A stretch of DNA of 64,000 nucleotides from an uncultured Alphaproteobacteria bacterium (GTDB lineage Bacteria > Pseudomonadota > Alphaproteobacteria > Caulobacterales > Hyphomonadaceae). The position numbers and the translations under genes were made by a program. Under the pieces are notes generated by a model. That model was given only the letters and a program-made list of their open reading frames with translations, ran no database searches and had not been told where the DNA came from. The stretch spans positions 62,001-126,000 of the forward strand of contig CAIKWZ010000043.1 in the NCBI GenBank assembly GCA_903831255.1, given 5' to 3'. Below are positions 1 through 64,000 of this stretch, in pieces (position 1 is the stretch's first letter; each line of letters starts with the position of its first letter).

Positions 1-46
1 GGCGTGCAAGCGCAGTAAGCCGACCGAGCTGCATTCCGCAGTGCGA

Positions 47-469
47 TCAGGCGAAAGCCGGCATCGGTCTCGCAGAGGCGCGAGCGTGAATAAATCTGCG
101 CCGGATCTCGGTGGGCCATGACAAGAGGATAAAGCCGAGAAGGCCGCCCAGAACGGAGTGCCCTGCATCGTCCAGGGCCGGCGTGCGTCCGGGGGTTAGC
201 GCCTGAAGGCCCTCAAGGCCGGGGGCGAGGCAAAGAACGATCAGGAGGCCGGTCAGCCGGAGGCCGCGCCCCCGAAGTAGCCCTGCGCAGGCTCCGAGGA
301 TGGCGAAACAAAGCAGGTGACGGACATCATCCGATGCGATGAAGCGCTCCAGAGGATCCTGGGCGCTGAGGCCGCCCCACAGGATGAGGCCGCATCCGGC
401 GACGCATGACAGGACCGCTGTCGGCGTCGCGAGGCTCAGGGGAAGCGGTGGCGCGGGTCGTCTGGTCAT
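47..469 (-). CDS. VanZ-like small membrane protein
   Basis: This 140-residue protein has three or four hydrophobic segments: about residues 14-34, 50-64, 70-90 and 105-118. It has a VanZ-like layout, with a short loop rich in small residues followed by PALDDAGHSVLGGLLGF near residues 97-113. VanZ-family proteins are small inner-membrane proteins; the original member gives low-level teicoplanin resistance, but most chromosomal members have no known role. The C-terminal 25 residues are basic and probably cytoplasmic. It is a single gene with nothing attached on its 3' side inside the window. A generic membrane protein is an equally fair description if a profile search fails. Confidence 0.6.
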   Translation of the reverse strand: MTRRPAPPLPLSLATPTAVLSCVAGCGLILWGGLSAQDPLERFIASDDVRHLLCFAILGACAGLLRGRGLRLTGLLIVLCLAPGLEGLQALTPGRTPALDDAGHSVLGGLLGFILLSWPTEIRRRFIHARASARPMPAFA

Positions 470-605
470 ATCTCATCGGCTTTCGAGGTCTGCATAGAGA
501 ACGTCGGCGGGGTTGAGATGGCGTGAACAGATTGCGCGCATTTTCTGATCCGGGATCCCGGGAGCGTGACGTCCGGCCTGAGGGTCGCTATCAAGGAGGC
601 TCCTC

Positions 606-1253
606 TTGAAAGGTCTTTGGGCGCCCATGCTGACAGTTCATCATCTCAACGAATCGCGCTCTCAGCGCGTTCTCTGGCTCCTCGAGGAGCTCGCCCTGCC
701 TTATGAGATCCGGTTTTATGATCGCGATCCCCAGACCCGCCTCGCGCCGGACGCCCTTAAGGCCGTTCACCCCCTGGGCAAGAGCCCTGTCCTGACCGAC
801 GGCGACAGGACCATTATCGAGACGGGCGCCATCGTAGACTATGTCATTCGCAGGCACGGCGGCGGACGTTTGGCGCCGAGCCCGGGCGGGGACGATCATG
901 AAGCCTATCTTCAGTGGCTGCATTACGCCGAGGGATCGGCCATGCTGCCGATCCTGCTCAACATGTATGTGGCGCGCCTGAAGGAGGCAGGGGCCCCCTT
1001 GCGCCCGAGGATCGATTCGGAGATCGCCAATCATCTGGGGTTTGTCGAGGCCTCGCTCGCCGGTCGCGCCTTCTTTGTCGGCGAGACGCTCACGGGCGCT
1101 GACATCATGATGAGCTTTGTCGCCGAGGCGGCCCGGGCCCAGGGCCGGCTGGACGCTTATCCTGCCTTGAGCGCCTGGCTGGACCGGATGCATCAAAGGC
1201 CGGCCTGGAAGGTCGCCCTCGAGCGCGGAGGGCCCTACGCGCTGGGGCGTTAG
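606..1253 (+). CDS. Glutathione S-transferase
   Basis: This is a cytosolic glutathione S-transferase of 208 or 215 residues. The N-terminal thioredoxin-like domain carries NESRSQRVLWLLEEL, the glutathione-site helix of bacterial GSTs. It is followed by the cis-proline motif SPVLTD and the ETGAIVDYV segment. The helical C-terminal domain ends with LSAWLDRMHQRPAWK. It conjugates or transfers glutathione to electrophiles; the substrate is unknown. The start is uncertain. A strong AAGGAGG at 593-599 sits six bases before a TTG at 606, while homologues usually begin at the ATG at 627 (MLTVHHLNES), which has only a weak site. I chose the TTG on the ribosome-site evidence. Confidence 0.87.
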   Translation: MKGLWAPMLTVHHLNESRSQRVLWLLEELALPYEIRFYDRDPQTRLAPDALKAVHPLGKSPVLTDGDRTIIETGAIVDYVIRRHGGGRLAPSPGGDDHEAYLQWLHYAEGSAMLPILLNMYVARLKEAGAPLRPRIDSEIANHLGFVEASLAGRAFFVGETLTGADIMMSFVAEAARAQGRLDAYPALSAWLDRMHQRPAWKVALERGGPYALGR

Positions 1254-1361
1254 AGCTCGCCGAAGGGAGGGGCCCGCTGGCTCAGGAGCCTAGCTCCGAA
1301 GGTCTGGCGGGCAGGGTGGATTTGTGCGCTAATCGCGCGGAGCACGACAGGAGACATGAGC

Positions 1362-2600
1362 ATGACCGAGGCCTGGATCATTGACGCCTGCAGAACCCCG
1401 CGCGGGATCGGACGGGTGGGCAAGGGAGCGCTGGCCGAGCTTCATCCCCAGCAGCTGGCGTCAACCGTGCTGAAGGCTCTTGCCGATCGCAACGCCATCA
1501 ACACCGCCGAGGTTGACGATGTGATCTGGGGCGTGTCGAGCCAGCGCGGTCGACAGTCGATGGACCTGGGACGGATGGCGGCGCTGGATGCAGGCTATGA
1601 TGTCCGCTCCTCAGGCGTGACCATCGACCGGTTCTGCGGGTCGGGCATCTCGACCGTTAACTTCGCAGCCTCGACGGTGATGTCGGGAATGTCCGACCTG
1701 GTGGTCGCCGGCGGCACGGAGATGATGAGCTACACCAGCGCCACCGCAGACCCGAAATCGCCTCAGATGATGGACGCCGGAAATCTGAGGCTTCGCGCAT
1801 CCCATCCCCAGAGCCATCAGGGCGTATGCGCAGACGCCATCGCGACCCTGGAAGGGATCCCGCGCGAAGCCCTCGACGCCCTTGCGCTGGAAAGTCAGGT
1901 TCGGGCCGATCGCGCCATTCGCGAAGGCCGTTTCGACAGGAGCCTTGTGGCCGTGCGGCATGAGGACGGCCGACTGGCTCTGGATCGCGAGGAGTTTCCG
2001 CGGCCTCAGACCACGATGGAAGGACTGGCCGGCCTCAAGCCCGCCTTTGAGGCGTTGGCCGAATACCCTCTCGACGAGACCGGAATGACCTATGGAGGTC
2101 TCATCCGGCAGGTTTATCCGGATCTGCAGATCCGCCATGTTCACCATGCCGGAAACTCATCAGGAGTGGTGGACGGGGCGGCCGCCCTTCTTCTGGCCTC
2201 TCCTGATTACGCCCGACGCAATGGTCTGAAGCCGCGCGCGCGCGTGGTGGCGATGGCGAACATGGGCGACAGCCCGACGCTCATGCTGAACGCCCCGGTG
2301 CCTGCGGCCCGAAAGGTGCTTGAGAAGGCGGGTCTTAGACTTGAGGACATCGATCTTTTCGAGATCAACGAGGCCTTCGCAGTGGTGGCGGAGAAGTTCA
2401 TCCGGGATCTTCGTCTCGACCGTGAGAGGGTCAATGTGAACGGCGGCGCAATGGCGCTGGGCCATCCTATCGGCGCTACCGGTTCAATTCTGATCGGGAC
2501 GGTCCTTGACGAGCTGGAGCGTCGGGATCTGCGACGGGGTCTCGTGACCATGTGCGCTGCAGGCGGCATGGCGCCTGCGATCATCATCGAGCGGATCTGA
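1362..2600 (+). CDS. Thiolase (acetyl-CoA acetyltransferase family)
   Basis: This 412-residue thiolase catalyses either thiolytic cleavage of 3-ketoacyl-CoA or Claisen condensation of acetyl-CoA. The active-site residues are visible: acylated Cys92 in DRFCGSG, His368 in ALGHPIGATG and Cys398 in CAAGGMAPA. All three family signatures are present, so the enzyme should be active. The start is the ATG at 1362, not 1356, because AGGAG at 1349-1353 lies eight bases before 1362 but only two before 1356. It converges on a second thiolase on the other strand. The lack of an adjacent 3-hydroxyacyl-CoA dehydrogenase leaves the direction of the reaction open. Confidence 0.92.
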   Translation: MTEAWIIDACRTPRGIGRVGKGALAELHPQQLASTVLKALADRNAINTAEVDDVIWGVSSQRGRQSMDLGRMAALDAGYDVRSSGVTIDRFCGSGISTVNFAASTVMSGMSDLVVAGGTEMMSYTSATADPKSPQMMDAGNLRLRASHPQSHQGVCADAIATLEGIPREALDALALESQVRADRAIREGRFDRSLVAVRHEDGRLALDREEFPRPQTTMEGLAGLKPAFEALAEYPLDETGMTYGGLIRQVYPDLQIRHVHHAGNSSGVVDGAAALLLASPDYARRNGLKPRARVVAMANMGDSPTLMLNAPVPAARKVLEKAGLRLEDIDLFEINEAFAVVAEKFIRDLRLDRERVNVNGGAMALGHPIGATGSILIGTVLDELERRDLRRGLVTMCAAGGMAPAIIIERI

Positions 2601-2638
2601 TACAGAAGTCGACCCCGGTCGATCACCGTTGACGTGAC

Positions 2639-2669
2639 CCCTCTGAGCCCGCTTCGGTCAGAGGGTTTT
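2639..2669 (+). terminator. Rho-independent terminator of the first thiolase
   Basis: An 8-bp stem, CCCTCTGA with TCAGAGGG, is extended inside by CCG/CGG and followed directly by TTTT. It starts 38 bases after the stop codon of the plus-strand thiolase. Confidence 0.75.
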
Positions 2670-2707
2670 CTCGCGCCAGTCCTGAAAAATCCTTCGCCCT
2701 GAAAGCA

Positions 2708-2736
2708 AGCGGCCCGGCCAGTGAGGCCGGGCCGCT
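2708..2736 (-). terminator. Hairpin ending the minus-strand thiolase transcript
   Basis: A perfect 12-bp GC-rich stem (arms 2708-2719 and 2725-2736) with a 5-base loop lies 25 bases beyond the stop of the minus-strand thiolase. The following minus-strand tail (TGCTTTC) is only weakly U-rich, so it could also act in both directions. Confidence 0.6.
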
Positions 2737-2761
2737 CTGGCGCCGTTCAGAGGCGTTCCTG

Positions 2762-3967
2762 TCAGTTGTAGAATTCGAAGAGACCGGCTGCGCCCTGGCC
2801 GCCGCCGATGCACATCGTGACCACGCCGTACTTGGCCTTGCGGCGCCGGCCCTCAAGGAGGATGTGGCCGGTGCAGCGCGCGCCCGTCACGCCGTACGGG
2901 TGTCCGATGGAGATCGATCCGCCGTTCACATTGTACTTCTCCGGATCGATGCCGAGCCGGTCGCGCGAGTAAAGGCACTGCGAAGCGAAGGCCTCGTTCA
3001 GTTCCCACAGATCGATATCGTCGACCTTCAGCCCGTGGCGTTCAAGAAGGCGCGGCACGGCGAACACGGGACCAATTCCCATCTCGTCGGGCTCGCATCC
3101 GGCCACGGCGAAGCCGCGGAAGGCGCCCAGCGGCGCGAGGCCCCGACGAGCGGCTTCCTTGGCTTCCATCAGCACCAGCGCAGCGCCGCCGTCGGAGAAC
3201 TGGGAGGCGTTGCCCGCCGTGATGTGGCGACCCTGCTGGACCTTCTGCCCGCCCTTGAACACAGGCTCGAGCTTCTGCAGGTCGGCGAGGGTGGTCTGGG
3301 GCCGGTTGCAGTCGTCGCGCGTGACGACAGTGTCCACGATGGTGACCTCGCCGGTTTCCTTGTTGGTCTGCGCCATTTTGGTGGCCATCGGCACGATCTC
3401 GTCAGCGTACTTGCCGGCCGCCTGCGCCGCCGCCGTGCGCTGCTGCGAGGAGAGCGCGTAAAGATCCTGCGCTTCGCGGGTGACCCCGTAGCGATCCGCA
3501 ACGATCTCGGCTGTCTCGATCATCGTCATGTAGATGGCCGGGATGGTCGCCGAGAGTTTGACGTCGGCCCCCATGAACCGATTGCCTTTGCCGGACAGCT
3601 GGACGAGCGAGATGCTCTCCACCCCGCCTCCGATCACGATGTCCGAGCCGTCGCGGATCTGGCCGGCGGCGAGCGCCACGGCGTTGAGGCCCGAGGAGCA
3701 GAAGCGGTTGATGGTCGCTCCGGCCACCGTGGTCGGGCAGCCCGCCCACAGAGCGGCCTGGCGGGCGATGTTGCCGCCCGTGGCGCCTTCAGGGTTGGCG
3801 CAGCCCAGATACACATCCTCAACCTCGCCCGGTTCAAGGCCGGCCCGCTGAAGGGCGTGCTGAATGGCGTGTCCGCCAAGCGCCGCTCCATGGGTCTGGT
3901 TGAATCCGCCTCGGGCCGACTTGGCCAGGCCGGTTCTGGCCGTTGATACGATGACCGCCTCACGCAT
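2762..3967 (-). CDS. Acetyl-CoA C-acyltransferase (thiolase)
   Basis: This is a complete 401-residue thiolase, distinct from the neighbouring one. The nucleophile is Cys90 in INRFCSSGLN. The catalytic histidine is in SIGHPYGVTG, and the second cysteine is in TMCIGGGQGAAGLFEF at the C-terminus. The last block is typical of degradative FadA/FadI-type and broad-range acyltransferases of beta-oxidation. Its opening, MREAVIVSTARTG, is the normal family start. No fadB-like partner is adjacent; the nearby ECH1-like isomerase and thioesterases also act on acyl-CoA. The exact chain-length preference cannot be read from the sequence. Confidence 0.92.
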   Translation of the reverse strand: MREAVIVSTARTGLAKSARGGFNQTHGAALGGHAIQHALQRAGLEPGEVEDVYLGCANPEGATGGNIARQAALWAGCPTTVAGATINRFCSSGLNAVALAAGQIRDGSDIVIGGGVESISLVQLSGKGNRFMGADVKLSATIPAIYMTMIETAEIVADRYGVTREAQDLYALSSQQRTAAAQAAGKYADEIVPMATKMAQTNKETGEVTIVDTVVTRDDCNRPQTTLADLQKLEPVFKGGQKVQQGRHITAGNASQFSDGGAALVLMEAKEAARRGLAPLGAFRGFAVAGCEPDEMGIGPVFAVPRLLERHGLKVDDIDLWELNEAFASQCLYSRDRLGIDPEKYNVNGGSISIGHPYGVTGARCTGHILLEGRRRKAKYGVVTMCIGGGQGAAGLFEFYN

Positions 3968-4212
3968 ATTTGTCTCCGTCCCATTCTCAGCTTCAAATGC
4001 TGTGCAAGCTTAAGCGCCAAGCGCACACGAAATGCAACTCGCAGGGCGTGAGGTTTTACGGCCGTTTCCGGGGCGCCCGCCGGGGCCGCCCGGGCGAGGC
4101 GGAGGGGAGTTTCGGGCTTTCAGGGCGACCCGAACCCTGCTTGGCTGGGATCTGGGTCCGGGTCGGCGATGACGGAGCGGGGCCCTGATCGAAGCAAGGA
4201 GCGCGATCCTCG

Positions 4213-4998
4213 ATGAAGGACCTGTCGGATCTGAAGCGACGACCCATACCCTGTTCCGAAGAGGCGTTGCGCCGCCGCGGCGACTACAGGGTGTCTGTAC
4301 CCATCGACGTCGCCGGGCCTTTAGCCTCCGAGGGGTGTCTCGACGCGCGCACTGAAGGCCTGGCCGGGTGTAATCATTACAATTCGGCGTTCAATCCACC
4401 CTATTACGTTGCGGCGCCTGGCTCCCTGCCTGAGCTCTTCGTGCGCGTCAGCGTTCTCTCGAGGCTGCACGCCGTCAATGAGCGACTGAGGCGGGCGGGG
4501 CTGGAGATCTTTCTCTATGACGCCTGGAGGCCGCAGGCGATCCAGCGTTTTTTTCACGATGAGTGGTTCCCGGCCTGGCTTAAGGAGAGGCGGCCGGAGC
4601 TTGAGGGAGAGCGGCTTGTTGAGGAGGTGGAGAAATACTGGTCCGCCCCCACCTCCGGGCCGGCCTCTCCATCCCCGCATTCGACCGGCGGGGCGCTCGA
4701 TCTGACGCTGATCTTTTCTCACAACCGGCAACCTCTGTTCATGGGAGGGATATTCGACGACCTCACGCGTCTGGCCTGGACCGACGGATGCGAGAGGGCG
4801 GGCGGCCTGTCGATGTCTGAGGATGAGGCCCGTTCAAATCGTCGTCTTTTGTACTGGGTGATGAAAGAGGCGGGATTTTCAAACAATCCGACGGAGTGGT
4901 GGCACTATTCATGGGGGGATCAGATGTGGGCCCGCCTCACCGGCGCGCCGGAGGCCGTTTTCGGGGCCTATGATCCTCTCGGGATGGATATCTCTTAA
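4213..4998 (+). CDS. D-alanyl-D-alanine dipeptidase (VanX family)
   Basis: This 261-residue zinc dipeptidase belongs to the VanX/DdpX (peptidase M15D) family and hydrolyses D-Ala-D-Ala. The zinc ligands are recognisable: the SPHSTGGALDL block supplies His and Asp, and PTEWWHYSWGD supplies the catalytic Glu and third ligand His. The DAWRPQ motif before them carries the conserved substrate-binding Arg. There is no signal peptide, so the enzyme is cytoplasmic. No vanH or vanA partner is present, which argues for peptidoglycan dipeptide recycling rather than glycopeptide resistance. An AAGGAG sits about 11 bases before the ATG. Confidence 0.9.
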   Translation: MKDLSDLKRRPIPCSEEALRRRGDYRVSVPIDVAGPLASEGCLDARTEGLAGCNHYNSAFNPPYYVAAPGSLPELFVRVSVLSRLHAVNERLRRAGLEIFLYDAWRPQAIQRFFHDEWFPAWLKERRPELEGERLVEEVEKYWSAPTSGPASPSPHSTGGALDLTLIFSHNRQPLFMGGIFDDLTRLAWTDGCERAGGLSMSEDEARSNRRLLYWVMKEAGFSNNPTEWWHYSWGDQMWARLTGAPEAVFGAYDPLGMDIS

Positions 4999-5060
4999 GG
5001 CCCCGGAAACCATCAGGCGGCATGAATGGTTGTGAAAACGACTCAACGCAGGATGCGTTC

Positions 5061-5483
5061 ATGCTCAACCGATTGATTCAGCACGTGGCTTCGTCCGCAG
5101 GCTTGTCCATTCCTCAGGCTCGTCAGGCCCTTGGCGTGGTGCTCAATGCAGGTGAGCGGCAAGGGTCGGCTCTGGCGGATCTGATCTGCCGCGAAGTTCC
5201 CGGGGCGCGCACGCTAGCAGCTGAAACCGGAGCGGATTTCGGGGCGGCCACGGGAGCGATCGCTCGTCTGATTGAGCAGACGCCAGGCGGTCGCCGTCTT
5301 GTCTTCGAAACCATGGTGATGCGTCTGCACGCAGCGGGTCTGGGTCACGATCAGGTGTCCGCCCTGCTTCCGGCTCTTGGGAGCTATGCCCGCTCCGTTC
5401 TGGGCGTTGAAATGGCCGGCGATCTGGGAGACGCCTTCGGCGCCGGGGCGACCCCGGGCGAGGCCCTTCGGCGCGTGGCGTGA
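5061..5483 (+). CDS. Hypothetical helical protein
   Basis: This is a small protein (140 residues from this ATG) that I cannot assign. It is predicted to be mostly helical, rich in Ala, Gly and Leu, with no signal peptide or clear membrane segment. The pattern of LIQHVASSAGLSIPQARQALG and later repeats of small amphipathic helices resembles DUF2267/DUF2780-type proteins, but only loosely. An upstream ATG at 5022 would add 13 residues; AGGA nine bases before 5061 favours the shorter form. It follows the VanX gene on the same strand by 62 bases and may be cotranscribed with it. Confidence 0.6.
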   Translation: MLNRLIQHVASSAGLSIPQARQALGVVLNAGERQGSALADLICREVPGARTLAAETGADFGAATGAIARLIEQTPGGRRLVFETMVMRLHAAGLGHDQVSALLPALGSYARSVLGVEMAGDLGDAFGAGATPGEALRRVA

Positions 5484-5637
5484 TCTCAAGGTTTTTCATC
5501 GAGGGTCTTTAAACCCGCCGAAGGGTTCCCACATCAGGGGAGTTGCGGTGAGCTTCGCTCGCCGAGCAGCGACCTTCCCGGCGGAGGTGACGAGTTGTCC
5601 CCCCCTCGACCCCCCCGTCCCCCGCCGGGAAGCGTCG

Positions 5638-6627
5638 TCATTCAGTGTTTTCGGGTGTCTCTCCAGTCGCCTCCGGTTCTGTCGGAGCCGGGGTCTCGGT
5701 CTGCGGTTTCGGAGGCGGTGCGATCACCGGCAGGGGATTTCGGACATAGATGTCGATCGCAGCGCGGATCGCGTCGTCTCTGGTCGCCATGCGGGCTTTT
5801 TCAAAGCCGGCAGCCGCCTCCTCAGCGCGGCCCTGGCGGGCGTTTAGTGCGGCTCGGGTGAGGTGAGCCCGCCAGTCATCGGCGCTGAACGCCGCGATCT
5901 GGCTGACACGATTGCCGGCCTCCTCGAGCTTTCCCGTTTCGATCAGGCAGAGGGCGTGGTGTCCGAGGCTGGGGACATCCCACGGCGTCCGGGTAAGCTG
6001 AGCGCGCACGGCGCTGCAATCGGCGGCTGACGATCCGCTCATCAGGGCGGCCGGCGAGATCGACGCTGTCTCCCGGGTCGCCTGACCCGGCGCGGGCGGG
6101 CGGGCTGCAGCGCCCTTCGGGGCTTCCTGAGCGATCGCGGCGGGCGCTGACGGGGCGGATGCCGGGGTCACAGCCGTGGGGGCCGGCGACGGCGGGGGCG
6201 CTTTGGGACTTTCGGGCGGCTCGCTCGGGATCGGCTGATCGCTCGCCAGCCGCGCCTCGACGAGGATGGCGTTCCGGTAGATCGTGGCGGCCGCGCCAAT
6301 AAACGCCGCCCCTTCGAGCCGGACGCGTGTTCCTCCCGACGCCGTGGGTTCCGTCGTTACGCGACGGACGAGTCCTCCCGAGGGTGGAGCGAAGGCGGGC
6401 ACGGCGAGCTCAAGTCCGCCGACATCGATCGAAAGGCCTGTCGCCGACGTCTCGACACCGGCGGCTCTGGGCTGATCTGAGAAACTCAGGAGAAAGGAAA
6501 TCCTCGAGCCTTCGCGGGTCATCTCGAGATTGCGGACGACGGCGCGGTCCGCGCCGGCGGTCGACGGCGTGAGGCCTATGACGGCCGCCGTCAGAGCGAG
6601 AACGCGGTACGCACTCTTCTGAACCAT
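5638..6627 (-). CDS. Exported AMIN-like / TPR-like protein
   Basis: This is a 329-residue exported protein of unknown function. The first 26 residues form a Sec signal peptide ending in AGA. Residues about 27-130 form a beta-rich domain, starting AVVRNLEMTREGSRISFLLSFSD, that resembles AMIN-type cell-envelope domains. A Pro/Ala-rich linker covers residues about 135-195. Residues about 205-300 look like two TPR-type helical hairpins (DWRAHLTRAALNARQG then EEAAAGFEKA). The tail is acidic and Pro/Glu/Thr-rich. The layout suggests a periplasmic scaffold binding peptidoglycan or another envelope partner; that role is inferred. Confidence 0.68.
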   Translation of the reverse strand: MVQKSAYRVLALTAAVIGLTPSTAGADRAVVRNLEMTREGSRISFLLSFSDQPRAAGVETSATGLSIDVGGLELAVPAFAPPSGGLVRRVTTEPTASGGTRVRLEGAAFIGAAATIYRNAILVEARLASDQPIPSEPPESPKAPPPSPAPTAVTPASAPSAPAAIAQEAPKGAAARPPAPGQATRETASISPAALMSGSSAADCSAVRAQLTRTPWDVPSLGHHALCLIETGKLEEAGNRVSQIAAFSADDWRAHLTRAALNARQGRAEEAAAGFEKARMATRDDAIRAAIDIYVRNPLPVIAPPPKPQTETPAPTEPEATGETPENTE

Positions 6628-6711
6628 GGATTGTGCGCCTAGCCGTCGCGGAGTTAAGGACAGGTTAGCGACCGGGTCGGGCGCGAAGAGATCCGATAAG
6701 GGGGGGGGAGC

Positions 6712-7005
6712 ATGGAGCCGCAGGGGATGCCTAAGACCGGTCTGGCCCCGAAGGTCCCGGCCGATCCCCGCGAGCTGGCGGGCATGGCTCTTACGGCGCT
6801 TCAGACAGAAGCCGGCGATAATCGTCGTCTGGTGTCCTTCTCTCTGGAGATCGGCGTCGGGCGCAGGGAGCCGGAAGCGACGCCGCTCCTGAGCGTGCGT
6901 CGCGACCGGACCACAAGCACGCTGAGTTTTATCTCTCTCGAAGCCCGGGCGGGCGGGGAGCTTTTGTTCGCCGCCCGCGGCGTGTTTTCCGCGATCCCGG
7001 CTTAA
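6712..7005 (+). CDS. Short hotdog-like hypothetical protein
   Basis: This is a 97-residue protein divergent from the AMIN-like gene. Residues 45-95 (PEATPLLSVRRDRTTSTLSF, then a GGELLFAARGVF strand) look like the last three strands of a PaaI-type hotdog thioesterase. The helix and active-site strand that normally precede them are missing or unrecognisable. A purine-rich GGGGGGGGAG lies just before the ATG. Its stop overlaps the last codon of the convergent isomerase gene by four bases. It may be a degenerate thioesterase or an unrelated small protein. Confidence 0.5.
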   Translation: MEPQGMPKTGLAPKVPADPRELAGMALTALQTEAGDNRRLVSFSLEIGVGRREPEATPLLSVRRDRTTSTLSFISLEARAGGELLFAARGVFSAIPA

Positions 7006-7862
7006 AGCGGGGTGTCCCGAAGCGGAAGCAAATCGGCGAAGGCCGGTTCACGGTTTTCCATCCGGGCGCGCATCGCCTCCTGCATGTGCGGGCCGGCCAG
7101 CATCGCCGAATTCCAGACGCCGATATAGTCCAGGCAATCAGCGGTCGAGTGATCCCGCGCGTAGTTTATCATCACCTTGGAGCCTGTGACGGCGAGCGGA
7201 CTTTTGGTGGCGATGGTCCGTGCGAGGGACAAAGCGTGTGCGATCATCGCTTCCTGAGTCTCGAAGACGTCGTTGACCAGACCCAGCTGACGCGCGCGTT
7301 CGGCATCAACTCGCTCGCCCGTATAGGCCATCTGGCGCACCCAGCCTTCCGGCATCAGGCGGCACAGGCGAGGGAAGGTTCCGACATCGGCGGTCATGCC
7401 GATCGAGATCTCCTGAATGCAGAAGAAGGCGTCCCGGGTGGCGAGGCGGAAATCGCAGGCGCTCACCAGGTCGACGCCGCCGCCAATGCAGCCCCCCTGA
7501 ATCGCTGCGATGACAGGGATCCGCGCCTCCTCAAGGCAGTTGAAGCTGTCCTGAATGTTGCGGACATCCAGCCGGAATTTCTCAGCCCGAAGATATGGAT
7601 CCGGGGAGCTCTGGCCGGCCGCTCCCGGGCCGTCGTGAGCTGCGAACACCTTCAGGTCCATGCCGGCGGTGAAGTGCTTGCCCGTGGAGGACAGAACGAT
7701 CGCCCTCGCGCGGGCGTTCCGATCGATGTCTTTGACGATTCTGGGCAGATCGAGCCAGAATTCCGGGGTCATCGTGTTCAGCTCCTTGCCCCGGCTGAGA
7801 GAGATATGAGCCACCTTGTCGGTGATCTGAACATCGAAGCAGGAAGAAGTGGGGGATGACAT
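7002..7862 (-). CDS. Crotonase-family dienoyl-CoA isomerase (ECH1-like)
   Basis: This is a 286-residue crotonase-fold protein. Acidic residues Asp131, Glu151 and Asp159 have exactly the spacing (20 and 8) of Asp176, Glu196 and Asp204 in rat delta3,5-delta2,4-dienoyl-CoA isomerase. The surrounding blocks GGVDLVSACD, QEISIGMTADVGT and the oxyanion-hole GMDLKVF segment also match that subgroup better than simple enoyl-CoA hydratases. It would shift double bonds during oxidation of odd-position unsaturated fatty acids. It lies near two thiolases and several thioesterases. A GGAG about eight bases before the ATG supports the start. Confidence 0.85.
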   Translation of the reverse strand: MSSPTSSCFDVQITDKVAHISLSRGKELNTMTPEFWLDLPRIVKDIDRNARARAIVLSSTGKHFTAGMDLKVFAAHDGPGAAGQSSPDPYLRAEKFRLDVRNIQDSFNCLEEARIPVIAAIQGGCIGGGVDLVSACDFRLATRDAFFCIQEISIGMTADVGTFPRLCRLMPEGWVRQMAYTGERVDAERARQLGLVNDVFETQEAMIAHALSLARTIATKSPLAVTGSKVMINYARDHSTADCLDYIGVWNSAMLAGPHMQEAMRARMENREPAFADLLPLRDTPL

Positions 7863-8167
7863 TGCGACAGGCTCCGCTCGGAGATGAGGTTCCCATATTA
7901 GCTCCCCCGACGGGCGAGGGCGACTGTTTTGATATCAACGCCTTGTTCATCATCGAGCTTGACAGGAGCGCCTGTGGAAGGGGCTATAGGCCCCGGGCGC
8001 GCCTCGGCGGTCGGTCGGATCGGCCAGGGCGCGTTCTGCAGGGGGGAGGCCTCCCGAAGAGTTGGTCCGGATGTCGTCTGGAACGGGAGCCCCACGGCGC
8101 AAAGCGCCGCGTCGGGGAGCCTGGGGCCGGGCAGACGGACATGCGTCAGAGGAGGCAAGCCGGGCTC
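7863..8167. other. Divergent intergenic region with candidate promoter
   Basis: These 305 bases separate the divergent isomerase and hydrolase genes. I find no convincing gene here. On the plus strand a perfect TTGACA at 7959-7964 is followed 20 bases later by TATAGG at 7985-7990, a slightly long-spaced sigma-70-like pair that would give the hydrolase a leader of about 170 bases. On the minus strand TAATAT near 7893-7898 could serve the isomerase gene. Confidence 0.4.
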
Positions 8168-9130
8168 ATGCAGATGCGCCGGTTCAGGTTCGATATGCAG
8201 GACGGCCAGATGGCCGGCATCAGCTTCGGCGACGCCGCGCGTCAGGTCGAGGTTCTTTTCCTGCACGCCACGGGGTTCAACGCCATCACCTATCAGTCCC
8301 TGCTGCAGCCGCTGGGCTCTCTGGCGCATTGCGCGGCGCTCGATCTGCGAGGCCACGGTCGCTCGACGCTTTATGCCAAGCCGGCTCTGATGAAGTCCTG
8401 GAACCGGTTTCGGGACGATGTGATCCAGTTCCTGGAAAAGGAGGCGCCCCGCGGCGCCGTTCTTGGCGGACACTCCATGGGAGCGACCGTTGCGCTGCTG
8501 GTGGCGGGGCGTCGGCCGGATCTGGTGAAGGGGCTGGTTCTGACGGACCCGGTGCTTCTGAAGCCGGAGTTCTATCGCTGGTTCAATCTGCCGCTTCTGG
8601 GGGACCTGACCCCGAAAACACCCCTTGCCCGACAGGCGATACGCCGTCGTCGCGATTTTGAGTCTCCCGGCGAGGCTGCAGAGTTTCTGCGCGGTCGGGG
8701 CGCGTTCAAGACATGGCGAAATCCGTTTCTCGACGATTACGTGATCGACGGCGTTCTGCGGCAGGATAATGGGGCGTTCGCCCTGGCCTGCACGCCGGAA
8801 TGGGAGGCGGCGGTCTTCACCGCCCATCGCTATCTGCCGTGGTCGGCCCTTGCAAAGCTGCGCCGTCGCCGCATGCCGATCGTGGTGCTGCAGGCGGAAA
8901 AAGGCTCGACATCGCGTCCCGACACCGATGCGCGGTTTCATGCGGTGCGCCCGGACTCGGCCGTGACGCATGTTCCCGGAACCACCCACTTCATCCCGAT
9001 GGAGCGCCCTTATGTGGTGCGCGACGCCTTGCGCCTCCTCTATGAGGCGACGATCGATGGGGCCGAAAGCCTTGATTATGTCGGCGCGGTCCGGCGCACG
9101 ATCAACGACTCGATCGGGGTGATGGACTGA
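8168..9130 (+). CDS. Alpha/beta hydrolase
   Basis: This 320-residue alpha/beta-fold hydrolase has the oxyanion-hole segment FLHATGFNA, the nucleophile elbow GHSMGA and a catalytic His in TTHFIPMERP. Such enzymes cleave esters, lactones or related bonds; the substrate is unknown. The frame is open upstream to 7856, but the extra 104 codons show no domain. AGAGGAGG at 8148-8155, 12 bases before the ATG at 8168, supports the shorter start. The C-terminus carries a hydrophilic extension after the catalytic His. The gene converges with the thioesterase with only 12 bases between stops. Confidence 0.85.
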   Translation: MQMRRFRFDMQDGQMAGISFGDAARQVEVLFLHATGFNAITYQSLLQPLGSLAHCAALDLRGHGRSTLYAKPALMKSWNRFRDDVIQFLEKEAPRGAVLGGHSMGATVALLVAGRRPDLVKGLVLTDPVLLKPEFYRWFNLPLLGDLTPKTPLARQAIRRRRDFESPGEAAEFLRGRGAFKTWRNPFLDDYVIDGVLRQDNGAFALACTPEWEAAVFTAHRYLPWSALAKLRRRRMPIVVLQAEKGSTSRPDTDARFHAVRPDSAVTHVPGTTHFIPMERPYVVRDALRLLYEATIDGAESLDYVGAVRRTINDSIGVMD

Positions 9131-9142
9131 TCGCGTGAGGCG

Positions 9143-10078
9143 TCAGACCGTCAGTCCCTGAGGAGCCAGGCGTTTGAGATGTTCTGCGTGCCCTGGGGGG
9201 GCCGGGATGATCTTTCGCGTGTCAAGGTTGAGCGTAATCGCCACAACTTCGCACGTGCACCACGCCTGACCGGTCTCAGGGTCAAGAACCCAGTGAATGA
9301 GGGAGTGAAACTTCTCCCTCACCTCGCCGAGAGCCGAGCGTATCACCAGCCGGTCTCCCGTCCGCGGCCAGCGTCTGTAGACAATCCGGTACTCGAGCAC
9401 CGCGCCCCCTGTCCGTGGTGGCGGTTCATCTGTCTCGAGGGCTGCCTCGGCGATCCTGTCCCGCCAGGGAGCGAGGAGGTTGCCGACACTGTCGGAAATG
9501 CGTCCGATGAAAAGTTCTGGAATCATAAAGCCCAGCGCATCGCAGTGCTGGGCCTGAACGACAGCCCGGCCGATCACCGGCGATCCGACAGCGTCCGCGT
9601 GGGCGACCAGAGCCTCCGGTCTTGGCGTCCGCGACACATCGATTGAACGCGGACCGATTGCGGCGTCCGCCTCGCACCTCAGCTGTTCCAGAGCCGAGCG
9701 AACGGGCGAAGGCCATGGGAAGGGCTCGCCTGTCGTCGCATCTACATGGTCCACCCATGTCTGGAAAGTCGCGCACGGATTGCCGCCGCTGTGGTCGAGG
9801 CGCTGATAGATGAGGGCTGAGCTCTCCCTGATCTCGAGAACCCCGGCTGTCATTGAAAGAGGACGCCCCGCATAAGCCTCCCGCAGGAAGCGGATGTGCT
9901 GATCCCGTGGTCTCAAGGTTGCGTCCGCTCCGGGCCGGAACGCGTGGGGAAGGCCGATCACATGAGCGAGTTCAGCGAGGCCCTCCATCATCCGCGAGAT
10001 GTAGAAGCGCACATTCATGTGCCCCATCTCGTCGGTTTCCCAGGTGTTCGAAGAGCCTCGGTAAACTTCAATCATCAT
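9143..10078 (-). CDS. Acyl-CoA thioesterase with two hotdog domains
   Basis: This 311-residue protein consists of two tandem hotdog domains, about residues 1-140 and 160-300. The first carries TWETDEMGHMNVRFY, the 4-hydroxybenzoyl-CoA-thioesterase-type motif whose Asp or His region contacts the thioester. The second has QHCDALGFMIPELFIGRISD, a related motif. It probably hydrolyses an acyl-CoA. The frame extends 16 codons further upstream into zur, but GGGGAGA five bases before 10078 marks the likely start and leaves a 29-base gap after zur. The two genes may share a transcript. Confidence 0.82.
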   Translation of the reverse strand: MMIEVYRGSSNTWETDEMGHMNVRFYISRMMEGLAELAHVIGLPHAFRPGADATLRPRDQHIRFLREAYAGRPLSMTAGVLEIRESSALIYQRLDHSGGNPCATFQTWVDHVDATTGEPFPWPSPVRSALEQLRCEADAAIGPRSIDVSRTPRPEALVAHADAVGSPVIGRAVVQAQHCDALGFMIPELFIGRISDSVGNLLAPWRDRIAEAALETDEPPPRTGGAVLEYRIVYRRWPRTGDRLVIRSALGEVREKFHSLIHWVLDPETGQAWCTCEVVAITLNLDTRKIIPAPPGHAEHLKRLAPQGLTV

Positions 10079-10107
10079 GTCCGTCTCCCCGGGGGCCTCC
10101 CGGGCCT

Positions 10108-10566
10108 TTAGGCGCAGGATGCGCAAACGCCCCGGACCTCTATCACGGCGCTGCGCATGCGAAAGCGGACTTCCTCGATCTCTGCGGCGAGCCGGCGCAC
10201 GCTCTCGCCGGCATGGAGCTCGCCGACATTTCCGCAGCTGTCGCAGATGAGGAACGCGGCGGCATGGCCATGTCCCCAGTGGCCGCAGGCGACAAAGGCG
10301 TTGAGGCTCTCGATCCGATGAGCCAGTCCCATCTCGAGCAGAAAGTCGAGACAGCGATAGACGGACGGCGGCTTGGCGGCTGCCTCCTGCCCCATCAGAT
10401 TGAGAAGATCGTACGCTTTGGCGGGGGCCTGGGCCTCAAGCAGCAGAGTGAGGACCTTGCGCCGGAGGGGCGTCAGGCGCCCGCCACGCATCTCGCACAG
10501 CTCCTCCGCCTGCCGCAGCGAGTCAGCGAGGGCGGTGTGTGAACAGGACAGATGGGCGGCGCTCAT
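10108..10566 (-). CDS. zur: Zinc uptake regulator Zur (Fur family)
   Basis: This 152-residue Fur-family repressor has an N-terminal winged helix (residues about 10-85), with LTPLRRKVLTLLLEA and PPSVYRCLDFLLEMGLAHRIES. The C-terminal dimerisation domain has a His-rich HWGHGH regulatory zinc site. It also carries CDSCG and a final CASC pair that form the structural zinc site. The HGHAAAFLICDSCG block is typical of Zur rather than Fur or PerR. Zinc-loaded Zur represses zinc uptake genes. The frame could begin at a TTG 12 codons earlier; the ATG at 10566 fits homologues better. No zinc transporter gene is in this window. Confidence 0.88.
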   Translation of the reverse strand: MSAAHLSCSHTALADSLRQAEELCEMRGGRLTPLRRKVLTLLLEAQAPAKAYDLLNLMGQEAAAKPPSVYRCLDFLLEMGLAHRIESLNAFVACGHWGHGHAAAFLICDSCGNVGELHAGESVRRLAAEIEEVRFRMRSAVIEVRGVCASCA

Positions 10567-10675
10567 GAGTCCCACTGTCGGGCGCCCGATGTCCCCGCAC
10601 AAGAGGACCGACAGGCGGATCGCGCCGCTTCAGGACGAAAACCCCCACCGAGTTCAAAAAATTCTCTGACCCATA

Positions 10676-10703
10676 TTGCATGAGAACAAAAAGTGAATAT
10701 ACG
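10676..10703 (+). promoter_or_regulatory. Candidate sigma-70-type promoter
   Basis: TTGCAT at 10676-10681 and TATACG at 10698-10703 are separated by 16 bases, in an AT-rich stretch 24 bases before the ATG of the following gene. The spacing is acceptable and both boxes are partial matches. I could not see a Zur-box palindrome here. Confidence 0.35.
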
Positions 10704-10726
10704 GAAAAAGAGAACGGAGAGTGAAC

Positions 10727-11065
10727 ATGATCGAGACAGCGAATTTCTGCGGCGTGAGCGGGGACTCCTATCGTTTCGAACGGATGGGTCTCGAAAAGGA
10801 TTGGGCGAAGGTCGCCGGCGTGGTGGTGTTCGCAGCCCCGGACGGTCGCGGCTGGCGCGTCATTCGCGTGGTCGAGCAGGGCGGCGTTGAGGGCGATGTC
10901 AGCGTCTTCTGGAGATGGAGAGACGCTCGCCGTTACGGCGCTACCGCAGTGTTTGTCCGTCGGGACATCGACATCCTTCGTCGACGGCGCGAAGCGGCGG
11001 ATCTGACCCTTGGGCTCGATCCTGTCTGTGCGCCTGATAGCGAAAGCGTTCGTATCGCCGCCTGA
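10727..11065 (+). CDS. Hypothetical protein divergent from zur
   Basis: This is a 112-residue protein without a recognised family. It has an N-terminal part with alternating strands (VAGVVVFAAPDGRGWRVIRV) and a basic, Arg-rich C-terminal part (DIDILRRRREAADL). There is no signal peptide or membrane segment. A GGAG about seven bases before the ATG at 10727 supports this start; a GTG two codons earlier is also in frame but overlaps the ribosome site. Its position next to zur is suggestive of zinc control but there is no operator evidence. Confidence 0.55.
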   Translation: MIETANFCGVSGDSYRFERMGLEKDWAKVAGVVVFAAPDGRGWRVIRVVEQGGVEGDVSVFWRWRDARRYGATAVFVRRDIDILRRRREAADLTLGLDPVCAPDSESVRIAA

Positions 11066-11141
11066 GGGCGGATCAGGGACCTCGTCAGAGAGGGGGCGGG
11101 CGGTCGTGGGCCATTCGGCCGCGTGCGCCTCCGACGGGAAG

Positions 11142-11171
11142 CGGGCCCGCAGTCGTCTGACTGCGGGCCCG
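11142..11171. terminator. Hairpin between convergent genes
   Basis: A perfect 13-bp inverted repeat (arms 11142-11154 and 11159-11171) with a 4-base loop lies between the stops of the zur-divergent gene and the VWA gene. It has no long T-run on either side, so it is probably a bidirectional terminator or transcript-end stabiliser. Confidence 0.62.
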
Positions 11172-11222
11172 AATCTGTTGGATGTTCGCCAGCGAGGCCG
11201 CCGGTTGACCGACCCCGGCTCT

Positions 11223-12914
11223 TCAGCGCTCGGGTACGCCAGCGGGGGGCGAGGGCGCCGTTTGCGAGGCGGCGATCCGGGCGAGGCGGGCGAGCTGCAC
11301 AAACTCCGCCCGATAGCCGAATGCATCTTCACCTTTCGCTCCCGAAGCGATCGCGACGACATCTTCCCAGTCAAAAGACGGATCGATGTAAGGATCCCCC
11401 TTCAGCAGGCCGCCATAGCCCGCCACGGCGACGGCGAAGCGGGTGGATTCCGAGGCTCGAGCCAGATCAGGGACAGCGTCAGAGAGAGTGACCGGCCGTT
11501 CGATCAGTTGCGAGGTATCCGATCCCGGCGGTTTGTAGCGGAGTTTGATGTAGGCCACTTCGGAGGCGCGCGGACCGGTCGGTTTTGGTGGGGAAGCATA
11601 GCGGGAAGGATCAATCAGTCGCGCTTTGGACCCTGTCGGCGTCATTTCATAGATCGCGGTGACGGAATGTCCCGCTCCGATATCTCCGGCGTCGACACGA
11701 TCATTGTTGAAATCCTCGCGGTTGAGAATGCGGGTTTCATAACCGATCAGCCGGTACTCCGAGACGGCTGCGGGATTGAAGTCGACCTGGATCTTGAGGT
11801 CCTCGGCGATCGGAAACATCGATCCCGAGAGATCGTCGCTGAACACCTTCCGCGCCTCGTTCAGCGTGTCGATATAGGCCGCAACGCCGTTGCCGGACTG
11901 GGCGAGGGTCTGCATCAGCGCGTCATTGTAGTTGCCCTCGCCGAAGCCGATGACGGAGAGATAGACGCCGCTCTCGCGCTCCCGCGAGACAAAATCCTCA
12001 AGGCGCTCCGGATTGCTCAGGCCGACGTTGAAGTCGCCGTCGGTCATCAGCATGACCCGGTTCACCCCGTCCTTACGGAAGGACTGACGGGCCAGAGAGT
12101 AGGCGAGGCGCAGACCTTCCCCGCCGGCGGTGGATCCGCCCGCGCGCAGCGACTCCAGGGCCGCCAGTATCCGCCCCTTCTCCGCTCCGCTTGTGGGTTC
12201 AAGGACGGCGCCCGCCGCCCCCGCATAGACCACGATGGCGATGCGGTCGGTCTCGTTCATCTCCTCGACGAGCAGTCTGAGCGCCTTCACGGCCAGCGGC
12301 AGCTTGTTGGCGTCGTTCATCGATCCTGAGACGTCGACCAGCAGCGTGAGGTTGAGCGGCGGTCTTTCCGTTTTGGGTATGTCGTATCCCTGAATGCCGA
12401 TGCGCAGGAGTTCCCGTCCGGCGCCCCATGGAGAGGGAACGATCTCCGCTGAAGCAGTGAACGGCGTCTCGCGGCTTTTCGGGAGGGCGTAATCATAGTC
12501 GAAATAGTTGACGAGCTCTTCGATGCGCACCGCATCTTTCGGCGGGGCGGAGCCGCCCAGCAGGAAGCGCCGGACGTTGGCGTAGGCGGCGGTGTCCACG
12601 TCCGACGAGAAGGTCGAGATCGGCTCTTCCGCCGTAACGTGGACGGGATTTGGGACGGTGTCGCTGTAGACGTCCCGATCAGGATCAGTGGGGATGACCA
12701 GTCCGGGCGGCGGCGCCGGCGGCATCATCACGGGCGCCATCTGCGGAGCCGGAGCGCCGACGCGTGATCCCTTGACTGTCACAGGCGCGGACATCGGCGG
12801 CGGAGGCGGCGCCGGAGGAGGAGGGGACGGTGGAGCCGGCGTTGAAGTCGCAGCGCATGCGCTTAAGGCGAGGACGGCTCCTGCTCCCAGCAGGCGCCTG
12901 GTGTTCGGTGTCAT
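11223..12914 (-). CDS. VWA-domain lipoprotein (YfbK family)
   Basis: This is a 563-residue lipoprotein. Lipobox LSAC places the modified Cys at residue 20, followed by a Pro-rich linker to about residue 75. A vWF-N-type domain covers about residues 80-185. The von Willebrand A domain (about 188-365) has an intact MIDAS DVSGSMN at 194-200, a downstream TDGDFN and an IVVYAG strand. A DUF3520-type domain follows to about 555. This domain order is that of the E. coli YfbK family, proteins of unknown function exposed in the periplasm. Metal-dependent protein binding is likely; the partner is unknown. Confidence 0.88.
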   Translation of the reverse strand: MTPNTRRLLGAGAVLALSACAATSTPAPPSPPPPAPPPPPMSAPVTVKGSRVGAPAPQMAPVMMPPAPPPGLVIPTDPDRDVYSDTVPNPVHVTAEEPISTFSSDVDTAAYANVRRFLLGGSAPPKDAVRIEELVNYFDYDYALPKSRETPFTASAEIVPSPWGAGRELLRIGIQGYDIPKTERPPLNLTLLVDVSGSMNDANKLPLAVKALRLLVEEMNETDRIAIVVYAGAAGAVLEPTSGAEKGRILAALESLRAGGSTAGGEGLRLAYSLARQSFRKDGVNRVMLMTDGDFNVGLSNPERLEDFVSRERESGVYLSVIGFGEGNYNDALMQTLAQSGNGVAAYIDTLNEARKVFSDDLSGSMFPIAEDLKIQVDFNPAAVSEYRLIGYETRILNREDFNNDRVDAGDIGAGHSVTAIYEMTPTGSKARLIDPSRYASPPKPTGPRASEVAYIKLRYKPPGSDTSQLIERPVTLSDAVPDLARASESTRFAVAVAGYGGLLKGDPYIDPSFDWEDVVAIASGAKGEDAFGYRAEFVQLARLARIAASQTAPSPPAGVPER

Positions 12915-12991
12915 GATTGTCTCCCTCTCTCAGGCCTCTATCGGGCCGTTCGAATGAGGCCGCAATGAGGCTCTCGGAGGGTTTTACAAGG

Positions 12992-14848
12992 TTATTGTCC
13001 GGGCGCGTTCCGACGTTTAGCCCGTTCGGATGTCCAGGCCTGAACGCGTCGCTCAAGCTGAATAAGCGGCCCGCCCGAGGAGGACAGGACAACCTCATGA
13101 AACGCTCTGAGATCGAATGACTTGCCCAGCTCGGTCTCGGCGTCGGCGCGGAGATTGCGGATCTTTTCCCGTGCGATCATCGCTGTGCAGGCGCGCCCCG
13201 GCCAGACCGTCATGCGATCGACCTCGATCTCCATGCGCGAGCGGTCCAGCCCTGTGGTGTCGGTGAGAAAGACGATCGCCTGTTCGCGCGTCCAGCGCTT
13301 CGCATGAAGGCCGGTGTCGGCTGTCATGCGCGCCGCTTCGAGGAGCAGGGACTGAAGATAGCCCACCCGGCCGACAGGATCATTGTCGTAGGCGCCGCTT
13401 TCGGCTGCAAGGTCTCCGGCATAGATCGCCCAACCGAGAGAGGTCGGTCCCTCCGGCGTCAGCGCGTCGATCCCGGTTGGGCCGCTTTGTCTGCGGATCC
13501 AGGACGAGGCGAGATGCCGACCGGGCAGGGTTTCCCTGTAGGCGGTAGCCGGCAGGCTCCAGAGCGGCCAGTCTCCAGGAGAGGCAATGTTGATGTCGAG
13601 ACGCGCCGGCCCGCCGCCGTCCAGAGGCGCCGGGTGGTGCAGGATCCATGAGCCAGGTCGTCCGGCGACATTTTCTCCCGCCAGGCGAAGCTCCGGCTCA
13701 GGCAGGTCCTGAGCAGGGGTCAGGCTCAGGCTCCGCGAGCGTCCCCAGCTCATTCGGTCTCTGATCCCGGCCAGGATCCGCTCACGCCCCTCGAGCGTGT
13801 CTGGGGTCAGATAGGCCGGCTCGAGCGCCAGCGCTCTCAGGCGGGCCCCGACCGGTCCGGCCGGGCGCCCGAGACGGATAAGGGCCCGATCGAGCTCAGA
13901 AGAGATCTGCCGAACAAGCGCGAGGCCGACATCGTGAACCTGCTGAGGGCTCAGATCGCCGCCCGTCTGGTAGGCGAGGACATCGGCGTAGTAAGCCTCG
14001 CCCTTGGGAAGACGCCACACCCCGGCCTCCTCGGGGGCGCGTGGCAGCTCCGCTTCGAGACGGTCGATCAGGGCGTCGTATGCGTCCCTGATGTCGCCCG
14101 AGAGCAGGTCTGTGACCCGACGAATGCGGGCGGCGATCTCAGCCTCCGGCAGATCCGGGATCTGCGACAGCGCCTCGGACAGATGGAGCGTCAGGGGATG
14201 GGAGGAGGGGTCGGTCGGTCTGAAGGCCCGCGCCTGCCCAAGCGTGAGTTCGAGGATCTGTCGGGGCGGAGACGCCCCCTGGTCGATATCCAGCTCCGCC
14301 CGGCGGCGTTCATCGGTCATCGCCTCGGCCAGTCCCTCCAGTCGGATCAGCCAGGCGTCAGCCTCGCGAGCCGACGCGATGGGAGGTCCGGAGGTCATAA
14401 GCTCCATCAGCCGAACATGCGCGCCGTCCGCCGGATCGACGACGTAGGGGCCTGCTTCTCCGGGACGGACATAGCCGTAGGGATAACGCTCCAGACGGGT
14501 GGCGGCCTCGAGCGTGGTTAACGCTCCGAGGCGTTCGATCCGCGCGGCAGGAGACAGCTGATCGGGATCGAGGCTTTCCAGGGCTTTCAGAAACTCGAGA
14601 TAAGCGAGGCTCCGGCGCTCAGCCGCCGCCATCGAACGATCTCCCATGGGGGTCGACGGGAAGGGGCCGAAGCGTTCCGGGGAAGGTCGAAGACGCTGGG
14701 TCAGGTCAGGCGATGCGATGAACTCACGACGGCTGATCTCGACCAGGACATCCTGGAGCCGGGCGTCATTGACCTCCCCGTTTCGGGAACACGCCCCAGA
14801 GGCGAGCAGGACAAGGCTGGCGGCGGCCGCACGTGAGCGGAAGGCCAT
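12992..14848 (-). CDS. DUF885-family lipoprotein, putative metallopeptidase
   Basis: This is a 618-residue secreted lipoprotein. The signal peptide ends in LLASGAC with the lipidated Cys at residue 20. The rest matches DUF885: a long, mostly helical protein with GWAIYAGDLAAESG near the middle of the C-terminal half and a conserved LQSLLLEAARM helix after it. The classic HExxH zinc motif of related peptidases is not evident, so activity is uncertain. The frame is open a further 88 codons upstream, but the signal peptide and a GGGGAA before the ATG at 14848 fix the start. It is divergent from the SapC gene. Confidence 0.83.
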   Translation of the reverse strand: MAFRSRAAAASLVLLASGACSRNGEVNDARLQDVLVEISRREFIASPDLTQRLRPSPERFGPFPSTPMGDRSMAAAERRSLAYLEFLKALESLDPDQLSPAARIERLGALTTLEAATRLERYPYGYVRPGEAGPYVVDPADGAHVRLMELMTSGPPIASAREADAWLIRLEGLAEAMTDERRRAELDIDQGASPPRQILELTLGQARAFRPTDPSSHPLTLHLSEALSQIPDLPEAEIAARIRRVTDLLSGDIRDAYDALIDRLEAELPRAPEEAGVWRLPKGEAYYADVLAYQTGGDLSPQQVHDVGLALVRQISSELDRALIRLGRPAGPVGARLRALALEPAYLTPDTLEGRERILAGIRDRMSWGRSRSLSLTPAQDLPEPELRLAGENVAGRPGSWILHHPAPLDGGGPARLDINIASPGDWPLWSLPATAYRETLPGRHLASSWIRRQSGPTGIDALTPEGPTSLGWAIYAGDLAAESGAYDNDPVGRVGYLQSLLLEAARMTADTGLHAKRWTREQAIVFLTDTTGLDRSRMEIEVDRMTVWPGRACTAMIAREKIRNLRADAETELGKSFDLRAFHEVVLSSSGGPLIQLERRVQAWTSERAKRRNAPGQ

Positions 14849-14959
14849 GGCAAGAGTTCCCCACCAAAAGAAGTGCGAATCACATTGTTGAGACCGCCAA
14901 AGTTTTCCGATAAGCACGACGTCGCAACATGAAGGCAAATATTCAGCAGGAGTGAGTGA

Positions 14960-15748
14960 ATGGAAAACGGCGCACAAGGGGGGGCGAACGCACCTGAGCT
15001 CACCGGCCAGGTGCTTTTCTACAGGCGGCCTGAGCCGCTGTCGCTGGAAAAGCACAGAAATCTGGGGGTCAAGCAGATCCCTGCGCCATTCTCCTTTCTG
15101 AAGACGGCGCATGCGGTGCCGATCACCGTCAGCGAGTTCGGCGTGGTCGCCACCTGCTATCCGATCATTTTCGTCGGTCCCGAGAAGACCCCGGTGGCGG
15201 TCATGGGGATCCGGCAGAATGAGAACGAGTATGTCGATGCAGAGGGCCAGCCCGATCCCGACAGCTACATTCCCGCCTTCGTTCGACGTTATCCGTTTGT
15301 TTTTGCTGCGGATCCTCAGAGCGACCGGCTTTTGCTCTGCGTGGATGTCGAAGGCGCGATGGTCTCTGATCAGCCGGATGTGCGTCTGTTTGACGGCGAT
15401 CAGCCGTCACAGTTCACGCAGGATGCGATCGAGTTCTGCAAGGAGTTTGAACGTCAGCGCCGCGCCACGGTCGAGTTCATCGAGATGATCGACAAGGCCG
15501 GACTGTTCGAACAGAAGACCGTGTCCTTCACGCCCCGCGACGCCAACGGCGCAGCGGGCCCGGCGCAGAAAATCGCCGATTATTTCGCGATCTCCGAAGA
15601 CAAGCTCAACGCCCTGAGCGATGCGGCTTTCCAGGACATTCGCAATACCGGAGCACTGGCGGCGGTTTACGCTCACATGGTCTCCCTCCTCAACTGGCAG
15701 CGCGTCATTCAGCGCACCATGCGTCGTCTGGCCGTCGAGGCCGGCTGA
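14960..15748 (+). CDS. SapC-family protein
   Basis: This is a 262-residue protein of the SapC family, named after an S-layer gene cluster protein of Campylobacter. Diagnostic stretches are LSLEKHRNLG, HAVPITVSEF, YIPAFVRRYPFVFA and the C-terminal MVSLLNWQRVIQR. No signal peptide is present. Many alphaproteobacteria carry SapC beside TonB receptor or tryptophan halogenase genes, but here it stands alone. Its function is not established. AGGAG about 10 bases before the ATG supports the start. A strong terminator follows. Confidence 0.88.
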   Translation: MENGAQGGANAPELTGQVLFYRRPEPLSLEKHRNLGVKQIPAPFSFLKTAHAVPITVSEFGVVATCYPIIFVGPEKTPVAVMGIRQNENEYVDAEGQPDPDSYIPAFVRRYPFVFAADPQSDRLLLCVDVEGAMVSDQPDVRLFDGDQPSQFTQDAIEFCKEFERQRRATVEFIEMIDKAGLFEQKTVSFTPRDANGAAGPAQKIADYFAISEDKLNALSDAAFQDIRNTGALAAVYAHMVSLLNWQRVIQRTMRRLAVEAG

Positions 15749-15772
15749 ACCCGAACAGGTTCGAACAGGATA

Positions 15773-15807
15773 AGCCCGGCCCGGATGCATCCGGGCCGGG
15801 CTTTTTT
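15773..15807 (+). terminator. Strong Rho-independent terminator of the SapC gene
   Basis: A 30-base perfect palindrome (arms 15773-15787 and 15788-15802, centred on ATGCAT) runs directly into six T residues at 15802-15807. It starts 25 bases after the SapC stop codon. Confidence 0.92.
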
Positions 15808-15941
15808 GCGTAAACGCAATGTCGTGAAGACCTGCCTAGCGCCGCTGTCTGCTCTCGCCTCCCGACCTTTGGTTCGGTAAGATGGGGCACGCGGTCGAGC
15901 GTCGTCCGTCTGGACGGGACATCGCATCAGGAGCTGCTTGC

Positions 15942-18116
15942 GTGATCAAGACGATGAAGCGCTTTCTGGGCGTCTGCGCCATGGCCGCCGGCGTTCTGGG
16001 CGCGTCCGGAGGGGCGCTCGCCGAACCGGTTCGCACGGGCCACACCCTGGCGGAATTGATATCCGAACGCGCGGCGGTCGTTCCCGGGGATCTGTTCCTG
16101 GGGGCGTTGCGCCTGGATCTGGATGACGGCGGTTGGCACGTCTACTGGAAGAATGTCGGCGATAGCGGCCTTCCGCCCAAAATTGACTGGGAGCTGCCCG
16201 AGGGGGTGAGCGTCGGCGAGTTCACCTGGCCCGCCCCCCACGCCATCCCGCTCGCCACTCTCATGAACTACGGCTATGAGCATCAGCTGGTCCTGCCCTT
16301 CGAGATCAGGTTGCCTCAGGGGGCGACGCCCGGCGCCGAGATCGAACTCAAGGGGCGCGCAAGCTGGCTGATTTGCCTCGAGACCTGCATTCCTGAGCAG
16401 GCGGACCTTGTCCTTCGCCTGCCCGTCGCCGCCTCTCTGGTCGCGGCGGAAGCCCCCGGCGCGCTGATCGCTGAAGCGCTGGCCGCCGCGCCTGTCGCTT
16501 TGACCGGCGAGGCGATGGTTGAACGCACCGATGACGGCTTCAGGGTCGGCGTGAGAGATGACGCCGTGGCCGCCGCTGCGACCTCCGCAGCCTCTGCCCG
16601 GTTTTTTCCCGACGGTCCGGAAATCATTCATGCGGCGGCGCAGACAGTGGAATTCGGGCCCGAGGGCCTCTCCGTCTCCATGACCGCCTCAGAGTACGCT
16701 CCGGCGGGAGAGGCCCCTCTCTCCGGCGTCGTGGTGCTTGAGGGCGAGGACGGGTCCCGCAGGGCCTGGGTGGTGGCGGCGACCCCCGCAGCGTTGCCCG
16801 CCGGGGTGTCAGGAACCATGCTCTCGCCTGTGGCGGCGGGTTTGACCCTTTTGCCACTGCTGTCTTTGCTCGGGGCGGCGTTTCTGGGCGGGCTGGTTCT
16901 CAACCTCATGCCCTGTGTTCTTCCGGTGCTGTCGATCAAGGCCGCCGGTCTCGTGCACACAGCGCACAATCCTGCGGAGGCGCGCCTTCACGGGGTGGCC
17001 TATACGCTCGGGGTTCTTGTCTGCTTCGCGGCGGTCGGCGCGATCCTGGTGGCGCTGCGCATGGCGGGGGAGCAGGCGGGGCTCGGCTTTCAGCTTCAGT
17101 ATCCGCCGATGGTGGCCGTGTTCGCTCTCATCATGTTCGCGGTCGGCCTCAATCTTCTGGGCGTCTTCGAGATCGGAGGCTCGCTCATGGGTGTGGGCGG
17201 GAACCTTGCCGATCGCGGCGGGGCTTCAGGCGCCTTTTTCACCGGGCTGCTGGCCGCCTTTGTGGGGGCGCCGTGCGTGGGGCCATTCATGGCGCCGGCG
17301 GTCGGAGTGGCGCTCTCCCAGCCGCCATTGACGGTGATGGGGGTCTTTCTGGTGATCGGGCTCGGGCTGGCCGCCCCCTTCCTGCTTCTGAGTTTCACGC
17401 CCGCCATCGCGCGACTGATCCCGAAGCCCGGAGCGTGGATGGCCGTATTCAGGCAGGCGCTCGCCTTCCCGATGTTCCTGACGGCGATCTGGCTGCTCTG
17501 GGTGCTGGGAGGTCAGACCGGAGCCGACGGCGTGATCGCAGCGGTCGCCGGAGCGACGGTGTTCGCATTCGGAGTGTGGCTCGCCGGGCGTATCGGGTCC
17601 GGGATTTCCGGGCGCGCAGTATCCGCCGGGGTCATCCTGCTCGCCGTGATTGGAACCGCCATGTCCGCCAATATGATTACGGCGCCGGCCGAGGCGGCCC
17701 AGGGAGTGGCGTCGTCCGGCGGCGAGGTATCGTCAGAACCCTGGTCGCCCGAGCGGGTAAAGGCTCTGCAGGCGGATGGACGCGTCATTTTCGTGGACTT
17801 CACGGCGCGCTGGTGTGCGACCTGTCAGGTGAACAAGAAACTCGCCATTGAAACGGATGAGGCGAAGGCGGCCTTTGCCGAGTATGACGTCGCCTTTCTG
17901 GTCGCCGACTGGACCAACCGGGACAGCGTGATTGCTGCGGCTCTCGCCGAGCATCAGCGGGCGGGCGTTCCTCTTTATCTCATGTATCCGGCCTCCGGCG
18001 GTCCGCCTGAGGTTCTTCCCCAGATGCTGACCCCCGGCCTGATCGCTGCTGCGGTTCGCACGGCGGCGGGACCGGGCGCTTCGGAGGGTCTGACGGGCAA
18101 AGGAGACGGGTTGTGA
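15942..18116 (+). CDS. DsbD/ScsB-type thiol:disulfide interchange protein
   Basis: This is a 724-residue membrane protein with the three-part DsbD/ScsB plan. After a signal peptide ending near residue 27, the periplasmic N-terminal domain has a redox pair Cys145/Cys149 (LICLETC). A membrane domain of about eight helices follows, with Cys325 in LMPCVLPV and Cys445 in GAPCVGP. The C-terminal thioredoxin domain carries WCATC (Cys625, Cys628). It moves electrons from cytoplasmic thioredoxin to periplasmic thiols. The GTG at 15942 is chosen because AGGAG lies eight bases before it; upstream in-frame ATGs have no ribosome site. It overlaps the redoxin gene. Confidence 0.9.
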   Translation: MIKTMKRFLGVCAMAAGVLGASGGALAEPVRTGHTLAELISERAAVVPGDLFLGALRLDLDDGGWHVYWKNVGDSGLPPKIDWELPEGVSVGEFTWPAPHAIPLATLMNYGYEHQLVLPFEIRLPQGATPGAEIELKGRASWLICLETCIPEQADLVLRLPVAASLVAAEAPGALIAEALAAAPVALTGEAMVERTDDGFRVGVRDDAVAAAATSAASARFFPDGPEIIHAAAQTVEFGPEGLSVSMTASEYAPAGEAPLSGVVVLEGEDGSRRAWVVAATPAALPAGVSGTMLSPVAAGLTLLPLLSLLGAAFLGGLVLNLMPCVLPVLSIKAAGLVHTAHNPAEARLHGVAYTLGVLVCFAAVGAILVALRMAGEQAGLGFQLQYPPMVAVFALIMFAVGLNLLGVFEIGGSLMGVGGNLADRGGASGAFFTGLLAAFVGAPCVGPFMAPAVGVALSQPPLTVMGVFLVIGLGLAAPFLLLSFTPAIARLIPKPGAWMAVFRQALAFPMFLTAIWLLWVLGGQTGADGVIAAVAGATVFAFGVWLAGRIGSGISGRAVSAGVILLAVIGTAMSANMITAPAEAAQGVASSGGEVSSEPWSPERVKALQADGRVIFVDFTARWCATCQVNKKLAIETDEAKAAFAEYDVAFLVADWTNRDSVIAAALAEHQRAGVPLYLMYPASGGPPEVLPQMLTPGLIAAAVRTAAGPGASEGLTGKGDGL

Positions 18117-18754
18117 CCATGTTAAGTCGTGAACGCTGGAGTCTTGTCGCCGGCGCCGCTGTCGCCGCCGCATTGACGGCGGCGGCTCTGATCGTGTCGG
18201 CGGATGAGGCCAGCGCAGCGACGCCTGGTGATCCGGCGCCTGCGTTTGAGGAGTTGAATTCCGCCGGCCGGAAAGTCTCCCTCGCGGACTTCAGGGGACG
18301 AACGGTGGTCCTGGAGTGGACAAACGACGGCTGCCCGTTCGTGCAGAAGCATTATGACAGCGGGGCCATGCAGGCTCTGCAGGCATCCGCCGGCAAGGAC
18401 GGGGTGGTCTGGCTGTCGGTGGTCTCCTCGAAGCCCGGTTCGCAGGGCTATGTGATGGGGGCGCAGGCGGACCGCCTGACCACTGAGCGCAAGGCCTCTC
18501 CCGCCCACGTGCTTCTCGATCCCGACGGATCGATGGGGCGGGCGTTCGGCGCCAGGACGACCCCCCACATGTTCGTCATCGGTCCGGATGGTCGGATTGT
18601 CTACAGCGGCGCCATCGATTCCATTCGCTCCTCCGACGTGCGGGATGTGCCCAAGGCTGTGAACTATGTCTCCCAGGCTCTCGAGGCGATCAAGGCGGGT
18701 CGGGCGCCGGAGACGCCCCTGACGGTTCCCTACGGTTGCTCGGTCAAATACTGA
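18113..18754 (+). CDS. Redoxin / AhpC-TSA family protein, exported
   Basis: This 213-residue thioredoxin-fold protein has an N-terminal signal or anchor (residues about 10-33). The fold has the peroxiredoxin-like motif TNDGCPFVQKHY, with a single Cys where thioredoxins have CXXC. A second Cys lies in the C-terminal GCSVKY, which could be a resolving residue. The cis-proline is in TTPHMFVIG. The GTG start overlaps the stop of the DsbD-like gene (GTGA). AAAGGAGA seven bases earlier supports it over an ATG two codons later. Tight coupling suggests the DsbD-like protein reduces it. Peroxidase or thiol-reductase activity is inferred. Confidence 0.82.
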   Translation: MTMLSRERWSLVAGAAVAAALTAAALIVSADEASAATPGDPAPAFEELNSAGRKVSLADFRGRTVVLEWTNDGCPFVQKHYDSGAMQALQASAGKDGVVWLSVVSSKPGSQGYVMGAQADRLTTERKASPAHVLLDPDGSMGRAFGARTTPHMFVIGPDGRIVYSGAIDSIRSSDVRDVPKAVNYVSQALEAIKAGRAPETPLTVPYGCSVKY

Positions 18755-18854
18755 CCGGCGGGGGCGGTTTGCCCGGACCCGGATTGGCTCCGCGGCCCGA
18801 GTTGCGGCCGGCCAAGCGATGGGATACGCCACGCCCGAATGAAAAGGCGCTCCC

Positions 18855-20324
18855 ATGGCCAGGATGAATGATCCGTCTCGCTTGGAGGCCCGCAAGCCGA
18901 GGGGCTTTGCGGACAAGTCGGCGCCTGTGCTTGCCGCTGAACGTCGGCTGGTCGACGCCGTGTCGGCGGTTTACGCTCGCTGGGGGTTCGAGCCGCTCGA
19001 TACCGGCCCATTTGAGTATGTCGATGCTCTGGGCAAGTTTCTCCCGGACACGGACCGTCCCAATGAGGGCGTTTTCGCTCTTCAGGATGATGACGAGCAG
19101 TGGATCGCCCTGCGATATGATCACACCGCTCCTCTGGCCCGCTATGTTGCAGAGAACTGGGACCGTCTCGCCAAGCCTTTTCGGCGTTACGCCGCCGGGC
19201 CGGTCTGGCGTAACGAGAAGCCGGGACCATTTCGTTTCCGCGAATTCATTCAGTGCGATGCGGACGCGGTCGGCGTTTCAGGAGCAGGCGCCGACGCTGA
19301 GATGATCGCCATCGCCGCCGAGGCCATGCGGGCGGCGGGCGCCGGGACCGGGGAATTCGCCGTCCGGGTCAACACCCGCCACCTTCTCGACGGGGTCATG
19401 GAGGCTTCAGGCGTTCTCGATCCGGCTCTGCGCGGGGTGGTGCTGCGCTCTCTCGACAAGCTGGATCGCCTGGGACCGGAAGGCGTCGCCCTGTTGCTTG
19501 GTCCGGGACGTCGCGATGAGTCCGGAGACGTGACCCCCGGCGCCGGGCTGAACGCGGTTCAGATTGATCGTCTGCTCGCCTTCGCCGCCGCCCGCGGACC
19601 CACGCGTCGCGACACGATCGATCGTCTTGCCGCCGCCGCCGGGGGCAATGCCGCCTCGGATAGGGGGCTGGCCGAGCTGGATGTCATCGACACCCTTCTC
19701 CGGGCCCTTGGGGTGGGTGAAGAGGACGTCGTGTTCGATCCGTCCGTGGTTCGGGGGCTGGAGTATTATACAGGCCCCGTCTTCGAGGCGGAGCTCCTGC
19801 GGGAGTTCAAGGACGCCGAGGGCAGGCTCGTTCGTTTCGGATCGGTGGGCGGGGGCGGTCGATATGACGGCCTGGTGGCCCGTTTCAGGGGAGAGGCCTC
19901 TCCTGCGACCGGTTTTTCGGTCGGCGTCAGCCGGCTCGCCGCGGCGATGGCCGCCGGCGGCGAGATCTCGCTGGACGGTCCCATACTCGTCCTCGTGCTC
20001 GATCCGGCCTGCCTCGGAGATTACTTTGCGATCGCCGCAGAGCTCAGAGCGGCGGGCCTCAGGGCGGAGACCTATCTGGGCGCCTCCGGGATGCGGGCTC
20101 AGATGAAGTACGCGGATCGCCGCCGGTCTCCAGCTGTGGTGATTGTCGGAGAGAGTGAACGCGAACGCGGTGTGGCGACGATCAAGGATCTCAAGGTCGG
20201 GGCCGAGGCGGCCCGGTCAATTTCCGGAAATGACGAATGGCGTGCGGCTCGTCCTGGCCAGTTCGAGGTTCCACGTTCCGAGATGACCGCGCGTCTTCTG
20301 GAGATCGCAGGAGGCCGCCCATGA
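18855..20324 (+). CDS. hisS: Histidyl-tRNA synthetase
   Basis: This 489-residue class II synthetase charges tRNA-His. Motif 2 is in AAGPVWRNEKPGPFRFREF, with the histidine A-box LEYYTGPVFEAE and SVGGGGRYDGL of motif 3 further on. The C-terminal anticodon-binding domain is present (ILVLVLDPACLG to the KDLK segment). It is the first gene of hisS-hisZ-hisG; its stop codon overlaps the hisZ ATG by four bases. Pairing a true synthetase with its catalytically dead paralogue HisZ in one operon is common in alphaproteobacteria. Confidence 0.95.
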   Translation: MARMNDPSRLEARKPRGFADKSAPVLAAERRLVDAVSAVYARWGFEPLDTGPFEYVDALGKFLPDTDRPNEGVFALQDDDEQWIALRYDHTAPLARYVAENWDRLAKPFRRYAAGPVWRNEKPGPFRFREFIQCDADAVGVSGAGADAEMIAIAAEAMRAAGAGTGEFAVRVNTRHLLDGVMEASGVLDPALRGVVLRSLDKLDRLGPEGVALLLGPGRRDESGDVTPGAGLNAVQIDRLLAFAAARGPTRRDTIDRLAAAAGGNAASDRGLAELDVIDTLLRALGVGEEDVVFDPSVVRGLEYYTGPVFEAELLREFKDAEGRLVRFGSVGGGGRYDGLVARFRGEASPATGFSVGVSRLAAAMAAGGEISLDGPILVLVLDPACLGDYFAIAAELRAAGLRAETYLGASGMRAQMKYADRRRSPAVVIVGESERERGVATIKDLKVGAEAARSISGNDEWRAARPGQFEVPRSEMTARLLEIAGGRP

Positions 20325-21403
20325 ACTCGGGAGCGCGGGCCGTCGAAGACATGATCTTCGCCGTGGGAGGCGAGCGGATCGATCCGCCGACCCTGGCGCC
20401 GGCCAGGATGATCCTTGATCTGTCAGGCGAGGCGGTGCGTCAGCGCCTCTGCACCTTCCCGGACGGGGAAGGCGGCGAGCTCTGCCTTCGGCCGGACATG
20501 ACGGTTCCTATCGCCGCTCTGGTCGCTCAGGGCCGCAGAGCCCTTGCGCGTTATGTTTATTCAGGAACCGTCTGGCGTCTTCCGAGGTCTGGCTCCGGCG
20601 AGGCGCCGGAGTTTTCTCAGGTGGGTTTCGAATGGTTCGCCGGCGGCGGCCCGGAAGAAGATGCCGAAGCCTTCTGTCTGGCGATGTCTGCGGCGCAGGC
20701 CGGTGGAGAAAGATCCGCCCGGGTGCGAATCGGCGATGTGGCGGTGTTTTCCTCCCTTCTCAAGGGGCTCTCTCTGTCTCAGGCCTGGAGGGCGAAGCTC
20801 CTGCGCTCGTTTGCCCGCGGAGGGGCTCGTGAGGCTTTGGTCCCCCAGCCGCCAGCCTCGGCGCTGGCGACGGCTCTGGCCGGTTTGACCGCCGAGCAGG
20901 CAAGGCATGCGGTTGAGGAGATCTTCGCGATCGCCGGAACCGCATCCACCGGACAGCGCAGCGCTGCCGACATCGCAGGACGGCTGCGCGAGCGCGCCGA
21001 TGATCCGGGACCCTCCGCGCAGGCCTCTGAGGCCATTAGCGAGTATCTGTCACTTGAGTGCCCCGCGCACGAGGCGTCCGAGACGATCGCCAGCTTCGCT
21101 CGCAGACAGAGGGTGGACCTCGGACAGGCGCTCTCTGATTTTACCCTCCGTCAGGAGGCGATCGCCCGTCGGGCGCCGCCTTACTGGTCAACCGCGCGTT
21201 TCAGCGCCCGGGACGGATGGCGGTTCGAGTACTATGACGGGTTTGTCTTTGAGCTGGCCGCGCCGGAGACCCCCGATCGTCCTTCGGTCGCAGGCGGACG
21301 TTATGACGGACTTCTGGCGCGATTGAGCGGTCAGACGGTCTCGGCTCAGGCCATCGGCGCCGCAGTGCGCATGGATCGGCTGGACGCAGGGGCCTCGTCA
21401 TGA
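20321..21403 (+). CDS. hisZ: ATP phosphoribosyltransferase regulatory subunit HisZ
   Basis: This 360-residue paralogue of histidyl-tRNA synthetase lacks the anticodon domain and acts as the regulatory subunit of HisG in histidine synthesis. It keeps the synthetase-like core (LCLRPDMTVPIAALVA, YSGTVWRLP, AGGRYDGLLARL). The active-site motifs needed for histidine activation are degenerate. The frame is open to 20237, but AGGAGG six bases before the ATG at 20321 fixes the start. Start and stop both overlap neighbours by four bases (ATGA), so the three genes are translationally coupled. Confidence 0.93.
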   Translation: MNSGARAVEDMIFAVGGERIDPPTLAPARMILDLSGEAVRQRLCTFPDGEGGELCLRPDMTVPIAALVAQGRRALARYVYSGTVWRLPRSGSGEAPEFSQVGFEWFAGGGPEEDAEAFCLAMSAAQAGGERSARVRIGDVAVFSSLLKGLSLSQAWRAKLLRSFARGGAREALVPQPPASALATALAGLTAEQARHAVEEIFAIAGTASTGQRSAADIAGRLRERADDPGPSAQASEAISEYLSLECPAHEASETIASFARRQRVDLGQALSDFTLRQEAIARRAPPYWSTARFSARDGWRFEYYDGFVFELAAPETPDRPSVAGGRYDGLLARLSGQTVSAQAIGAAVRMDRLDAGASS

Positions 21404-22335
21404 CCCGACTTCGCCTCGCTATTCCTTCCAAGGGCCGTCTTAAGGAGCAGGCCGAGACCTATTTCTCCGGGGCGGGCTTCCGGCTGGAGCAGATCGGCGG
21501 AGCGCGGGGTTATTCTGCGCGCCTTCAGGGCCTGCCTGACATTGAGGTCATATTGCTCTCCGCATCGGAGATCGCTGCGGGTCTCGTGTCGGGAGACATT
21601 CATATCGGCGTGACGGGCGAGGATCTGTTGCACGAGACCGCCTCGGATCTGGACGCTGTCATTCATCTGCTGGCGCCTCTGGGGTTTGGTCGCGCCCGGC
21701 TCGTGGTCGCGGCGCCGCGGAGCTGGATCGATGTGGACACGATGGCCGATGTCGAGGATGTGGCGGCGCGGATGGAGGCGGCCACAGGTCGACGACTGCG
21801 CGTGGCCACGAAGTATGTTCGCTCGACACGCCGCTTCTTTTCCGCCTCGGGCGTCAGCAGCTATCGGATCGTGGAAAGCGCCGGGGCAACGGAAGGCGCC
21901 CCTGCGGCGGGCGCAGCGGAGTTGATCGTCGATATCACCACGACCGGCGCGACCCTGGAGGGCAATGGTCTCAAGATCCTGAAGGATGGACTGATCCTGG
22001 CCAGCGAAGCTCAGCTGGCCGCCTCGCTGAGAGCGGAGTGGACGCCCGAAGCGCTTCTCGGACTGAAGGCCCTGCTTGAGGGCATGGACGCTCGCTCGGC
22101 TGGCCGTGCGCTTCAGACGGTGCGCTTCTCTCCGGATCTCGATCCCGTCGCGCTGGGCCTCGACATTGAGGTCGTCGGACCGGGCGAGGGGCTGTGCGCG
22201 CGTGGGAAGGCTCATGAGCTCGCGCGCAGACTTGCCGAGGCTGGCGGCGGCCCGGTTCGGATCCTCGAGACCGAATTTGTCTACCGCGTACTCAACGAGC
22301 GATTCGAGCGATTTGTGGCGAGACGGCGCCTCTGA
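21400..22335 (+). CDS. hisG: ATP phosphoribosyltransferase HisG
   Basis: HisG catalyses the first step of histidine synthesis, joining ATP and PRPP. Residues 1 to about 215 form the catalytic core: RLAIPSKGRL, GVTGEDLL, ATKYVRSTRRFF and the PRPP loop ELIVDITTTGATLEGNGL. The protein is 311 residues long. HisZ-dependent short forms are usually 200-235 residues, so about 90 C-terminal residues remain unexplained. They do not obviously match the allosteric domain of long-form HisG. The gene is the last of the operon, overlapping hisZ by ATGA. Confidence 0.93.
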   Translation: MTRLRLAIPSKGRLKEQAETYFSGAGFRLEQIGGARGYSARLQGLPDIEVILLSASEIAAGLVSGDIHIGVTGEDLLHETASDLDAVIHLLAPLGFGRARLVVAAPRSWIDVDTMADVEDVAARMEAATGRRLRVATKYVRSTRRFFSASGVSSYRIVESAGATEGAPAAGAAELIVDITTTGATLEGNGLKILKDGLILASEAQLAASLRAEWTPEALLGLKALLEGMDARSAGRALQTVRFSPDLDPVALGLDIEVVGPGEGLCARGKAHELARRLAEAGGGPVRILETEFVYRVLNERFERFVARRRL

Positions 22336-22378
22336 ACGGGGGAGGTTCCGTGAAGGGCGGGGACGCAAATTGCTCTGC

Positions 22379-22403
22379 AGGGGGTGATCCGGCCCTTTTT
22401 TTT
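22379..22403 (+). terminator. Probable terminator of the his operon
   Basis: An imperfect stem (AGGG with CCCT enclosing GG/CC) is followed by eight T residues at 22396-22403, 43 bases after the hisG stop. The stem is short, so confidence rests mostly on the T-run. Confidence 0.45.
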
Positions 22404-22464
22404 CAAAGAAAGCTCGAAAAACTGCTCCTTAGGGGCGAATTCATGCCGAGCAAGCGTGACGAAT

Positions 22465-22494
22465 TTGTAAGACGCCGCTTGACTCCCCTAGATT
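22465..22494 (+). promoter_or_regulatory. Candidate promoter of the small RNA
   Basis: TTGTAA at 22465-22470 and TAGATT at 22489-22494 are 18 bases apart and would start transcription near 22500. An alternative reading uses TTGACT at 22479-22484 with a weaker GAATGT at 22502-22507, 17 bases on, starting near 22514. Confidence 0.4.
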
Positions 22495-22499
22495 GTGTT

Positions 22500-22599
22500 G
22501 GGAATGTGGCTACGAACCGCTTCGGTGGTTTGGCGTTTCGGGGAGGAAACGCTCTTGTCTGATACTTTAGGGGCTGCGCTCGGGCGCGGCCCCTTTTTT
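22500..22599 (+). ncRNA. Candidate three-hairpin small RNA
   Basis: About 100 bases without a convincing gene fold into three consecutive stem-loops. The first is a 6-bp stem closed by a cUUCGg tetraloop (22515-22530). The second is a perfect 7-bp stem (22533-22539 with 22546-22552) with a GGGGAG loop. The third is a 10-bp stem (22570-22579 with 22584-22593) followed by six T residues, a standard intrinsic terminator. The exposed purine-rich loop could pair with ribosome binding sites or recruit a protein; this is inference. I do not recognise it as SRP RNA, 6S RNA or tmRNA. Confidence 0.5.
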
Positions 22600-22763
22600 C
22601 TGTTTCGGCGTGCCAGCGTGCGGTTTCGGTGAAACATGGGGGCGCCCGGCGCATCGCCCGGGGAGGTTCTGCCGATCGTCAGACGTGACAGGAACTCGGC
22701 CAGCATCGCCGGCGGTGAGCCGCCTCAAACTTCCTCTTTGGGTCGGGACCGACCCGCCTATCT

Positions 22764-23861
22764 TTACGGCTTGATCTCTCGGATCGTCTGTCGCGTCGTT
22801 GCGCCCTGAGTGATGGTGCGCATGCCGGGCGTCCTGAAGTCGATTTTCTTCAGATCAATCATCCGAACCTGTCGATCCGACATGGTGTGGAAATAGAACA
22901 GCCGGTTATCGAGATCTGCGGCTGTCGTGATCTGTGTGGCGCTTTCAATATCCTTCGCGATGCGGTCTGGCGCGCCGGTCGTGCCGACCGGAATGTTGAA
23001 GCTGTCGAGGATGCGGAAGGCTTCAAACACGGCGTCCTCGCCAGTCGCAACGGGGCGGGCTGAGGCGGTCAGGGCGACGGCGCGCACGAAGCGCGATGGA
23101 GGAGTGAAATCGCCCGGCAGCCCTCGCAAACCGGTGCCGGCGCCGAGCGGCGAGAAGACCTGTCCGGCGAGTTCGACCGGAAGAGCGGCCGCCGGAGAAA
23201 GGCCGAGATAGTTTCTCAGGTTCGTCAGATGCCAGCCATATCCCGGGGAGTTCGTAATCACCCCCATGAAGCTTTCGAAGACCTGAACCTTTCCGCCGTC
23301 AGTGATTTCAATGACGATGCTCTCTCCGCTCGCATCCTGCACCTTCCAGTGAAAGGGGAGCGCAGCCCCGCCAAAGCGCGGATCCTCGACATTAACGACC
23401 CGAAGCTTATCGAGATTGGCGCGCACTTCGGCCACGGTCGAAAACGACGACAGCATCCAGCGCATCATGTCTCCGACGCTCAGCGAGCGCGCCGCCTGCT
23501 TCGGATCATAGGGCGCGAAATCCGCGAAATCGGGAAAGTAGTACATCCCGACATAAAGCCCTGCCTCGTTCATTCCGTCCGGTCCGTAGGGCTCGCCATA
23601 GGCCCCGAGAGAAAGGAAGCCGAATTTTCCCTTCCAGGAGAGACCGTTCAATCCTTCGGGGGTCTGGGCGACGAACGAGTGCTGTCGCGGGAAAACCACC
23701 AGAGTGTCGTGATCGGCGTCGCTGAGGGCCCATTCCACGGTGCGCGCAACGATCGACGCTCCGTTCGCCGCATTAAGAGAGATGCCCGTGCAGGCGATGG
23801 CGGTCGACGACGCGCCAAGAGCGAGGGCGACGGCAAGGCCGATGGATCGGATCGCGGACAT
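22764..23861 (-). CDS. Choloylglycine hydrolase family (Ntn amidase), exported
   Basis: This is a 365-residue precursor of an N-terminal-nucleophile amidase (bile salt hydrolase / penicillin V acylase superfamily). The signal peptide ends AIA, and the next residue, Cys24 of CTGISL, would become the N-terminal nucleophile after cleavage. ARTVEW supplies the conserved Arg near residue 40. [12 protein letters not shown] supplies the conserved Asn in the active site, and PPSRFVRA the second Arg. Periplasmic location differs from the cytoplasmic Gram-positive bile salt hydrolases. Gram-negative members often hydrolyse acyl-homoserine lactones or penicillin V, so signal quenching is possible. Confidence 0.88.
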
Positions 23862-23968
23862 TCAGCTAAAACTCCTTCACGGACGTCTGGATGCTGCCAG
23901 AGAAGAACTGCCGGGGCAAGATTCGGGCCCGTCTGCGGGCGTTCGTCCGCTGGCAGCCGTCAAGCGAC

Positions 23969-24742
23969 TTATCGGGTCATCGAGCGATGCAGCTCTTCCA
24001 TCGGCTTTTGCGACACCTGGATCGCGCCCGCTCTGGGCCGGTCAAGATCAAGGATGACCATATGGGCGAGGGTGAGCAGGATCAGCAGCAGGGCCGTCTC
24101 CCCGCGATGGGAGTGTTGGCCGGCTGCGAGCACCGACCCCATCATGATCATCGAGAGGACTGCGTAGAGCAGCAGCACGACGAGGACCGTGTCAGGAATA
24201 TGGGCCGAGCGCTCGGCTTTTCTGGCGACGGCCAGATCCAGGCTCTCATTCAGGGAATCCATGACCCCCCGGGTCAGCAGGGCGGGACTGTCCCCTCGCA
24301 GGGCCTTCCCCATGGCGGTCCACAACTCATCCTGCAACGCCTGGGTCTGGCCCTCTGTCGCGCGATCAGCGGCGGCCTCGGACCAGCGAAGCCGCGCGTC
24401 CACATAGCTTCTGAGACTAGCGCTCATATCTGAGCGATCAGGCTCGTTCAGGAGCTGAATTCGCAGCCAGGTCGTGCCTAAAGCGTTCGCCTCCTCGACG
24501 ACAAGGTCCCGCCGGGTGTCGAAACGGTTGAGGGCCATCGAGAATGTGAAACCCAGAAGGAGGGCGAGAAGACCGAGCGCCGCTGACAACAGATGGTCGG
24601 GCCCGGACTTGCTCTCGTGCGATGGCGCGCTCCGGCGTTGAAGCCAGATCTTGCCATGATATCCCAGAGCGACCGCTCCGCTGAGGCTCAAGAGGATAAC
24701 AAGACCGATCAACAGCAGGGGTAGGGACTCCAGCGAGGCCAT
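23969..24742 (-). CDS. DUF4239 / bestrophin-like membrane protein
   Basis: This 257-residue inner-membrane protein has four hydrophobic segments. Two lie in the N-terminal third (about residues 6-27 and 51-71) and two near the C-terminus (about 183-206 and 214-232). A long charged helical region separates the pairs. The FTFSMALNRFDTRRDLVVEEANALGTTWLR segment, spanning the second membrane helix and the following helix, is the signature of DUF4239 proteins, which are annotated as bestrophin-like. Function is unknown. It is a single gene, followed on the same strand by the choloylglycine-hydrolase gene after 107 bases. Confidence 0.8.
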   Translation of the reverse strand: MASLESLPLLLIGLVILLSLSGAVALGYHGKIWLQRRSAPSHESKSGPDHLLSAALGLLALLLGFTFSMALNRFDTRRDLVVEEANALGTTWLRIQLLNEPDRSDMSASLRSYVDARLRWSEAAADRATEGQTQALQDELWTAMGKALRGDSPALLTRGVMDSLNESLDLAVARKAERSAHIPDTVLVVLLLYAVLSMIMMGSVLAAGQHSHRGETALLLILLTLAHMVILDLDRPRAGAIQVSQKPMEELHRSMTR

Positions 24743-24849
24743 GGTCGTCTATCTCCTGATCAATCCGCGCAGACAGAAGCTCTGCGCGAGGATTGGCCGT
24801 CTTCCCCAGTCCCCGTCAATCAGAAAGCCGCCCCTGGGGCGGCAGATAC

Positions 24850-24879
24850 AAAAAAGGGCGGCCCATATGGGCCGCCCTT
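24850..24879 (-). terminator. Terminator of groES-groEL
   Basis: A perfect 26-base palindrome centred on CATATG (24854-24879) is followed on the minus strand by six T residues. It lies 25 bases beyond the groEL stop codon. Confidence 0.92.
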
Positions 24880-24904
24880 CCTGTCTTGCCTCCGGTGAAC
24901 CGGA

Positions 24905-26554
<1,650 letters not shown>

Positions 26555-26605
26555 TCAGTTTCTTTCAGAATGATGAGTGGAGGTGGAAGCGAAAGGACAG
26601 GCGGC

Positions 26606-26917
26606 TTACTTCTTCTTGCCGCCCGTCTTGGTCTCGACCACGCCGAGGATGTCGCTTTCCTTCATGATGATCAGTTCTTCACCGTCGATCGTGAATTCGG
26701 TGCCCGACCACTTGCCGAACAGGATCCGGTCGCCGGCGGCGACATCAAGCGCAACGCGCTTTCCATCGTCTCCGAGAGTGCCCGGACCGGTGGCGATCAC
26801 TTCGCCTTCCTGGGGCTTTTCCTTAACGGTGTCCGGGATGATGATCCCGCCTTTTGTCTTTTCTTCTTCCTTGACGCGGCGAACCAGCACGCGGTCATGA
26901 AGCGGCCTGAAGCTCAT
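26606..26917 (-). CDS. groS: Co-chaperonin GroES
   Basis: This is the 103-residue co-chaperonin that caps GroEL. It opens with the conserved [13 protein letters not shown] and has the mobile-loop segment [13 protein letters not shown] that contacts GroEL. It ends in a strand-rich core and a short Lys-rich tail. It is first in the groES-groEL operon. A TTGACG/TATCTC promoter and a CIRCE element lie upstream, pointing to HrcA-controlled heat-shock expression; no hrcA gene is in this window. Confidence 0.96.
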
Positions 26918-26984
26918 GGATTGACCTCTGTTGTTTTAGCAGCTGAGGGCGAGGCGGCGCCTCGACCCAAACATAACGGTTTCG

Positions 26985-27011
26985 TTAGCACTCACCGGGT
27001 GGGACTGCTAG
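26985..27011 (-). promoter_or_regulatory. CIRCE element (HrcA operator)
   Basis: TTAGCACTC and GACTGCTAG flank a 9-base spacer. One arm is a perfect match to the CIRCE consensus and the other matches seven of nine positions. It sits just downstream of the groES promoter and about 70 bases before the groES start, the usual place for HrcA repression. Confidence 0.85.
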
Positions 27012-27021
27012 CGATGCGGGG

Positions 27022-27050
27022 GAGATAGGGTGGTCGGGCGATGTCGTCAA
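27022..27050 (-). promoter_or_regulatory. groES-groEL promoter
   Basis: On the minus strand TTGACG (27045-27050) and TATCTC (27022-27027) are exactly 17 bases apart, a good housekeeping-type promoter. The CIRCE element begins 10 bases further on, overlapping the transcription start. Confidence 0.72.
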
Positions 27051-27144
27051 GACGCGCAGGCCCCGAAGATGTGTTGCAAAAGCCCTGTCCGGGGAGGTGG
27101 TTTCTGAGCTCGACAGGCTTTCGCCGGATATCCGGCGGCCGGGG

Positions 27145-28179
27145 TCAGTACCAGTCGAGATCCTCGATCAGGACAGCCTCTATCTGGCGGGCCATGTCCT
27201 GCTGGGCGTCCAGTCCGGGATGCCATGCGCAGCCCCAGCGACGGGGGCCGTCCGTCAGGTCGAATTCGAGGAAACGCACTTTCGAATCGCCTGCATCCGC
27301 GCGGGCGGCCACCGCCTCCCGGATCGATTCGCGGGCGGCTGTGTACCGGTCTCCGTCGAGCATCGCTCCGAATGCGCCGATGATCACGGCGTCGGGATAG
27401 GCGGCTCTGAGGTCTTTCAGCATACCGATATACGCTTCATCGAACGCCGGTCCGGGATCCCCCTGTTCGAAATCGGTGACCCCGACATTGATGACGACCG
27501 CCTGCGGGCTGTAGGCGGCAGCCCGCCAGGGAACCGGGATGGCGGGAAGGGTATCCCAGATCCGCTCCTGCAGGGTAGGGCCTTCTCCCCACTGGTTGCG
27601 AACCAGCCCGGCGCCGTCGATCGACACGGAGTGAAGATCAGCGCCGAAGCGTCGCGCCGCCAGCGCTCCGAACGCCGCTTCGTGATTTTGCGTCGCAGGC
27701 GAGTAGATGCAGGTCTGATTGTCTCCCTCGACGCCGAACCCGCTCGCCATGGAATCGCCGATAACCATCATGCGTCGGGTGGGAGCCGGCGTCGCTTCGA
27801 GACGGCCGTCCGAAGAGACTGTTTCAATTCGGGTCATGCCGGAATTGGCGCCGGTCCGACGCGCGACGCGCACCGTGTGGCGGCCCGGAGAGCCCTGAAA
27901 GAGGGCGTAGGTATGCGTTCCCGGCTTGAGCTCGAGGCGGGAGGAAGCCCCGTCGGCCTCGACTTCAAGCCAGTTTCCGCCCGGATCCGTGATCCGGGCC
28001 GTCAGCCAGGCGCCGTTGAACGCTGTTTCAAAGCCGCTGCCCGGCCATTGCAGGAAAACCTCTCCTGCATGCCCAGGACTGACCCGGCCAAGAAAGCGCA
28101 TCTCCGGACTGGCGCAACCCGCCAGGGCGGCGCAGGCGAGGGCGATCAGGGCGGGTGCGAGGCGGCGGCGAATCTTCAT
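27145..28179 (-). CDS. SGNH/CE2-like esterase, lipoprotein
   Basis: This is a 344-residue lipoprotein esterase with lipobox LAGC (Cys22). A jelly-roll domain (about residues 30-125) precedes an SGNH hydrolase domain, the order seen in carbohydrate esterase family 2. The nucleophile is Ser143 in GDSMASGFG and the catalytic histidine is His320 in WHPGLDAQ. The third SGNH block reads GVTD at 233-236 where the family has GTND, so the usual oxyanion-hole Asn is replaced by Thr. Acetyl-ester removal from a polysaccharide is the likely reaction. It lies 48 bases after the PaaI gene on the same strand. Confidence 0.8.
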   Translation of the reverse strand: MKIRRRLAPALIALACAALAGCASPEMRFLGRVSPGHAGEVFLQWPGSGFETAFNGAWLTARITDPGGNWLEVEADGASSRLELKPGTHTYALFQGSPGRHTVRVARRTGANSGMTRIETVSSDGRLEATPAPTRRMMVIGDSMASGFGVEGDNQTCIYSPATQNHEAAFGALAARRFGADLHSVSIDGAGLVRNQWGEGPTLQERIWDTLPAIPVPWRAAAYSPQAVVINVGVTDFEQGDPGPAFDEAYIGMLKDLRAAYPDAVIIGAFGAMLDGDRYTAARESIREAVAARADAGDSKVRFLEFDLTDGPRRWGCAWHPGLDAQQDMARQIEAVLIEDLDWY

Positions 28180-28227
28180 GACTCGACTGATGCATGAAAC
28201 AGGCCACCTCCGGACCGCTCGCGGGCT

Positions 28228-28698
28228 CTAACCCGGTTCGCGCATCCGGAAGCTGTCGCTGGGTCGGATAGCCTTCCAGGAAAGCACCTTGACCGCGATC
28301 TTGCCGTTCGGGAGGCGCCAGTCGGCCTCCACATACCCCGTCGTCCGGGAGCGGTTCTTCACCCAGGCCTCGATCTCGATCAGATCTCCCGAGACGGGAC
28401 GGAAGATCTTGACCTGGAGGTCCTGAGTGGTGAACCCCTCTCCGTCCTCAAGGGCGGTGGCCATGCACAGGGACACCACATTGTCCGACAGGGCCGCAAT
28501 CCAGCCCCCGAAGACCCTTCCGGAGCCGATGTCCCGGGATCCGTCATTGGGCCATCGGTAAAGAACGCGCCCCTTTTCGACCTCCTTGACCCAGAGATCG
28601 GGGCGGATGCCCAGATTCCTGTGTGCGGGCGGCAGTTCGCCGGTCAGAAACCCGCGGATGCGCGGGGCGACAAGCGGGTCGATGACGGCGTCGGTCAT
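28228..28698 (-). CDS. PaaI-type hotdog thioesterase
   Basis: This is a 156-residue single hotdog-fold protein. The core shows SGRVFGGWIAALSDNVVSLCMATAL, the helix that places the catalytic Asp/Asn of PaaI-type thioesterases. The strand blocks FTTQDLQVKIFRPVSGD and VEADWRLPNGKIAVKV follow. It should hydrolyse an acyl-CoA or aryl-CoA. It lies between the SDR and the CE2-like esterase on the same strand with gaps of 45 and 48 bases, so the three may be one operon. Confidence 0.83.
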   Translation of the reverse strand: MTDAVIDPLVAPRIRGFLTGELPPAHRNLGIRPDLWVKEVEKGRVLYRWPNDGSRDIGSGRVFGGWIAALSDNVVSLCMATALEDGEGFTTQDLQVKIFRPVSGDLIEIEAWVKNRSRTTGYVEADWRLPNGKIAVKVLSWKAIRPSDSFRMREPG

Positions 28699-28743
28699 GG
28701 GGTCGCAGGTCCGGGCAAGGAGACAGCAGGCGGGTGAGAACGA

Positions 28744-29508
28744 TTAGATGGTGACGCCGCCGTCGCAAACGATCGTTTGTCCTGTGGTGAAAGCCGACGC
28801 CCGGGACGCCAGGTAGACGGCCGCCCCGGCGATATCGTCCGGCTCTCCGATGCGACGCAGAGGGGTCTCCGCTTCGCGGGCTTCCTTCTGGTCGGGGTTT
28901 TCCCAGAGCGCTCGTGCAAAGTCGGTCTTGATCAGGCCCGGGGCGATGCAGTTCACGCGGATATTGTGCGGTCCCAGCTCGGCGGCGAGGTTGCGCGCCA
29001 GCTGGAAGTCGGCGGCCTTCGAGATGCAGTAGGCGCCGATGACCGTTGAGGCCCGCAGGCCGCCGATGGAGGAGACGATGATGATCGAGCCTTCCTTGCG
29101 GGCGATCATCTGCGGGGCGACCATCTGGATCAGCCAGTTGTTCGAGATGATGTTGTTGGAGAGGATCTTCATGAACTGTTCGTCGTTGATCCCCGACATC
29201 GGCCCGTAATACGGGTTGGAGGCGGCGTTGCACACGACGACGTCGATCTTGCCGAAGGCCGAGTTCGTCTCGTCGACCAGTCGCTGCAGGTCGTCCTTTG
29301 AAGAGATATTCGCCGGGCAGGCGATCGCCGTCCCGTCCCCGTGGCGGGCGTTGATGTCCCCGGCCACCTCTTCGCAGGGGCCGGGCTTCCTCGAGGAGAT
29401 CGTCACCCGGGCGCCGTGGACGGCGAACTGTTCAGCGATGGCTTTGCCGATCCCCTTGGTGGAACCCGTGATGAGGGCGGATTTTCCTGAAAGATCGAAC
29501 AGCGACAT
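28744..29508 (-). CDS. Short-chain dehydrogenase/reductase
   Basis: This 254-residue NAD(P)-dependent SDR has the cofactor motif TGSTKGIGKA near residues 15-24 and NAASNP in the NAG position. The catalytic Ser is in VSSIGG, and the YCISK motif supplies Tyr and Lys. The PGLIKTDFA block and C-terminal TTGQTIVCDGG are typical of classical SDRs acting on hydroxyacyl or alcohol substrates. The frame extends further upstream. AGGGAG at 29515-29520 gives correct six-base spacing only for the ATG at 29508. The substrate is unknown; the thioesterase neighbour suggests acyl-CoA metabolism. Confidence 0.88.
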   Translation of the reverse strand: MSLFDLSGKSALITGSTKGIGKAIAEQFAVHGARVTISSRKPGPCEEVAGDINARHGDGTAIACPANISSKDDLQRLVDETNSAFGKIDVVVCNAASNPYYGPMSGINDEQFMKILSNNIISNNWLIQMVAPQMIARKEGSIIIVSSIGGLRASTVIGAYCISKAADFQLARNLAAELGPHNIRVNCIAPGLIKTDFARALWENPDQKEAREAETPLRRIGEPDDIAGAAVYLASRASAFTTGQTIVCDGGVTI

Positions 29509-29628
29509 CGACATCTCCCTTGCAGTGGCCAAACGCCTGCGCGTTTGCGCCGCGCGATCGAAGCGCACTTTCACGATGCGCGTCCGACGGTCAAGTGAAG
29601 CGCCGAGATATCCAGGGTCAGGTAAAAT

Positions 29629-29662
29629 GAAAACGCGATCCTCGCGGGAGCGAGGATCGCGT
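29629..29662 (-). terminator. Terminator of the TonB-receptor operon
   Basis: A perfect 13-bp stem (29633-29645 with 29650-29662) with a GGGA loop is followed on the minus strand by a T-rich tail (TTTTCATTTT). It lies 45 bases after the receptor stop and separates the phosphonate cassette from the SDR gene. Confidence 0.88.
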
Positions 29663-29707
29663 CTACTCGAGACCCGAGCCGATCTGCCGGTCGGGAGCGG
29701 GGCACCC

Positions 29708-32170
29708 TCAGAACCCGAACGATACTGTTACGGAAGCTGTTCGGGGTGCAGAAGGAATAAAGCGCTGGGTGAACTCATCGAGCATACCTGCGATGTAGCG
29801 CTCATCCGTCAGGTTTGAGACGGCTGCGGAAAGCTCGGCCGTCTGCCCGGATGCAAGCTCCATCGTGTAGGAGGCGGACAGGTCCACCACCGTATAGGCT
29901 GGCATGATCAGGGCTTGAGAATTGGGAGCATCGCCCGCCGCCTCTCCGACATGACGAACGCTCAGGACGCCCCGGAAGGGACCATTGAGATAGTCGAGAG
30001 AGGCTGAGGCGATCAGATCGGGCGTCCCCGCGACCGAGTCCCCCGCATCGACGATCACCGGATTGCCCCCGTAGGAAGCGGCTCGGAAGGACGACGTATA
30101 GGTCGCGTCGGGCTTTGCGATCGCGCCGTAGACCGTCAGCTGATCGCTGATGTCATACTCCGCCGTCGCCTCGAAGCCGCTTGAGTCCACTCCTCCCGAC
30201 AGGTTGAAATACGTCCCTCCGGTGCCAGCTGAATAATTGATCCCCGGCGTGCCGACGGCGAAGTCGTTAGTCAGGAAGACGATCGCATCCCGATACCGGA
30301 TCTGGTAGGCGCTGAGGGCTCCGCGAAGACGATCGCTCCTGTAACGAAGTCCGACGTCCACGCTGTCGGCGGTTTCAGGCTTTAGGCGTGAGAGATCGGT
30401 CCCGGTTTTTTCAAGCGCCCAGTCTCCTATGGCCCCGAAGTTTCTTGAATAGCCGGCGAAGAGCTGTAGGCTGTCGTTGACCTCGTATACGGCTCCGAGA
30501 GATGGCAGAAGATCGCTGTCGGAAGAGACTGAGAGGCGGCTCGCCCCCAGAAGCTCGCCGTTCGGGCCAATGTTCTTATCCTCGATCGACCGTCCGGAGA
30601 TGTCGACCTTGAAGGACTGAAGCCCGCCATTCACGGTCAGCTGATCCGAAACACGCCATGTATCGGAAACATGAAACTTAACGATATCTGTGCTGAACCC
30701 CTGCCAGAAGTCGGCTCGGTAAACACTGTTGAGGGCGATGGGGCCCAGACGAATATCGAGATAGGGCTTCCAGACTCGGCTGAAGTCGCGGTTGAGGCGC
30801 TCGATCCAGACCCCGGCTGTGACCGCGTGGTCGCCGAGTTCGATCGACGCGTTCGCAACGACGCCCAGGCGGGTGTGCTCATACTGCGAGTTTCGGTAGG
30901 ACTGAGCTGACGAGCAGACGCTCTGACCCAGCGCGCTGGTCTTGACCGTATTGTCTGGATTGAAGCACTCGGAAGATCGCACCGTGGCGCCGTTGAGGGC
31001 TGTGTAAACCCTTTCGGTCGTGGCGTTAGCGTAGGGCAGGACCGCCTGGCCCGATGCGTTGGCTCGGGTGGTTCGGATACGCGATCCTCCCAGAAGCACC
31101 TGCCTGAGCGCGCCCGGAGAGACGGTGTTGACGAAGCGAGGTTCCTGAAACGGGGGGAGGAACTCTCCAACGCCCTGGTTACTCTGAATGTAAGGCGTCG
31201 CCTGCAGGCGAAGGGAGGTGGCGGTCTGATAATCGAAATTCAGGTAGCCGAACTTATTGGTGCGTATTGATGCCCACTCATCGGCCCAATACTCATTCTT
31301 CGTCGCATCCTGGGTGTTAAAGACCGAGCTTGATCCATCGACCTTATAACCTGTCTGTTCGATGAACAGGCGAGTGGCTTCAATGATGGGATCGTCATCA
31401 CTTTCATTGTACGATCCGTAGGCGGTTACGGTCAGCGACCCGAACTCGCTGATCGATTTTCCCGACAGGGAGAACTGTTCGATGCCGGCAGGGGTCGATC
31501 CGCCATGCGGCCAGATACCGCTGTCGAGTTTCGTCAGCGCAAGATAGCCTCTGGTGTTGCTGAGAAAACGTCCAAAGTCGTACCGGGCCGCGATTCGCTG
31601 GCTGTTGAAGTCTCCAAAGGTCGCACGGATAAGGCCGGAGGCCTCTTCCGACGGGTCGCGGGTGGCGTAGGCGATGGTTCCCCCGAGTGCTGAACTCGAG
31701 GGCGATCCGACATCGGCGGCTCCCTGAATGACCTGTATGGATTCGACGTTTTCATTAATGACGAACTTCTGGGCCGGCGCGCCCGCGAGATAATAGGACG
31801 CGTTGAACAGAGGGACGCCGTCAAGCGTCTGACCAATCTTCGAGGAACGCAGATTGACTTCGAAGCCGCGAATATTGATCGCCGACGACCAAGGATCATT
31901 GTTGAACGAGTCAGCGCCGCGAATCTGAACGCCTGGTACGAGCTTGATCGCGTCAAGAATGTTCTGGGCAGCCGGTATCGCCGCGATCGAATCGGCGCTG
32001 ACGACGTTGTTTGTTCGCGAGATAGATTCGCCCGTAACGACCACGACATCTTCTCCCGAAGATGAATCCGGCGCAGCGGGACCTGTCGCAACTTCCTGCG
32101 CCAGGGACGGATTGGTTGCAATCGAGACGGCCAGCGTGGCCCCAGCGAGAATTTTCGAGACAGACCTCAC
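29708..32170 (-). CDS. TonB-dependent receptor in the phosphonate cassette
   Basis: This is an 820-residue outer-membrane TonB-dependent receptor. The signal peptide ends SLAQ; the GTG at 32170 with GGGGTGAT before it is taken as start. The plug domain (about residues 40-165) has NILDAIKLVPGVQIRG and INIRGFEVNLRSSKIGQTLDGVPLF. A 22-strand-type barrel ends with the terminal aromatic VTVSFGF. It is the last gene of a run with an FAD oxidase, PhnX and an MFS transporter. Uptake of an organophosphonate or its carrier complex is inferred from context; siderophore uptake is the default alternative. Confidence 0.88.
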   Translation of the reverse strand: MRSVSKILAGATLAVSIATNPSLAQEVATGPAAPDSSSGEDVVVVTGESISRTNNVVSADSIAAIPAAQNILDAIKLVPGVQIRGADSFNNDPWSSAINIRGFEVNLRSSKIGQTLDGVPLFNASYYLAGAPAQKFVINENVESIQVIQGAADVGSPSSSALGGTIAYATRDPSEEASGLIRATFGDFNSQRIAARYDFGRFLSNTRGYLALTKLDSGIWPHGGSTPAGIEQFSLSGKSISEFGSLTVTAYGSYNESDDDPIIEATRLFIEQTGYKVDGSSSVFNTQDATKNEYWADEWASIRTNKFGYLNFDYQTATSLRLQATPYIQSNQGVGEFLPPFQEPRFVNTVSPGALRQVLLGGSRIRTTRANASGQAVLPYANATTERVYTALNGATVRSSECFNPDNTVKTSALGQSVCSSAQSYRNSQYEHTRLGVVANASIELGDHAVTAGVWIERLNRDFSRVWKPYLDIRLGPIALNSVYRADFWQGFSTDIVKFHVSDTWRVSDQLTVNGGLQSFKVDISGRSIEDKNIGPNGELLGASRLSVSSDSDLLPSLGAVYEVNDSLQLFAGYSRNFGAIGDWALEKTGTDLSRLKPETADSVDVGLRYRSDRLRGALSAYQIRYRDAIVFLTNDFAVGTPGINYSAGTGGTYFNLSGGVDSSGFEATAEYDISDQLTVYGAIAKPDATYTSSFRAASYGGNPVIVDAGDSVAGTPDLIASASLDYLNGPFRGVLSVRHVGEAAGDAPNSQALIMPAYTVVDLSASYTMELASGQTAELSAAVSNLTDERYIAGMLDEFTQRFIPSAPRTASVTVSFGF

Positions 32171-32283
32171 ACTATCACCCCTGTGTTCGAACCCATGCCG
32201 CTTAGCGGTGAGGAGGCTCCTCGCACGTAAGAGACGACACACGCCAATGGCTCTTGTTCATGGTTGTCATTCCGACGTCGCGT

Positions 32284-33594
32284 TTAATCCCCGGTCTGGG
32301 GACACATCGCTCTCAGCCTGCGGACGAAAAAAAGCATGGACACAGACATGAGGATGAGGCCGGCCCCGCTGCCGAAGTATGACAGTCCCAAATAGAAATT
32401 CAGCCAGTCCAGATTTTTCTCCGTCAGGCTCTTCCAGATCAGGAGCGAAACGGTTCCGGCATAACCCGATGCATCCGCCAGATAGATAAGAAAGCCGGCC
32501 GTGCCTGACCAGCGCGCCGCCGCGATCAGACGGTCGAACAGCATAGCGTTGAAAGGAGTGTAGGCGAGATAAAGACCGGCGCCCGTTGTGATCATCCAGG
32601 ACAGACCGCTGATAAGGCCAGCCTGATAGGCGAATGTCGAAAGACCGATCAGAAGGGCCCCCATGACGCAGACCCCATGTATGAGCAGGAGCGCTCGGAC
32701 ATTATCTCGGATCGTCATCAGGCCAGCCAATGCGGTTAAGGTGACGATCGCCACCGGTAGTTCGCTCAGAGTGAAGATTGAGGCAGATCCCCCCTCTCCA
32801 AGTTCGAGCCATAGCTCGGTCGCGAAATTGTCACGAAAATCTCTGAGCGCCGTGAAGATGACGTAGGCCAAAATCAGGAGAAGCAGGCCTGGCCCGAAGG
32901 CGGCAAGAAACGCCTGACGATCGGCTCTCATCATGGGCCTTCGAAGCGTCCGGTCCCGGACGTCCTCCTCATTAGGAGGAGGCGTCCGACTCAGGATAAC
33001 GACGGACGCTACCAAAAGCGGCGCATAGAGAAGTCCCGTGCAGGCAGGGGCCCAGAACTCCGGAATCTTCATCGCTGTCATCAGCCACATCGCCGTCGAC
33101 TTCACAGCCCCGGAGGCTACGATGAAGCTCGCGCACAGCACCGCTCCGAGGAACTCAGATTCACGACGGCCTTCAAGATAGCTGAAGATCAGGCCCCAGA
33201 TCATCCCCAGAGGAAACCCGTTCAGCACCATCGCTACGATCTTCCAGGAAGGCGGAAGACATGCGAAGGCAACAAGGGCGACCCAGGAAACCGAAATGAG
33301 ACCGAGAATGAGCAGTCCTCGTCTTCGCGAAGACAGCTCGGCGATGAATGTCACTCCCGCCGCCTTCGACAGCGCGTATCCGGCGACCTGCGCAATGATT
33401 GCAGCGGTCTTGAAGTCAAGTAGAGCCGTCCATCCTTCCACCCCGCCATAGGATCCGGCTGCAAAGGCCTTACGAAATGCATACATTGAAAAATAGGCAG
33501 AGAAAGCTGACAGGCCAGCCACGATCATCATAAAGGTTCTGTACCGCCTGCTGCGCGAGGATGGAGCGGGCATTGCGGAGACAGGATCACTCAT
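32284..33594 (-). CDS. MFS-type transporter (DUF5690-like)
   Basis: This 436-residue inner-membrane protein has about 12 hydrophobic helices and a short hydrophilic N-terminus. The FSMYAFRKAFAAGSYGG segment after helix 1 and a central cytoplasmic loop with RTPPPNEEDVRDRTLRRPMM resemble the DUF5690 branch of the major facilitator superfamily. AGAGGG eight bases before the ATG supports the start. It sits 61 bases after phnX on the same strand. Its likely role is inner-membrane transport of the phosphonate substrate or a by-product. DNA of this gene is visibly less GC-rich than the window average. Confidence 0.75.
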   Translation of the reverse strand: MSDPVSAMPAPSSRSRRYRTFMMIVAGLSAFSAYFSMYAFRKAFAAGSYGGVEGWTALLDFKTAAIIAQVAGYALSKAAGVTFIAELSSRRRGLLILGLISVSWVALVAFACLPPSWKIVAMVLNGFPLGMIWGLIFSYLEGRRESEFLGAVLCASFIVASGAVKSTAMWLMTAMKIPEFWAPACTGLLYAPLLVASVVILSRTPPPNEEDVRDRTLRRPMMRADRQAFLAAFGPGLLLLILAYVIFTALRDFRDNFATELWLELGEGGSASIFTLSELPVAIVTLTALAGLMTIRDNVRALLLIHGVCVMGALLIGLSTFAYQAGLISGLSWMITTGAGLYLAYTPFNAMLFDRLIAAARWSGTAGFLIYLADASGYAGTVSLLIWKSLTEKNLDWLNFYLGLSYFGSGAGLILMSVSMLFFVRRLRAMCPQTGD

Positions 33595-33655
33595 TCGACG
33601 ACCCTCTGATATCGCGCTTTCGAACCAAGCCGCTGGTACGGCGCCAGTTGTCTGA

Positions 33656-34501
33656 TTATGATTTTTCCATCACGATAGAACTGGCGGGGGGCAGGCCTGG
33701 CATGCCACCGTCCAAGAGGCGATTGCGGATCTCTGCGATCGCAGCTGGAAGCTGAGCGACGGTCTCGATCACAAAGTCGGCGCCGGATGCCTCAAGCGCA
33801 GCTCGTGAGGCATAGAAGCGACGAGACTTCTCGCTTCCGTCGAGAGCCTCCCAGTCAGACTGCGTCAGCCCCACCAGCGCGCCGGAGATCGCGCAACCCA
33901 CGGTCCAGGCGCCTGCCGCACGACCCGCCTCGACGCCTGTGCAGGTGTCGTCGACTACCACGCACTGTCGGATGGGCCATCTCTCCAAGCTCAGCAGGGC
34001 TTTCCAGATAAGGAACGGCGCGGGCCTTCCCAGCGGCGCGTCGTCCGAGCAGAACACCGCGTCTGGAACATATCCCTGATCGGCTGCGGCTCGAATCAGA
34101 GGCGGCATCATGGCCTGGGTATAGCCCGTCGTGGATCCAATCTTCGTGCCGGCTGATCTCAGGGCCTCGACACTCTCGCAGGCTCCGGGAATCAATTGCC
34201 CGTGCATCTCGATAGACGATCGCATCAGCGGCTCCAGTCTGATCATGAGCTGATCAACATCGAGACTGGTCCAGCGGCTTCCCGTGCACATTCGCCATCT
34301 CTCAGCGACTTCCGGGCGCTCAAGGAGACGAACGATGTGTTCGCGTTTCGCCCTTCCCATATCGGCAAGGATCTCGTGCTCGTGAAGGTCTACGCCCCGC
34401 TCTGCGAACGCCTGTGCGAACGCCCCGATCGGCGCGCGGGATCCGAAGTCGACCATCGTTCCAGCCCAGTCGAAAACGACGGCTCTGATGTCAGTGGTCA
34501 T
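33656..34501 (-). CDS. phnX: Phosphonoacetaldehyde hydrolase (phosphonatase)
   Basis: This 281-residue HAD-family enzyme cleaves the carbon-phosphorus bond of phosphonoacetaldehyde to acetaldehyde and phosphate. FDWAGT carries the nucleophile Asp11. MGRAKREHI in the cap domain supplies Lys52, matching the Schiff-base Lys53 of the Bacillus cereus enzyme. VDDTCTGVEAGRAAG holds the Mg-binding Asp pair. The ATG overlaps the stop of the FAD oxidase gene by four bases, so the two are translationally coupled. The preceding 50 codons of open frame are not part of the protein. Confidence 0.92.
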   Translation of the reverse strand: MTTDIRAVVFDWAGTMVDFGSRAPIGAFAQAFAERGVDLHEHEILADMGRAKREHIVRLLERPEVAERWRMCTGSRWTSLDVDQLMIRLEPLMRSSIEMHGQLIPGACESVEALRSAGTKIGSTTGYTQAMMPPLIRAAADQGYVPDAVFCSDDAPLGRPAPFLIWKALLSLERWPIRQCVVVDDTCTGVEAGRAAGAWTVGCAISGALVGLTQSDWEALDGSEKSRRFYASRAALEASGADFVIETVAQLPAAIAEIRNRLLDGGMPGLPPASSIVMEKS

Positions 34502-35634
34502 GCCAGAGGTCCTGGGGTCGTCTGGAGAGCTGAGGAAACAACCGTTTCGGCAAGAGCGAATGCGGTCGACATGCCGGCGCCACAGGTCACGATCGTCATG
34601 TGCACACCGGACGCGACCTCTTCTGAGAACCAGGGGCCCTGAGGGGACCATGGGTAAACGCCGGTCCAGCGTTCAATCGCTTCGCCGGGAGCGCTTTCAA
34701 AGGAATCCGAGAATGCCTCAAGGATGAGGCGGTCGTATTCAAGGGACTGGAAGGGATCGGGGGCATCAGTGTAGACATGGCTGTCGCCGACGACGATCGA
34801 ACCGTCTTCAGACTGAACCACGATCAGGTGAACGCCTGCCTCAAGGGCTTCCCGCCTTTCCAGTTTTAATCGAGCGAGAAGGTCTTTGGACGCCTCAAGC
34901 GCTGCATACCCCTCGTAGCGAGCCAGAGACAGGTCGGCCATAACAGGCGTTGGCAGACGCATGCCGTTCGGCCGGAGACGGAGCATCTGCAACTTGCACC
35001 GGGTCACCGCTCGGCGGGCGAGAGTCTCCGGGAAAAGTCCCGACAGGTCTCCTCCCGGGCACAGGAAGACAGTGGAAGCCTCGATGGGGCCGCTTGAGGT
35101 CTCGACCCCGCCCGGGCTTGCCGACAGGCAGGCTGTGACCGTCCTGAATGTCACCTTCCAGCGCTCATGAAGCCATCGCGCGAGGGCCGGCAAGGCCGTG
35201 CGGGGCTCCACCCTGAGTTCGTGTGGGCTCAGGAGCGCCGTCCTGAACGGGGTCGGGTCGAAACCTGTGAACCTGGATCGATACTCCCTCTCAGAGAGAA
35301 GTTCGCATTCCGCTCCCATCTCAGTGGCCAGAAAAGCCTCAAGGACCCTCTCCGCCTCAACCCTGTGAGCCAGTAGGCTCAGGCCGCGCTGGACGATGGG
35401 TATGCCCGCCTCGGGCGCCATAGCCTCCCAGATGTCGCGGGATCGCATGGCCGCAGACCACATTTCGCCGCGAGCCTGCCCGGAGACGGTGATAAAACCG
35501 AAATTTCGGATGCTGGCCCCGAGAGCCATGGGCTCTCGGTCGATCACAACCACCCGGGCGCCCGATCTTGCGGCTGCGTAGGCATGCGCAAGACCTACCA
35601 CGCCCATACCGACGACAGCGACATCGTAGGTCAA
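34498..35634 (-). CDS. FAD-dependent amine oxidoreductase (TIGR03364-like)
   Basis: This is a 378-residue DAO-type flavoprotein. The N-terminal dinucleotide fold is VVGMGVVGLAHAYAAARSG, followed by the FAD contact RNFGFITVSGQ and a C-terminal TIVTCGAGMSTAFALAETV. It resembles the FAD oxidoreductase family found next to phosphonatase genes (TIGR03364). By context it would convert an aminoethylphosphonate or N-methyl derivative to phosphonoacetaldehyde for PhnX. It is the first gene of the cassette, divergent from LysR, and overlaps phnX by four bases. No PhnW transaminase is present. Confidence 0.82.
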   Translation of the reverse strand: MTYDVAVVGMGVVGLAHAYAAARSGARVVVIDREPMALGASIRNFGFITVSGQARGEMWSAAMRSRDIWEAMAPEAGIPIVQRGLSLLAHRVEAERVLEAFLATEMGAECELLSEREYRSRFTGFDPTPFRTALLSPHELRVEPRTALPALARWLHERWKVTFRTVTACLSASPGGVETSSGPIEASTVFLCPGGDLSGLFPETLARRAVTRCKLQMLRLRPNGMRLPTPVMADLSLARYEGYAALEASKDLLARLKLERREALEAGVHLIVVQSEDGSIVVGDSHVYTDAPDPFQSLEYDRLILEAFSDSFESAPGEAIERWTGVYPWSPQGPWFSEEVASGVHMTIVTCGAGMSTAFALAETVVSSALQTTPGPLA

Positions 35635-35742
35635 GTCCGACCCCTCCCAAGGCTAAGCCCGGACGGACCCCGGAGACGACTCCCGACCCTGACGACGAGC
35701 GCTGATCGGGAGGTAGCGGTCTCAGCCGGTTTGACGCGAATT

Positions 35743-35791
35743 CATTCCATGCATGATCCGAATGGCTTAGGCGCCTGCAGGCAGCGCTAAG
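35743..35791. promoter_or_regulatory. Inverted repeats in the LysR/FAD-oxidase divergent region
   Basis: Two dyads lie between the divergent genes. CATTC at 35743-35747 pairs with GAATG at 35760-35764 across 12 bases, similar in size to a LysR T-N11-A site. CTTAGGCGC at 35766-35774 pairs with GCGCTAAG at 35784-35791 with one extra base. These are the likely binding sites of the LysR protein, which normally controls the divergent operon. Confidence 0.45.
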
Positions 35792-35838
35792 AAAGTGTTA
35801 CAATTCGCAGTCAGAATGGACGCCCCTGAGGCGTCGTC

Positions 35839-36765
35839 ATGTCTGTGAACTTTCAACATCTGCGTTCTTTCCTGGCCGTAGCTGCGGATCAGAACATGAC
35901 CCGTGCAGCCAGTAGGTTGAACCTGTCCCAATCAACCCTCTCAAAGCAGATCCGTGCTTTGGAGGATCGGCACGGCGTGCGTCTCTTCGCGACAAGCCGT
36001 CCGCCTCTAATTCTCACGAGGGAGGGTGAGGAACTCTTTGAGCGCGTCCATAAGCTGTTTGAACTCGCCGGCGAAATCGACGAAAGCCTTGGCTCAGGGG
36101 CCTCTGACGGTGGCGGACTTCTTAGAATTGGGACGGATAGTCCAGCCCTGGCGGCCGATCTGATCGCTCGTTGCCGTCACCAGAACGTCGACCTGGATTT
36201 CAAGGTCAGCGTATCGAACGCGGCGGGTACAAACCAGCTTCTGATGGCCGCTGCGATCGATCTGGCTATTGTCTGCGAGCCGGTCGGCCGCAATGACTAC
36301 AGCTACCGCCCCTTTTTTGAAGACGTCCTGGTCGCCGTGGTTCCTGCCGGTCTTCGCGACGATTTCGGCGACATGTTCGACCTTCGGCAGCTGGAGCGTC
36401 TGACGCTATTGACGCGGGAGCCGGCCTCGAGGACGCGAGCGACGATTAGCCAGGTTCTGGAGGCTGAAGACATTGCGCCGCTGCGGACGATGGAGGTTCA
36501 CACGCGCGAGATGATCAGGGAATGCGTGGCGCGCGGCCTTGGAGTCAGCTTCATGTTCGCCAGAGAATGTCCGCCGGATCATCGGCTCGGAATTCTCTCG
36601 ATCGCCTGCGAACCGGCCTCGGCTCGGGTCTCCGTCTATATCGCCTGTCGAAATGACCGCAAGCGACGCCCGGCAATCCGGCGGGTTCTCCAGATCGCAG
36701 AGGAAATGACTGCGCTGCGTCAATCCTGCCGCTCCCATCCTGGCGCGATGACACGTTCAAAGTGA
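35839..36765 (+). CDS. LysR-family transcriptional regulator
   Basis: This is a 308-residue LysR regulator. The N-terminal winged helix-turn-helix is clear (FQHLRSFLAVAADQNMTRAA, then LNLSQSTLSKQIRALED). The periplasmic-binding-like effector domain covers about residues 90-295. It is transcribed divergently from the FAD oxidase/phnX operon, with dyads in the 204 bases between them, so it most likely activates that operon in response to a phosphonate or phosphonoacetaldehyde. The effector is inferred. Confidence 0.9.
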   Translation: MSVNFQHLRSFLAVAADQNMTRAASRLNLSQSTLSKQIRALEDRHGVRLFATSRPPLILTREGEELFERVHKLFELAGEIDESLGSGASDGGGLLRIGTDSPALAADLIARCRHQNVDLDFKVSVSNAAGTNQLLMAAAIDLAIVCEPVGRNDYSYRPFFEDVLVAVVPAGLRDDFGDMFDLRQLERLTLLTREPASRTRATISQVLEAEDIAPLRTMEVHTREMIRECVARGLGVSFMFARECPPDHRLGILSIACEPASARVSVYIACRNDRKRRPAIRRVLQIAEEMTALRQSCRSHPGAMTRSK

Positions 36766-36787
36766 ACGGTCGGAGGTTTCCGGGATG

Positions 36788-37063
36788 TCAGGGCTCCGGG
36801 GTGTCTCTGGCCGGCGCCTGTTCGCTCATCCTGCGCGCTTCGCCTCGCCGGAGAAGGACAACGTGGATGATAAGACCCCAGCCGAACACCAAACACCAGA
36901 CCCCCATCGCAAGCGCGTAGGCGGGGGCGTCCTGCGGGCTGAGGCGCGCCCACATGATGGCGCAGGCCCCGAGGATCACCAGCAGGAGGCCGAAAAGCTG
37001 TTCCCGCCGGTGCGCCCGCCGCATCCGCCTCCCTGTTTCCTCCGGAACCGGCTCATCTGTCAT
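36788..37063 (-). CDS. Small two-helix membrane protein
   Basis: This is a 91-residue protein with a charged N-terminus and two membrane helices, about residues 24-41 and 48-70, joined by LSPQDAPA. A basic, hydrophilic tail (LLRRGEARRMSEQ) follows, giving an in-in topology. No family is recognised. It begins 12 bases after the stop of the serine hydrolase gene on the same strand, so the two are likely cotranscribed. Confidence 0.65.
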   Translation of the reverse strand: MTDEPVPEETGRRMRRAHRREQLFGLLLVILGACAIMWARLSPQDAPAYALAMGVWCLVFGWGLIIHVVLLRRGEARRMSEQAPARDTPEP

Positions 37064-37075
37064 CGCCGGTCGCGC

Positions 37076-38368
37076 CTATCGGCCGGTGAGAGCGGCGTAA
37101 AGCGCGCGTGGAGTGATCTCGCGCACGCGGGGCGTGCCGCCGGTTGGGGTTGAGCCGTTGAGGTTCTGGATCATGCCCACAAAGACGACATCATGGGTCG
37201 GGTCGATCCAGAACCAGGTTCCGAACGCTCCGCCCCAGTAGAAGGTGTTGAGGCCCTGAGGCGTGCCTGCGGCGGCGGGATCCATCACCACGGCGAAGTC
37301 CATGCCGAACCCGATCCCCTCCTGGCTTGGGCCGTAAAGGTCGACCTTCGCGGTCGGGGGCAGGACGTTGGTGCGCATAAGGCGGACGGTGTCCGCCTTG
37401 AGGATCCGCTGACCGTTGAGCGTTCCTCCGTTGCCGACCGCCTGAGCGAAGCGCCAGTAGTCGGCTGCTGTCGACATCAGCCCGCCGGACCCGGAGAGAA
37501 AGCGAGGCCGCTCTGAGGTGACGCGATTGGGCCCTGTGGTTCGGATCCGTCCCTCTGCGTCATAGGTGTGAACCGCCACGACCCGCGCGGCCTTCTCACC
37601 CGGGGCCCAGAACCCGGTGTCGGTCATGCCAAGGGGACGGAAGATGTGTTCATCCAGATACACATCGAGGGTCTGCCCGGAGAGTTTCTCAACCAGATAC
37701 CCCTGTATGTTGACGCTCGGGCCATAGTCCCAGGCCGTGCCTGGCTGGCTCGACAGAGGAAGCTTCGCCAGTTTGTCGATCATGTCCTGCAGGGTGCCGG
37801 CCTGAAGAGCATCGCCCTCATAGACGGCGCTGACCCCGAAGCCTGCTGAATGGCTCATCAGCTGCGCCATGGTCATGGGTCTCGCCATGGGCTCAAGCCC
37901 GCCGTCGGCGGTCCGGACCTTGAGGTCGGCGAACTCGGGAATGTGAAGGGAGACAGGGTCTTCAAGTTTCCATTTTCCCTGCTCCCACAACTGCATCATG
38001 GCGACCCCTGCGATCGGTTTCGTCATGGAGGCGATGCGGAAGATGCTGTCAGGCTTCAGGGGCTCGCGCGTGTCTGCGCTGGCGAGGCCGTAGGTGTCGA
38101 AGTGGACAATTTTTCCTCCCCGGGCCGCCAGCGTGGTCACGCCGGCGAGCTTGCCGGCGTCGACCAGCTGCCGGAGCTCTGACCGGAGTGCGTCCAGTCC
38201 CGCGCCCGAGAAGCCTGCCGCCTCCGGCGATGTGGTTGGAAGGCCGAGACCGGCGGCGGCTGAAGCCCGTATCGCCCCTGTCTCGGTCGGAACTCCGGCG
38301 CATCCCGAGGCGATGAGACAGGCGCCCGCGAGAGCGGCGCTCATCAGCAGTCGGCGTGATAGTGTCAT
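37076..38368 (-). CDS. Serine hydrolase (class C beta-lactamase family), lipoprotein
   Basis: This is a 430-residue exported lipoprotein (lipobox IASGC). It is of the serine beta-lactamase-like fold (EstB / class C family). The catalytic SxxK is SMTK in FRIASMTKPIAG, and the second motif is YGPSVN (YxN) in the middle. A C-terminal WGGAFGTWFWIDP block takes the KTG position, as in esterase-type members. It may be an esterase or peptidase rather than an antibiotic-hydrolysing enzyme. The ATG at 38368 follows GGGAGA by five bases; the open frame upstream to 38473 is spurious. It shares a transcript with the small membrane protein. Confidence 0.86.
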   Translation of the reverse strand: MTLSRRLLMSAALAGACLIASGCAGVPTETGAIRASAAAGLGLPTTSPEAAGFSGAGLDALRSELRQLVDAGKLAGVTTLAARGGKIVHFDTYGLASADTREPLKPDSIFRIASMTKPIAGVAMMQLWEQGKWKLEDPVSLHIPEFADLKVRTADGGLEPMARPMTMAQLMSHSAGFGVSAVYEGDALQAGTLQDMIDKLAKLPLSSQPGTAWDYGPSVNIQGYLVEKLSGQTLDVYLDEHIFRPLGMTDTGFWAPGEKAARVVAVHTYDAEGRIRTTGPNRVTSERPRFLSGSGGLMSTAADYWRFAQAVGNGGTLNGQRILKADTVRLMRTNVLPPTAKVDLYGPSQEGIGFGMDFAVVMDPAAAGTPQGLNTFYWGGAFGTWFWIDPTHDVVFVGMIQNLNGSTPTGGTPRVREITPRALYAALTGR

Positions 38369-38469
38369 AAGTCTCTCCCAGTGATCGCCGGGGCGTCTTC
38401 CGCCCTCTGGTTTTCGGCCGGACCTACGCCATCCGCCGATGAGGAGCGTCTCCCGCTCCGGCCCCCGCG

Positions 38470-40164
38470 TCAATCTCCGGCGCGTCCATCCTGACGTTCA
38501 GCCGGGGCGAGGTCCCAGGCGCGCGCGAGGTGAGCCACCATGAGGTCCCGTCGCAGGCGCGCCGTTTCCGGGGTCCAAGCCGCCACATCCCGCAGGTCTT
38601 CGGAGAGGGCGAACGCCGCCGGTCCGCCATCGGGAAAGTAGAGCGACTTCTTGGCGTCGAAGTCCGCCCGGTCCGCCGCCTGGTTCACCGCATCGGGCAG
38701 AAGCGTGAAGTTTCCAAGACATTCGGTGAGCTCCGCAATGTCCTCAGAGGATGTCCAGTGCTTCAGCCAGACAGAGGTCTTGGGAAGGGTTCTTGGAAAG
38801 ATGTGCTCGAGGGTCGCGTCGCTCTCCGGGGCGAGGGCCGCGCCGCCGGGAACCGCAGCGTTGAGGCGCATGACGAGCGCTCGCCTCTGCTTGAAGTTCG
38901 GGAACCGCCCGCGGAGCCTCTCGAGAAAACGGAATTCTTCCTCCCGGGTGAGATCAAGGGGAGATCCCGATGCGAAAATCGCCCCCGGGGTGTCCATGGC
39001 GTCCATGAGACGACGATAGCGCTTGTGCCGGTAGTCTCGCTCCTTGATCGAGTACTGCATCATGTAGGCGAGGCGTTCGAGCCGGGAGAAAAAGCGCGCC
39101 GAGATTTCGGGGTCGGACGGTCCCTCGATCAGGAACTTGATGGCGGGCGCCCGCCAGCTCTCATGATGAATCGACCTGAGGAAGCACAGGCTCCTGAGAG
39201 CGTCCGGTCCCGGGTCGATGTCGTGGACCGCTCCGGTTGAAACCGTGTCGTACGCGTCGACGAAACGCGGCAGAACCTCATTGATGAACCGCGACACCGG
39301 CATGCGTGCCGTCACGGATTTCATGAGGCCATCGATGAACTCGCCCTTCATCGACCGGTCATAGAGAAAGCGGATCTGCTTGAGCATGCCCTCGAACGCG
39401 ACCGATCCCAGGCGCCCTGAGAACTCATTCCACCGGCTCGAATTGGTGATCGCCTCCTCGTCGGAAAATCCCGCCTGTTCAAACAGCGCCGACTTGAGAA
39501 TATCGTGATCCGACAGGGGTTTGCCGCGCTGATTGAGAACAAGGAAGACCTTGTATCCCAGATTGTGCTCGCCGACCCGGACCCTCGCAAGAGAGACGTT
39601 ATGGGCGAGCCATCGGGCGAACCTTATGCGTTCCTCCGACGCCATTTCCCGGAGCTCGTCGTGGATCGCTCGCACCGCCGATGCGATTCGGAGCTGGGAT
39701 TCTGAAGCGGCCGCCGCCTCGGCCTCGTCCAGATTGAGCGTTGCGCCCCGCTTCTGCACATGGGCCCGGAAGAAGGCCGTGTCGAGATGATTGAGCGTGA
39801 CCCTCCATCGCCTGCGCTCGCCCCAGATCAGCGCCTCATGACCGATCATGGCGTGAAGATCCGCGGCGTCGCTGTCCTCAGGCGCCAGATCGCGAAGGAC
39901 GGCGAGCATGATGGTGAGCGTTGTCAGGCGCTGCTGCCCGTCGACGACATCGGAGGGGCCCCGGGCCTTCGGATGAATGACCACGATCGCGCCCAGGAAG
40001 TAGATCGTGTCGGTCTCGAAGGCCTCAAGAAGATCGGCGAGCAGCGCGCTGGTCTCCGCGTCCTCCCAGGCGAACCCCCGCTGATAAGGGGGGACGCGAA
40101 GGTCGGCTGTCGATCCGAAGATCTCGCGAATGCTGAGCACTTCGGCCTGAAGAGCCGAGGACAT
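38470..40164 (-). CDS. DUF262/DUF1524 protein (GmrSD-like)
   Basis: This is a 564-residue protein with an N-terminal DUF262 domain (about residues 8-225). PPYQRGFAW and the signature DGQQR at residues 75-79 lie in it. A helical middle follows, then a C-terminal DUF1524 HNH-type nuclease domain with LEHIFPRT, LGNFTLL and a downstream Asn and Lys. This layout matches single-chain relatives of the type IV restriction enzyme GmrSD, in which DUF262 uses nucleotide and DUF1524 cuts DNA. It stands alone without a methylase. Defence against modified phage DNA is likely but inferred. Confidence 0.86.
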   Translation of the reverse strand: MSSALQAEVLSIREIFGSTADLRVPPYQRGFAWEDAETSALLADLLEAFETDTIYFLGAIVVIHPKARGPSDVVDGQQRLTTLTIMLAVLRDLAPEDSDAADLHAMIGHEALIWGERRRWRVTLNHLDTAFFRAHVQKRGATLNLDEAEAAAASESQLRIASAVRAIHDELREMASEERIRFARWLAHNVSLARVRVGEHNLGYKVFLVLNQRGKPLSDHDILKSALFEQAGFSDEEAITNSSRWNEFSGRLGSVAFEGMLKQIRFLYDRSMKGEFIDGLMKSVTARMPVSRFINEVLPRFVDAYDTVSTGAVHDIDPGPDALRSLCFLRSIHHESWRAPAIKFLIEGPSDPEISARFFSRLERLAYMMQYSIKERDYRHKRYRRLMDAMDTPGAIFASGSPLDLTREEEFRFLERLRGRFPNFKQRRALVMRLNAAVPGGAALAPESDATLEHIFPRTLPKTSVWLKHWTSSEDIAELTECLGNFTLLPDAVNQAADRADFDAKKSLYFPDGGPAAFALSEDLRDVAAWTPETARLRRDLMVAHLARAWDLAPAERQDGRAGD

Positions 40165-40210
40165 TGCTGTGGTCTCCCTGACGAATTAGGCTAACTACTC
40201 GTATCTTTCG

Positions 40211-40238
40211 ACGGGGACCAGAGTCCCGTATGTTTTTT
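40211..40238 (+). terminator. Hairpin with U-tract just upstream of the FAH gene
   Basis: ACGGGGAC and GTCCCGT form a 7-bp stem with one bulged base and a 4-base loop (40211-40229). After three bases comes a run of six T residues at 40233-40238. It ends 13 bases before the FAH start codon, so it could stop antisense transcripts from DUF262 or act as an attenuator in the leader. Confidence 0.45.
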
Positions 40239-40251
40239 GGCGGTGATTGGC

Positions 40252-41124
40252 ATGAAACTGGCGGTGTTCGACGCGGGCGCAGGCCCGAGCCTCGGCGTGG
40301 TTGAAGGCGAGGAGGTGGTCGACGTCCGACGATCGGCCCCCCACCTCTCGCCCTCACCGGTCGACATCCTCGCGGCAGGCGAGGCGGGCCTTTCGGCTGT
40401 GCGAGCGGCAGCGAAGACGGCCCCCCGCCATGCGCTGGCCTCGGTTCGTCTGCTGGCCCCTGTTGCGCGGCCGCGAAAAATCCTTGGCATCGGCCTGAAT
40501 TATCATGCGCATGCCGCCGAGACAGGTCGGGAAGCCCCGAAGGTGCAGCTCTGGTTCAACAAACAGGTCACCGCCGTCAACGATCCATTCGCGCCGGTCA
40601 TGCTGCCTGCGGTTTCCTCAGCTCTCGATTACGAGGTTGAACTGGTGGTCGTCATCGGCCGCAGGGGCCGACGCGTGCCGCGCGACCGCGCTCACGAGAT
40701 CGTCGGCGGATATATGTGCGGGTGCGATTACACCATTCGTGACTGGCAGGCCGCGAGCCCGACGATGATCATGGGAAAGGGGTTCGACACTCATGCGCCG
40801 GCGGGACCGTGGATCACCACTCCCGACGAGGTGGGGGATGTCTCGAAGCTCGGTCTGCGTTGCATGGTCAATGGCGAGGTTCGTCAGAACAGCGTCGTGG
40901 GCGATATGATTTTCGACGTCGCCGCGCAGATCGAGCATCTGACGAAGGCCTTCACTCTTGAGCCTGGCGACCTCCTGTTCACCGGCACGCCTGAGGGCGT
41001 CGGGTTCGCCCGAAAGCCTCCCTCCTATCTGAGAGCCGGCGATCGGGTTCGTGTTGAGATCGACCGCCTGGGCGCGATCGAGGCGCTGATTGAGGCCGAG
41101 ACGGACGCGCCGATCATCGGCTGA
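40252..41124 (+). CDS. Fumarylacetoacetate hydrolase family protein
   Basis: This is a 290-residue FAH-family metal-dependent hydrolase or decarboxylase. The C-terminal catalytic domain starts after KILGIGLNYHAHAAE. It carries the metal-ligand blocks DYEVELVVVIG and MCGCDYTIRDWQ, then KGFDTHAPAGPW and TGTPEGVGFA. Relatives cleave acylpyruvates or decarboxylate oxaloacetate-type compounds in aromatic catabolism. The ATG at 40252 is chosen; a TTG five codons earlier lies within the T-run of an upstream hairpin. No pathway partner is adjacent. Confidence 0.87.
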   Translation: MKLAVFDAGAGPSLGVVEGEEVVDVRRSAPHLSPSPVDILAAGEAGLSAVRAAAKTAPRHALASVRLLAPVARPRKILGIGLNYHAHAAETGREAPKVQLWFNKQVTAVNDPFAPVMLPAVSSALDYEVELVVVIGRRGRRVPRDRAHEIVGGYMCGCDYTIRDWQAASPTMIMGKGFDTHAPAGPWITTPDEVGDVSKLGLRCMVNGEVRQNSVVGDMIFDVAAQIEHLTKAFTLEPGDLLFTGTPEGVGFARKPPSYLRAGDRVRVEIDRLGAIEALIEAETDAPIIG

Positions 41125-41256
41125 TCCCGCACGCAGGACCCGGGAGGGCCGGGGGGCTACGGTCATCCACAGGCATGTGGACGCGCAGGGCTCCTGGACG
41201 GCCCCGCGCTGCGCGGGACGTCTCGCCCTCGCCTTGGCGGGCGTGCTAGGACGGGT

Positions 41257-41285
41257 GACTTGTCGATAAAAAAAGTCGACAAGTC
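41257..41285. promoter_or_regulatory. 10-bp inverted repeat upstream of the TipF-like gene
   Basis: GACTTGTCGA at 41257-41266 and TCGACAAGTC at 41276-41285 form a perfect dyad with an A-rich 9-base spacer. It is 42 bases before the start of the TipF-like gene. Its symmetry suggests an operator; without a T-run it is unlikely to be a terminator. Confidence 0.5.
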
Positions 41286-41327
41286 GCATATGGGCGAATC
41301 ATCGCTCCGAGGGGCTGTCCGCACGTT

Positions 41328-42569
41328 ATGCCAGTGATCGCGCACATCACGCTGGCGCTCGCCTACATCACCGCCTCGGCGGTGGGCGGGGTCGCATTGT
41401 ATCGCTTTCTCGCCTACGAGCCCGTGACAGCGGGGCTCGTGGCGGCGGCCGCGTGCCTCGCCGTGATGCAGCTTCACATGGCTGTGTCGCGCCTTGGCGG
41501 CGGGGAAGCCGAGCGCGAGGTGCGCAAGCTTAAGAACGAAGTGCGTCGTCTCGGCGCGCGTGTGACGGAAAGCGAATCCCGGACGGCCGATCTCAGGATT
41601 GACCTGGAGCGGGAGGCGGCGGCTCGACGCGAAACGATCGTCTCTGAAATGCGCGGGCTCGAGGATGCGATCGGGCGTCTCGGCCGGAGTTTTGAAACCC
41701 GCCTGCAGTCGATAAGACTTGAGGCGAGCGAAACGCGGGTCGACGCCTCCGGGGCGCTGGATGCGGTGCGTGACGCCCTGCGTGAAAACCGCGTTGATCT
41801 TCATCTGCAGCCGATCGTGAACCTGCCGCAGCGGCGGGTTTGCTTTTACGAGGGTTATACCCGGCTTCGCCGGGCTGACGGCAAGCTCATCATGCCAGGC
41901 GAGTTCCTCGCCGCAGCTGAGCGCGCCAATCTGCTGGGCGTCATCGATAACATGCTGTTGTTCCGCTGCGTGCAGATCGTCCGACGCCTGTCGGAACGGG
42001 ATCGCCGCATCGGCGTCTTCTGCAACATCGCCATGGCCTCCCTGGAGGATGAGAACTTTTTCCCGCCCTTCCTGGAGTTCATGAAGGAAAACAGGGATTT
42101 GGCGGGGTCTATGATCTTCGAGCTCGGCGTTCGGGCCTTCCGTCAGCGTTCAGACACGGCCTCGCGGAACATGGGAAGGCTGCGCGATCTCGGTTTCCGG
42201 TTCTCGCTCGATAAGGGCGAGGGACTGATTTTTGACCTGCCCGAGCTTCAGGCGTCAGGCGTGCGGTTCGTGAAAGTCCAGGGCGATCGCCTGCTTCAGG
42301 AGCTGACCCCCGGCGGGGAGCGTCCGATTTCGGCTGTGTCCCGGGAAATCTCCGCAGAGGATGTTCCGGCCGTGTTTGCAAGGTATGGCGTTGATCTGAT
42401 TGCGGAAAAGGTCGAGAGCGAGAAGTCGGTGATCGAGATTCTCGAATTCGCCATCCCCTACGGTCAGGGCCATGTCTTCGGAGCGCCTCGTCCCATCAAG
42501 GGCTCGCTCCTTGAGGAAACCGCCCCACCCCCTGACTTCCTTCGGCGCGTCAGCCAGGCGGCGATGTGA
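41328..42569 (+). CDS. tipF: TipF-like degenerate EAL-domain protein
   Basis: This is a 413-residue membrane protein. Two N-terminal helices (about residues 3-24 and 34-50) lead into a coiled coil (about 60-135) and then an EAL domain (about 145-405). The EAL signature is EGYTR rather than ExLxR. The DDFGTG block reads LDKGEG and KID reads KVQ, so metal ligands are lost and phosphodiesterase activity is unlikely. This matches Caulobacter TipF, a c-di-GMP receptor needed for flagellar placement. CheZ and CheY lie about 1 kb downstream. Confidence 0.78.
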   Translation: MPVIAHITLALAYITASAVGGVALYRFLAYEPVTAGLVAAAACLAVMQLHMAVSRLGGGEAEREVRKLKNEVRRLGARVTESESRTADLRIDLEREAAARRETIVSEMRGLEDAIGRLGRSFETRLQSIRLEASETRVDASGALDAVRDALRENRVDLHLQPIVNLPQRRVCFYEGYTRLRRADGKLIMPGEFLAAAERANLLGVIDNMLLFRCVQIVRRLSERDRRIGVFCNIAMASLEDENFFPPFLEFMKENRDLAGSMIFELGVRAFRQRSDTASRNMGRLRDLGFRFSLDKGEGLIFDLPELQASGVRFVKVQGDRLLQELTPGGERPISAVSREISAEDVPAVFARYGVDLIAEKVESEKSVIEILEFAIPYGQGHVFGAPRPIKGSLLEETAPPPDFLRRVSQAAM

Positions 42570-42591
42570 CCTTATTCCCCGGAGAGGTCTC

Positions 42592-43455
42592 ATGACACCG
42601 CTCTCTCGACTTGAGGGACTTGAACGCGTCGCCGGGGACTATGACGCGATTTTCTGTGATGTCTGGGGCGTGGTTCATGACGGCCGGCGGGCTTTTTCCG
42701 GAGCGTGCGACGCCTTGCGTCGCTTTCGCGAGCATCGGGGCCCGGTCATTCTGATCACCAACGCTCCGGTGCCGAGGAGCCGCGTGACAGCGCTTTTTCC
42801 TCGTCTTGGCGTTCCTGAAGATTGCTATGACGACGTGGTCACCTCCGGAGAGGCGACAACCCACGAGTTGCTCAGGCATGCGCCGGGGCCGGTCTATCCG
42901 ATCGGCCTGGCGGACGACATGTCGGTTTATGCCGGGCTCAGTCTCGATTTTACCTCTGATCCTGATGCCGCTCGCATAGTCTGTTGCACGTCTCTGCGCG
43001 AGGTCCCGGACGGACGACCTGAGACCTATCGGGGTGAGCTCGCCGCTTTGGCGGAGCGAGGTCTGGCCATGATATGCGCCAATCCGGATGTTCAGTTTCG
43101 CTATGGCGACCGTCTTATCTGGTCGGCGGGATCGCTGGCGAAGCTTTATGAGACGCTTGGCGGACGGGTCATTCGCCCCGGCAAACCCGACGAGGCCATT
43201 TATCAGCTGGCGTTCGAGCGTCTTGGGGAGATGAACGGCCGCCAGGTTCCCGCCTCGCGCGTCCTTGGGATCGGCGATGGTCCGGCGACGGATATTCGGG
43301 GAGCCTCAGGGCAGGGCATGGACGCTCTGTTTATCGGAGCGGGGATCCACGGCCACGCCATGGTCGAGGGAGACGGATTTCTCGACAGCGCCCGGGAGGT
43401 TCTCGAAGCCGACGGGGCTGAGGCCCGTTACGCCATGCCTGAACTGCGCTGGTAG
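42592..43455 (+). CDS. HAD-superfamily class IIA hydrolase (TIGR01459-like)
   Basis: This is a 287-residue HAD phosphatase of class IIA. Motif I is IFCDVWGVVHDG, with the nucleophile Asp. Motif II is ILITNAPVPR, and the motif IV block is GIGDGPATDIRGA. The CDVWGVVHDG opening marks the alphaproteobacterial subfamily TIGR01459, of unknown substrate. The start is the ATG at 42592, preceded by GGAGAGG. It follows the TipF-like gene by 22 bases on the same strand and is probably in its operon. Confidence 0.87.
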   Translation: MTPLSRLEGLERVAGDYDAIFCDVWGVVHDGRRAFSGACDALRRFREHRGPVILITNAPVPRSRVTALFPRLGVPEDCYDDVVTSGEATTHELLRHAPGPVYPIGLADDMSVYAGLSLDFTSDPDAARIVCCTSLREVPDGRPETYRGELAALAERGLAMICANPDVQFRYGDRLIWSAGSLAKLYETLGGRVIRPGKPDEAIYQLAFERLGEMNGRQVPASRVLGIGDGPATDIRGASGQGMDALFIGAGIHGHAMVEGDGFLDSAREVLEADGAEARYAMPELRW

Positions 43456-43470
43456 TCGGCCGACGCAGAA

Positions 43471-43496
43471 CGGGCGGCCCCATGAGGAGCCGCCCG
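43471..43496. terminator. Hairpin between convergent HAD and cheZ genes
   Basis: CGGGCGGC at 43471-43478 and GCCGCCCG at 43489-43496 form an 8-bp stem with a 10-base loop. It lies between two convergent stop codons and has no T-run, so it is a weak or bidirectional terminator. Confidence 0.5.
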
Positions 43497-43527
43497 GCTG
43501 AACCGTCTGTAAATGTCCGGCTTTTGA

Positions 43528-44157
43528 CTAGTTGAACAGGGCGTCGATATCGTCCTGTGACGACGCGGGGCCGCCGATTGCAGGTCCGTTGAGCATGAGC
43601 TCGCGACGACGGCGTTCGTCTTCCGTCTCTTCCGTCTTCGCGTCCTTGACGCCGAGGGTTTCTGCGAACTGGCTGACCCGGCCCTCGATGTGCCGCAGCG
43701 TCGCGACGACTTTGGTGACCCGCTGACCCGTGAGGTCCTGGAACGCGCAGGCTTCGATGATTCTCATCATCGCGCCGTCAACGCGGTCCTTGTACGCATC
43801 GAGATCTTCCGGCTCGATAGCCATAAGGGCTTCGGCTTCCGTCATGATGATGCTGGTGGCGGTCTCGGTGTCCTTGACGACCGCGTCCAGCTCGACAGAG
43901 GCGCCGGGAATACGATTGTTGCGGATTTCGTTCGGCTGCAGATCCGCGATTTCATTGCGTGTCTGCTGAATAAAATCAGCGATGTAGCGGAATTCGCCAA
44001 CCACAGACTTGTCGAGAGATCCGAAGAACGCGTTCATGGCGTCGGCCATCTCGTGTGAGAGGTCAAGCACCTCCACGAGAGGACGGCTTCGCAGATCCGA
44101 CGCCTTCAGGCGGTCAATAGCGCTTCTGACCTTCGCCGCAGCTTCCTGAGCTGACAT
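43528..44157 (-). CDS. cheZ: CheZ protein phosphatase
   Basis: This is a 209-residue CheZ that removes phosphate from CheY-P. The core is a long helical hairpin, and the catalytic segment ACAFQDLTGQRVTKV carries the Asp and Gln matching Asp143 and Gln147 of E. coli CheZ. The C-terminal SQDDIDALFN is the amphipathic peptide that docks on CheY. It lies 36 bases after cheY on the same strand, so both are co-expressed. Canonical CheZ in an alphaproteobacterium is less common than phosphate-sink CheY systems. Confidence 0.9.
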   Translation of the reverse strand: MSAQEAAAKVRSAIDRLKASDLRSRPLVEVLDLSHEMADAMNAFFGSLDKSVVGEFRYIADFIQQTRNEIADLQPNEIRNNRIPGASVELDAVVKDTETATSIIMTEAEALMAIEPEDLDAYKDRVDGAMMRIIEACAFQDLTGQRVTKVVATLRHIEGRVSQFAETLGVKDAKTEETEDERRRRELMLNGPAIGGPASSQDDIDALFN

Positions 44158-44192
44158 GACTATACTCCAACTAAAACGGACTGACGTGCGGC

Positions 44193-44579
44193 TCAGAATT
44201 CGCCGAGGACGGCGACAAGTTTGCCTTTCAGCGTCGCAGCGTTGAACGGCTTCACAATGTAGTTGTTCACCCCGGCCTTTTTGGCGGCGATGACGTTCTC
44301 GGTCTTGGACTCGGCCGTGACCATGATGAACGGGGTGGTCTTAAGCTTCTCGTCGGCGCGCACTTCCCGAAGAAGCTCGTAGCCGGTCATCGGCTCCATG
44401 TTCCAGTCGGAAATCACCAGGCCGAACTTGCTGGACCTGAGCTTGTCGAGGGCCATCTTGCCGTCAGACGCCTCCTCGATGTTCTTGAAACCAAGCTGAG
44501 TGAGCAGGTTTCGTATGATACGGATCATCGTCTTGTAGTCATCGACAACAAGGACGGGCATGGACAGATCTACTGACAT
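44193..44579 (-). CDS. cheY: CheY-type response regulator
   Basis: This is a 128-residue single-domain receiver. It carries the acidic pair Asp13/Asp14, phospho-acceptor Asp58 (ISDWN), Thr88, the aromatic switch Tyr107 and Lys110 in VKPF. There is no output domain. It should bind the flagellar motor when phosphorylated by CheA, and CheZ downstream would switch it off. The frame is open 11 codons further up; the ATG at 44579 gives the normal CheY length. No cheA is in the window. Confidence 0.92.
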   Translation of the reverse strand: MSVDLSMPVLVVDDYKTMIRIIRNLLTQLGFKNIEEASDGKMALDKLRSSKFGLVISDWNMEPMTGYELLREVRADEKLKTTPFIMVTAESKTENVIAAKKAGVNNYIVKPFNAATLKGKLVAVLGEF

Positions 44580-44745
44580 CGAGGCAGGCTCCAGAAGCGC
44601 CGGGGCGGTCAACTGAGGCGAGGTGTACCTGAAGGGCGCAAATAAATGATGAATATCCGAGCCTCATATCCTATCAGTTTCACGAAATTATCGTGGGTTT
44701 GCCGGCGGCGAGTCGCTCTGGCGCCCGGAGACTCGGGGATAGGCG

Positions 44746-45186
44746 ATGAAAGCGGACGTCAAGGCCGGGAAGACGTTTGCCGACCTGCAGGTCGGAATGA
44801 AAGTGTCGATCGAGAACACCGTATCCGAGCAGGATGTATCTGATTTTGCGAGAATTTCTGGGGATTATAACCCTCTTCACATGGATGAGGACTATGCCCG
44901 GAGTACGGTTTTCGGCACCCGGGTCGCGCATGGAGCGCTCACCGCGTCTTATATATCCGCCATTCTGGGCAATGAGCTGCCCGGTCCCGGGGCGATCTTT
45001 ACCGAGATGACGCTGAGCTTCAAACGGCCGGTCAAAATCGGAGATACGGTCATTTCCACCGCCGAGGTCGTGGAGAAGATTGAGCGGGGCTGTCGTGTTC
45101 GTCTTGCGATTCGATGCGATGTCGGAGGCAAGATGGTGATGAAGGGCGACGCGACGGTCATGGTGCCGAGCGGCGCCGCCTCGTGA
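44746..45186 (+). CDS. MaoC-like (R)-specific enoyl-CoA hydratase
   Basis: This is a 146-residue single hotdog protein of the MaoC/PhaJ type. The hydratase-2 motif is complete: FARISGDYNPLH with Asp40 and His45. FGTRVAHGALTASYISAILG and LSFKRPVKIGDTV follow. It hydrates trans-2-enoyl-CoA to (R)-3-hydroxyacyl-CoA, linking beta-oxidation to polyhydroxyalkanoate or lipid synthesis. It is divergent from cheY. No pha gene is nearby, so the physiological role is uncertain. Confidence 0.9.
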   Translation: MKADVKAGKTFADLQVGMKVSIENTVSEQDVSDFARISGDYNPLHMDEDYARSTVFGTRVAHGALTASYISAILGNELPGPGAIFTEMTLSFKRPVKIGDTVISTAEVVEKIERGCRVRLAIRCDVGGKMVMKGDATVMVPSGAAS

Positions 45187-45269
45187 CCTCCCGAGCCTGG
45201 GAGCGGGCTCACCTTGAAGAGCCGTTCTCTCATCCGGTCAGATCGTCCATGTGGGTATGATCTTTTTCC

Positions 45270-46226
45270 ATGATTGAAGTCGACGCTCTTGAACGCCTTC
45301 CCGTCGCCCTGAAGGGCGCCTGTTTCGCCATGGGGGCCTTTGACGGACTTCATCCGGGTCATCGCGCCGTGATCCGTCTTGCCCGAGCGCGTTCGCAGGC
45401 CCTTCGCGCCCCCCTCGGGGTGCTGACCTTCGAACCCTCGCCGCGGGCTTTCTTTCAGCCGGGCGGTCCGCCTATGCGATTGATGAGCCCTGAACGGCGC
45501 GCCCGCGTTCTGAAGTCTCTCGGAGTGGATGTGTGCGTGTCCCTGCCGTTCGATGCTGCGACCGCCGCCATGACGGACGCGGACTTCGTGTCGAGCGTTC
45601 TGCACCAGGGGCTCGACGCCCGGGCGGTGGCGGTGGGGTTCGACTTTCGCTTCGGCAGGGGGCGTATGGGAGATGTCGCCTCTCTGTCCCGCCTGGCGGC
45701 TGCGCACGGCCTCGAGGCGCTGGTCGCCGATCCGGTCGGCGATCCGGGCGGCGGGGATAAGGTCTCCTCATCCTCCATTCGCGCGCTCATTCGGGCCGGA
45801 GATATGGAGGCGGCCGCCCGCCTCCTTGGTGGGTGGTGGATTGTGGACGGGTCTGTCGAGCACGGAGAGAAGCGAGGGCGGACCCTCGGCTTTCCGACGG
45901 CGAACCTTCATCTTGGGGACCTGATCCAGCCGCCTTTCGGTGTTTATGCGGTGTGGGCGCGGCCGGAGGGAGAGCGCGCCTGGCGGCCTGCGGCGGCCAG
46001 CTTCGGCCGGACGCCGACCACCGGGCTTCGGGATCCGCTGCTGGAAGTTTTTATCTTCGATTACTCGGGCGACCTTTACGGCCGTCGCCTCGAGACGGCC
46101 TTCGCCAGTCGGCTGCGCCCTGAGCTGGTCTTCCCGTCCATCGAGGCTCTCACGGTCCAGATGGCCTCGGATGTCGCCGAGGCGGCGACCCGTCTGCAGC
46201 GTCTCGATCCGCCCTCGGAGGATTGA
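45270..46226 (+). CDS. ribF: Bifunctional riboflavin kinase / FAD synthetase
   Basis: This 318-residue enzyme makes FMN and then FAD. The N-terminal adenylyltransferase domain (about residues 15-165) has AMGAFDGLHPGHRAVI, a HIGH-like motif, and KVSSSSIRALIRAGDM. The C-terminal kinase domain (about 185-310) has GRTLGFPTANLHL and the catalytic-Glu block DPLLEVFIFDYSGDLYG. No FMN riboswitch is visible in the 83 bases upstream. It lies ahead of ileS-lspA, a common arrangement in bacteria. Confidence 0.94.
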   Translation: MIEVDALERLPVALKGACFAMGAFDGLHPGHRAVIRLARARSQALRAPLGVLTFEPSPRAFFQPGGPPMRLMSPERRARVLKSLGVDVCVSLPFDAATAAMTDADFVSSVLHQGLDARAVAVGFDFRFGRGRMGDVASLSRLAAAHGLEALVADPVGDPGGGDKVSSSSIRALIRAGDMEAAARLLGGWWIVDGSVEHGEKRGRTLGFPTANLHLGDLIQPPFGVYAVWARPEGERAWRPAAASFGRTPTTGLRDPLLEVFIFDYSGDLYGRRLETAFASRLRPELVFPSIEALTVQMASDVAEAATRLQRLDPPSED

Positions 46227-46416
46227 CGGCCGTTTTTTCTTGGCGCGACCGCCCTGGCGCTGCTATCAGCGTGCGTCATGAGACAGCGTTCGATCATCCG
46301 AATTAGGGGCCCGGCGCGCGCCTGACAGGCGTCAGCGCCGGGACGCCGCACCTTCGGCCGCCGTCGATATCCTGGCGGGCCGCCCCGTTTTCTGATCTTA
46401 ACGCCGGATACCCGCC

Positions 46417-49329
46417 ATGACCAAGGACACTTCAGCGACAGCCGCCGACTACAAGGACACGCTGTTCCTGCCCGTTACGGAGTTTCCGATGCGCGGCGCG
46501 CTGCCGACGCAGGAGCCTCTTCGTCTCGCCCGGTGGGAGAAGGAGGATCTCTATGGCCGCCTGAGGCGGGAGGCCGCCGGACGACCCGCTTTCATGCTGC
46601 ACGACGGCCCGCCCTACGCGAACGGCAACATTCACATCGGCACGGGGATGAACAAGATCCTCAAGGATATCGTCGTTCGCACCCGTCAGATGACCGGTTA
46701 CGACGCCGACTACATCCCCGGCTGGGATTGTCACGGTCTGCCGATCGAATGGAAGGTTGAAGAGGAATTTCGGGCCCGCAACCGACAGAAGCGGGATGTT
46801 GACCCGGGCGAATTCCGCCGCGCCTGCCGGGAATATGCTCAGACCTGGATCGATATCCAGCGCACGGAATTCCGTCGTCTGGGTGTGGTCGGCGACTGGG
46901 ACCGTCCGTATCTGACCATGGATTACAGCTCCGAAGCCGCAACGGTGAAGGAGTTTCTCAAGGTCGCCATGTCCGGTCAGCTGAAGCGGGGCGCCAAGCC
47001 GGTGATGTGGTCTCCGGTTGAGCAGACCGCCCTCGCGGAGGCCGAGGTTGAGTATGAGGATCGCAAGGCGACGGCGATTTTCGTGTCCTTTCCTGTCGAC
47101 AGAGCCGCCTCGGGCGCGGCGGCATCAGCCCTTCCCGATGGGGCGCGCGTGGCGATCTGGACCACCACGCCGTGGACCATCCCCGCCAACCGGGCGATCG
47201 CCTACAATCCTCAGATCGCCTATGGCCTGTATGAGGTAAGCGCGATTGAGGAGGGGCTCGCCTTTGAACCGTGGGTTCGGCCGGGCGATACCTTTATTCT
47301 GGCCGATGCGCTCGCCGAGAGCGTGATGCGTGCGGCGCGCGCAGGCGCGTGGGTCCGACGCGACCGTGTCGATCCGCGAGGATTGGTCTGCGCACATCCG
47401 TTTCGGGAAGCCGGTCTCGGCGGCTACGCCTTTCCCTCTCCCCTGATCGCGGGAGCCCATGTCGCCGACGATGCAGGAACGGGATTTGTTCACACCGCGC
47501 CCGGCCATGGCGAAGACGACTACAATGTCTGGCTCGCATCAGGTTTCAGCAATCAGGATATTCCCGACACGGTGGACGCCTTTGGCCGATACACGTCCGA
47601 GTGTCCTGGGTTCGTGGGTCTCGAGATCATTCGTCTGGAAGGCAAGAAGCGCGGCGAGGACGGTCCGGCCAATAAGGCTGTGATCGAGGCTCTGGTGGCG
47701 GCGGGTCGTCTGCTGGCCCGCAGCATTGTGACGCTTCGCGACGCCCATTCCTGGCGCTCACGGGCGCCTGTCATCCGTCGCGCCACTCCGCAATGGTTCA
47801 TCGCTATGGATGTGCCGGACCAATCCGGGCGCACGCTTCGCCAGAAGGCGCTCACCGCCATTGATGCGACCGCTTTCACACCGGAACGCGGCCGCGATCG
47901 TCTGCGCTCAATGGTTGAGGACCGGCCTGACTGGCTGATCTCACGGCAGCGCGCCTGGGGCGTGCCGCTGACGCTTTTTGTCGACCGGAAGACAGGCGAG
48001 ATCCTCAAGGATGACGAGGTGAACGCCCGCATTGTCGCCGCTGTCGCTGCGGGCGGAGCGGATGCGTGGTTTTCCGCTCCCGCGTCGGCGTTCCTCGGTC
48101 CGGATCGCGATCCGGATGGATATGACAAGATTGGCGATATTCTTGACGTCTGGTTCGACAGCGGCACGACCCATGCCTTCACTCTGGAAGATCGGGGCAA
48201 GAAGTGGCCGGCCGATCTCTATCTTGAGGGCTCCGACCAGCACCGGGGCTGGTTCCAGTCCTCGCTTCTGGAAAGCTGCGCGACGCGCGGCAGGGCCCCT
48301 TATGACGCCATCCTCACCCACGGATTTGTTCTGGCCCAGGACGGGCGCAAGATGTCCAAATCCCTTGGCAATGTGATCGCGCCACAGGAAGTGTGTGACA
48401 AGTATGGAGCCGACATTCTGCGTCTCTGGGTCGCCTCCAGCGACTTCACCGACGATCCGACCTTCGGTCCGGATATCATCGCTTCGAATGTCGAGACCTA
48501 TCGCAAGCTGAGAAATACTCTTCGTTATCTGCTCGGCGCGCTGGACGGGTTCACGACGGATGAAGCTGTGCCGCGCGAGGAAATGCCTGGGCTTGAACGC
48601 TGGGTGCTGCATCGTCTTGCAGAGATCGACCTCGCCGTTCGACGCGCCATCGAGGCCTATGATTTCAAGCGGGCTTTCGTCGTCCTCATGAACTTCTGCG
48701 TCGTCGACCTGTCGGCGGTCTATTTCGATATTCGCAAGGACGCTCTCTACTGCGACCCGCCGTCCTCGATCCGCCGGCGGGCCTGCCGGACGGTTATGGA
48801 CTGCGTGTTCGACAGGCTTGTCTGCTGGTTCGCTCCGATCATGGTGTTCACCTGCGAGGAAGCCTGGGAGGCGCGTCGTCCGGGCGGCGGATCGGTTCAT
48901 CTGCGTCAGTTCCCCGAAACCCCTGAGGGCTGGCTGGACGCCGATCTTGCTCTTCGCTGGGAGCGGATCTTCACTGTCCGTCGGGCGGTCACCGCCGCGC
49001 TTGAGGTTGAGCGTCGCGAGCGGCGCATCGGCTCTTCGCTCGAGGCGAGCGTCCATGTGACCATTCCCGATCCGGACCTGCTGGCCGCTTTTTCCGGCGA
49101 GGACGCAGCGGACATTTTCATCACGTCAGGCGCGCGCCTTGAGGCGGGTCCGGCCCCGGAGGGCTCGCCCGCCCTGGTTCAGGCTCTTCGCGCCGAAGGG
49201 ATCAAGTGCGCCCGGTCATGGAAGTATTTCGACCCCTCGCACGCCGCTCCGGATTTCCCCGACATCACCCCCCGCGATGCGCAGGCGGTGCGTGAGGTCC
49301 GCGAACGTCGCAGAGGAGACAGAGGATGA
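46417..49329 (+). CDS. ileS: Isoleucyl-tRNA synthetase
   Basis: This 970-residue class I synthetase charges tRNA-Ile and edits misactivated valine. The HIGH motif is NGNIHIGTGMNK, the editing domain is the inserted region to about residue 400, and KMSKS lies near residue 645 in QDGRKMSKSLGN. WDCHGLPIEWKVEEE is the family signature near the N-terminus. No C-terminal zinc finger with clustered Cys is seen. The stop overlaps the lspA start by four bases (ATGA). Confidence 0.96.
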   Translation: MTKDTSATAADYKDTLFLPVTEFPMRGALPTQEPLRLARWEKEDLYGRLRREAAGRPAFMLHDGPPYANGNIHIGTGMNKILKDIVVRTRQMTGYDADYIPGWDCHGLPIEWKVEEEFRARNRQKRDVDPGEFRRACREYAQTWIDIQRTEFRRLGVVGDWDRPYLTMDYSSEAATVKEFLKVAMSGQLKRGAKPVMWSPVEQTALAEAEVEYEDRKATAIFVSFPVDRAASGAAASALPDGARVAIWTTTPWTIPANRAIAYNPQIAYGLYEVSAIEEGLAFEPWVRPGDTFILADALAESVMRAARAGAWVRRDRVDPRGLVCAHPFREAGLGGYAFPSPLIAGAHVADDAGTGFVHTAPGHGEDDYNVWLASGFSNQDIPDTVDAFGRYTSECPGFVGLEIIRLEGKKRGEDGPANKAVIEALVAAGRLLARSIVTLRDAHSWRSRAPVIRRATPQWFIAMDVPDQSGRTLRQKALTAIDATAFTPERGRDRLRSMVEDRPDWLISRQRAWGVPLTLFVDRKTGEILKDDEVNARIVAAVAAGGADAWFSAPASAFLGPDRDPDGYDKIGDILDVWFDSGTTHAFTLEDRGKKWPADLYLEGSDQHRGWFQSSLLESCATRGRAPYDAILTHGFVLAQDGRKMSKSLGNVIAPQEVCDKYGADILRLWVASSDFTDDPTFGPDIIASNVETYRKLRNTLRYLLGALDGFTTDEAVPREEMPGLERWVLHRLAEIDLAVRRAIEAYDFKRAFVVLMNFCVVDLSAVYFDIRKDALYCDPPSSIRRRACRTVMDCVFDRLVCWFAPIMVFTCEEAWEARRPGGGSVHLRQFPETPEGWLDADLALRWERIFTVRRAVTAALEVERRERRIGSSLEASVHVTIPDPDLLAAFSGEDAADIFITSGARLEAGPAPEGSPALVQALRAEGIKCARSWKYFDPSHAAPDFPDITPRDAQAVREVRERRRGDRG

Positions 49330-49859
49330 ACCTCCCGGACTGGTTATCTCCTGAGCGCATGACCCGGCACTGGATCTGGGCTGCGCCCCTGTCCGCAATC
49401 GTGATCGCGATTGATCAGATCACCAAGTCTATGGTGCTCGCCGAGCCGGTCTTCAGGGCTCTGGACTGTCTGAGCGGCGGGATTTGCGGCCGTATCGAGA
49501 TATCGACCCTGTTCGACCTGTCGATGACATGGAATCGCGGGGTAAGTTTCGGCGCCTTTCAGGCCGAGGGACTGGCCCGATGGGGGTTGTTCGCCGTAAC
49601 GTCCGTCATCGCGCTGGGTTTCTCGATCTGGCTTCTTGGGGCGGCCCGACGTCTCACGGCGCTCGCTCTGTGTCTTGTCATCGGCGGGGCCGTTGGCAAT
49701 CTCATTGACAGGGCCCGATTCGGAGCGGTCGTGGATTTTCTTGATTTTTCAGGGATGTACTTCCCATGGGTGTTCAACGTCGCGGACGCCTCGATCACCG
49801 TCGGCGCCGCGTGTCTGTTGCTGGATCAATTGCTGGCGGGGCGCGACGCCAAAGGCTAG
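49326..49859 (+). CDS. lspA: Signal peptidase II (lipoprotein signal peptidase)
   Basis: This 177-residue inner-membrane aspartic protease cleaves lipoprotein signal peptides. Four membrane helices are visible. The catalytic Asp pair is in GNLIDRARFGAVVDF and FNVADASIT, with WNRGVSFG before them. It is coupled to ileS by an ATGA overlap. Lipoproteins that need it include the VWA, DUF885, serine hydrolase and DUF3035 proteins in this window. Confidence 0.94.
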   Translation: MNLPDWLSPERMTRHWIWAAPLSAIVIAIDQITKSMVLAEPVFRALDCLSGGICGRIEISTLFDLSMTWNRGVSFGAFQAEGLARWGLFAVTSVIALGFSIWLLGAARRLTALALCLVIGGAVGNLIDRARFGAVVDFLDFSGMYFPWVFNVADASITVGAACLLLDQLLAGRDAKG

Positions 49860-49913
49860 AGTGCGCGGCGGCGTCATTCCGCCTGCCTGAGAACGACTGA
49901 AGGAGAGACCCGA

Positions 49914-50426
49914 GTGAAACGTATCGTGACCCTTGGACTGGCCGTCGCATCGGTGGGCCTCGCAGCGTCCTGCAGCACCGCGCCGAGAACCCCGGACGAG
50001 TTTCGCGTGGTTCGCAAGGCGCCCCTCACAGTGCCGCCCGATTACAATCTTCGTCCGCCCGCTCCGGGCTCGAGCCGGCCTCAGGAGCTCGAACCTGACG
50101 CTCAGGCGCGGGTCGCTGTCTTCGGCACGGATGTCGGTAAGGATGCAAGCGAAGGCGAGAAGCTCCTGGTCCGCGCCGCTGGCGGCGATGCGGTGGATCG
50201 CTCCGTTCGCGCGGCTGTCGATTTCGACGCCGCCCAGACCCTTCGCAAGAGCCGGAGTTTCTCAGACAACATACTCAACTTCGGTCGCCCCAAGACCGAC
50301 CCCGTAATCGATCAGGAAGCGGAAGCCGAGCGCCTGCGGGCCGAGAAGGTGGCGGTTGAGGATCTGACAGGCGGCAAGGACGTGATCGTCAAGCGCAAGC
50401 GCTCCGGTAAGCTCCCCGGTCTCTGA
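49914..50426 (+). CDS. DUF3035 lipoprotein, BamF-like
   Basis: This is a 170-residue lipoprotein; the signal ends LAASC with Cys20. The segment [19 protein letters not shown] is the conserved DUF3035 block. It resembles the unstructured N-terminal region of BamC that binds BamD. In alphaproteobacteria such proteins were proposed as the BamF subunit of outer-membrane protein assembly, and the position after ileS-lspA is shared by related species. The start is a GTG with AGGAGA seven bases before it. The C-terminal half is charged and helical. Confidence 0.82.
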
Positions 50427-50497
50427 GAGGCCGTCCAGGGGTCTTCGGCGGAACGATCTGGCGGGATCCCTGCGCCGTCTTTGGGCTAAGGTGGGTC

Positions 50498-52375
50498 ATG
50501 AGCGAATCACCTGTTCCATCCGGCGACATCGCGGGACGCATCCGCCGTCTGCCTCCTGATGCGGTCAATCGCATAGCGGCCGGCGAGGTGGTCGAGCGTC
50601 CGGCGGCGGCGGTCAAGGAGCTCGTCGAGAACTCCCTTGATGCGGGCGCGAGGTCCGTTCTGATCCGGATCGAGAACGGGGGGCTATCCCGTCTCCTGAT
50701 TGAAGACGACGGATGTGGGATGACCCCCGCCGAGCTGTCCATGGCGCTCGAGCGTCACGCCACCTCCAAGCTCCCTGTCTCTGCCGACGGGCATGTCGAT
50801 CTCCTCAATATCCGCACCATGGGCTTTCGCGGAGAGGCTTTGCCATCGATCGGTTCAGTTTCGCGCATGTCTCTTCTCTCCCGGGCCGCCGGCGCGGCCG
50901 AGGCTTTCTGTCTGGATGTCGAGGGGGGGAAGTTGTCGCCTCCACGCCCGGCCGCCTGGATCGGCGCGGGGCTCAGCGGAACGAGGATCGACGTTCGGGA
51001 CATCTTTTTCGCGACGCCTGCGCGCCTGAAATTTCTGAAGTCCTCTCGCGCCGAGGCGATGGCGGTCGCCGATATGGTGCGTCGCCTCGCCTTGGGGCGC
51101 CCGGACGTGGCCTTCCGCCTCGAGTCTGAAGAGCGAACGCTGATCCGCCTTGCCGCCGAGGCGGGTCCTGAGAGCGAAGCCCGTCTTGCGCGTCTCGGCG
51201 CCCTGCTTGGACGCGAGTTCCGCGAGAACGCGGTGCTGATTGAGGCGGAGCGAGAGGGGGTGCGCCTGACAGGTTACGCCGGTCTGCCCACCTTCAATCG
51301 TTCCAGCGCGCAGCATCAGTATCTGTTCGTGAACGGACGCCCTGTGCGTGATCGACTTCTGACCGGGGTCATTCGGGCCGCCTACCAGGATTTTCTTGCC
51401 CGGGACCGGCATCCGATGGCCGTTCTCTATGTCGACCTGTCTCCGACCGAGGTGGACGTCAACGTTCATCCGGCCAAGACCGAGGTCCGGTTTCGCGATC
51501 CGGGCGGCGTGCGCGGTCTGATGATCGGCGCTCTGCGCCACGCTCTCGCGGCGGCGGGGCACCGTTCAAGCACGACCGTTGCGACGGCTGCTCTCGGGGC
51601 CGCTCGTCCGGCAGGGGGAGCTCTGCCGCCCTGGCGCGCACCCGGCGCCGGGGTGTCGCCTGCACGACCCGTCGCGATGGATTTCTCTGAAGCGTCTATG
51701 GGCGACGGGCGGCCGGGCGCCCAGTCAGGGTTCGATCTTCCCCTGAGCGCGCGTCTGGAGCCCGCCGCATCGATGACGCCGGGCGAGATGCAGACCTATC
51801 CCCTCGGGATCGCCCGCGCTCAGCTGCACGAGACCTACATCATCGCGCAAACGCATGATGGCGTGGTCATCGTCGATCAGCACGCCGCTCACGAGAGACT
51901 GGTCTATGAACGGATGAAGGAGGAGCTGGCGCGGGAAGGCGTTCGTCGTCAGACGCTCCTGATTCCTGAGATTGTCGAGTTGTCGGACGCTGAGGCTGAT
52001 CGTGTTCTGGCGCGGTCGGCGGAGCTCCTCGAAATGGGCCTTGAAGTGGAGCCGTTCGGCGGCGGCGCGGTGGCGGTTCGCGCGACCCCGTCGCTGTTCG
52101 GAGTTATGGATATCGCCGGCCTCATTCGCGATCTGGCCGATGACTTCGCCGAGTATGAAGTCGGAATCTCGCTCAAGGAGCGTCTTGAGGAGGTGATGGG
52201 GACGATGGCGTGCCGCGGTTCCGTGCGCGCAGGCCGACGACTGACCGCTGAGGAGATGAACGCCCTGCTGCGCAAGATGGAGGCGACCCCGCATTCGGGG
52301 CAGTGCAATCACGGGCGGCCGACCTATGTCGAACTCAGACTGACGGACATCGAACGCCTGTTCGGCAGGCGCTGA
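50498..52375 (+). CDS. mutL: DNA mismatch repair protein MutL
   Basis: This is a 625-residue GHKL ATPase. [27 protein letters not shown] contains ATP motif I, DDGCGM motif II, and [10 protein letters not shown] motif III. A Pro/Ala-rich linker (about 365-440) precedes the C-terminal dimerisation domain. That domain carries [12 protein letters not shown] from residue 460, the latent endonuclease motif, plus [10 protein letters not shown] and the metal-site CNHGRPT. It therefore belongs to the nicking type of MutL found in species without MutH. Confidence 0.95.
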
Positions 52376-52525
52376 TCGTAAGGCTGTCGCCTGGTCATGA
52401 GCTCACCCAGAACGACACGGGCTCTGGATGTGTGGGGAACGTGTCCCCGGATGATCGCTGAGCCGACGGGGGCCTCTTAGGGTCGCCGACGCAAGGAAGT
52501 GTCTCTCGCCGGCTGCGGTCACAGT

Positions 52526-53185
52526 TTAAATGACGGACGGACGGTGCGGATTATTCACCGGGTGGACGCCAGCCTCTCTCAGCCGGTCGATCAGAGCGGG
52601 AGAGCCGTAACGCTTCGCCTCGTTCAGCTCCTCATCGGTTATGGCGGTGAAACCTGTCAGCATGACCTTTCCCGATGGCAGCTGAAACTCCGATGGGAGT
52701 TCCTCCGCTTCGGTCATGACAAGGTTTCTCAGAACACACTGCGGGTCGCCATTCAGCGGGCCGCCGAGAGGAATTCTGTCGCTCAGGCCGAGATAGTCTC
52801 TGCCAGGAAAGCGACCCGCCCACAGGAGAATATCAAACGCCAGCATGGCTTGCAGGGTCCGGATCGCCCAATCGCCCGGCTCCGTTACGGCCATCGTGAA
52901 TTCCACGCCGACCCCGGATACGCCGTCTGGATCGTAATCCGCGGGCGATTGCTCCCACGGGGTCGAATGGCCGGACGTCACATAAAGCCAGGAGCGCCGT
53001 GACGGTGTGGGGGCGAACTCGAAGACGCCATAATGGAGCCACCGAGGATCGATCTCCGACTGCCCGAACTGTTGAGTGAACATCTCCATCTGCAGCGGGA
53101 ATATCCCTCGAAACCGCTGTCCGAAGAACGAAGGGAAAACGTCTTCCTCACGAAGCCGCCAAATCTCTTCGAGGTCAAACCCCAT
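52526..53185 (-). CDS. SUFU (suppressor of fused) domain protein
   Basis: This is a 219-residue protein of the bacterial suppressor-of-fused family. It shows FEFAPTPSRRSWLYVTSGHSTPWE, then GVGVEFTMAVTE and LLTGFTAITDEELNEAKRYG-type blocks near the C-terminus. Bacterial SUFU proteins are proposed immunity proteins of polymorphic toxin systems, but no toxin gene is adjacent. The ATG at 53185 is chosen because GGGAG lies about seven bases before it. It may be an orphan immunity gene. Confidence 0.78.
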   Translation of the reverse strand: MGFDLEEIWRLREEDVFPSFFGQRFRGIFPLQMEMFTQQFGQSEIDPRWLHYGVFEFAPTPSRRSWLYVTSGHSTPWEQSPADYDPDGVSGVGVEFTMAVTEPGDWAIRTLQAMLAFDILLWAGRFPGRDYLGLSDRIPLGGPLNGDPQCVLRNLVMTEAEELPSEFQLPSGKVMLTGFTAITDEELNEAKRYGSPALIDRLREAGVHPVNNPHRPSVI

Positions 53186-53294
53186 GATCCGCTCCCGCCC
53201 GGAAGTCTCTTCGATTCCCGTATACGTGCAGACTGAACTTTGGTCGCTAGGGGTAAGAAGCTCCATCCTGAAACTGCGCTTGTCATTGACAGCG

Positions 53295-53876
53295 TTACCG
53301 CTGGGGTGTGGCGGCTTCCCGAACAGGTCGAAAGCTCATGCGGTGCGCCGGACTTGGGCCGAGGCGCGCGAGGGCCTCCAGGTGAGCGCGGGTCCCATAG
53401 CCCTTGTGTGAAGCGAGCCCATAGCCTGGGTGAAGGAGGTCCAGCTGCTCCATCAGAGCATCCCGATGGGTCTTAGCGAGAATTGAGGCGGCCGAAATTA
53501 CGGGCTCGCTGGCGTCGCCCCCCACGATGCAGCGTACCGGGCAGGACAGGGGGGGAGGGTCATGGCCGTCGACGAGGGCGAGCTGAGGCCGCAGCGACAA
53601 TCCCTCGACCGCCCGGCGCATCGCCAGAAAATTTGCCTGGCGAATGTTGAGCCGATCGATTTCCTCGACGCTCGCCCATCCGACAGCCCAGGTCAGGGCG
53701 CGTTCCACAATCTCGGCGGCGAGGCGCTCTCGTGCACGGGCCGACAGGCGTTTTGAATCCGCCAGCCCATTAATGGGGCGGGTCGGATCGAGAATGACGG
53801 CGCCCGCGCAGACGGGGCCGGCCAGCGGACCGCGACCCGCCTCGTCCACGCCGCAAACGAGGTTCGAATTTTCCAT
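53295..53876 (-). CDS. rnhB: Ribonuclease HII
   Basis: This 193-residue enzyme removes ribonucleotides from DNA and RNA-DNA hybrids. The metal-binding acidic residues begin with Asp11/Glu12 in [16 protein letters not shown] third Asp lies in ALVDGHDPP and the last in [24 protein letters not shown] is the usual C-terminal block. It is divergent from the quinone oxidoreductase gene, with 49 bases between starts. Confidence 0.94.
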
Positions 53877-53925
53877 GAACAGGGTTAGACTTCGAACTCA
53901 GGTCCCCTGCAACCCGAGAGGCATC

Positions 53926-54897
53926 ATGTCCGCCACCGACGTCATCCGCATCCATCGCACCGGCGGTCCCGAGGAGATGATCTTTGAGACTATGGAGCTT
54001 GCCCCCCCGGGGCCGGGCCAGGTCACGGTCCGGCACACGGCGATCGGTCTGAATTTCATCGACATCTATACCCGCACCGGGCTCTACCCGGTGACGCCTC
54101 CGGCCATTCTGGGCGTTGAGGCTGCCGGCGTGGTCGAAGACGTCGGCGAAGGCGTGACCTCCGTCGCGCCTGGCGATCGGGTGGTCTATAACGGCCTGCC
54201 GGGAGCCTACTGCACGCGTCGCAATGCGCCCGCCGATCGTCTGGTGAAGATCCCGGCGACGGTGAGCGATGAGGATGCGGCTGCGGTCTTCCTCAAAGGG
54301 CTCACCGTCTGGATGCTGATTTTCGAGATACGCCGCCTGTCGCCGGGGGAGACGATTCTTGTCTGGGCGGCCGCCGGCGGGGTCGGGTCGATCCTTACGC
54401 CATGGGCCAACGCCCTCGGGGCTCGCGTGATCGGGGTCGTCTCTACGCCTGAGAAGGCGGAGATCGCCCGCAGCTACGGATGCTCGGAGGTTCTTCTGGA
54501 CAGCGAGGATATCCCGGCCCGCGTACGCGCGATCTGCGGGGGAGGGGTTCCCGTGGTTTATGACAGTGTCGGACGGACCTCCGCCGAGGCCAGTCTGAAG
54601 TCTCTCGCCCCCAAAGGGTGGTTCGTGACCTATGGAAACGCTTCAGGACCGGTGGACCCGATTGCGCCTGCGCGTCTCAATCAGGGCGGATCGCTCATCA
54701 TGACCCGGCCCGGGCTGTTTCATTACACCCATCACCGCGCCGATCTTGAGCGGGGCGCAGCGGCGCTCTGGGGGGCGATGCGTTCCGGAGCGGTTCGGGC
54801 GGACATCCGTCAGCGCTTCGCCCTCCGTGAGGCCGCAAAGGCCCATCAGGCGCTGGAGGCGCGACGAACAAGGGGCGCCACCGTGCTGATTCCCTGA
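53926..54897 (+). CDS. NADPH:quinone oxidoreductase (zeta-crystallin-like MDR)
   Basis: This is a 323-residue medium-chain reductase without zinc. The catalytic domain includes GPGQVTVRHTAIGLNFIDIYTRTGLYP, the quinone oxidoreductase signature. The NADPH-binding fold is AAAGGVGSILTPWANALGARVIGV. It ends with an AHQALEARRTRGATVLIP block. It reduces quinones or other carbonyls. GAGAGG about five bases before the ATG at 53926 supports the start; the longer open frame upstream overlaps rnhB antisense and is rejected. Confidence 0.92.
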   Translation: MSATDVIRIHRTGGPEEMIFETMELAPPGPGQVTVRHTAIGLNFIDIYTRTGLYPVTPPAILGVEAAGVVEDVGEGVTSVAPGDRVVYNGLPGAYCTRRNAPADRLVKIPATVSDEDAAAVFLKGLTVWMLIFEIRRLSPGETILVWAAAGGVGSILTPWANALGARVIGVVSTPEKAEIARSYGCSEVLLDSEDIPARVRAICGGGVPVVYDSVGRTSAEASLKSLAPKGWFVTYGNASGPVDPIAPARLNQGGSLIMTRPGLFHYTHHRADLERGAAALWGAMRSGAVRADIRQRFALREAAKAHQALEARRTRGATVLIP

Positions 54898-55077
54898 TCG
54901 AGCCCTCGCCCGCGTCAGATCCTCAATCGGCAAAAAAGGTCGATTTTTGTCAGAATACCCACATTATTACTCTGGGAATGTGGGGATGTCGCGGCTTCTC
55001 GTCTCCGGTTTAACGATTATTTTGGCATTTGGCGCCTATGGGATCCTTACGAAACTGGGTTTCAAGGACACTGAACC

Positions 55078-57081
55078 ATGGCGAATCTTCGCATAGGCCG
55101 ACTGCTTGTCATCCTGGGGGTGGCGATCTGCTGCTCTTTCATGGGCGCTGTCGGCGTCGGTCTGCTCGCAAGCAGCGAGCTCAAGGTAGGCGGACCCGTC
55201 TACAAAAACATCGTACGCGGAAAAGACCTGATTGCGGATATTCTTCCGCCTCCGGCATACCTGATCGAGGCCTATCTTGAGGCGACCCTCGCCAAGGACG
55301 ATCCCGCCAGCGTGGACAGTCGCGAAGCCCGCCTCGCCCAGCTGCGCAAGGATTATGAGACCCGTCGCGACTTCTGGTCTGCCGATGAAGGTCTGAAGTC
55401 TGACCTTCGCTCAGGTATCGCCACGGACAGCGACGCTCCGGCTAAGGTGTTCTGGTCGGCTGTCGAGGACGACCTTCTTCCGGCGCTTCGTTCGGGCGAC
55501 GTTGTCGCCGCCGATGCGGCTTACGCCAGTGTTCAGGCAGCCTACGCCGAGCACCGCCAGGTAATTGACCGGATCGTTGCTGCCGCCACTGAAGAGAACG
55601 TAAGGTTTGAAGGGTATGCCGCGGATCGTGGCCGGTTCTTCGACGTGATCGTCTGGGCCGGATCGGCCTTGGCGTTTCTTGTGACCCTTGGCGGCCTCTG
55701 GCTCCTGTCTCGCCGGGTGGTTCAGCCGGTCGTGAATGTCACCGGTCTCATGGACAAGATCGCTTCCGGGAACCTCACGGCTCGCGTCGAGGGCGGTGAG
55801 CGCAAGGACGAGATCGGCGATATGATCCGATCCATCGAGGTATTCCGCAAGAATCTCGCGGAAACTGAGGCTATGCGCCTGCGCCAGGCGGAAGCTGAGG
55901 CTAAGGCTGAGGAAGAGCGGATTATCTCTCTCCAGGCGATGGCCAACACGGTCGAGAAAGAAGCTGGATCGGCGGTCAGCTCGGTCACCGAACGAACCGG
56001 CGCCATGATGAAGCTGGCGGGTGAAATGTCCGCCTCTGTCTTCTCCGTCACGGAACAGTGTCAGGGTGTCGCCGCCGCCGCCGAACAGGCGATGTCGAGC
56101 GCCACTTCGGTCACCTCCGCCACCGAGGAGTTCTCCGCCTCGATCCGCGAGGTCTCCGGCCAGGTCAACCGTGCGAAGACGATCACCGAGCAGACGGTCG
56201 CCACCAGCGAACGGACGCGTGAAGCGGTGGCCAGCCTTTCTGACGCGGTCGCCAAGATTGGGGATGTCGCGAACATCATCTCCGAGATCGCGGGTCAGAC
56301 CAACCTTCTCGCTCTGAACGCCACCATCGAGGCGGCCCGGGCTGGTGAAGCCGGCAAGGGCTTTGCGGTTGTCGCCAACGAGGTGAAGAGCCTCTCGACG
56401 CAGACCGCAAAGTCGACGGAAGACATTCGCCGTCAGATCGAGGAGATTCAGTCGGTCACGAAGTACACCGCTGAGGTCGTGTCGGAAATCAGCCGTCAGA
56501 TCTCGAGCGTGGATGAGGTTTCGACCATCATCTCCGCCGCGATGGAAGAGCAGAGCGCCGTCATCAACGATATCGCGAAGAACGTCTCCGAGACGGCTCG
56601 CGCCGCCAGCTACGTGTCGTCCTCCGTGAGCGTGGTTCTCGAAGAAGCGAACAAGACGGGAGAGGCGGCGCGCTCTCTCAACCTCGGCGCCGACGATGTG
56701 GCGACCTCCATGTCTCGTCTGAACCAGATGATCGTGAAGGTTGTGCGCACGGCCTCGCCAGAAGTGAACCGCCGCTCCGAGCCCCGCTTCCGGCTGGATG
56801 TCATGGGCTCGATCACCGAGCCCTCAATTGGTCCGGTCACGGTTGAAAACCTCTCGCGTTCGGGCGCTCTCATCAAGAGCGACGCGAAGCTCCTGCCTGG
56901 CCAGACCGGCCGGATCCGGATCGAGGATGCTCAGGTTCCGTTCCGCGTTATCTCCACCAAGGATGGCGAGACGCGCGTCAAGATCGAGGGATCAGACAAC
57001 CGCTACATGGACGCGTTCGACCGCCTCACTCGCGGCCTAACCGCCATCACCGACCCGACCGCCAAGAAGAAGGCGAGCTGA
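55078..57081 (+). CDS. Methyl-accepting chemotaxis protein with C-terminal PilZ domain
   Basis: This is a 667-residue chemoreceptor. A membrane helix at about residues 10-30 and a periplasmic helical sensor of about 155 residues lead to a second membrane helix at about 188-210. A HAMP domain follows. The signalling hairpin tip is [20 protein letters not shown], with the full conserved segment spanning residues 400-438. A PilZ domain covers about 563-650, with both c-di-GMP motifs intact: RRSEPR and NLSRSG. It should couple c-di-GMP level to chemotactic signalling, as proposed for Azospirillum Tlp1. It has AAGGA before the ATG. Confidence 0.92.
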
Positions 57082-57095
57082 AAACGGGCTTAGGT

Positions 57096-57121
57096 CAGCG
57101 TCCCGCCACGGCGGGACGCTG
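57096..57121. terminator. Hairpin between MCP and rsmD, first of two
   Basis: A 12-base perfect inverted repeat (57096-57107 with 57110-57121) with a tiny loop follows the MCP stop by 14 bases. No T-run follows. Confidence 0.6.
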
Positions 57122-57134
57122 CAAACGGCCAGCA

Positions 57135-57163
57135 CAACGCCCGCGCCTCCAGCGCGGGCGTTG
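57135..57163. terminator. Hairpin between MCP and rsmD, second of two
   Basis: A perfect 12-bp stem (57135-57146 with 57152-57163) with a 5-base loop lies between the convergent stops. With the first hairpin it probably serves as a bidirectional terminator pair. Confidence 0.65.
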
Positions 57164-57181
57164 TTGCATCAGATGGATCCC

Positions 57182-57748
57182 TCAGTCGGCGCGTCGAAGA
57201 AACGTGAGGCGCGCAGAGCTCGACAGGCGCTCATCAAGCCTCTCCCAGCCGGGCGTGTCCGGGGCGGGCGCATCCGCCGACGTCTCGGCGATCACCAGCG
57301 CATCCTTTGTGATCCATCCGCCCTGCGCCAGCTGTCGGAGGGCTCCGGCGGTCAGGTCGTACTCATAGGGCGGATCCATGAACACGATCGAGAACGGATC
57401 TCCCGCAGCGGCGGGTTTGGGTCCGAGGTCGAGCGCTGAACGTCTGTGGATGCGGGTCTTTCCGAAGACATTGAAGGCTTCGATATTGTCCCGGATGGCG
57501 CCGCGTGCGGCGCTTTCGGTCTCTACGAAAAGGCAGAAGGCGGCGCCGCGCGACAGCGCTTCGAACCCCAACGCTCCGGACCCCGCAAAGACGTCCATAA
57601 TTCGGGCCTCGGCGAGCCCTGGGCTCCAGTCGGCGTGAGCCAGGACGTTGAACATCGCCTCACGAGTGCGGTCCGAGGTGGGACGTGTGCCTCGCCCCTC
57701 CGGCGCCCTGATGGCGCGTCCCTTGAACTGACCGCTGATGATCCGCAT
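57182..57748 (-). CDS. rsmD: 16S rRNA (guanine(966)-N(2))-methyltransferase
   Basis: This 188-residue SAM-dependent methyltransferase modifies G966 of 16S rRNA. The N-terminal block is MRIISGQFKGRAI, with RPTSDRTREAMFNVL. The SAM motif is IMDVFAGSGALGFEALSRGA, and the catalytic motif DPPY is in FMDPPYEYD. It is divergent from tadA by 93 bases. Two strong hairpins lie beyond its stop. Confidence 0.94.
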   Translation of the reverse strand: MRIISGQFKGRAIRAPEGRGTRPTSDRTREAMFNVLAHADWSPGLAEARIMDVFAGSGALGFEALSRGAAFCLFVETESAARGAIRDNIEAFNVFGKTRIHRRSALDLGPKPAAAGDPFSIVFMDPPYEYDLTAGALRQLAQGGWITKDALVIAETSADAPAPDTPGWERLDERLSSSARLTFLRRAD

Positions 57749-57841
57749 GAGCCCTCTCTATCATCATGAACCGGTCCATGCGAAGTCGTTTTGGGACCGC
57801 AAGGGGGCAGCCCCTCCGACGTTCGCAGACCGGTGCGTATC

Positions 57842-58312
57842 ATGACGATCCAGCCAGACCATGACGAAAGGATGATGCGGAGAGCCCTTGAGCTGGCCGC
57901 CGCCGCCGCATCGGCCGGAGAGGCCCCGGTCGGCGCTGTCATCGTGGATCCGGCGTCCGGACAGATCATTGCAGAAGCCCATAATCAGCCCATCGCCCTG
58001 TGTGATCCGAGCGCTCATGCCGAGATCCTCGCGATGCGGGAGGCCTCGAGGCGCCTTAGCAATTATCGACTGACGGGCCTGACCTTATACTCGACCCTTG
58101 AGCCCTGCGCGATGTGCGCCGGGGCGATCTCCCATGCCCGGATCGGGCGGCTCGTTTTTGGGGCGCTGGATCCGAAGGGCGGTGCGGTTGCTTCAGGGCC
58201 GCGTCTGTTCGAACAGCCGACCCTCCACTCGCGTCCGACCGTCGAGGGCGGCCTTCTCGCAGAAGAGGCGGCCTCGCTCCTGAAGGCGTTCTTTCGCGCC
58301 CGCAGAGGATGA
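57842..58312 (+). CDS. tadA: tRNA-specific adenosine deaminase TadA
   Basis: This 156-residue zinc deaminase converts adenosine to inosine at the wobble position of tRNA-Arg. His59 and catalytic Glu61 are in the HAEILAMREA motif, and Cys89/Cys92 in EPCAMCAGAI complete the zinc site. The C-terminal RPTVEGGLLAEEAASLLKAFF helix is typical. The start at 57842 gives the normal length. No clear ribosome site precedes it, and a second ATG at 57872 is possible. Confidence 0.93.
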   Translation: MTIQPDHDERMMRRALELAAAAASAGEAPVGAVIVDPASGQIIAEAHNQPIALCDPSAHAEILAMREASRRLSNYRLTGLTLYSTLEPCAMCAGAISHARIGRLVFGALDPKGGAVASGPRLFEQPTLHSRPTVEGGLLAEEAASLLKAFFRARRG

Positions 58313-58348
58313 CGGCGCGCGCTGACCGATCGCGGATGTCGGCATCCT

Positions 58349-59254
58349 TTACCCGGCCGGCGCGGATCCTGAAAAAAGTGGCCGATAGTCGGCTCGCAGG
58401 TCGTCGGCGAATACCGACTGCTGGATGATGAGCCTGTAGGGTCCCTCGGCCCAGGAGCCGACAGCGTAGGGCGGGAACTCCACACGCACCCCCCCGAAAC
58501 GCCCGTCCTTGTCGGAGGGCGCCAGGGAGATATGCGCATCCGCCAGCGACAGGTTGGCGCTGGATCCGGCGCAGACGATCGCCTCATCGAAGATGGTGGC
58601 GGATCCTATGGTCCGGCTTTTTTCCGCCTTCAGCGCTTCGCAGACGGCGATCACCATCGCCGGCGAGGGCGACCGTTCAGGGATCAGCATGTTCTCGATT
58701 TCGATCCTTTCGCCGGTCGCTGAGCGGCCTGTTCGGGCCTCGAACATCAGCGAGGGATGGGCCCCTCCTGTATCCTCGATCGCCTGACCGGCCAGGGAGA
58801 TAATGCCTCCGGCCCTCGCTGTGACCGTCCACGAAACGGAGACCGACCAGGGACGCGCCGGCTCGCCCTCGCGAACCGTCCTCTGAAATTCCGCTCTGGC
58901 CGATGACTTCATCCGGGCGAGATAATCCTGCGCCTCATCCTTCAGGGAGCGAAGGATCAGATCGTTCCCTGGATCGTCGGGAAAGTCGGCGAGGAAGACC
59001 AGGCTCTCGTCCTTGAAGGCGATCTCGGCGTCTTCCGGCTTAAGGGGAGCGTCAGCCTGAGCTGGCTGAACCATCTTCTCCTCTGCGGTCCGACCGGAGA
59101 GGGGGGCGTCCTCGGCGGGAGACGAAGAAGCAGGCTTCGCCTGTCCTTCCGTTTGATCCGCCGACGGGTCCCCGATCAGGGCGAGACCGGCCAGAACCGC
59201 TGCGGCGCCTGCGCCAAGACCGATCATCACACCGGAGGAAAGGGGTCGGGCCAT
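58349..59254 (-). CDS. DUF4163/DUF3298-type membrane-anchored protein
   Basis: This is a 301-residue protein with one N-terminal membrane anchor or signal (about residues 5-27) and a low-complexity linker to about 75. The rest is extracytoplasmic. Residues about 80-180 (FLADFPDDPG to SVSWTVTARAGGIISLAG) match DUF4163. Residues about 190-295 (GAHPSLMFEARTGR to FPPYAVGSWAEGPYRLII) match DUF3298, the pair seen in PdaC and RsiV. A lysozyme-binding or wall-sensing role is possible but inferred. GGGAGA five bases before the ATG at 59254 supports the start. Confidence 0.72.
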   Translation of the reverse strand: MARPLSSGVMIGLGAGAAAVLAGLALIGDPSADQTEGQAKPASSSPAEDAPLSGRTAEEKMVQPAQADAPLKPEDAEIAFKDESLVFLADFPDDPGNDLILRSLKDEAQDYLARMKSSARAEFQRTVREGEPARPWSVSVSWTVTARAGGIISLAGQAIEDTGGAHPSLMFEARTGRSATGERIEIENMLIPERSPSPAMVIAVCEALKAEKSRTIGSATIFDEAIVCAGSSANLSLADAHISLAPSDKDGRFGGVRVEFPPYAVGSWAEGPYRLIIQQSVFADDLRADYRPLFSGSAPAG

Positions 59255-59312
59255 GGGTGTCTCCCGCAAGGCTGTGGCCGATGAATCGCCTCAGACCTGA
59301 GGTGAGTATCGA

Positions 59313-60251
59313 CTAAAGAAGGGCTGCGATGAAGACCCAACCCGCAACAAGCAGAACGCCGGCGTCACGATTGGACCGGAAAAGCCGAAGGGCCTGATCG
59401 GGATCCTCCGGCCTGAGCTTTGCAATCTGCAGGATCAGATGTCCGGCAAACGGAAGAGAGAGGGCGGCGCCCGCCCATCCGCCGGCGAGGCCTCCCGCCA
59501 GCGCGCACAGCCCGGCGCTCAGCGCATAGATGAGGCTGACCGCAAGGCGGACATGCCCCCCGAAGCGGCGAGCCGTCGAGCGCACGCCGATCAGGGCGTC
59601 GTCCTCGCGATCCTGGAGCGCGTACAAGGTGTCATATCCCAGCGTCCACAGCGCCAGTCCGGCATAGAGAAGCAGGTCAGGCGCCTCGATCTGGCCTCGT
59701 GCGCCCGCTGCGGCCGTCAGGACGCCCCAGTTGAAGGTCAGGCCGAGCCAGGCCTGAGGCCACCAGGTGATGCGCTTCATGAGAGGGTAGAGAGCCACGA
59801 GCGGCAGGGCGAGCAGGGCGATCGGGCGGGCGTCTTCCGGCAGAAGCAGGAGGACGCCAAGACCTGCGAGGCACTGCGCGACCAGCCAGACGATCGCTGC
59901 GCGAAGACTGACGGCGCCGGCGGGCAGGGGACGGCGCGCCGTGCGCGCGACGGCTGCGTCGATCTTCCGATCGAGGATATCGTTATAGGTGCAGCCGGCC
60001 CCGCGCATGGCGATCGCCCCCAGAACGTAGAGAGCTGCGACGCCGGCGTCTCCGGGCGCGAACCCCTCGTTCATACGCGCAAGGGAAAGGCCCGCGAGGC
60101 ACGGCAGAGCGAGGAGCCAGAACCCGACCGGCCGATCAAACCGTGAAAGCTGAAGGAAGGGCCGGATCCGCCTGGGGGTTGAGGCCACGAAGCTGCCCGC
60201 CTCCGCATCCTGAGGCGCATCGTTCGGGAGGTCGGGAGACGGCAGGGTCAC
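59313..60251 (-). CDS. ubiA: 4-hydroxybenzoate polyprenyltransferase UbiA
   Basis: This is a roughly 312-residue membrane enzyme that prenylates 4-hydroxybenzoate in ubiquinone synthesis. Nine or so helices are visible. The two Asp-rich motifs are YNDILDRKID and YALQDREDD, and RPVGFWLLALPCLAGL marks the N-terminal helix. The frame extends to an ATG at 60299, but that codon overlaps the rsmE ATG head to head. The GTG at 60251 with AAGAG before it is a more plausible start. Homologues differ in N-terminal length. Confidence 0.88.
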   Translation of the reverse strand: MTLPSPDLPNDAPQDAEAGSFVASTPRRIRPFLQLSRFDRPVGFWLLALPCLAGLSLARMNEGFAPGDAGVAALYVLGAIAMRGAGCTYNDILDRKIDAAVARTARRPLPAGAVSLRAAIVWLVAQCLAGLGVLLLLPEDARPIALLALPLVALYPLMKRITWWPQAWLGLTFNWGVLTAAAGARGQIEAPDLLLYAGLALWTLGYDTLYALQDREDDALIGVRSTARRFGGHVRLAVSLIYALSAGLCALAGGLAGGWAGAALSLPFAGHLILQIAKLRPEDPDQALRLFRSNRDAGVLLVAGWVFIAALL

Positions 60252-60297
60252 GATCAGGCTCTTGCACAGGCGGTTGATCTCCGTATAGCGCACCTTC

Positions 60298-61056
60298 ATG
60301 AGCGCTGCGCCCCGCCTTTTTGTCGATCTCGACCTGTCGCCGGGGGCGCGTATCGTCCTCCGGGACGAAGCGGCGCATTACCTTGGTCGTGTTCTGAGGC
60401 TCGGGCACGGAGACCGTGTCAGAGTGTTTAACGGTCGCGAGGGCGAGGCCCTCTCCTCCGTCGTCGCCCTCGGACGCGATCGCGTCGAGCTGGACATTGA
60501 GGCGATCATCCGGCCCCAAACGTCGGCTCCGGATCTGTGGCTTCTGTTCGCGCCCCTCAAAAAGACGAGAACCGACTTTCTGATCGAAAAAGCCTCCGAG
60601 CTGGGCGTGAGCGAGCTGAGACCGGTGCTGACCGCGCGCTGCGAGGCCCAGAGCGTTCGTAACGATCGTCTCTTTCGGATCGCCGTGGAGGCGTCGGAAC
60701 AATGCGAACGGCTCGATGTCCCGACGATTCGTGAGCCTTTGTCGCTGTCCGCGGCGCTTTCGGGCTGGGACCTGACGCGTCCACTTTTTGTCTGCGAGGA
60801 AGGCGAGGAGACGTCTCCGGGGGTCCGCGTGCGCGCTCGCCCCATGGCCGAGGTCGTCCGGGAGGTCGGGAGCCCGGCGGCGGCCATTCTGATCGGGCCG
60901 GAGGGAGGCTGGACGCCGCATGAGCGTAACTATCTGACTCAATTAAGTTTTGTTCGGCCAGTTAGCCTGGGGCCCCGGGTTCTCCGGGCCGAGACGGCCG
61001 CCCTCGCCGCCCTCGCCCTGTGGCAGGGGCTGATAGGCTGGGAGCGGACCGGGTGA
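60298..61056 (+). CDS. rsmE: 16S rRNA (uracil(1498)-N(3))-methyltransferase
   Basis: This 252-residue SPOUT-family enzyme methylates U1498 of 16S rRNA. The N-terminal PUA-like domain begins RLFVDLDL. The C-terminal knot has IEKASELGVSELRPVLTAR, IGPEGGWTPHE and LGPRVLRAETAALAAL, all family signatures. It is divergent from ubiA and followed by gshA after 116 bases. The ATG has no clear ribosome site, and the leader may be very short. Confidence 0.93.
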   Translation: MSAAPRLFVDLDLSPGARIVLRDEAAHYLGRVLRLGHGDRVRVFNGREGEALSSVVALGRDRVELDIEAIIRPQTSAPDLWLLFAPLKKTRTDFLIEKASELGVSELRPVLTARCEAQSVRNDRLFRIAVEASEQCERLDVPTIREPLSLSAALSGWDLTRPLFVCEEGEETSPGVRVRARPMAEVVREVGSPAAAILIGPEGGWTPHERNYLTQLSFVRPVSLGPRVLRAETAALAALALWQGLIGWERTG

Positions 61057-61172
61057 CCTGAACCGACCTTGACGCCGAGGGGGGCGGGCCCCCATGTGGC
61101 GCCAGACCGGATGAGGATCGTCCCCGGGTTTCGGGGCGCTTCGCTATCGACCGGCGGAGAAGGCGGACGGTC

Positions 61173-62549
61173 ATGAGCACACCCACGCGGGAGATCGATG
61201 AGGCCGCTCCTCGGATTGGGGGGAAGGACGAGCTCGTCGCGCGCCTCGAGGGAGGCTGCAAGCCGCCATCGGACTGGCGCATTGGAACTGAGCACGAGAA
61301 GATCGTGTTCAGGACGTCTGATCTGACCCCTGTCCCTTATGAAGGCGAGGCGTCGATACGGGCTCTTCTGGAAGGGCTTCAGTCGCGTTTCGGCTGGGCG
61401 CCGATTCTGGAGGGGACGACCCTGATCGGTCTGAAGCGGGGAGGGGCGAGCGTCAGTCTGGAGCCCGGCGGTCAGTTCGAGCTGTCCGGAGCGCCGCTTG
61501 AGACCATCCATGAGACCTGCGAGGAGATTTCCGATCATCTCTCCGAGGTTCGCGCCGTCGCCGGACCGATGGGGCTGGAATGCCTCGCTCTGGGCTTCTC
61601 CCCTCTCTGGTCTCTGGCCGCCACGCCGTCCATGCCCAAGGGGCGCTATGCGATCATGACGGCCTATATGGACCGCGTGGGCCGGCTTGGACGTCAGATG
61701 ATGTACCGCTCCTGCACCGTGCAGACCAATCTCGATTACGCCTCCGAAGCGGACATGGTCCGCAAGATGAGGGTGTCTCTCGCCCTGCAGCCCGTGGCCA
61801 CGGCGCTCTTCGCCAATTCGCCCTTCGCGGAGGGCCGCCTGAACGGCTTCCAGTCCTACCGCGCTCATGTCTGGACGGATACGGATCCGGACCGCACCGG
61901 AACCCTACCCTTCGCGTTCGAAGACGGATTTGGTTTCGAGCGATATGTCGACTACGCCCTCGACGTGCCCATGTATTTTGTCCGACGCGGCGGTCGCTAT
62001 ATCGACTGTTCGGGACAGTCTTTCCGGGACTTCTTCGCAGGCCGCCTGCCGGCTCTGCCGGGCGAGCGCCCTGCGATGGAGGATTTCGACGATCACCTGT
62101 CGACGATCTTTCCGGAGGTTCGGCTCAAGACGTTTCTGGAGATGCGCGGCGCTGACGCCGGGCCTCAGCCCTTCCTGTGCGCCCTCTCGGCGTTCTGGAC
62201 CGGACTTTTTTATGATCAGACCGCCCTCGACGGCGCCATGGACCTGGTCGCCTCCTGGAACGCAGCCGAGCGCGAGGCGATGCGTCGCTGCGCGCCGTCT
62301 CTGGGCTTATCGACCCCCGTTCGGAACACGTCGCTGCAAGAGATTGCAATCGAGGCGCTGGCCCTGGCGAAGGGAGGTCTTGCCCGCAGAGGCCGGTATG
62401 ACGCCTCGGGCCGGAGTGAGGCGCGTTTCCTCGAGCCGGTTGAAGAGATCGCGCAAAGCGGTCTCAATCAGGCGCAGATCCTGACCTCGCGCTTCGTGAA
62501 CGAATGGAGGGGCGATATCTCCCCGGTGTTCGCCGAGCGCCGCTACTGA
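61173..62549 (+). CDS. gshA: Glutamate-cysteine ligase
   Basis: This 458-residue enzyme makes gamma-glutamylcysteine in glutathione synthesis and is of the alphaproteobacterial/plant type. Signatures include WRIGTEHEKIVF, SLEPGGQFELSGAP, MPKGRYAIMTAYM and TVQTNLDYASEADM. The plant-type redox Cys pattern is not assured here. It provides the substrate chain for the glutathione S-transferase at the start of the window. It converges with the TonB receptor gene with six bases between stops. Confidence 0.94.
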   Translation: MSTPTREIDEAAPRIGGKDELVARLEGGCKPPSDWRIGTEHEKIVFRTSDLTPVPYEGEASIRALLEGLQSRFGWAPILEGTTLIGLKRGGASVSLEPGGQFELSGAPLETIHETCEEISDHLSEVRAVAGPMGLECLALGFSPLWSLAATPSMPKGRYAIMTAYMDRVGRLGRQMMYRSCTVQTNLDYASEADMVRKMRVSLALQPVATALFANSPFAEGRLNGFQSYRAHVWTDTDPDRTGTLPFAFEDGFGFERYVDYALDVPMYFVRRGGRYIDCSGQSFRDFFAGRLPALPGERPAMEDFDDHLSTIFPEVRLKTFLEMRGADAGPQPFLCALSAFWTGLFYDQTALDGAMDLVASWNAAEREAMRRCAPSLGLSTPVRNTSLQEIAIEALALAKGGLARRGRYDASGRSEARFLEPVEEIAQSGLNQAQILTSRFVNEWRGDISPVFAERRY

Positions 62550-62555
62550 TCCGCC

Positions 62556-64000
62556 TCAGAAGACGCCGCTGAGGCGGACCTGAAGGTTCGGGCCCGTCTG
62601 GGAGAACTGACGCTGGAGTTGTGTGATCGTCCCGGTTGAACGCGGTCCGTTGTAAAGAACGCGATTGTTGACGAAGGACGGGCTCAGAATGTCGCTGTAG
62701 GTGGCGCGCAGATTGAGGCCGTAGAACTTGCGCGTCTCGATGAACACGCTGAGTTCTTCGCCCTCACGCTGTCGCTTGGACAGCTCCTTGAGCTTGTAGG
62801 ATGTGCCTCCGCCGCTTCCGCCCACGTTGATCCCGTAGCTGAAGCCAAGGTCCTGCACATCCTGACGGAACGCCAGCGTCCAGCGCCGATTGAACTCGTC
62901 TGAAAACTCCCGGATGACGCCGGTGACAGGATCGACGACTTCGGAGTTTCCGCTTCGGATGTCGATGTCGAGACGACCGCCCGTAATCCCCAGTCGGGCA
63001 AGAGGAACAGCCGCCTTCATTCCGACCGACCACTTTTCCCCATCGCCGAGATTGCCCGGTCCGTCGAAGGCGGTCGTCAGGCTTCCGCCGAGCGGAATGA
63101 CCGGGACCTGATCCTGCACGTCCTGCACCTTGTCAAACGAGGCCGTCAGGGTCAGCACGCCGTCCCGCCAGAACTTCTGTTCGAACTCCGCCGAAAGGCC
63201 CCAGACTTTTTCTGGCTCCAGGTCGGCGTTTCCACCGGTCACCGTGTCGTTCACGACCTCGACGGCGGACACGAAATCCTTGAAATCAAGCTGCGCAACA
63301 GTTCGGGCCAGCGACAGCCGGAGCTGCTGGGCCTCATTGGCCTGCCACGTCGCAGTCAGGCTGGGCTTAGGGTAGGTGAACTCGCGTTCCGCGAACACGC
63401 TTGAGGTCGACGACAGTCGAGCTTCCTGCTGGATCCGCGAAAACTCGACCTTGAGACCGGCTTCGAGGGTCAGGTTCGGCGCGACCTGCCAGATGTCTGA
63501 GATCTGAGCCTCGCCACGAAGTTCCTCCACGATCGTATCCGATCCAGGCGGGGTAACGTCCGCTCCGGTGTTCAGCAGGACCTGAGCGGTGCTGTCGAGA
63601 AAATTGTAAGCGCCCTCGATACCGGCCTCGATCGTGTGGGCGTCGTTGAGCTTCCAGTTGGTCTGGCCCCTGAGGATGGTCTCCCCGCTGGCTGTTTCAT
63701 TGAGCACCCGGGTCGAGCGGGTCAGCGCTCCCGAGGCCGCGTAGAAGCCAAACAGGCTGTCGCCGCTGCCTTCGCCGCGTTCTTGCAGAACGATCAGCTT
63801 GGTCAGGCCGCCGAGAAAGGGAAACTCGACATCCCCGCCGAGGTCATAACTTAAGCTTTCGCCATCTGACGTCTGTCCCTCGATGCGCGAGAGCGGTCCC
63901 GAAAAGTCAGGGGCGTAGACCTGAAGATAGCGCCAGCCGTCGTAACCAGCATCGTCAAGAGATCCGTTCAGGCGCAGCGTCCCCCAGTCGAACTTCCGTC
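62556..64000 (-). CDS. TonB-dependent receptor, C-terminal part (5' end outside window)
   Basis: This is the last 480 or so residues of an outer-membrane beta-barrel receptor. Alternating strand and loop patterns run through the whole sequence, and it ends VRLSGVF with the terminal Phe needed for barrel assembly. The frame stays open to the window edge (first full codon at 63998), so the GTG at 63707 is an internal codon, not a start. The barrel includes ERGEGSGDSLFGFYA near the edge. The plug, signal peptide and regulator lie beyond the window, so the substrate cannot be inferred. Confidence 0.85.
   Translation of the reverse strand, partial: RKFDWGTLRLNGSLDDAGYDGWRYLQVYAPDFSGPLSRIEGQTSDGESLSYDLGGDVEFPFLGGLTKLIVLQERGEGSGDSLFGFYAASGALTRSTRVLNETASGETILRGQTNWKLNDAHTIEAGIEGAYNFLDSTAQVLLNTGADVTPPGSDTIVEELRGEAQISDIWQVAPNLTLEAGLKVEFSRIQQEARLSSTSSVFAEREFTYPKPSLTATWQANEAQQLRLSLARTVAQLDFKDFVSAVEVVNDTVTGGNADLEPEKVWGLSAEFEQKFWRDGVLTLTASFDKVQDVQDQVPVIPLGGSLTTAFDGPGNLGDGEKWSVGMKAAVPLARLGITGGRLDIDIRSGNSEVVDPVTGVIREFSDEFNRRWTLAFRQDVQDLGFSYGINVGGSGGGTSYKLKELSKRQREGEELSVFIETRKFYGLNLRATYSDILSPSFVNNRVLYNGPRSTGTITQLQRQFSQTGPNLQVRLSGVF

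Follow-up and report, generated by a model that had tools for sequence, protein, structure and literature searches.

A probable CrfA-type sponge RNA behind hisG in an uncultured Hyphomonadaceae bacterium

Results

A conserved RNA gene lies between hisG and a choloylglycine-hydrolase-family gene in the window, by which we mean the whole 64,000-nucleotide stretch of DNA that was analysed; the small RNA proposed at this place in the initial annotation is real and conserved. Upstream of it and on the same strand are hisS, hisZ and hisG (18855-22335, plus strand; identified with Pfam), the conserved address of crfA, with hisG ending at 22335. A hairpin with a T-run at 22379-22403 (+), likely the his operon's own terminator, was found behind hisG, where a T-run of the operon had been described. 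The -35 box TTGACT (22479-22484, +) is located 35 nt upstream of the predicted RNA start and is present in 15/15 aligned loci (14 from the genus and that of G023) at a distance constant within two bases. A possible weak -10 element, GAATGT (22502-22507, +), follows 17 nt after the -35 box and was assigned by its position; a consensus scan found no sigma-70 promoter at the RNA locus. The promoter-like pair reported earlier is thus borne out in its TTGACT half, which is present and kept in place, but not in its weak -10 half. The evidence supports a separate small RNA behind the his genes that has a promoter-like box and ends in a terminator of its own. Two further stretches upstream of the -35 box, GGC...ATGCC (22432-22447, +) and TAAC...TGTAAGAT (22461-22478), are partly conserved in the genus and may be regulator sites.

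Comparison within the genus showed that 13 of the 14 other genomes match the RNA at E 3e-13 or better, and the sole genome in which no match was found is G012, which is 77% complete. Start points of the matches fall at 22510-22514 and end points at 22601-22605; the exceptions are the near-identical G014, which covers the whole query, G007, which begins at 22502, and G008, which extends only to 22569. Outside approximately 22514 to 22600 the flanks diverge in the genus, TTGACT excepted. Conservation in relatives corrects the annotated 22500-22599 and places the RNA at about 22514-22600 (+), a predicted transcript of ~87 nt whose ends are likewise predicted. Downstream, the choloylglycine-hydrolase-family gene (PF02275; 22764-23861, minus strand) lies between the RNA and groEL here and in G014, and groEL is the next gene instead at 12 of the 16 loci of the window's family, f1.

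The three structural elements originally described, a UUCG-capped hairpin, a stem with a GGGGAG loop and a terminator with six U, were all confirmed in the sequence. Hairpin 1 (22514-22531, +; GAACCGC-UUCG-GUGGUUU) is seen in the fold and in the alignment of relatives. Hairpin 2 (22532-22553, +) is composed of the 5' arm GGCGUUUC, the loop GGGGAG and the 3' arm GAAACGCU, and is common to CrfA loci. The intrinsic terminator (22569-22599, +) has an 11-pair stem (22569-22594) followed by a run of six T (22594-22599), the first of which also closes the stem. When 22514-22601 was folded, the three hairpins were both the minimum-energy and the centroid structure, with an energy of -42.9 kcal/mol compared to -29.7 +/- 3.3 for shuffled sequences (z -4.0; 0/200 as stable). 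Over 22500-22599 the z score was -3.5 and hairpin 2 was broken in the lowest-energy structure, so the start coordinate matters.

Covariation was examined in an alignment of 16 sequences, 12 of them distinct, from the genus, G023 and G019. Standard pairs filled 97.4% of the pair cells, compared with 43-54% in slid controls, and the covariation score was 0.127 against 0.066 +/- 0.011 for shuffles (0/500 as high), the tested structure being the consensus of the same alignment and hence favoured by the test. Six of the 26 pairs had changed on both sides: five belong to the terminator, and the sixth, in hairpin 1, is due to G019 alone, which is poorly aligned over the rest of that hairpin. Seven of the eight pairs of hairpin 2 never vary; they give no information on pairing, yet the sequence itself is held. 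The stems are accordingly conserved in relatives, as the annotation had expected of a genuine RNA, with paired changes mostly in the terminator. Its statement that the stretch lacks coding potential needs qualification, since short ORFs do overlap it, but the changes seen among relatives follow the pattern of a structured RNA.

No Rfam family reached its gathering threshold over the whole window, and the Rfam comparison proposed earlier therefore returned no known family at threshold. In a relaxed search of 22350-22720, ncS54 (24.8 bits), suhB/MmgR (22.7 bits) and BjrC1505 (22.3 bits) all stayed well below their cut-offs, and CrfA (RF01527) ranked sixth with 15.8 bits (cut-off 38) over model positions 42-61, the core hairpin only. 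Searches of 16 related loci placed CrfA above 38 bits in L019 (101.5), L018 (74.4) and L021 (49.0) and below the cut-off in three more, L020, L022 and L015. All of these loci have the core GGCGUUUCGGGGAGGAAACGC in little-changed form, and the candidate's core is identical to that of L018, L019 and L021. The candidate thus resembles CrfA in the core hairpin GGCGUUUC-GGGGAG-GAAACGC, in its place behind his genes, in its TTGAC box and terminator and in having a genomic alphaR8 partner; it differs in its length, ~87 nt versus 136 model positions, and in its 5' hairpin and terminator, which are unrelated in sequence to those of CrfA. Membership of alphaR8 itself (RF00519, suhB; also MmgR/SisA) was rejected, as the 22.7 bits compare with a cut-off of 41 and the candidate lacks the UUUCCUCCCU core and carries its complement. 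The two have the 8-mer GGCGUUUC in common and the 3' half of the candidate is a weak suhB match, but alphaR8 is the predicted partner of the candidate and not its relative.

To relate the candidate to Caulobacter crfA, 173 distinct core sites were inspected. TTGAC occurred within 130 nt upstream in 162 of them, a terminator within 110 nt downstream in 135, and both in 129; the corresponding numbers for 1000 random places in the same loci were 90, 24 and 4. Eleven core sites had no TTGAC: L069, L080, L141, L155 and L176 sit no more than 70 nt from the edge of their stretch, L128 is also cut, and the remaining L035, L079, L116, L160 and L168 are chance-like. For 154 core sites the sequence reached at least 1000 nt upstream; in 129 of these a co-oriented his gene (hisS, hisZ or hisG) ends no more than 800 nt away, being hisG alone at 82, hisS alone at 43 and hisS with hisZ at four; at f1 loci the count is 16/16. 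The other 25 comprise the chance matches L035, L116, L160 and L168 as well as real relatives, indicating that the address of crfA has moved in some lineages. Among the best 30 RF01527 loci (L228-L257), hisG or hisS is upstream in 27 (not L247, L248 or L249), and at the CrfA loci L228-L246 the upstream gene is hisG, as it is here.

A covariance model built from f1 alone (R1), whose E-values are rough, found the Caulobacter-type crfA L228 with 29.9 bits (E 6e-5) and the f3 relatives L024, L020 and L207 with 48.9-51.4 bits. In five CrfA loci R1 recognised the core and nothing outside hairpin 2 (22.4 bits, E 0.004). The real site L216 received 17.4 bits, no better than chance core sites (14.5-17.2 bits; 21.1 for L128), and 18 receptor loci gave no match at E 1. 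Because sequence, address and box together support it, orthology with crfA is the best reading; on that reading the flanking hairpins would have been replaced or have diverged relative to Caulobacter-type crfA.

PMC12559287 describes CrfA of Caulobacter as a sponge that depends on Hfq and acts on four alphaR8 sRNAs, SisA-D, a role shown in Caulobacter crescentus in 2025. Probing, replacement of the loop and compensatory mutations established there that the UUUCCUCCCU core of SisA-D binds the G/A-rich second hairpin of CrfA; carbon starvation induces crfA, which the starvation response requires and which lowers the sRNA level. Binding of Hfq by CrfA is reported in PMC11005374. The window's genome has one alphaR8 match, with 58.8 bits against a cut-off of 41, and alphaR8 was above cut-off in 36 of the 41 genomes searched. 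An N-formylglutamate amidohydrolase (FGase) gene (PF05013) adjoins alphaR8 here and converges on it, the linkage described for alphaR8 in PMC12559287.

Co-folding predicted that 22540-22554 (+) pairs with GGGCGUUUCCUCCCU of alphaR8 in 15 continuous pairs, including two G-U, and this helix joins the anti-Shine-Dalgarno core of alphaR8 to the loop and 3' arm of hairpin 2. The gain was 13.1 kcal/mol, or 15.2 with a shorter alphaR8, and in the latter test 0/50 shuffled partners were as good. Hairpin 2 is opened in the co-fold, and hairpin 1 and the two terminators remain intact. For the cross-genome co-folds, RNAs were taken at fixed lengths around the core, so that longer ones were cut. Across the genus and G023 (15 genomes) the helix had 15-18 pairs, with 0/50 shuffles as good in 14 genomes and 2/50 in G023. 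The outcome was mixed for seven genome pairs from other families, in which 1, 2, 2, 5, 7, 11 and 15 of 50 shuffles were as good; in G029, the longest helix lies outside the expected site. When duplex energy was calculated without intramolecular structure, 7/1000 shuffles were as good and many other stretches of the window scored better; plain duplex energy is therefore a poor measure, and the co-fold gain was used instead. This pairing also bears on the suggestion that the exposed loop binds ribosome sites. GGGGAGGAA is indeed Shine-Dalgarno-like, a consequence of its complementarity to the anti-Shine-Dalgarno core of alphaR8; the indicated partner is instead alphaR8, a proven partner in Caulobacter (PMC12559287).

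Targets of alphaR8 were sought in two ways. In a comparison of 30 TonB-receptor starts, drawn from 34 Plug matches, with 63 window ORFs, alphaR8 sites were not enriched at the receptors (p = 0.85); a 12-nt run occurs at a single receptor, L263. Strict sites of the form GGGAGGAA-N2-10-ATG numbered 14 in the window's own genome, versus six for the reversed pattern. As judged from the translations, four of the 14 precede plausible genes (L189, L194, L195 and L196) and none precedes a receptor, and therefore no alphaR8 target is claimed.

The distribution of the core was then compared with that of alphaR8. A scan of named genomes gave at least 118 core loci, nearly all labelled Caulobacter, Phenylobacterium, Brevundimonas, Asticcacaulis, Maricaulis, Aquidulcibacter, Hyphomonadaceae or their kin, and among the loci listed four are labelled as other groups (L079, L116, L128 and L168). 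L128 has a core and a terminator-like stretch on the reverse strand near 3946-3965 at a contig end of a MAG labelled Clostridia, where the 21.1-bit R1 match is cut off; it is a case of contamination or chance. Class-wide, the exact core is present in 5/385 genomes, and four of these are among the five genomes of this order in that sample. Order-wide, the core with at most two mismatches was found in 148/299 genomes, as against 20/299 for the reversed pattern. By family, it is present in 60/60 genomes of f2 and 20/61 of f1, and in f5 it occurs in six genomes, about as often as the reversed-pattern control. RF01527 matched 69 of the 299 genomes at E 0.001, 51 of them above the cut-off and all of these in f2; the five genomes of the genus that the sample included gave no match.

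AlphaR8 is present in 60/61 sampled f1 genomes, compared with 20/61 for the core, and is common in f5, where the core is near chance. The sponge is therefore patchy. In f4, G027 (L028) and G031 (L022) have the RNA, with 35.9 and 39.1 bits, but a model search found no alphaR8 match in either genome. An exact search for GTTTCCTCCC in five f4 genomes returned 24 sites, none in an alphaR8-like context as judged by eye. In some lineages, the target may differ or have diverged.

Discussion

The feature is probably this organism's crfA, which would encode a trans-acting sponge of alphaR8. On this reading, the ~87-nt RNA starts from a separate promoter behind hisG and stops at a terminator of its own. 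From analogy with Caulobacter CrfA we infer that this copy is expressed and acts in the same manner, as well as the order and purpose of the pairing. Hairpin 2 would display GGGGAG in its loop, and the CUCCCU of GGGCGUUUCCUCCCU in alphaR8 would dock there. The GGCGUUUC of alphaR8 could then displace the identical GGCGUUUC that forms the 5' arm of hairpin 2, yielding the 15-pair duplex. Such a duplex would mask the anti-Shine-Dalgarno core of alphaR8 and might thereby free alphaR8 mRNAs from repression. At every position, the 5' arm is identical to the segment of alphaR8 predicted to pair with the 3' arm. A tentative extension, which we consider somewhat doubtful, is that hairpin 2 evolved as a strand-displacement lock, in which the 5' arm copies the 8-mer of the target and pairing proceeds from the loop as toehold by branch migration; in G027 and G031, the lock would serve another anti-Shine-Dalgarno RNA. 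If true, this would explain why hairpin 2 is frozen and the terminator covaries. The 3'-arm variants of other families, GGAGACG and GGAAGCG, keep pairing on both sides as G-U and, like the frozen hairpin, fit strand displacement.

An ordinary mRNA-pairing sRNA, whose GGGGAG loop would pair with CU-rich stretches of mRNAs and whose complementarity to alphaR8 would be secondary, is an unlikely reading. G027 and G031, which keep the RNA although alphaR8 was not found there, speak for it. Direct mRNA pairing was the first idea for CrfA, but PMC12559287 describes that idea as withdrawn for Caulobacter, the target being unaffected without the sibling sRNAs, and the match of loop and 3' arm to alphaR8 extends across 15 pairs. 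Still less probable is that the RNA lacks a promoter and derives from the 3' end of the his operon mRNA. At 129/154 sites it closely follows a co-oriented his gene, hisG or hisS, which would suit such a product, but the his operon is followed by a hairpin and T-run that belong to it, the TTGAC box is kept at a set distance from the RNA, 25/154 sites (four of them chance matches) have no his gene alongside, and starvation induces Caulobacter crfA independently (PMC12559287). The CsrA-titrating role raised in the initial annotation can be set aside with near certainty: the loop does contain GGA, but the host has no CsrA, its gene (PF02599) being found in 0/21 genomes searched, this one included, with E. 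coli, B. subtilis and T. maritima positive as controls.

The RNA is thus a new member of the CrfA sponge family that lies beyond the reach of the published model and has a likely partner in the same genome. Its novelty is limited, as both the kind of RNA and its mechanism are already published; we found no report of CrfA outside Caulobacter in the open-access literature. The sponge and its his address seem to reach further families of the order that are missed by the Rfam model, which suggests a circuit possibly much older than a single genus. This RNA is a naturally compact form that retains only the target hairpin unaltered, which makes it useful for testing what suffices for sponging. By its description in PMC12559287, QrrX of Vibrio, a sponge of Qrr sRNAs, is similar to CrfA-type RNAs in being independently transcribed and inactivating sibling sRNAs by pairing, in different bacteria and with a different partner from those of the candidate.

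PMC12559287 states that the regulator that switches crfA on is still to be determined, and the comparison of crfA loci offers a lead. TTTGAC-N6-GTCAAA is absent from G463, G649 and G000 and occurs once, elsewhere, in G014. In G444 (L317) and G664 (L318), which are Caulobacter-type, it occurs at two places per genome only, -195 and +109 from the core, which bracket crfA and are 304 bp apart in each; it is a candidate operator of the crfA regulator. The shorter TTGAC-N6-GTCAA was not found in the window's family with this spacing. Across dereplicated crfA regions, it occurs in exact form upstream of the -35 in 36/129, compared with a mean of 0.00 in 100 shuffles, and at spacing 6 only. Its distances to the -35 cluster near 54, 63, 86, 96, 107 and 118, approximately one helical turn apart. 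In L318, the translation of +252 to +1185 from the core reads as a LysR-type regulator, whose gene converges on crfA.
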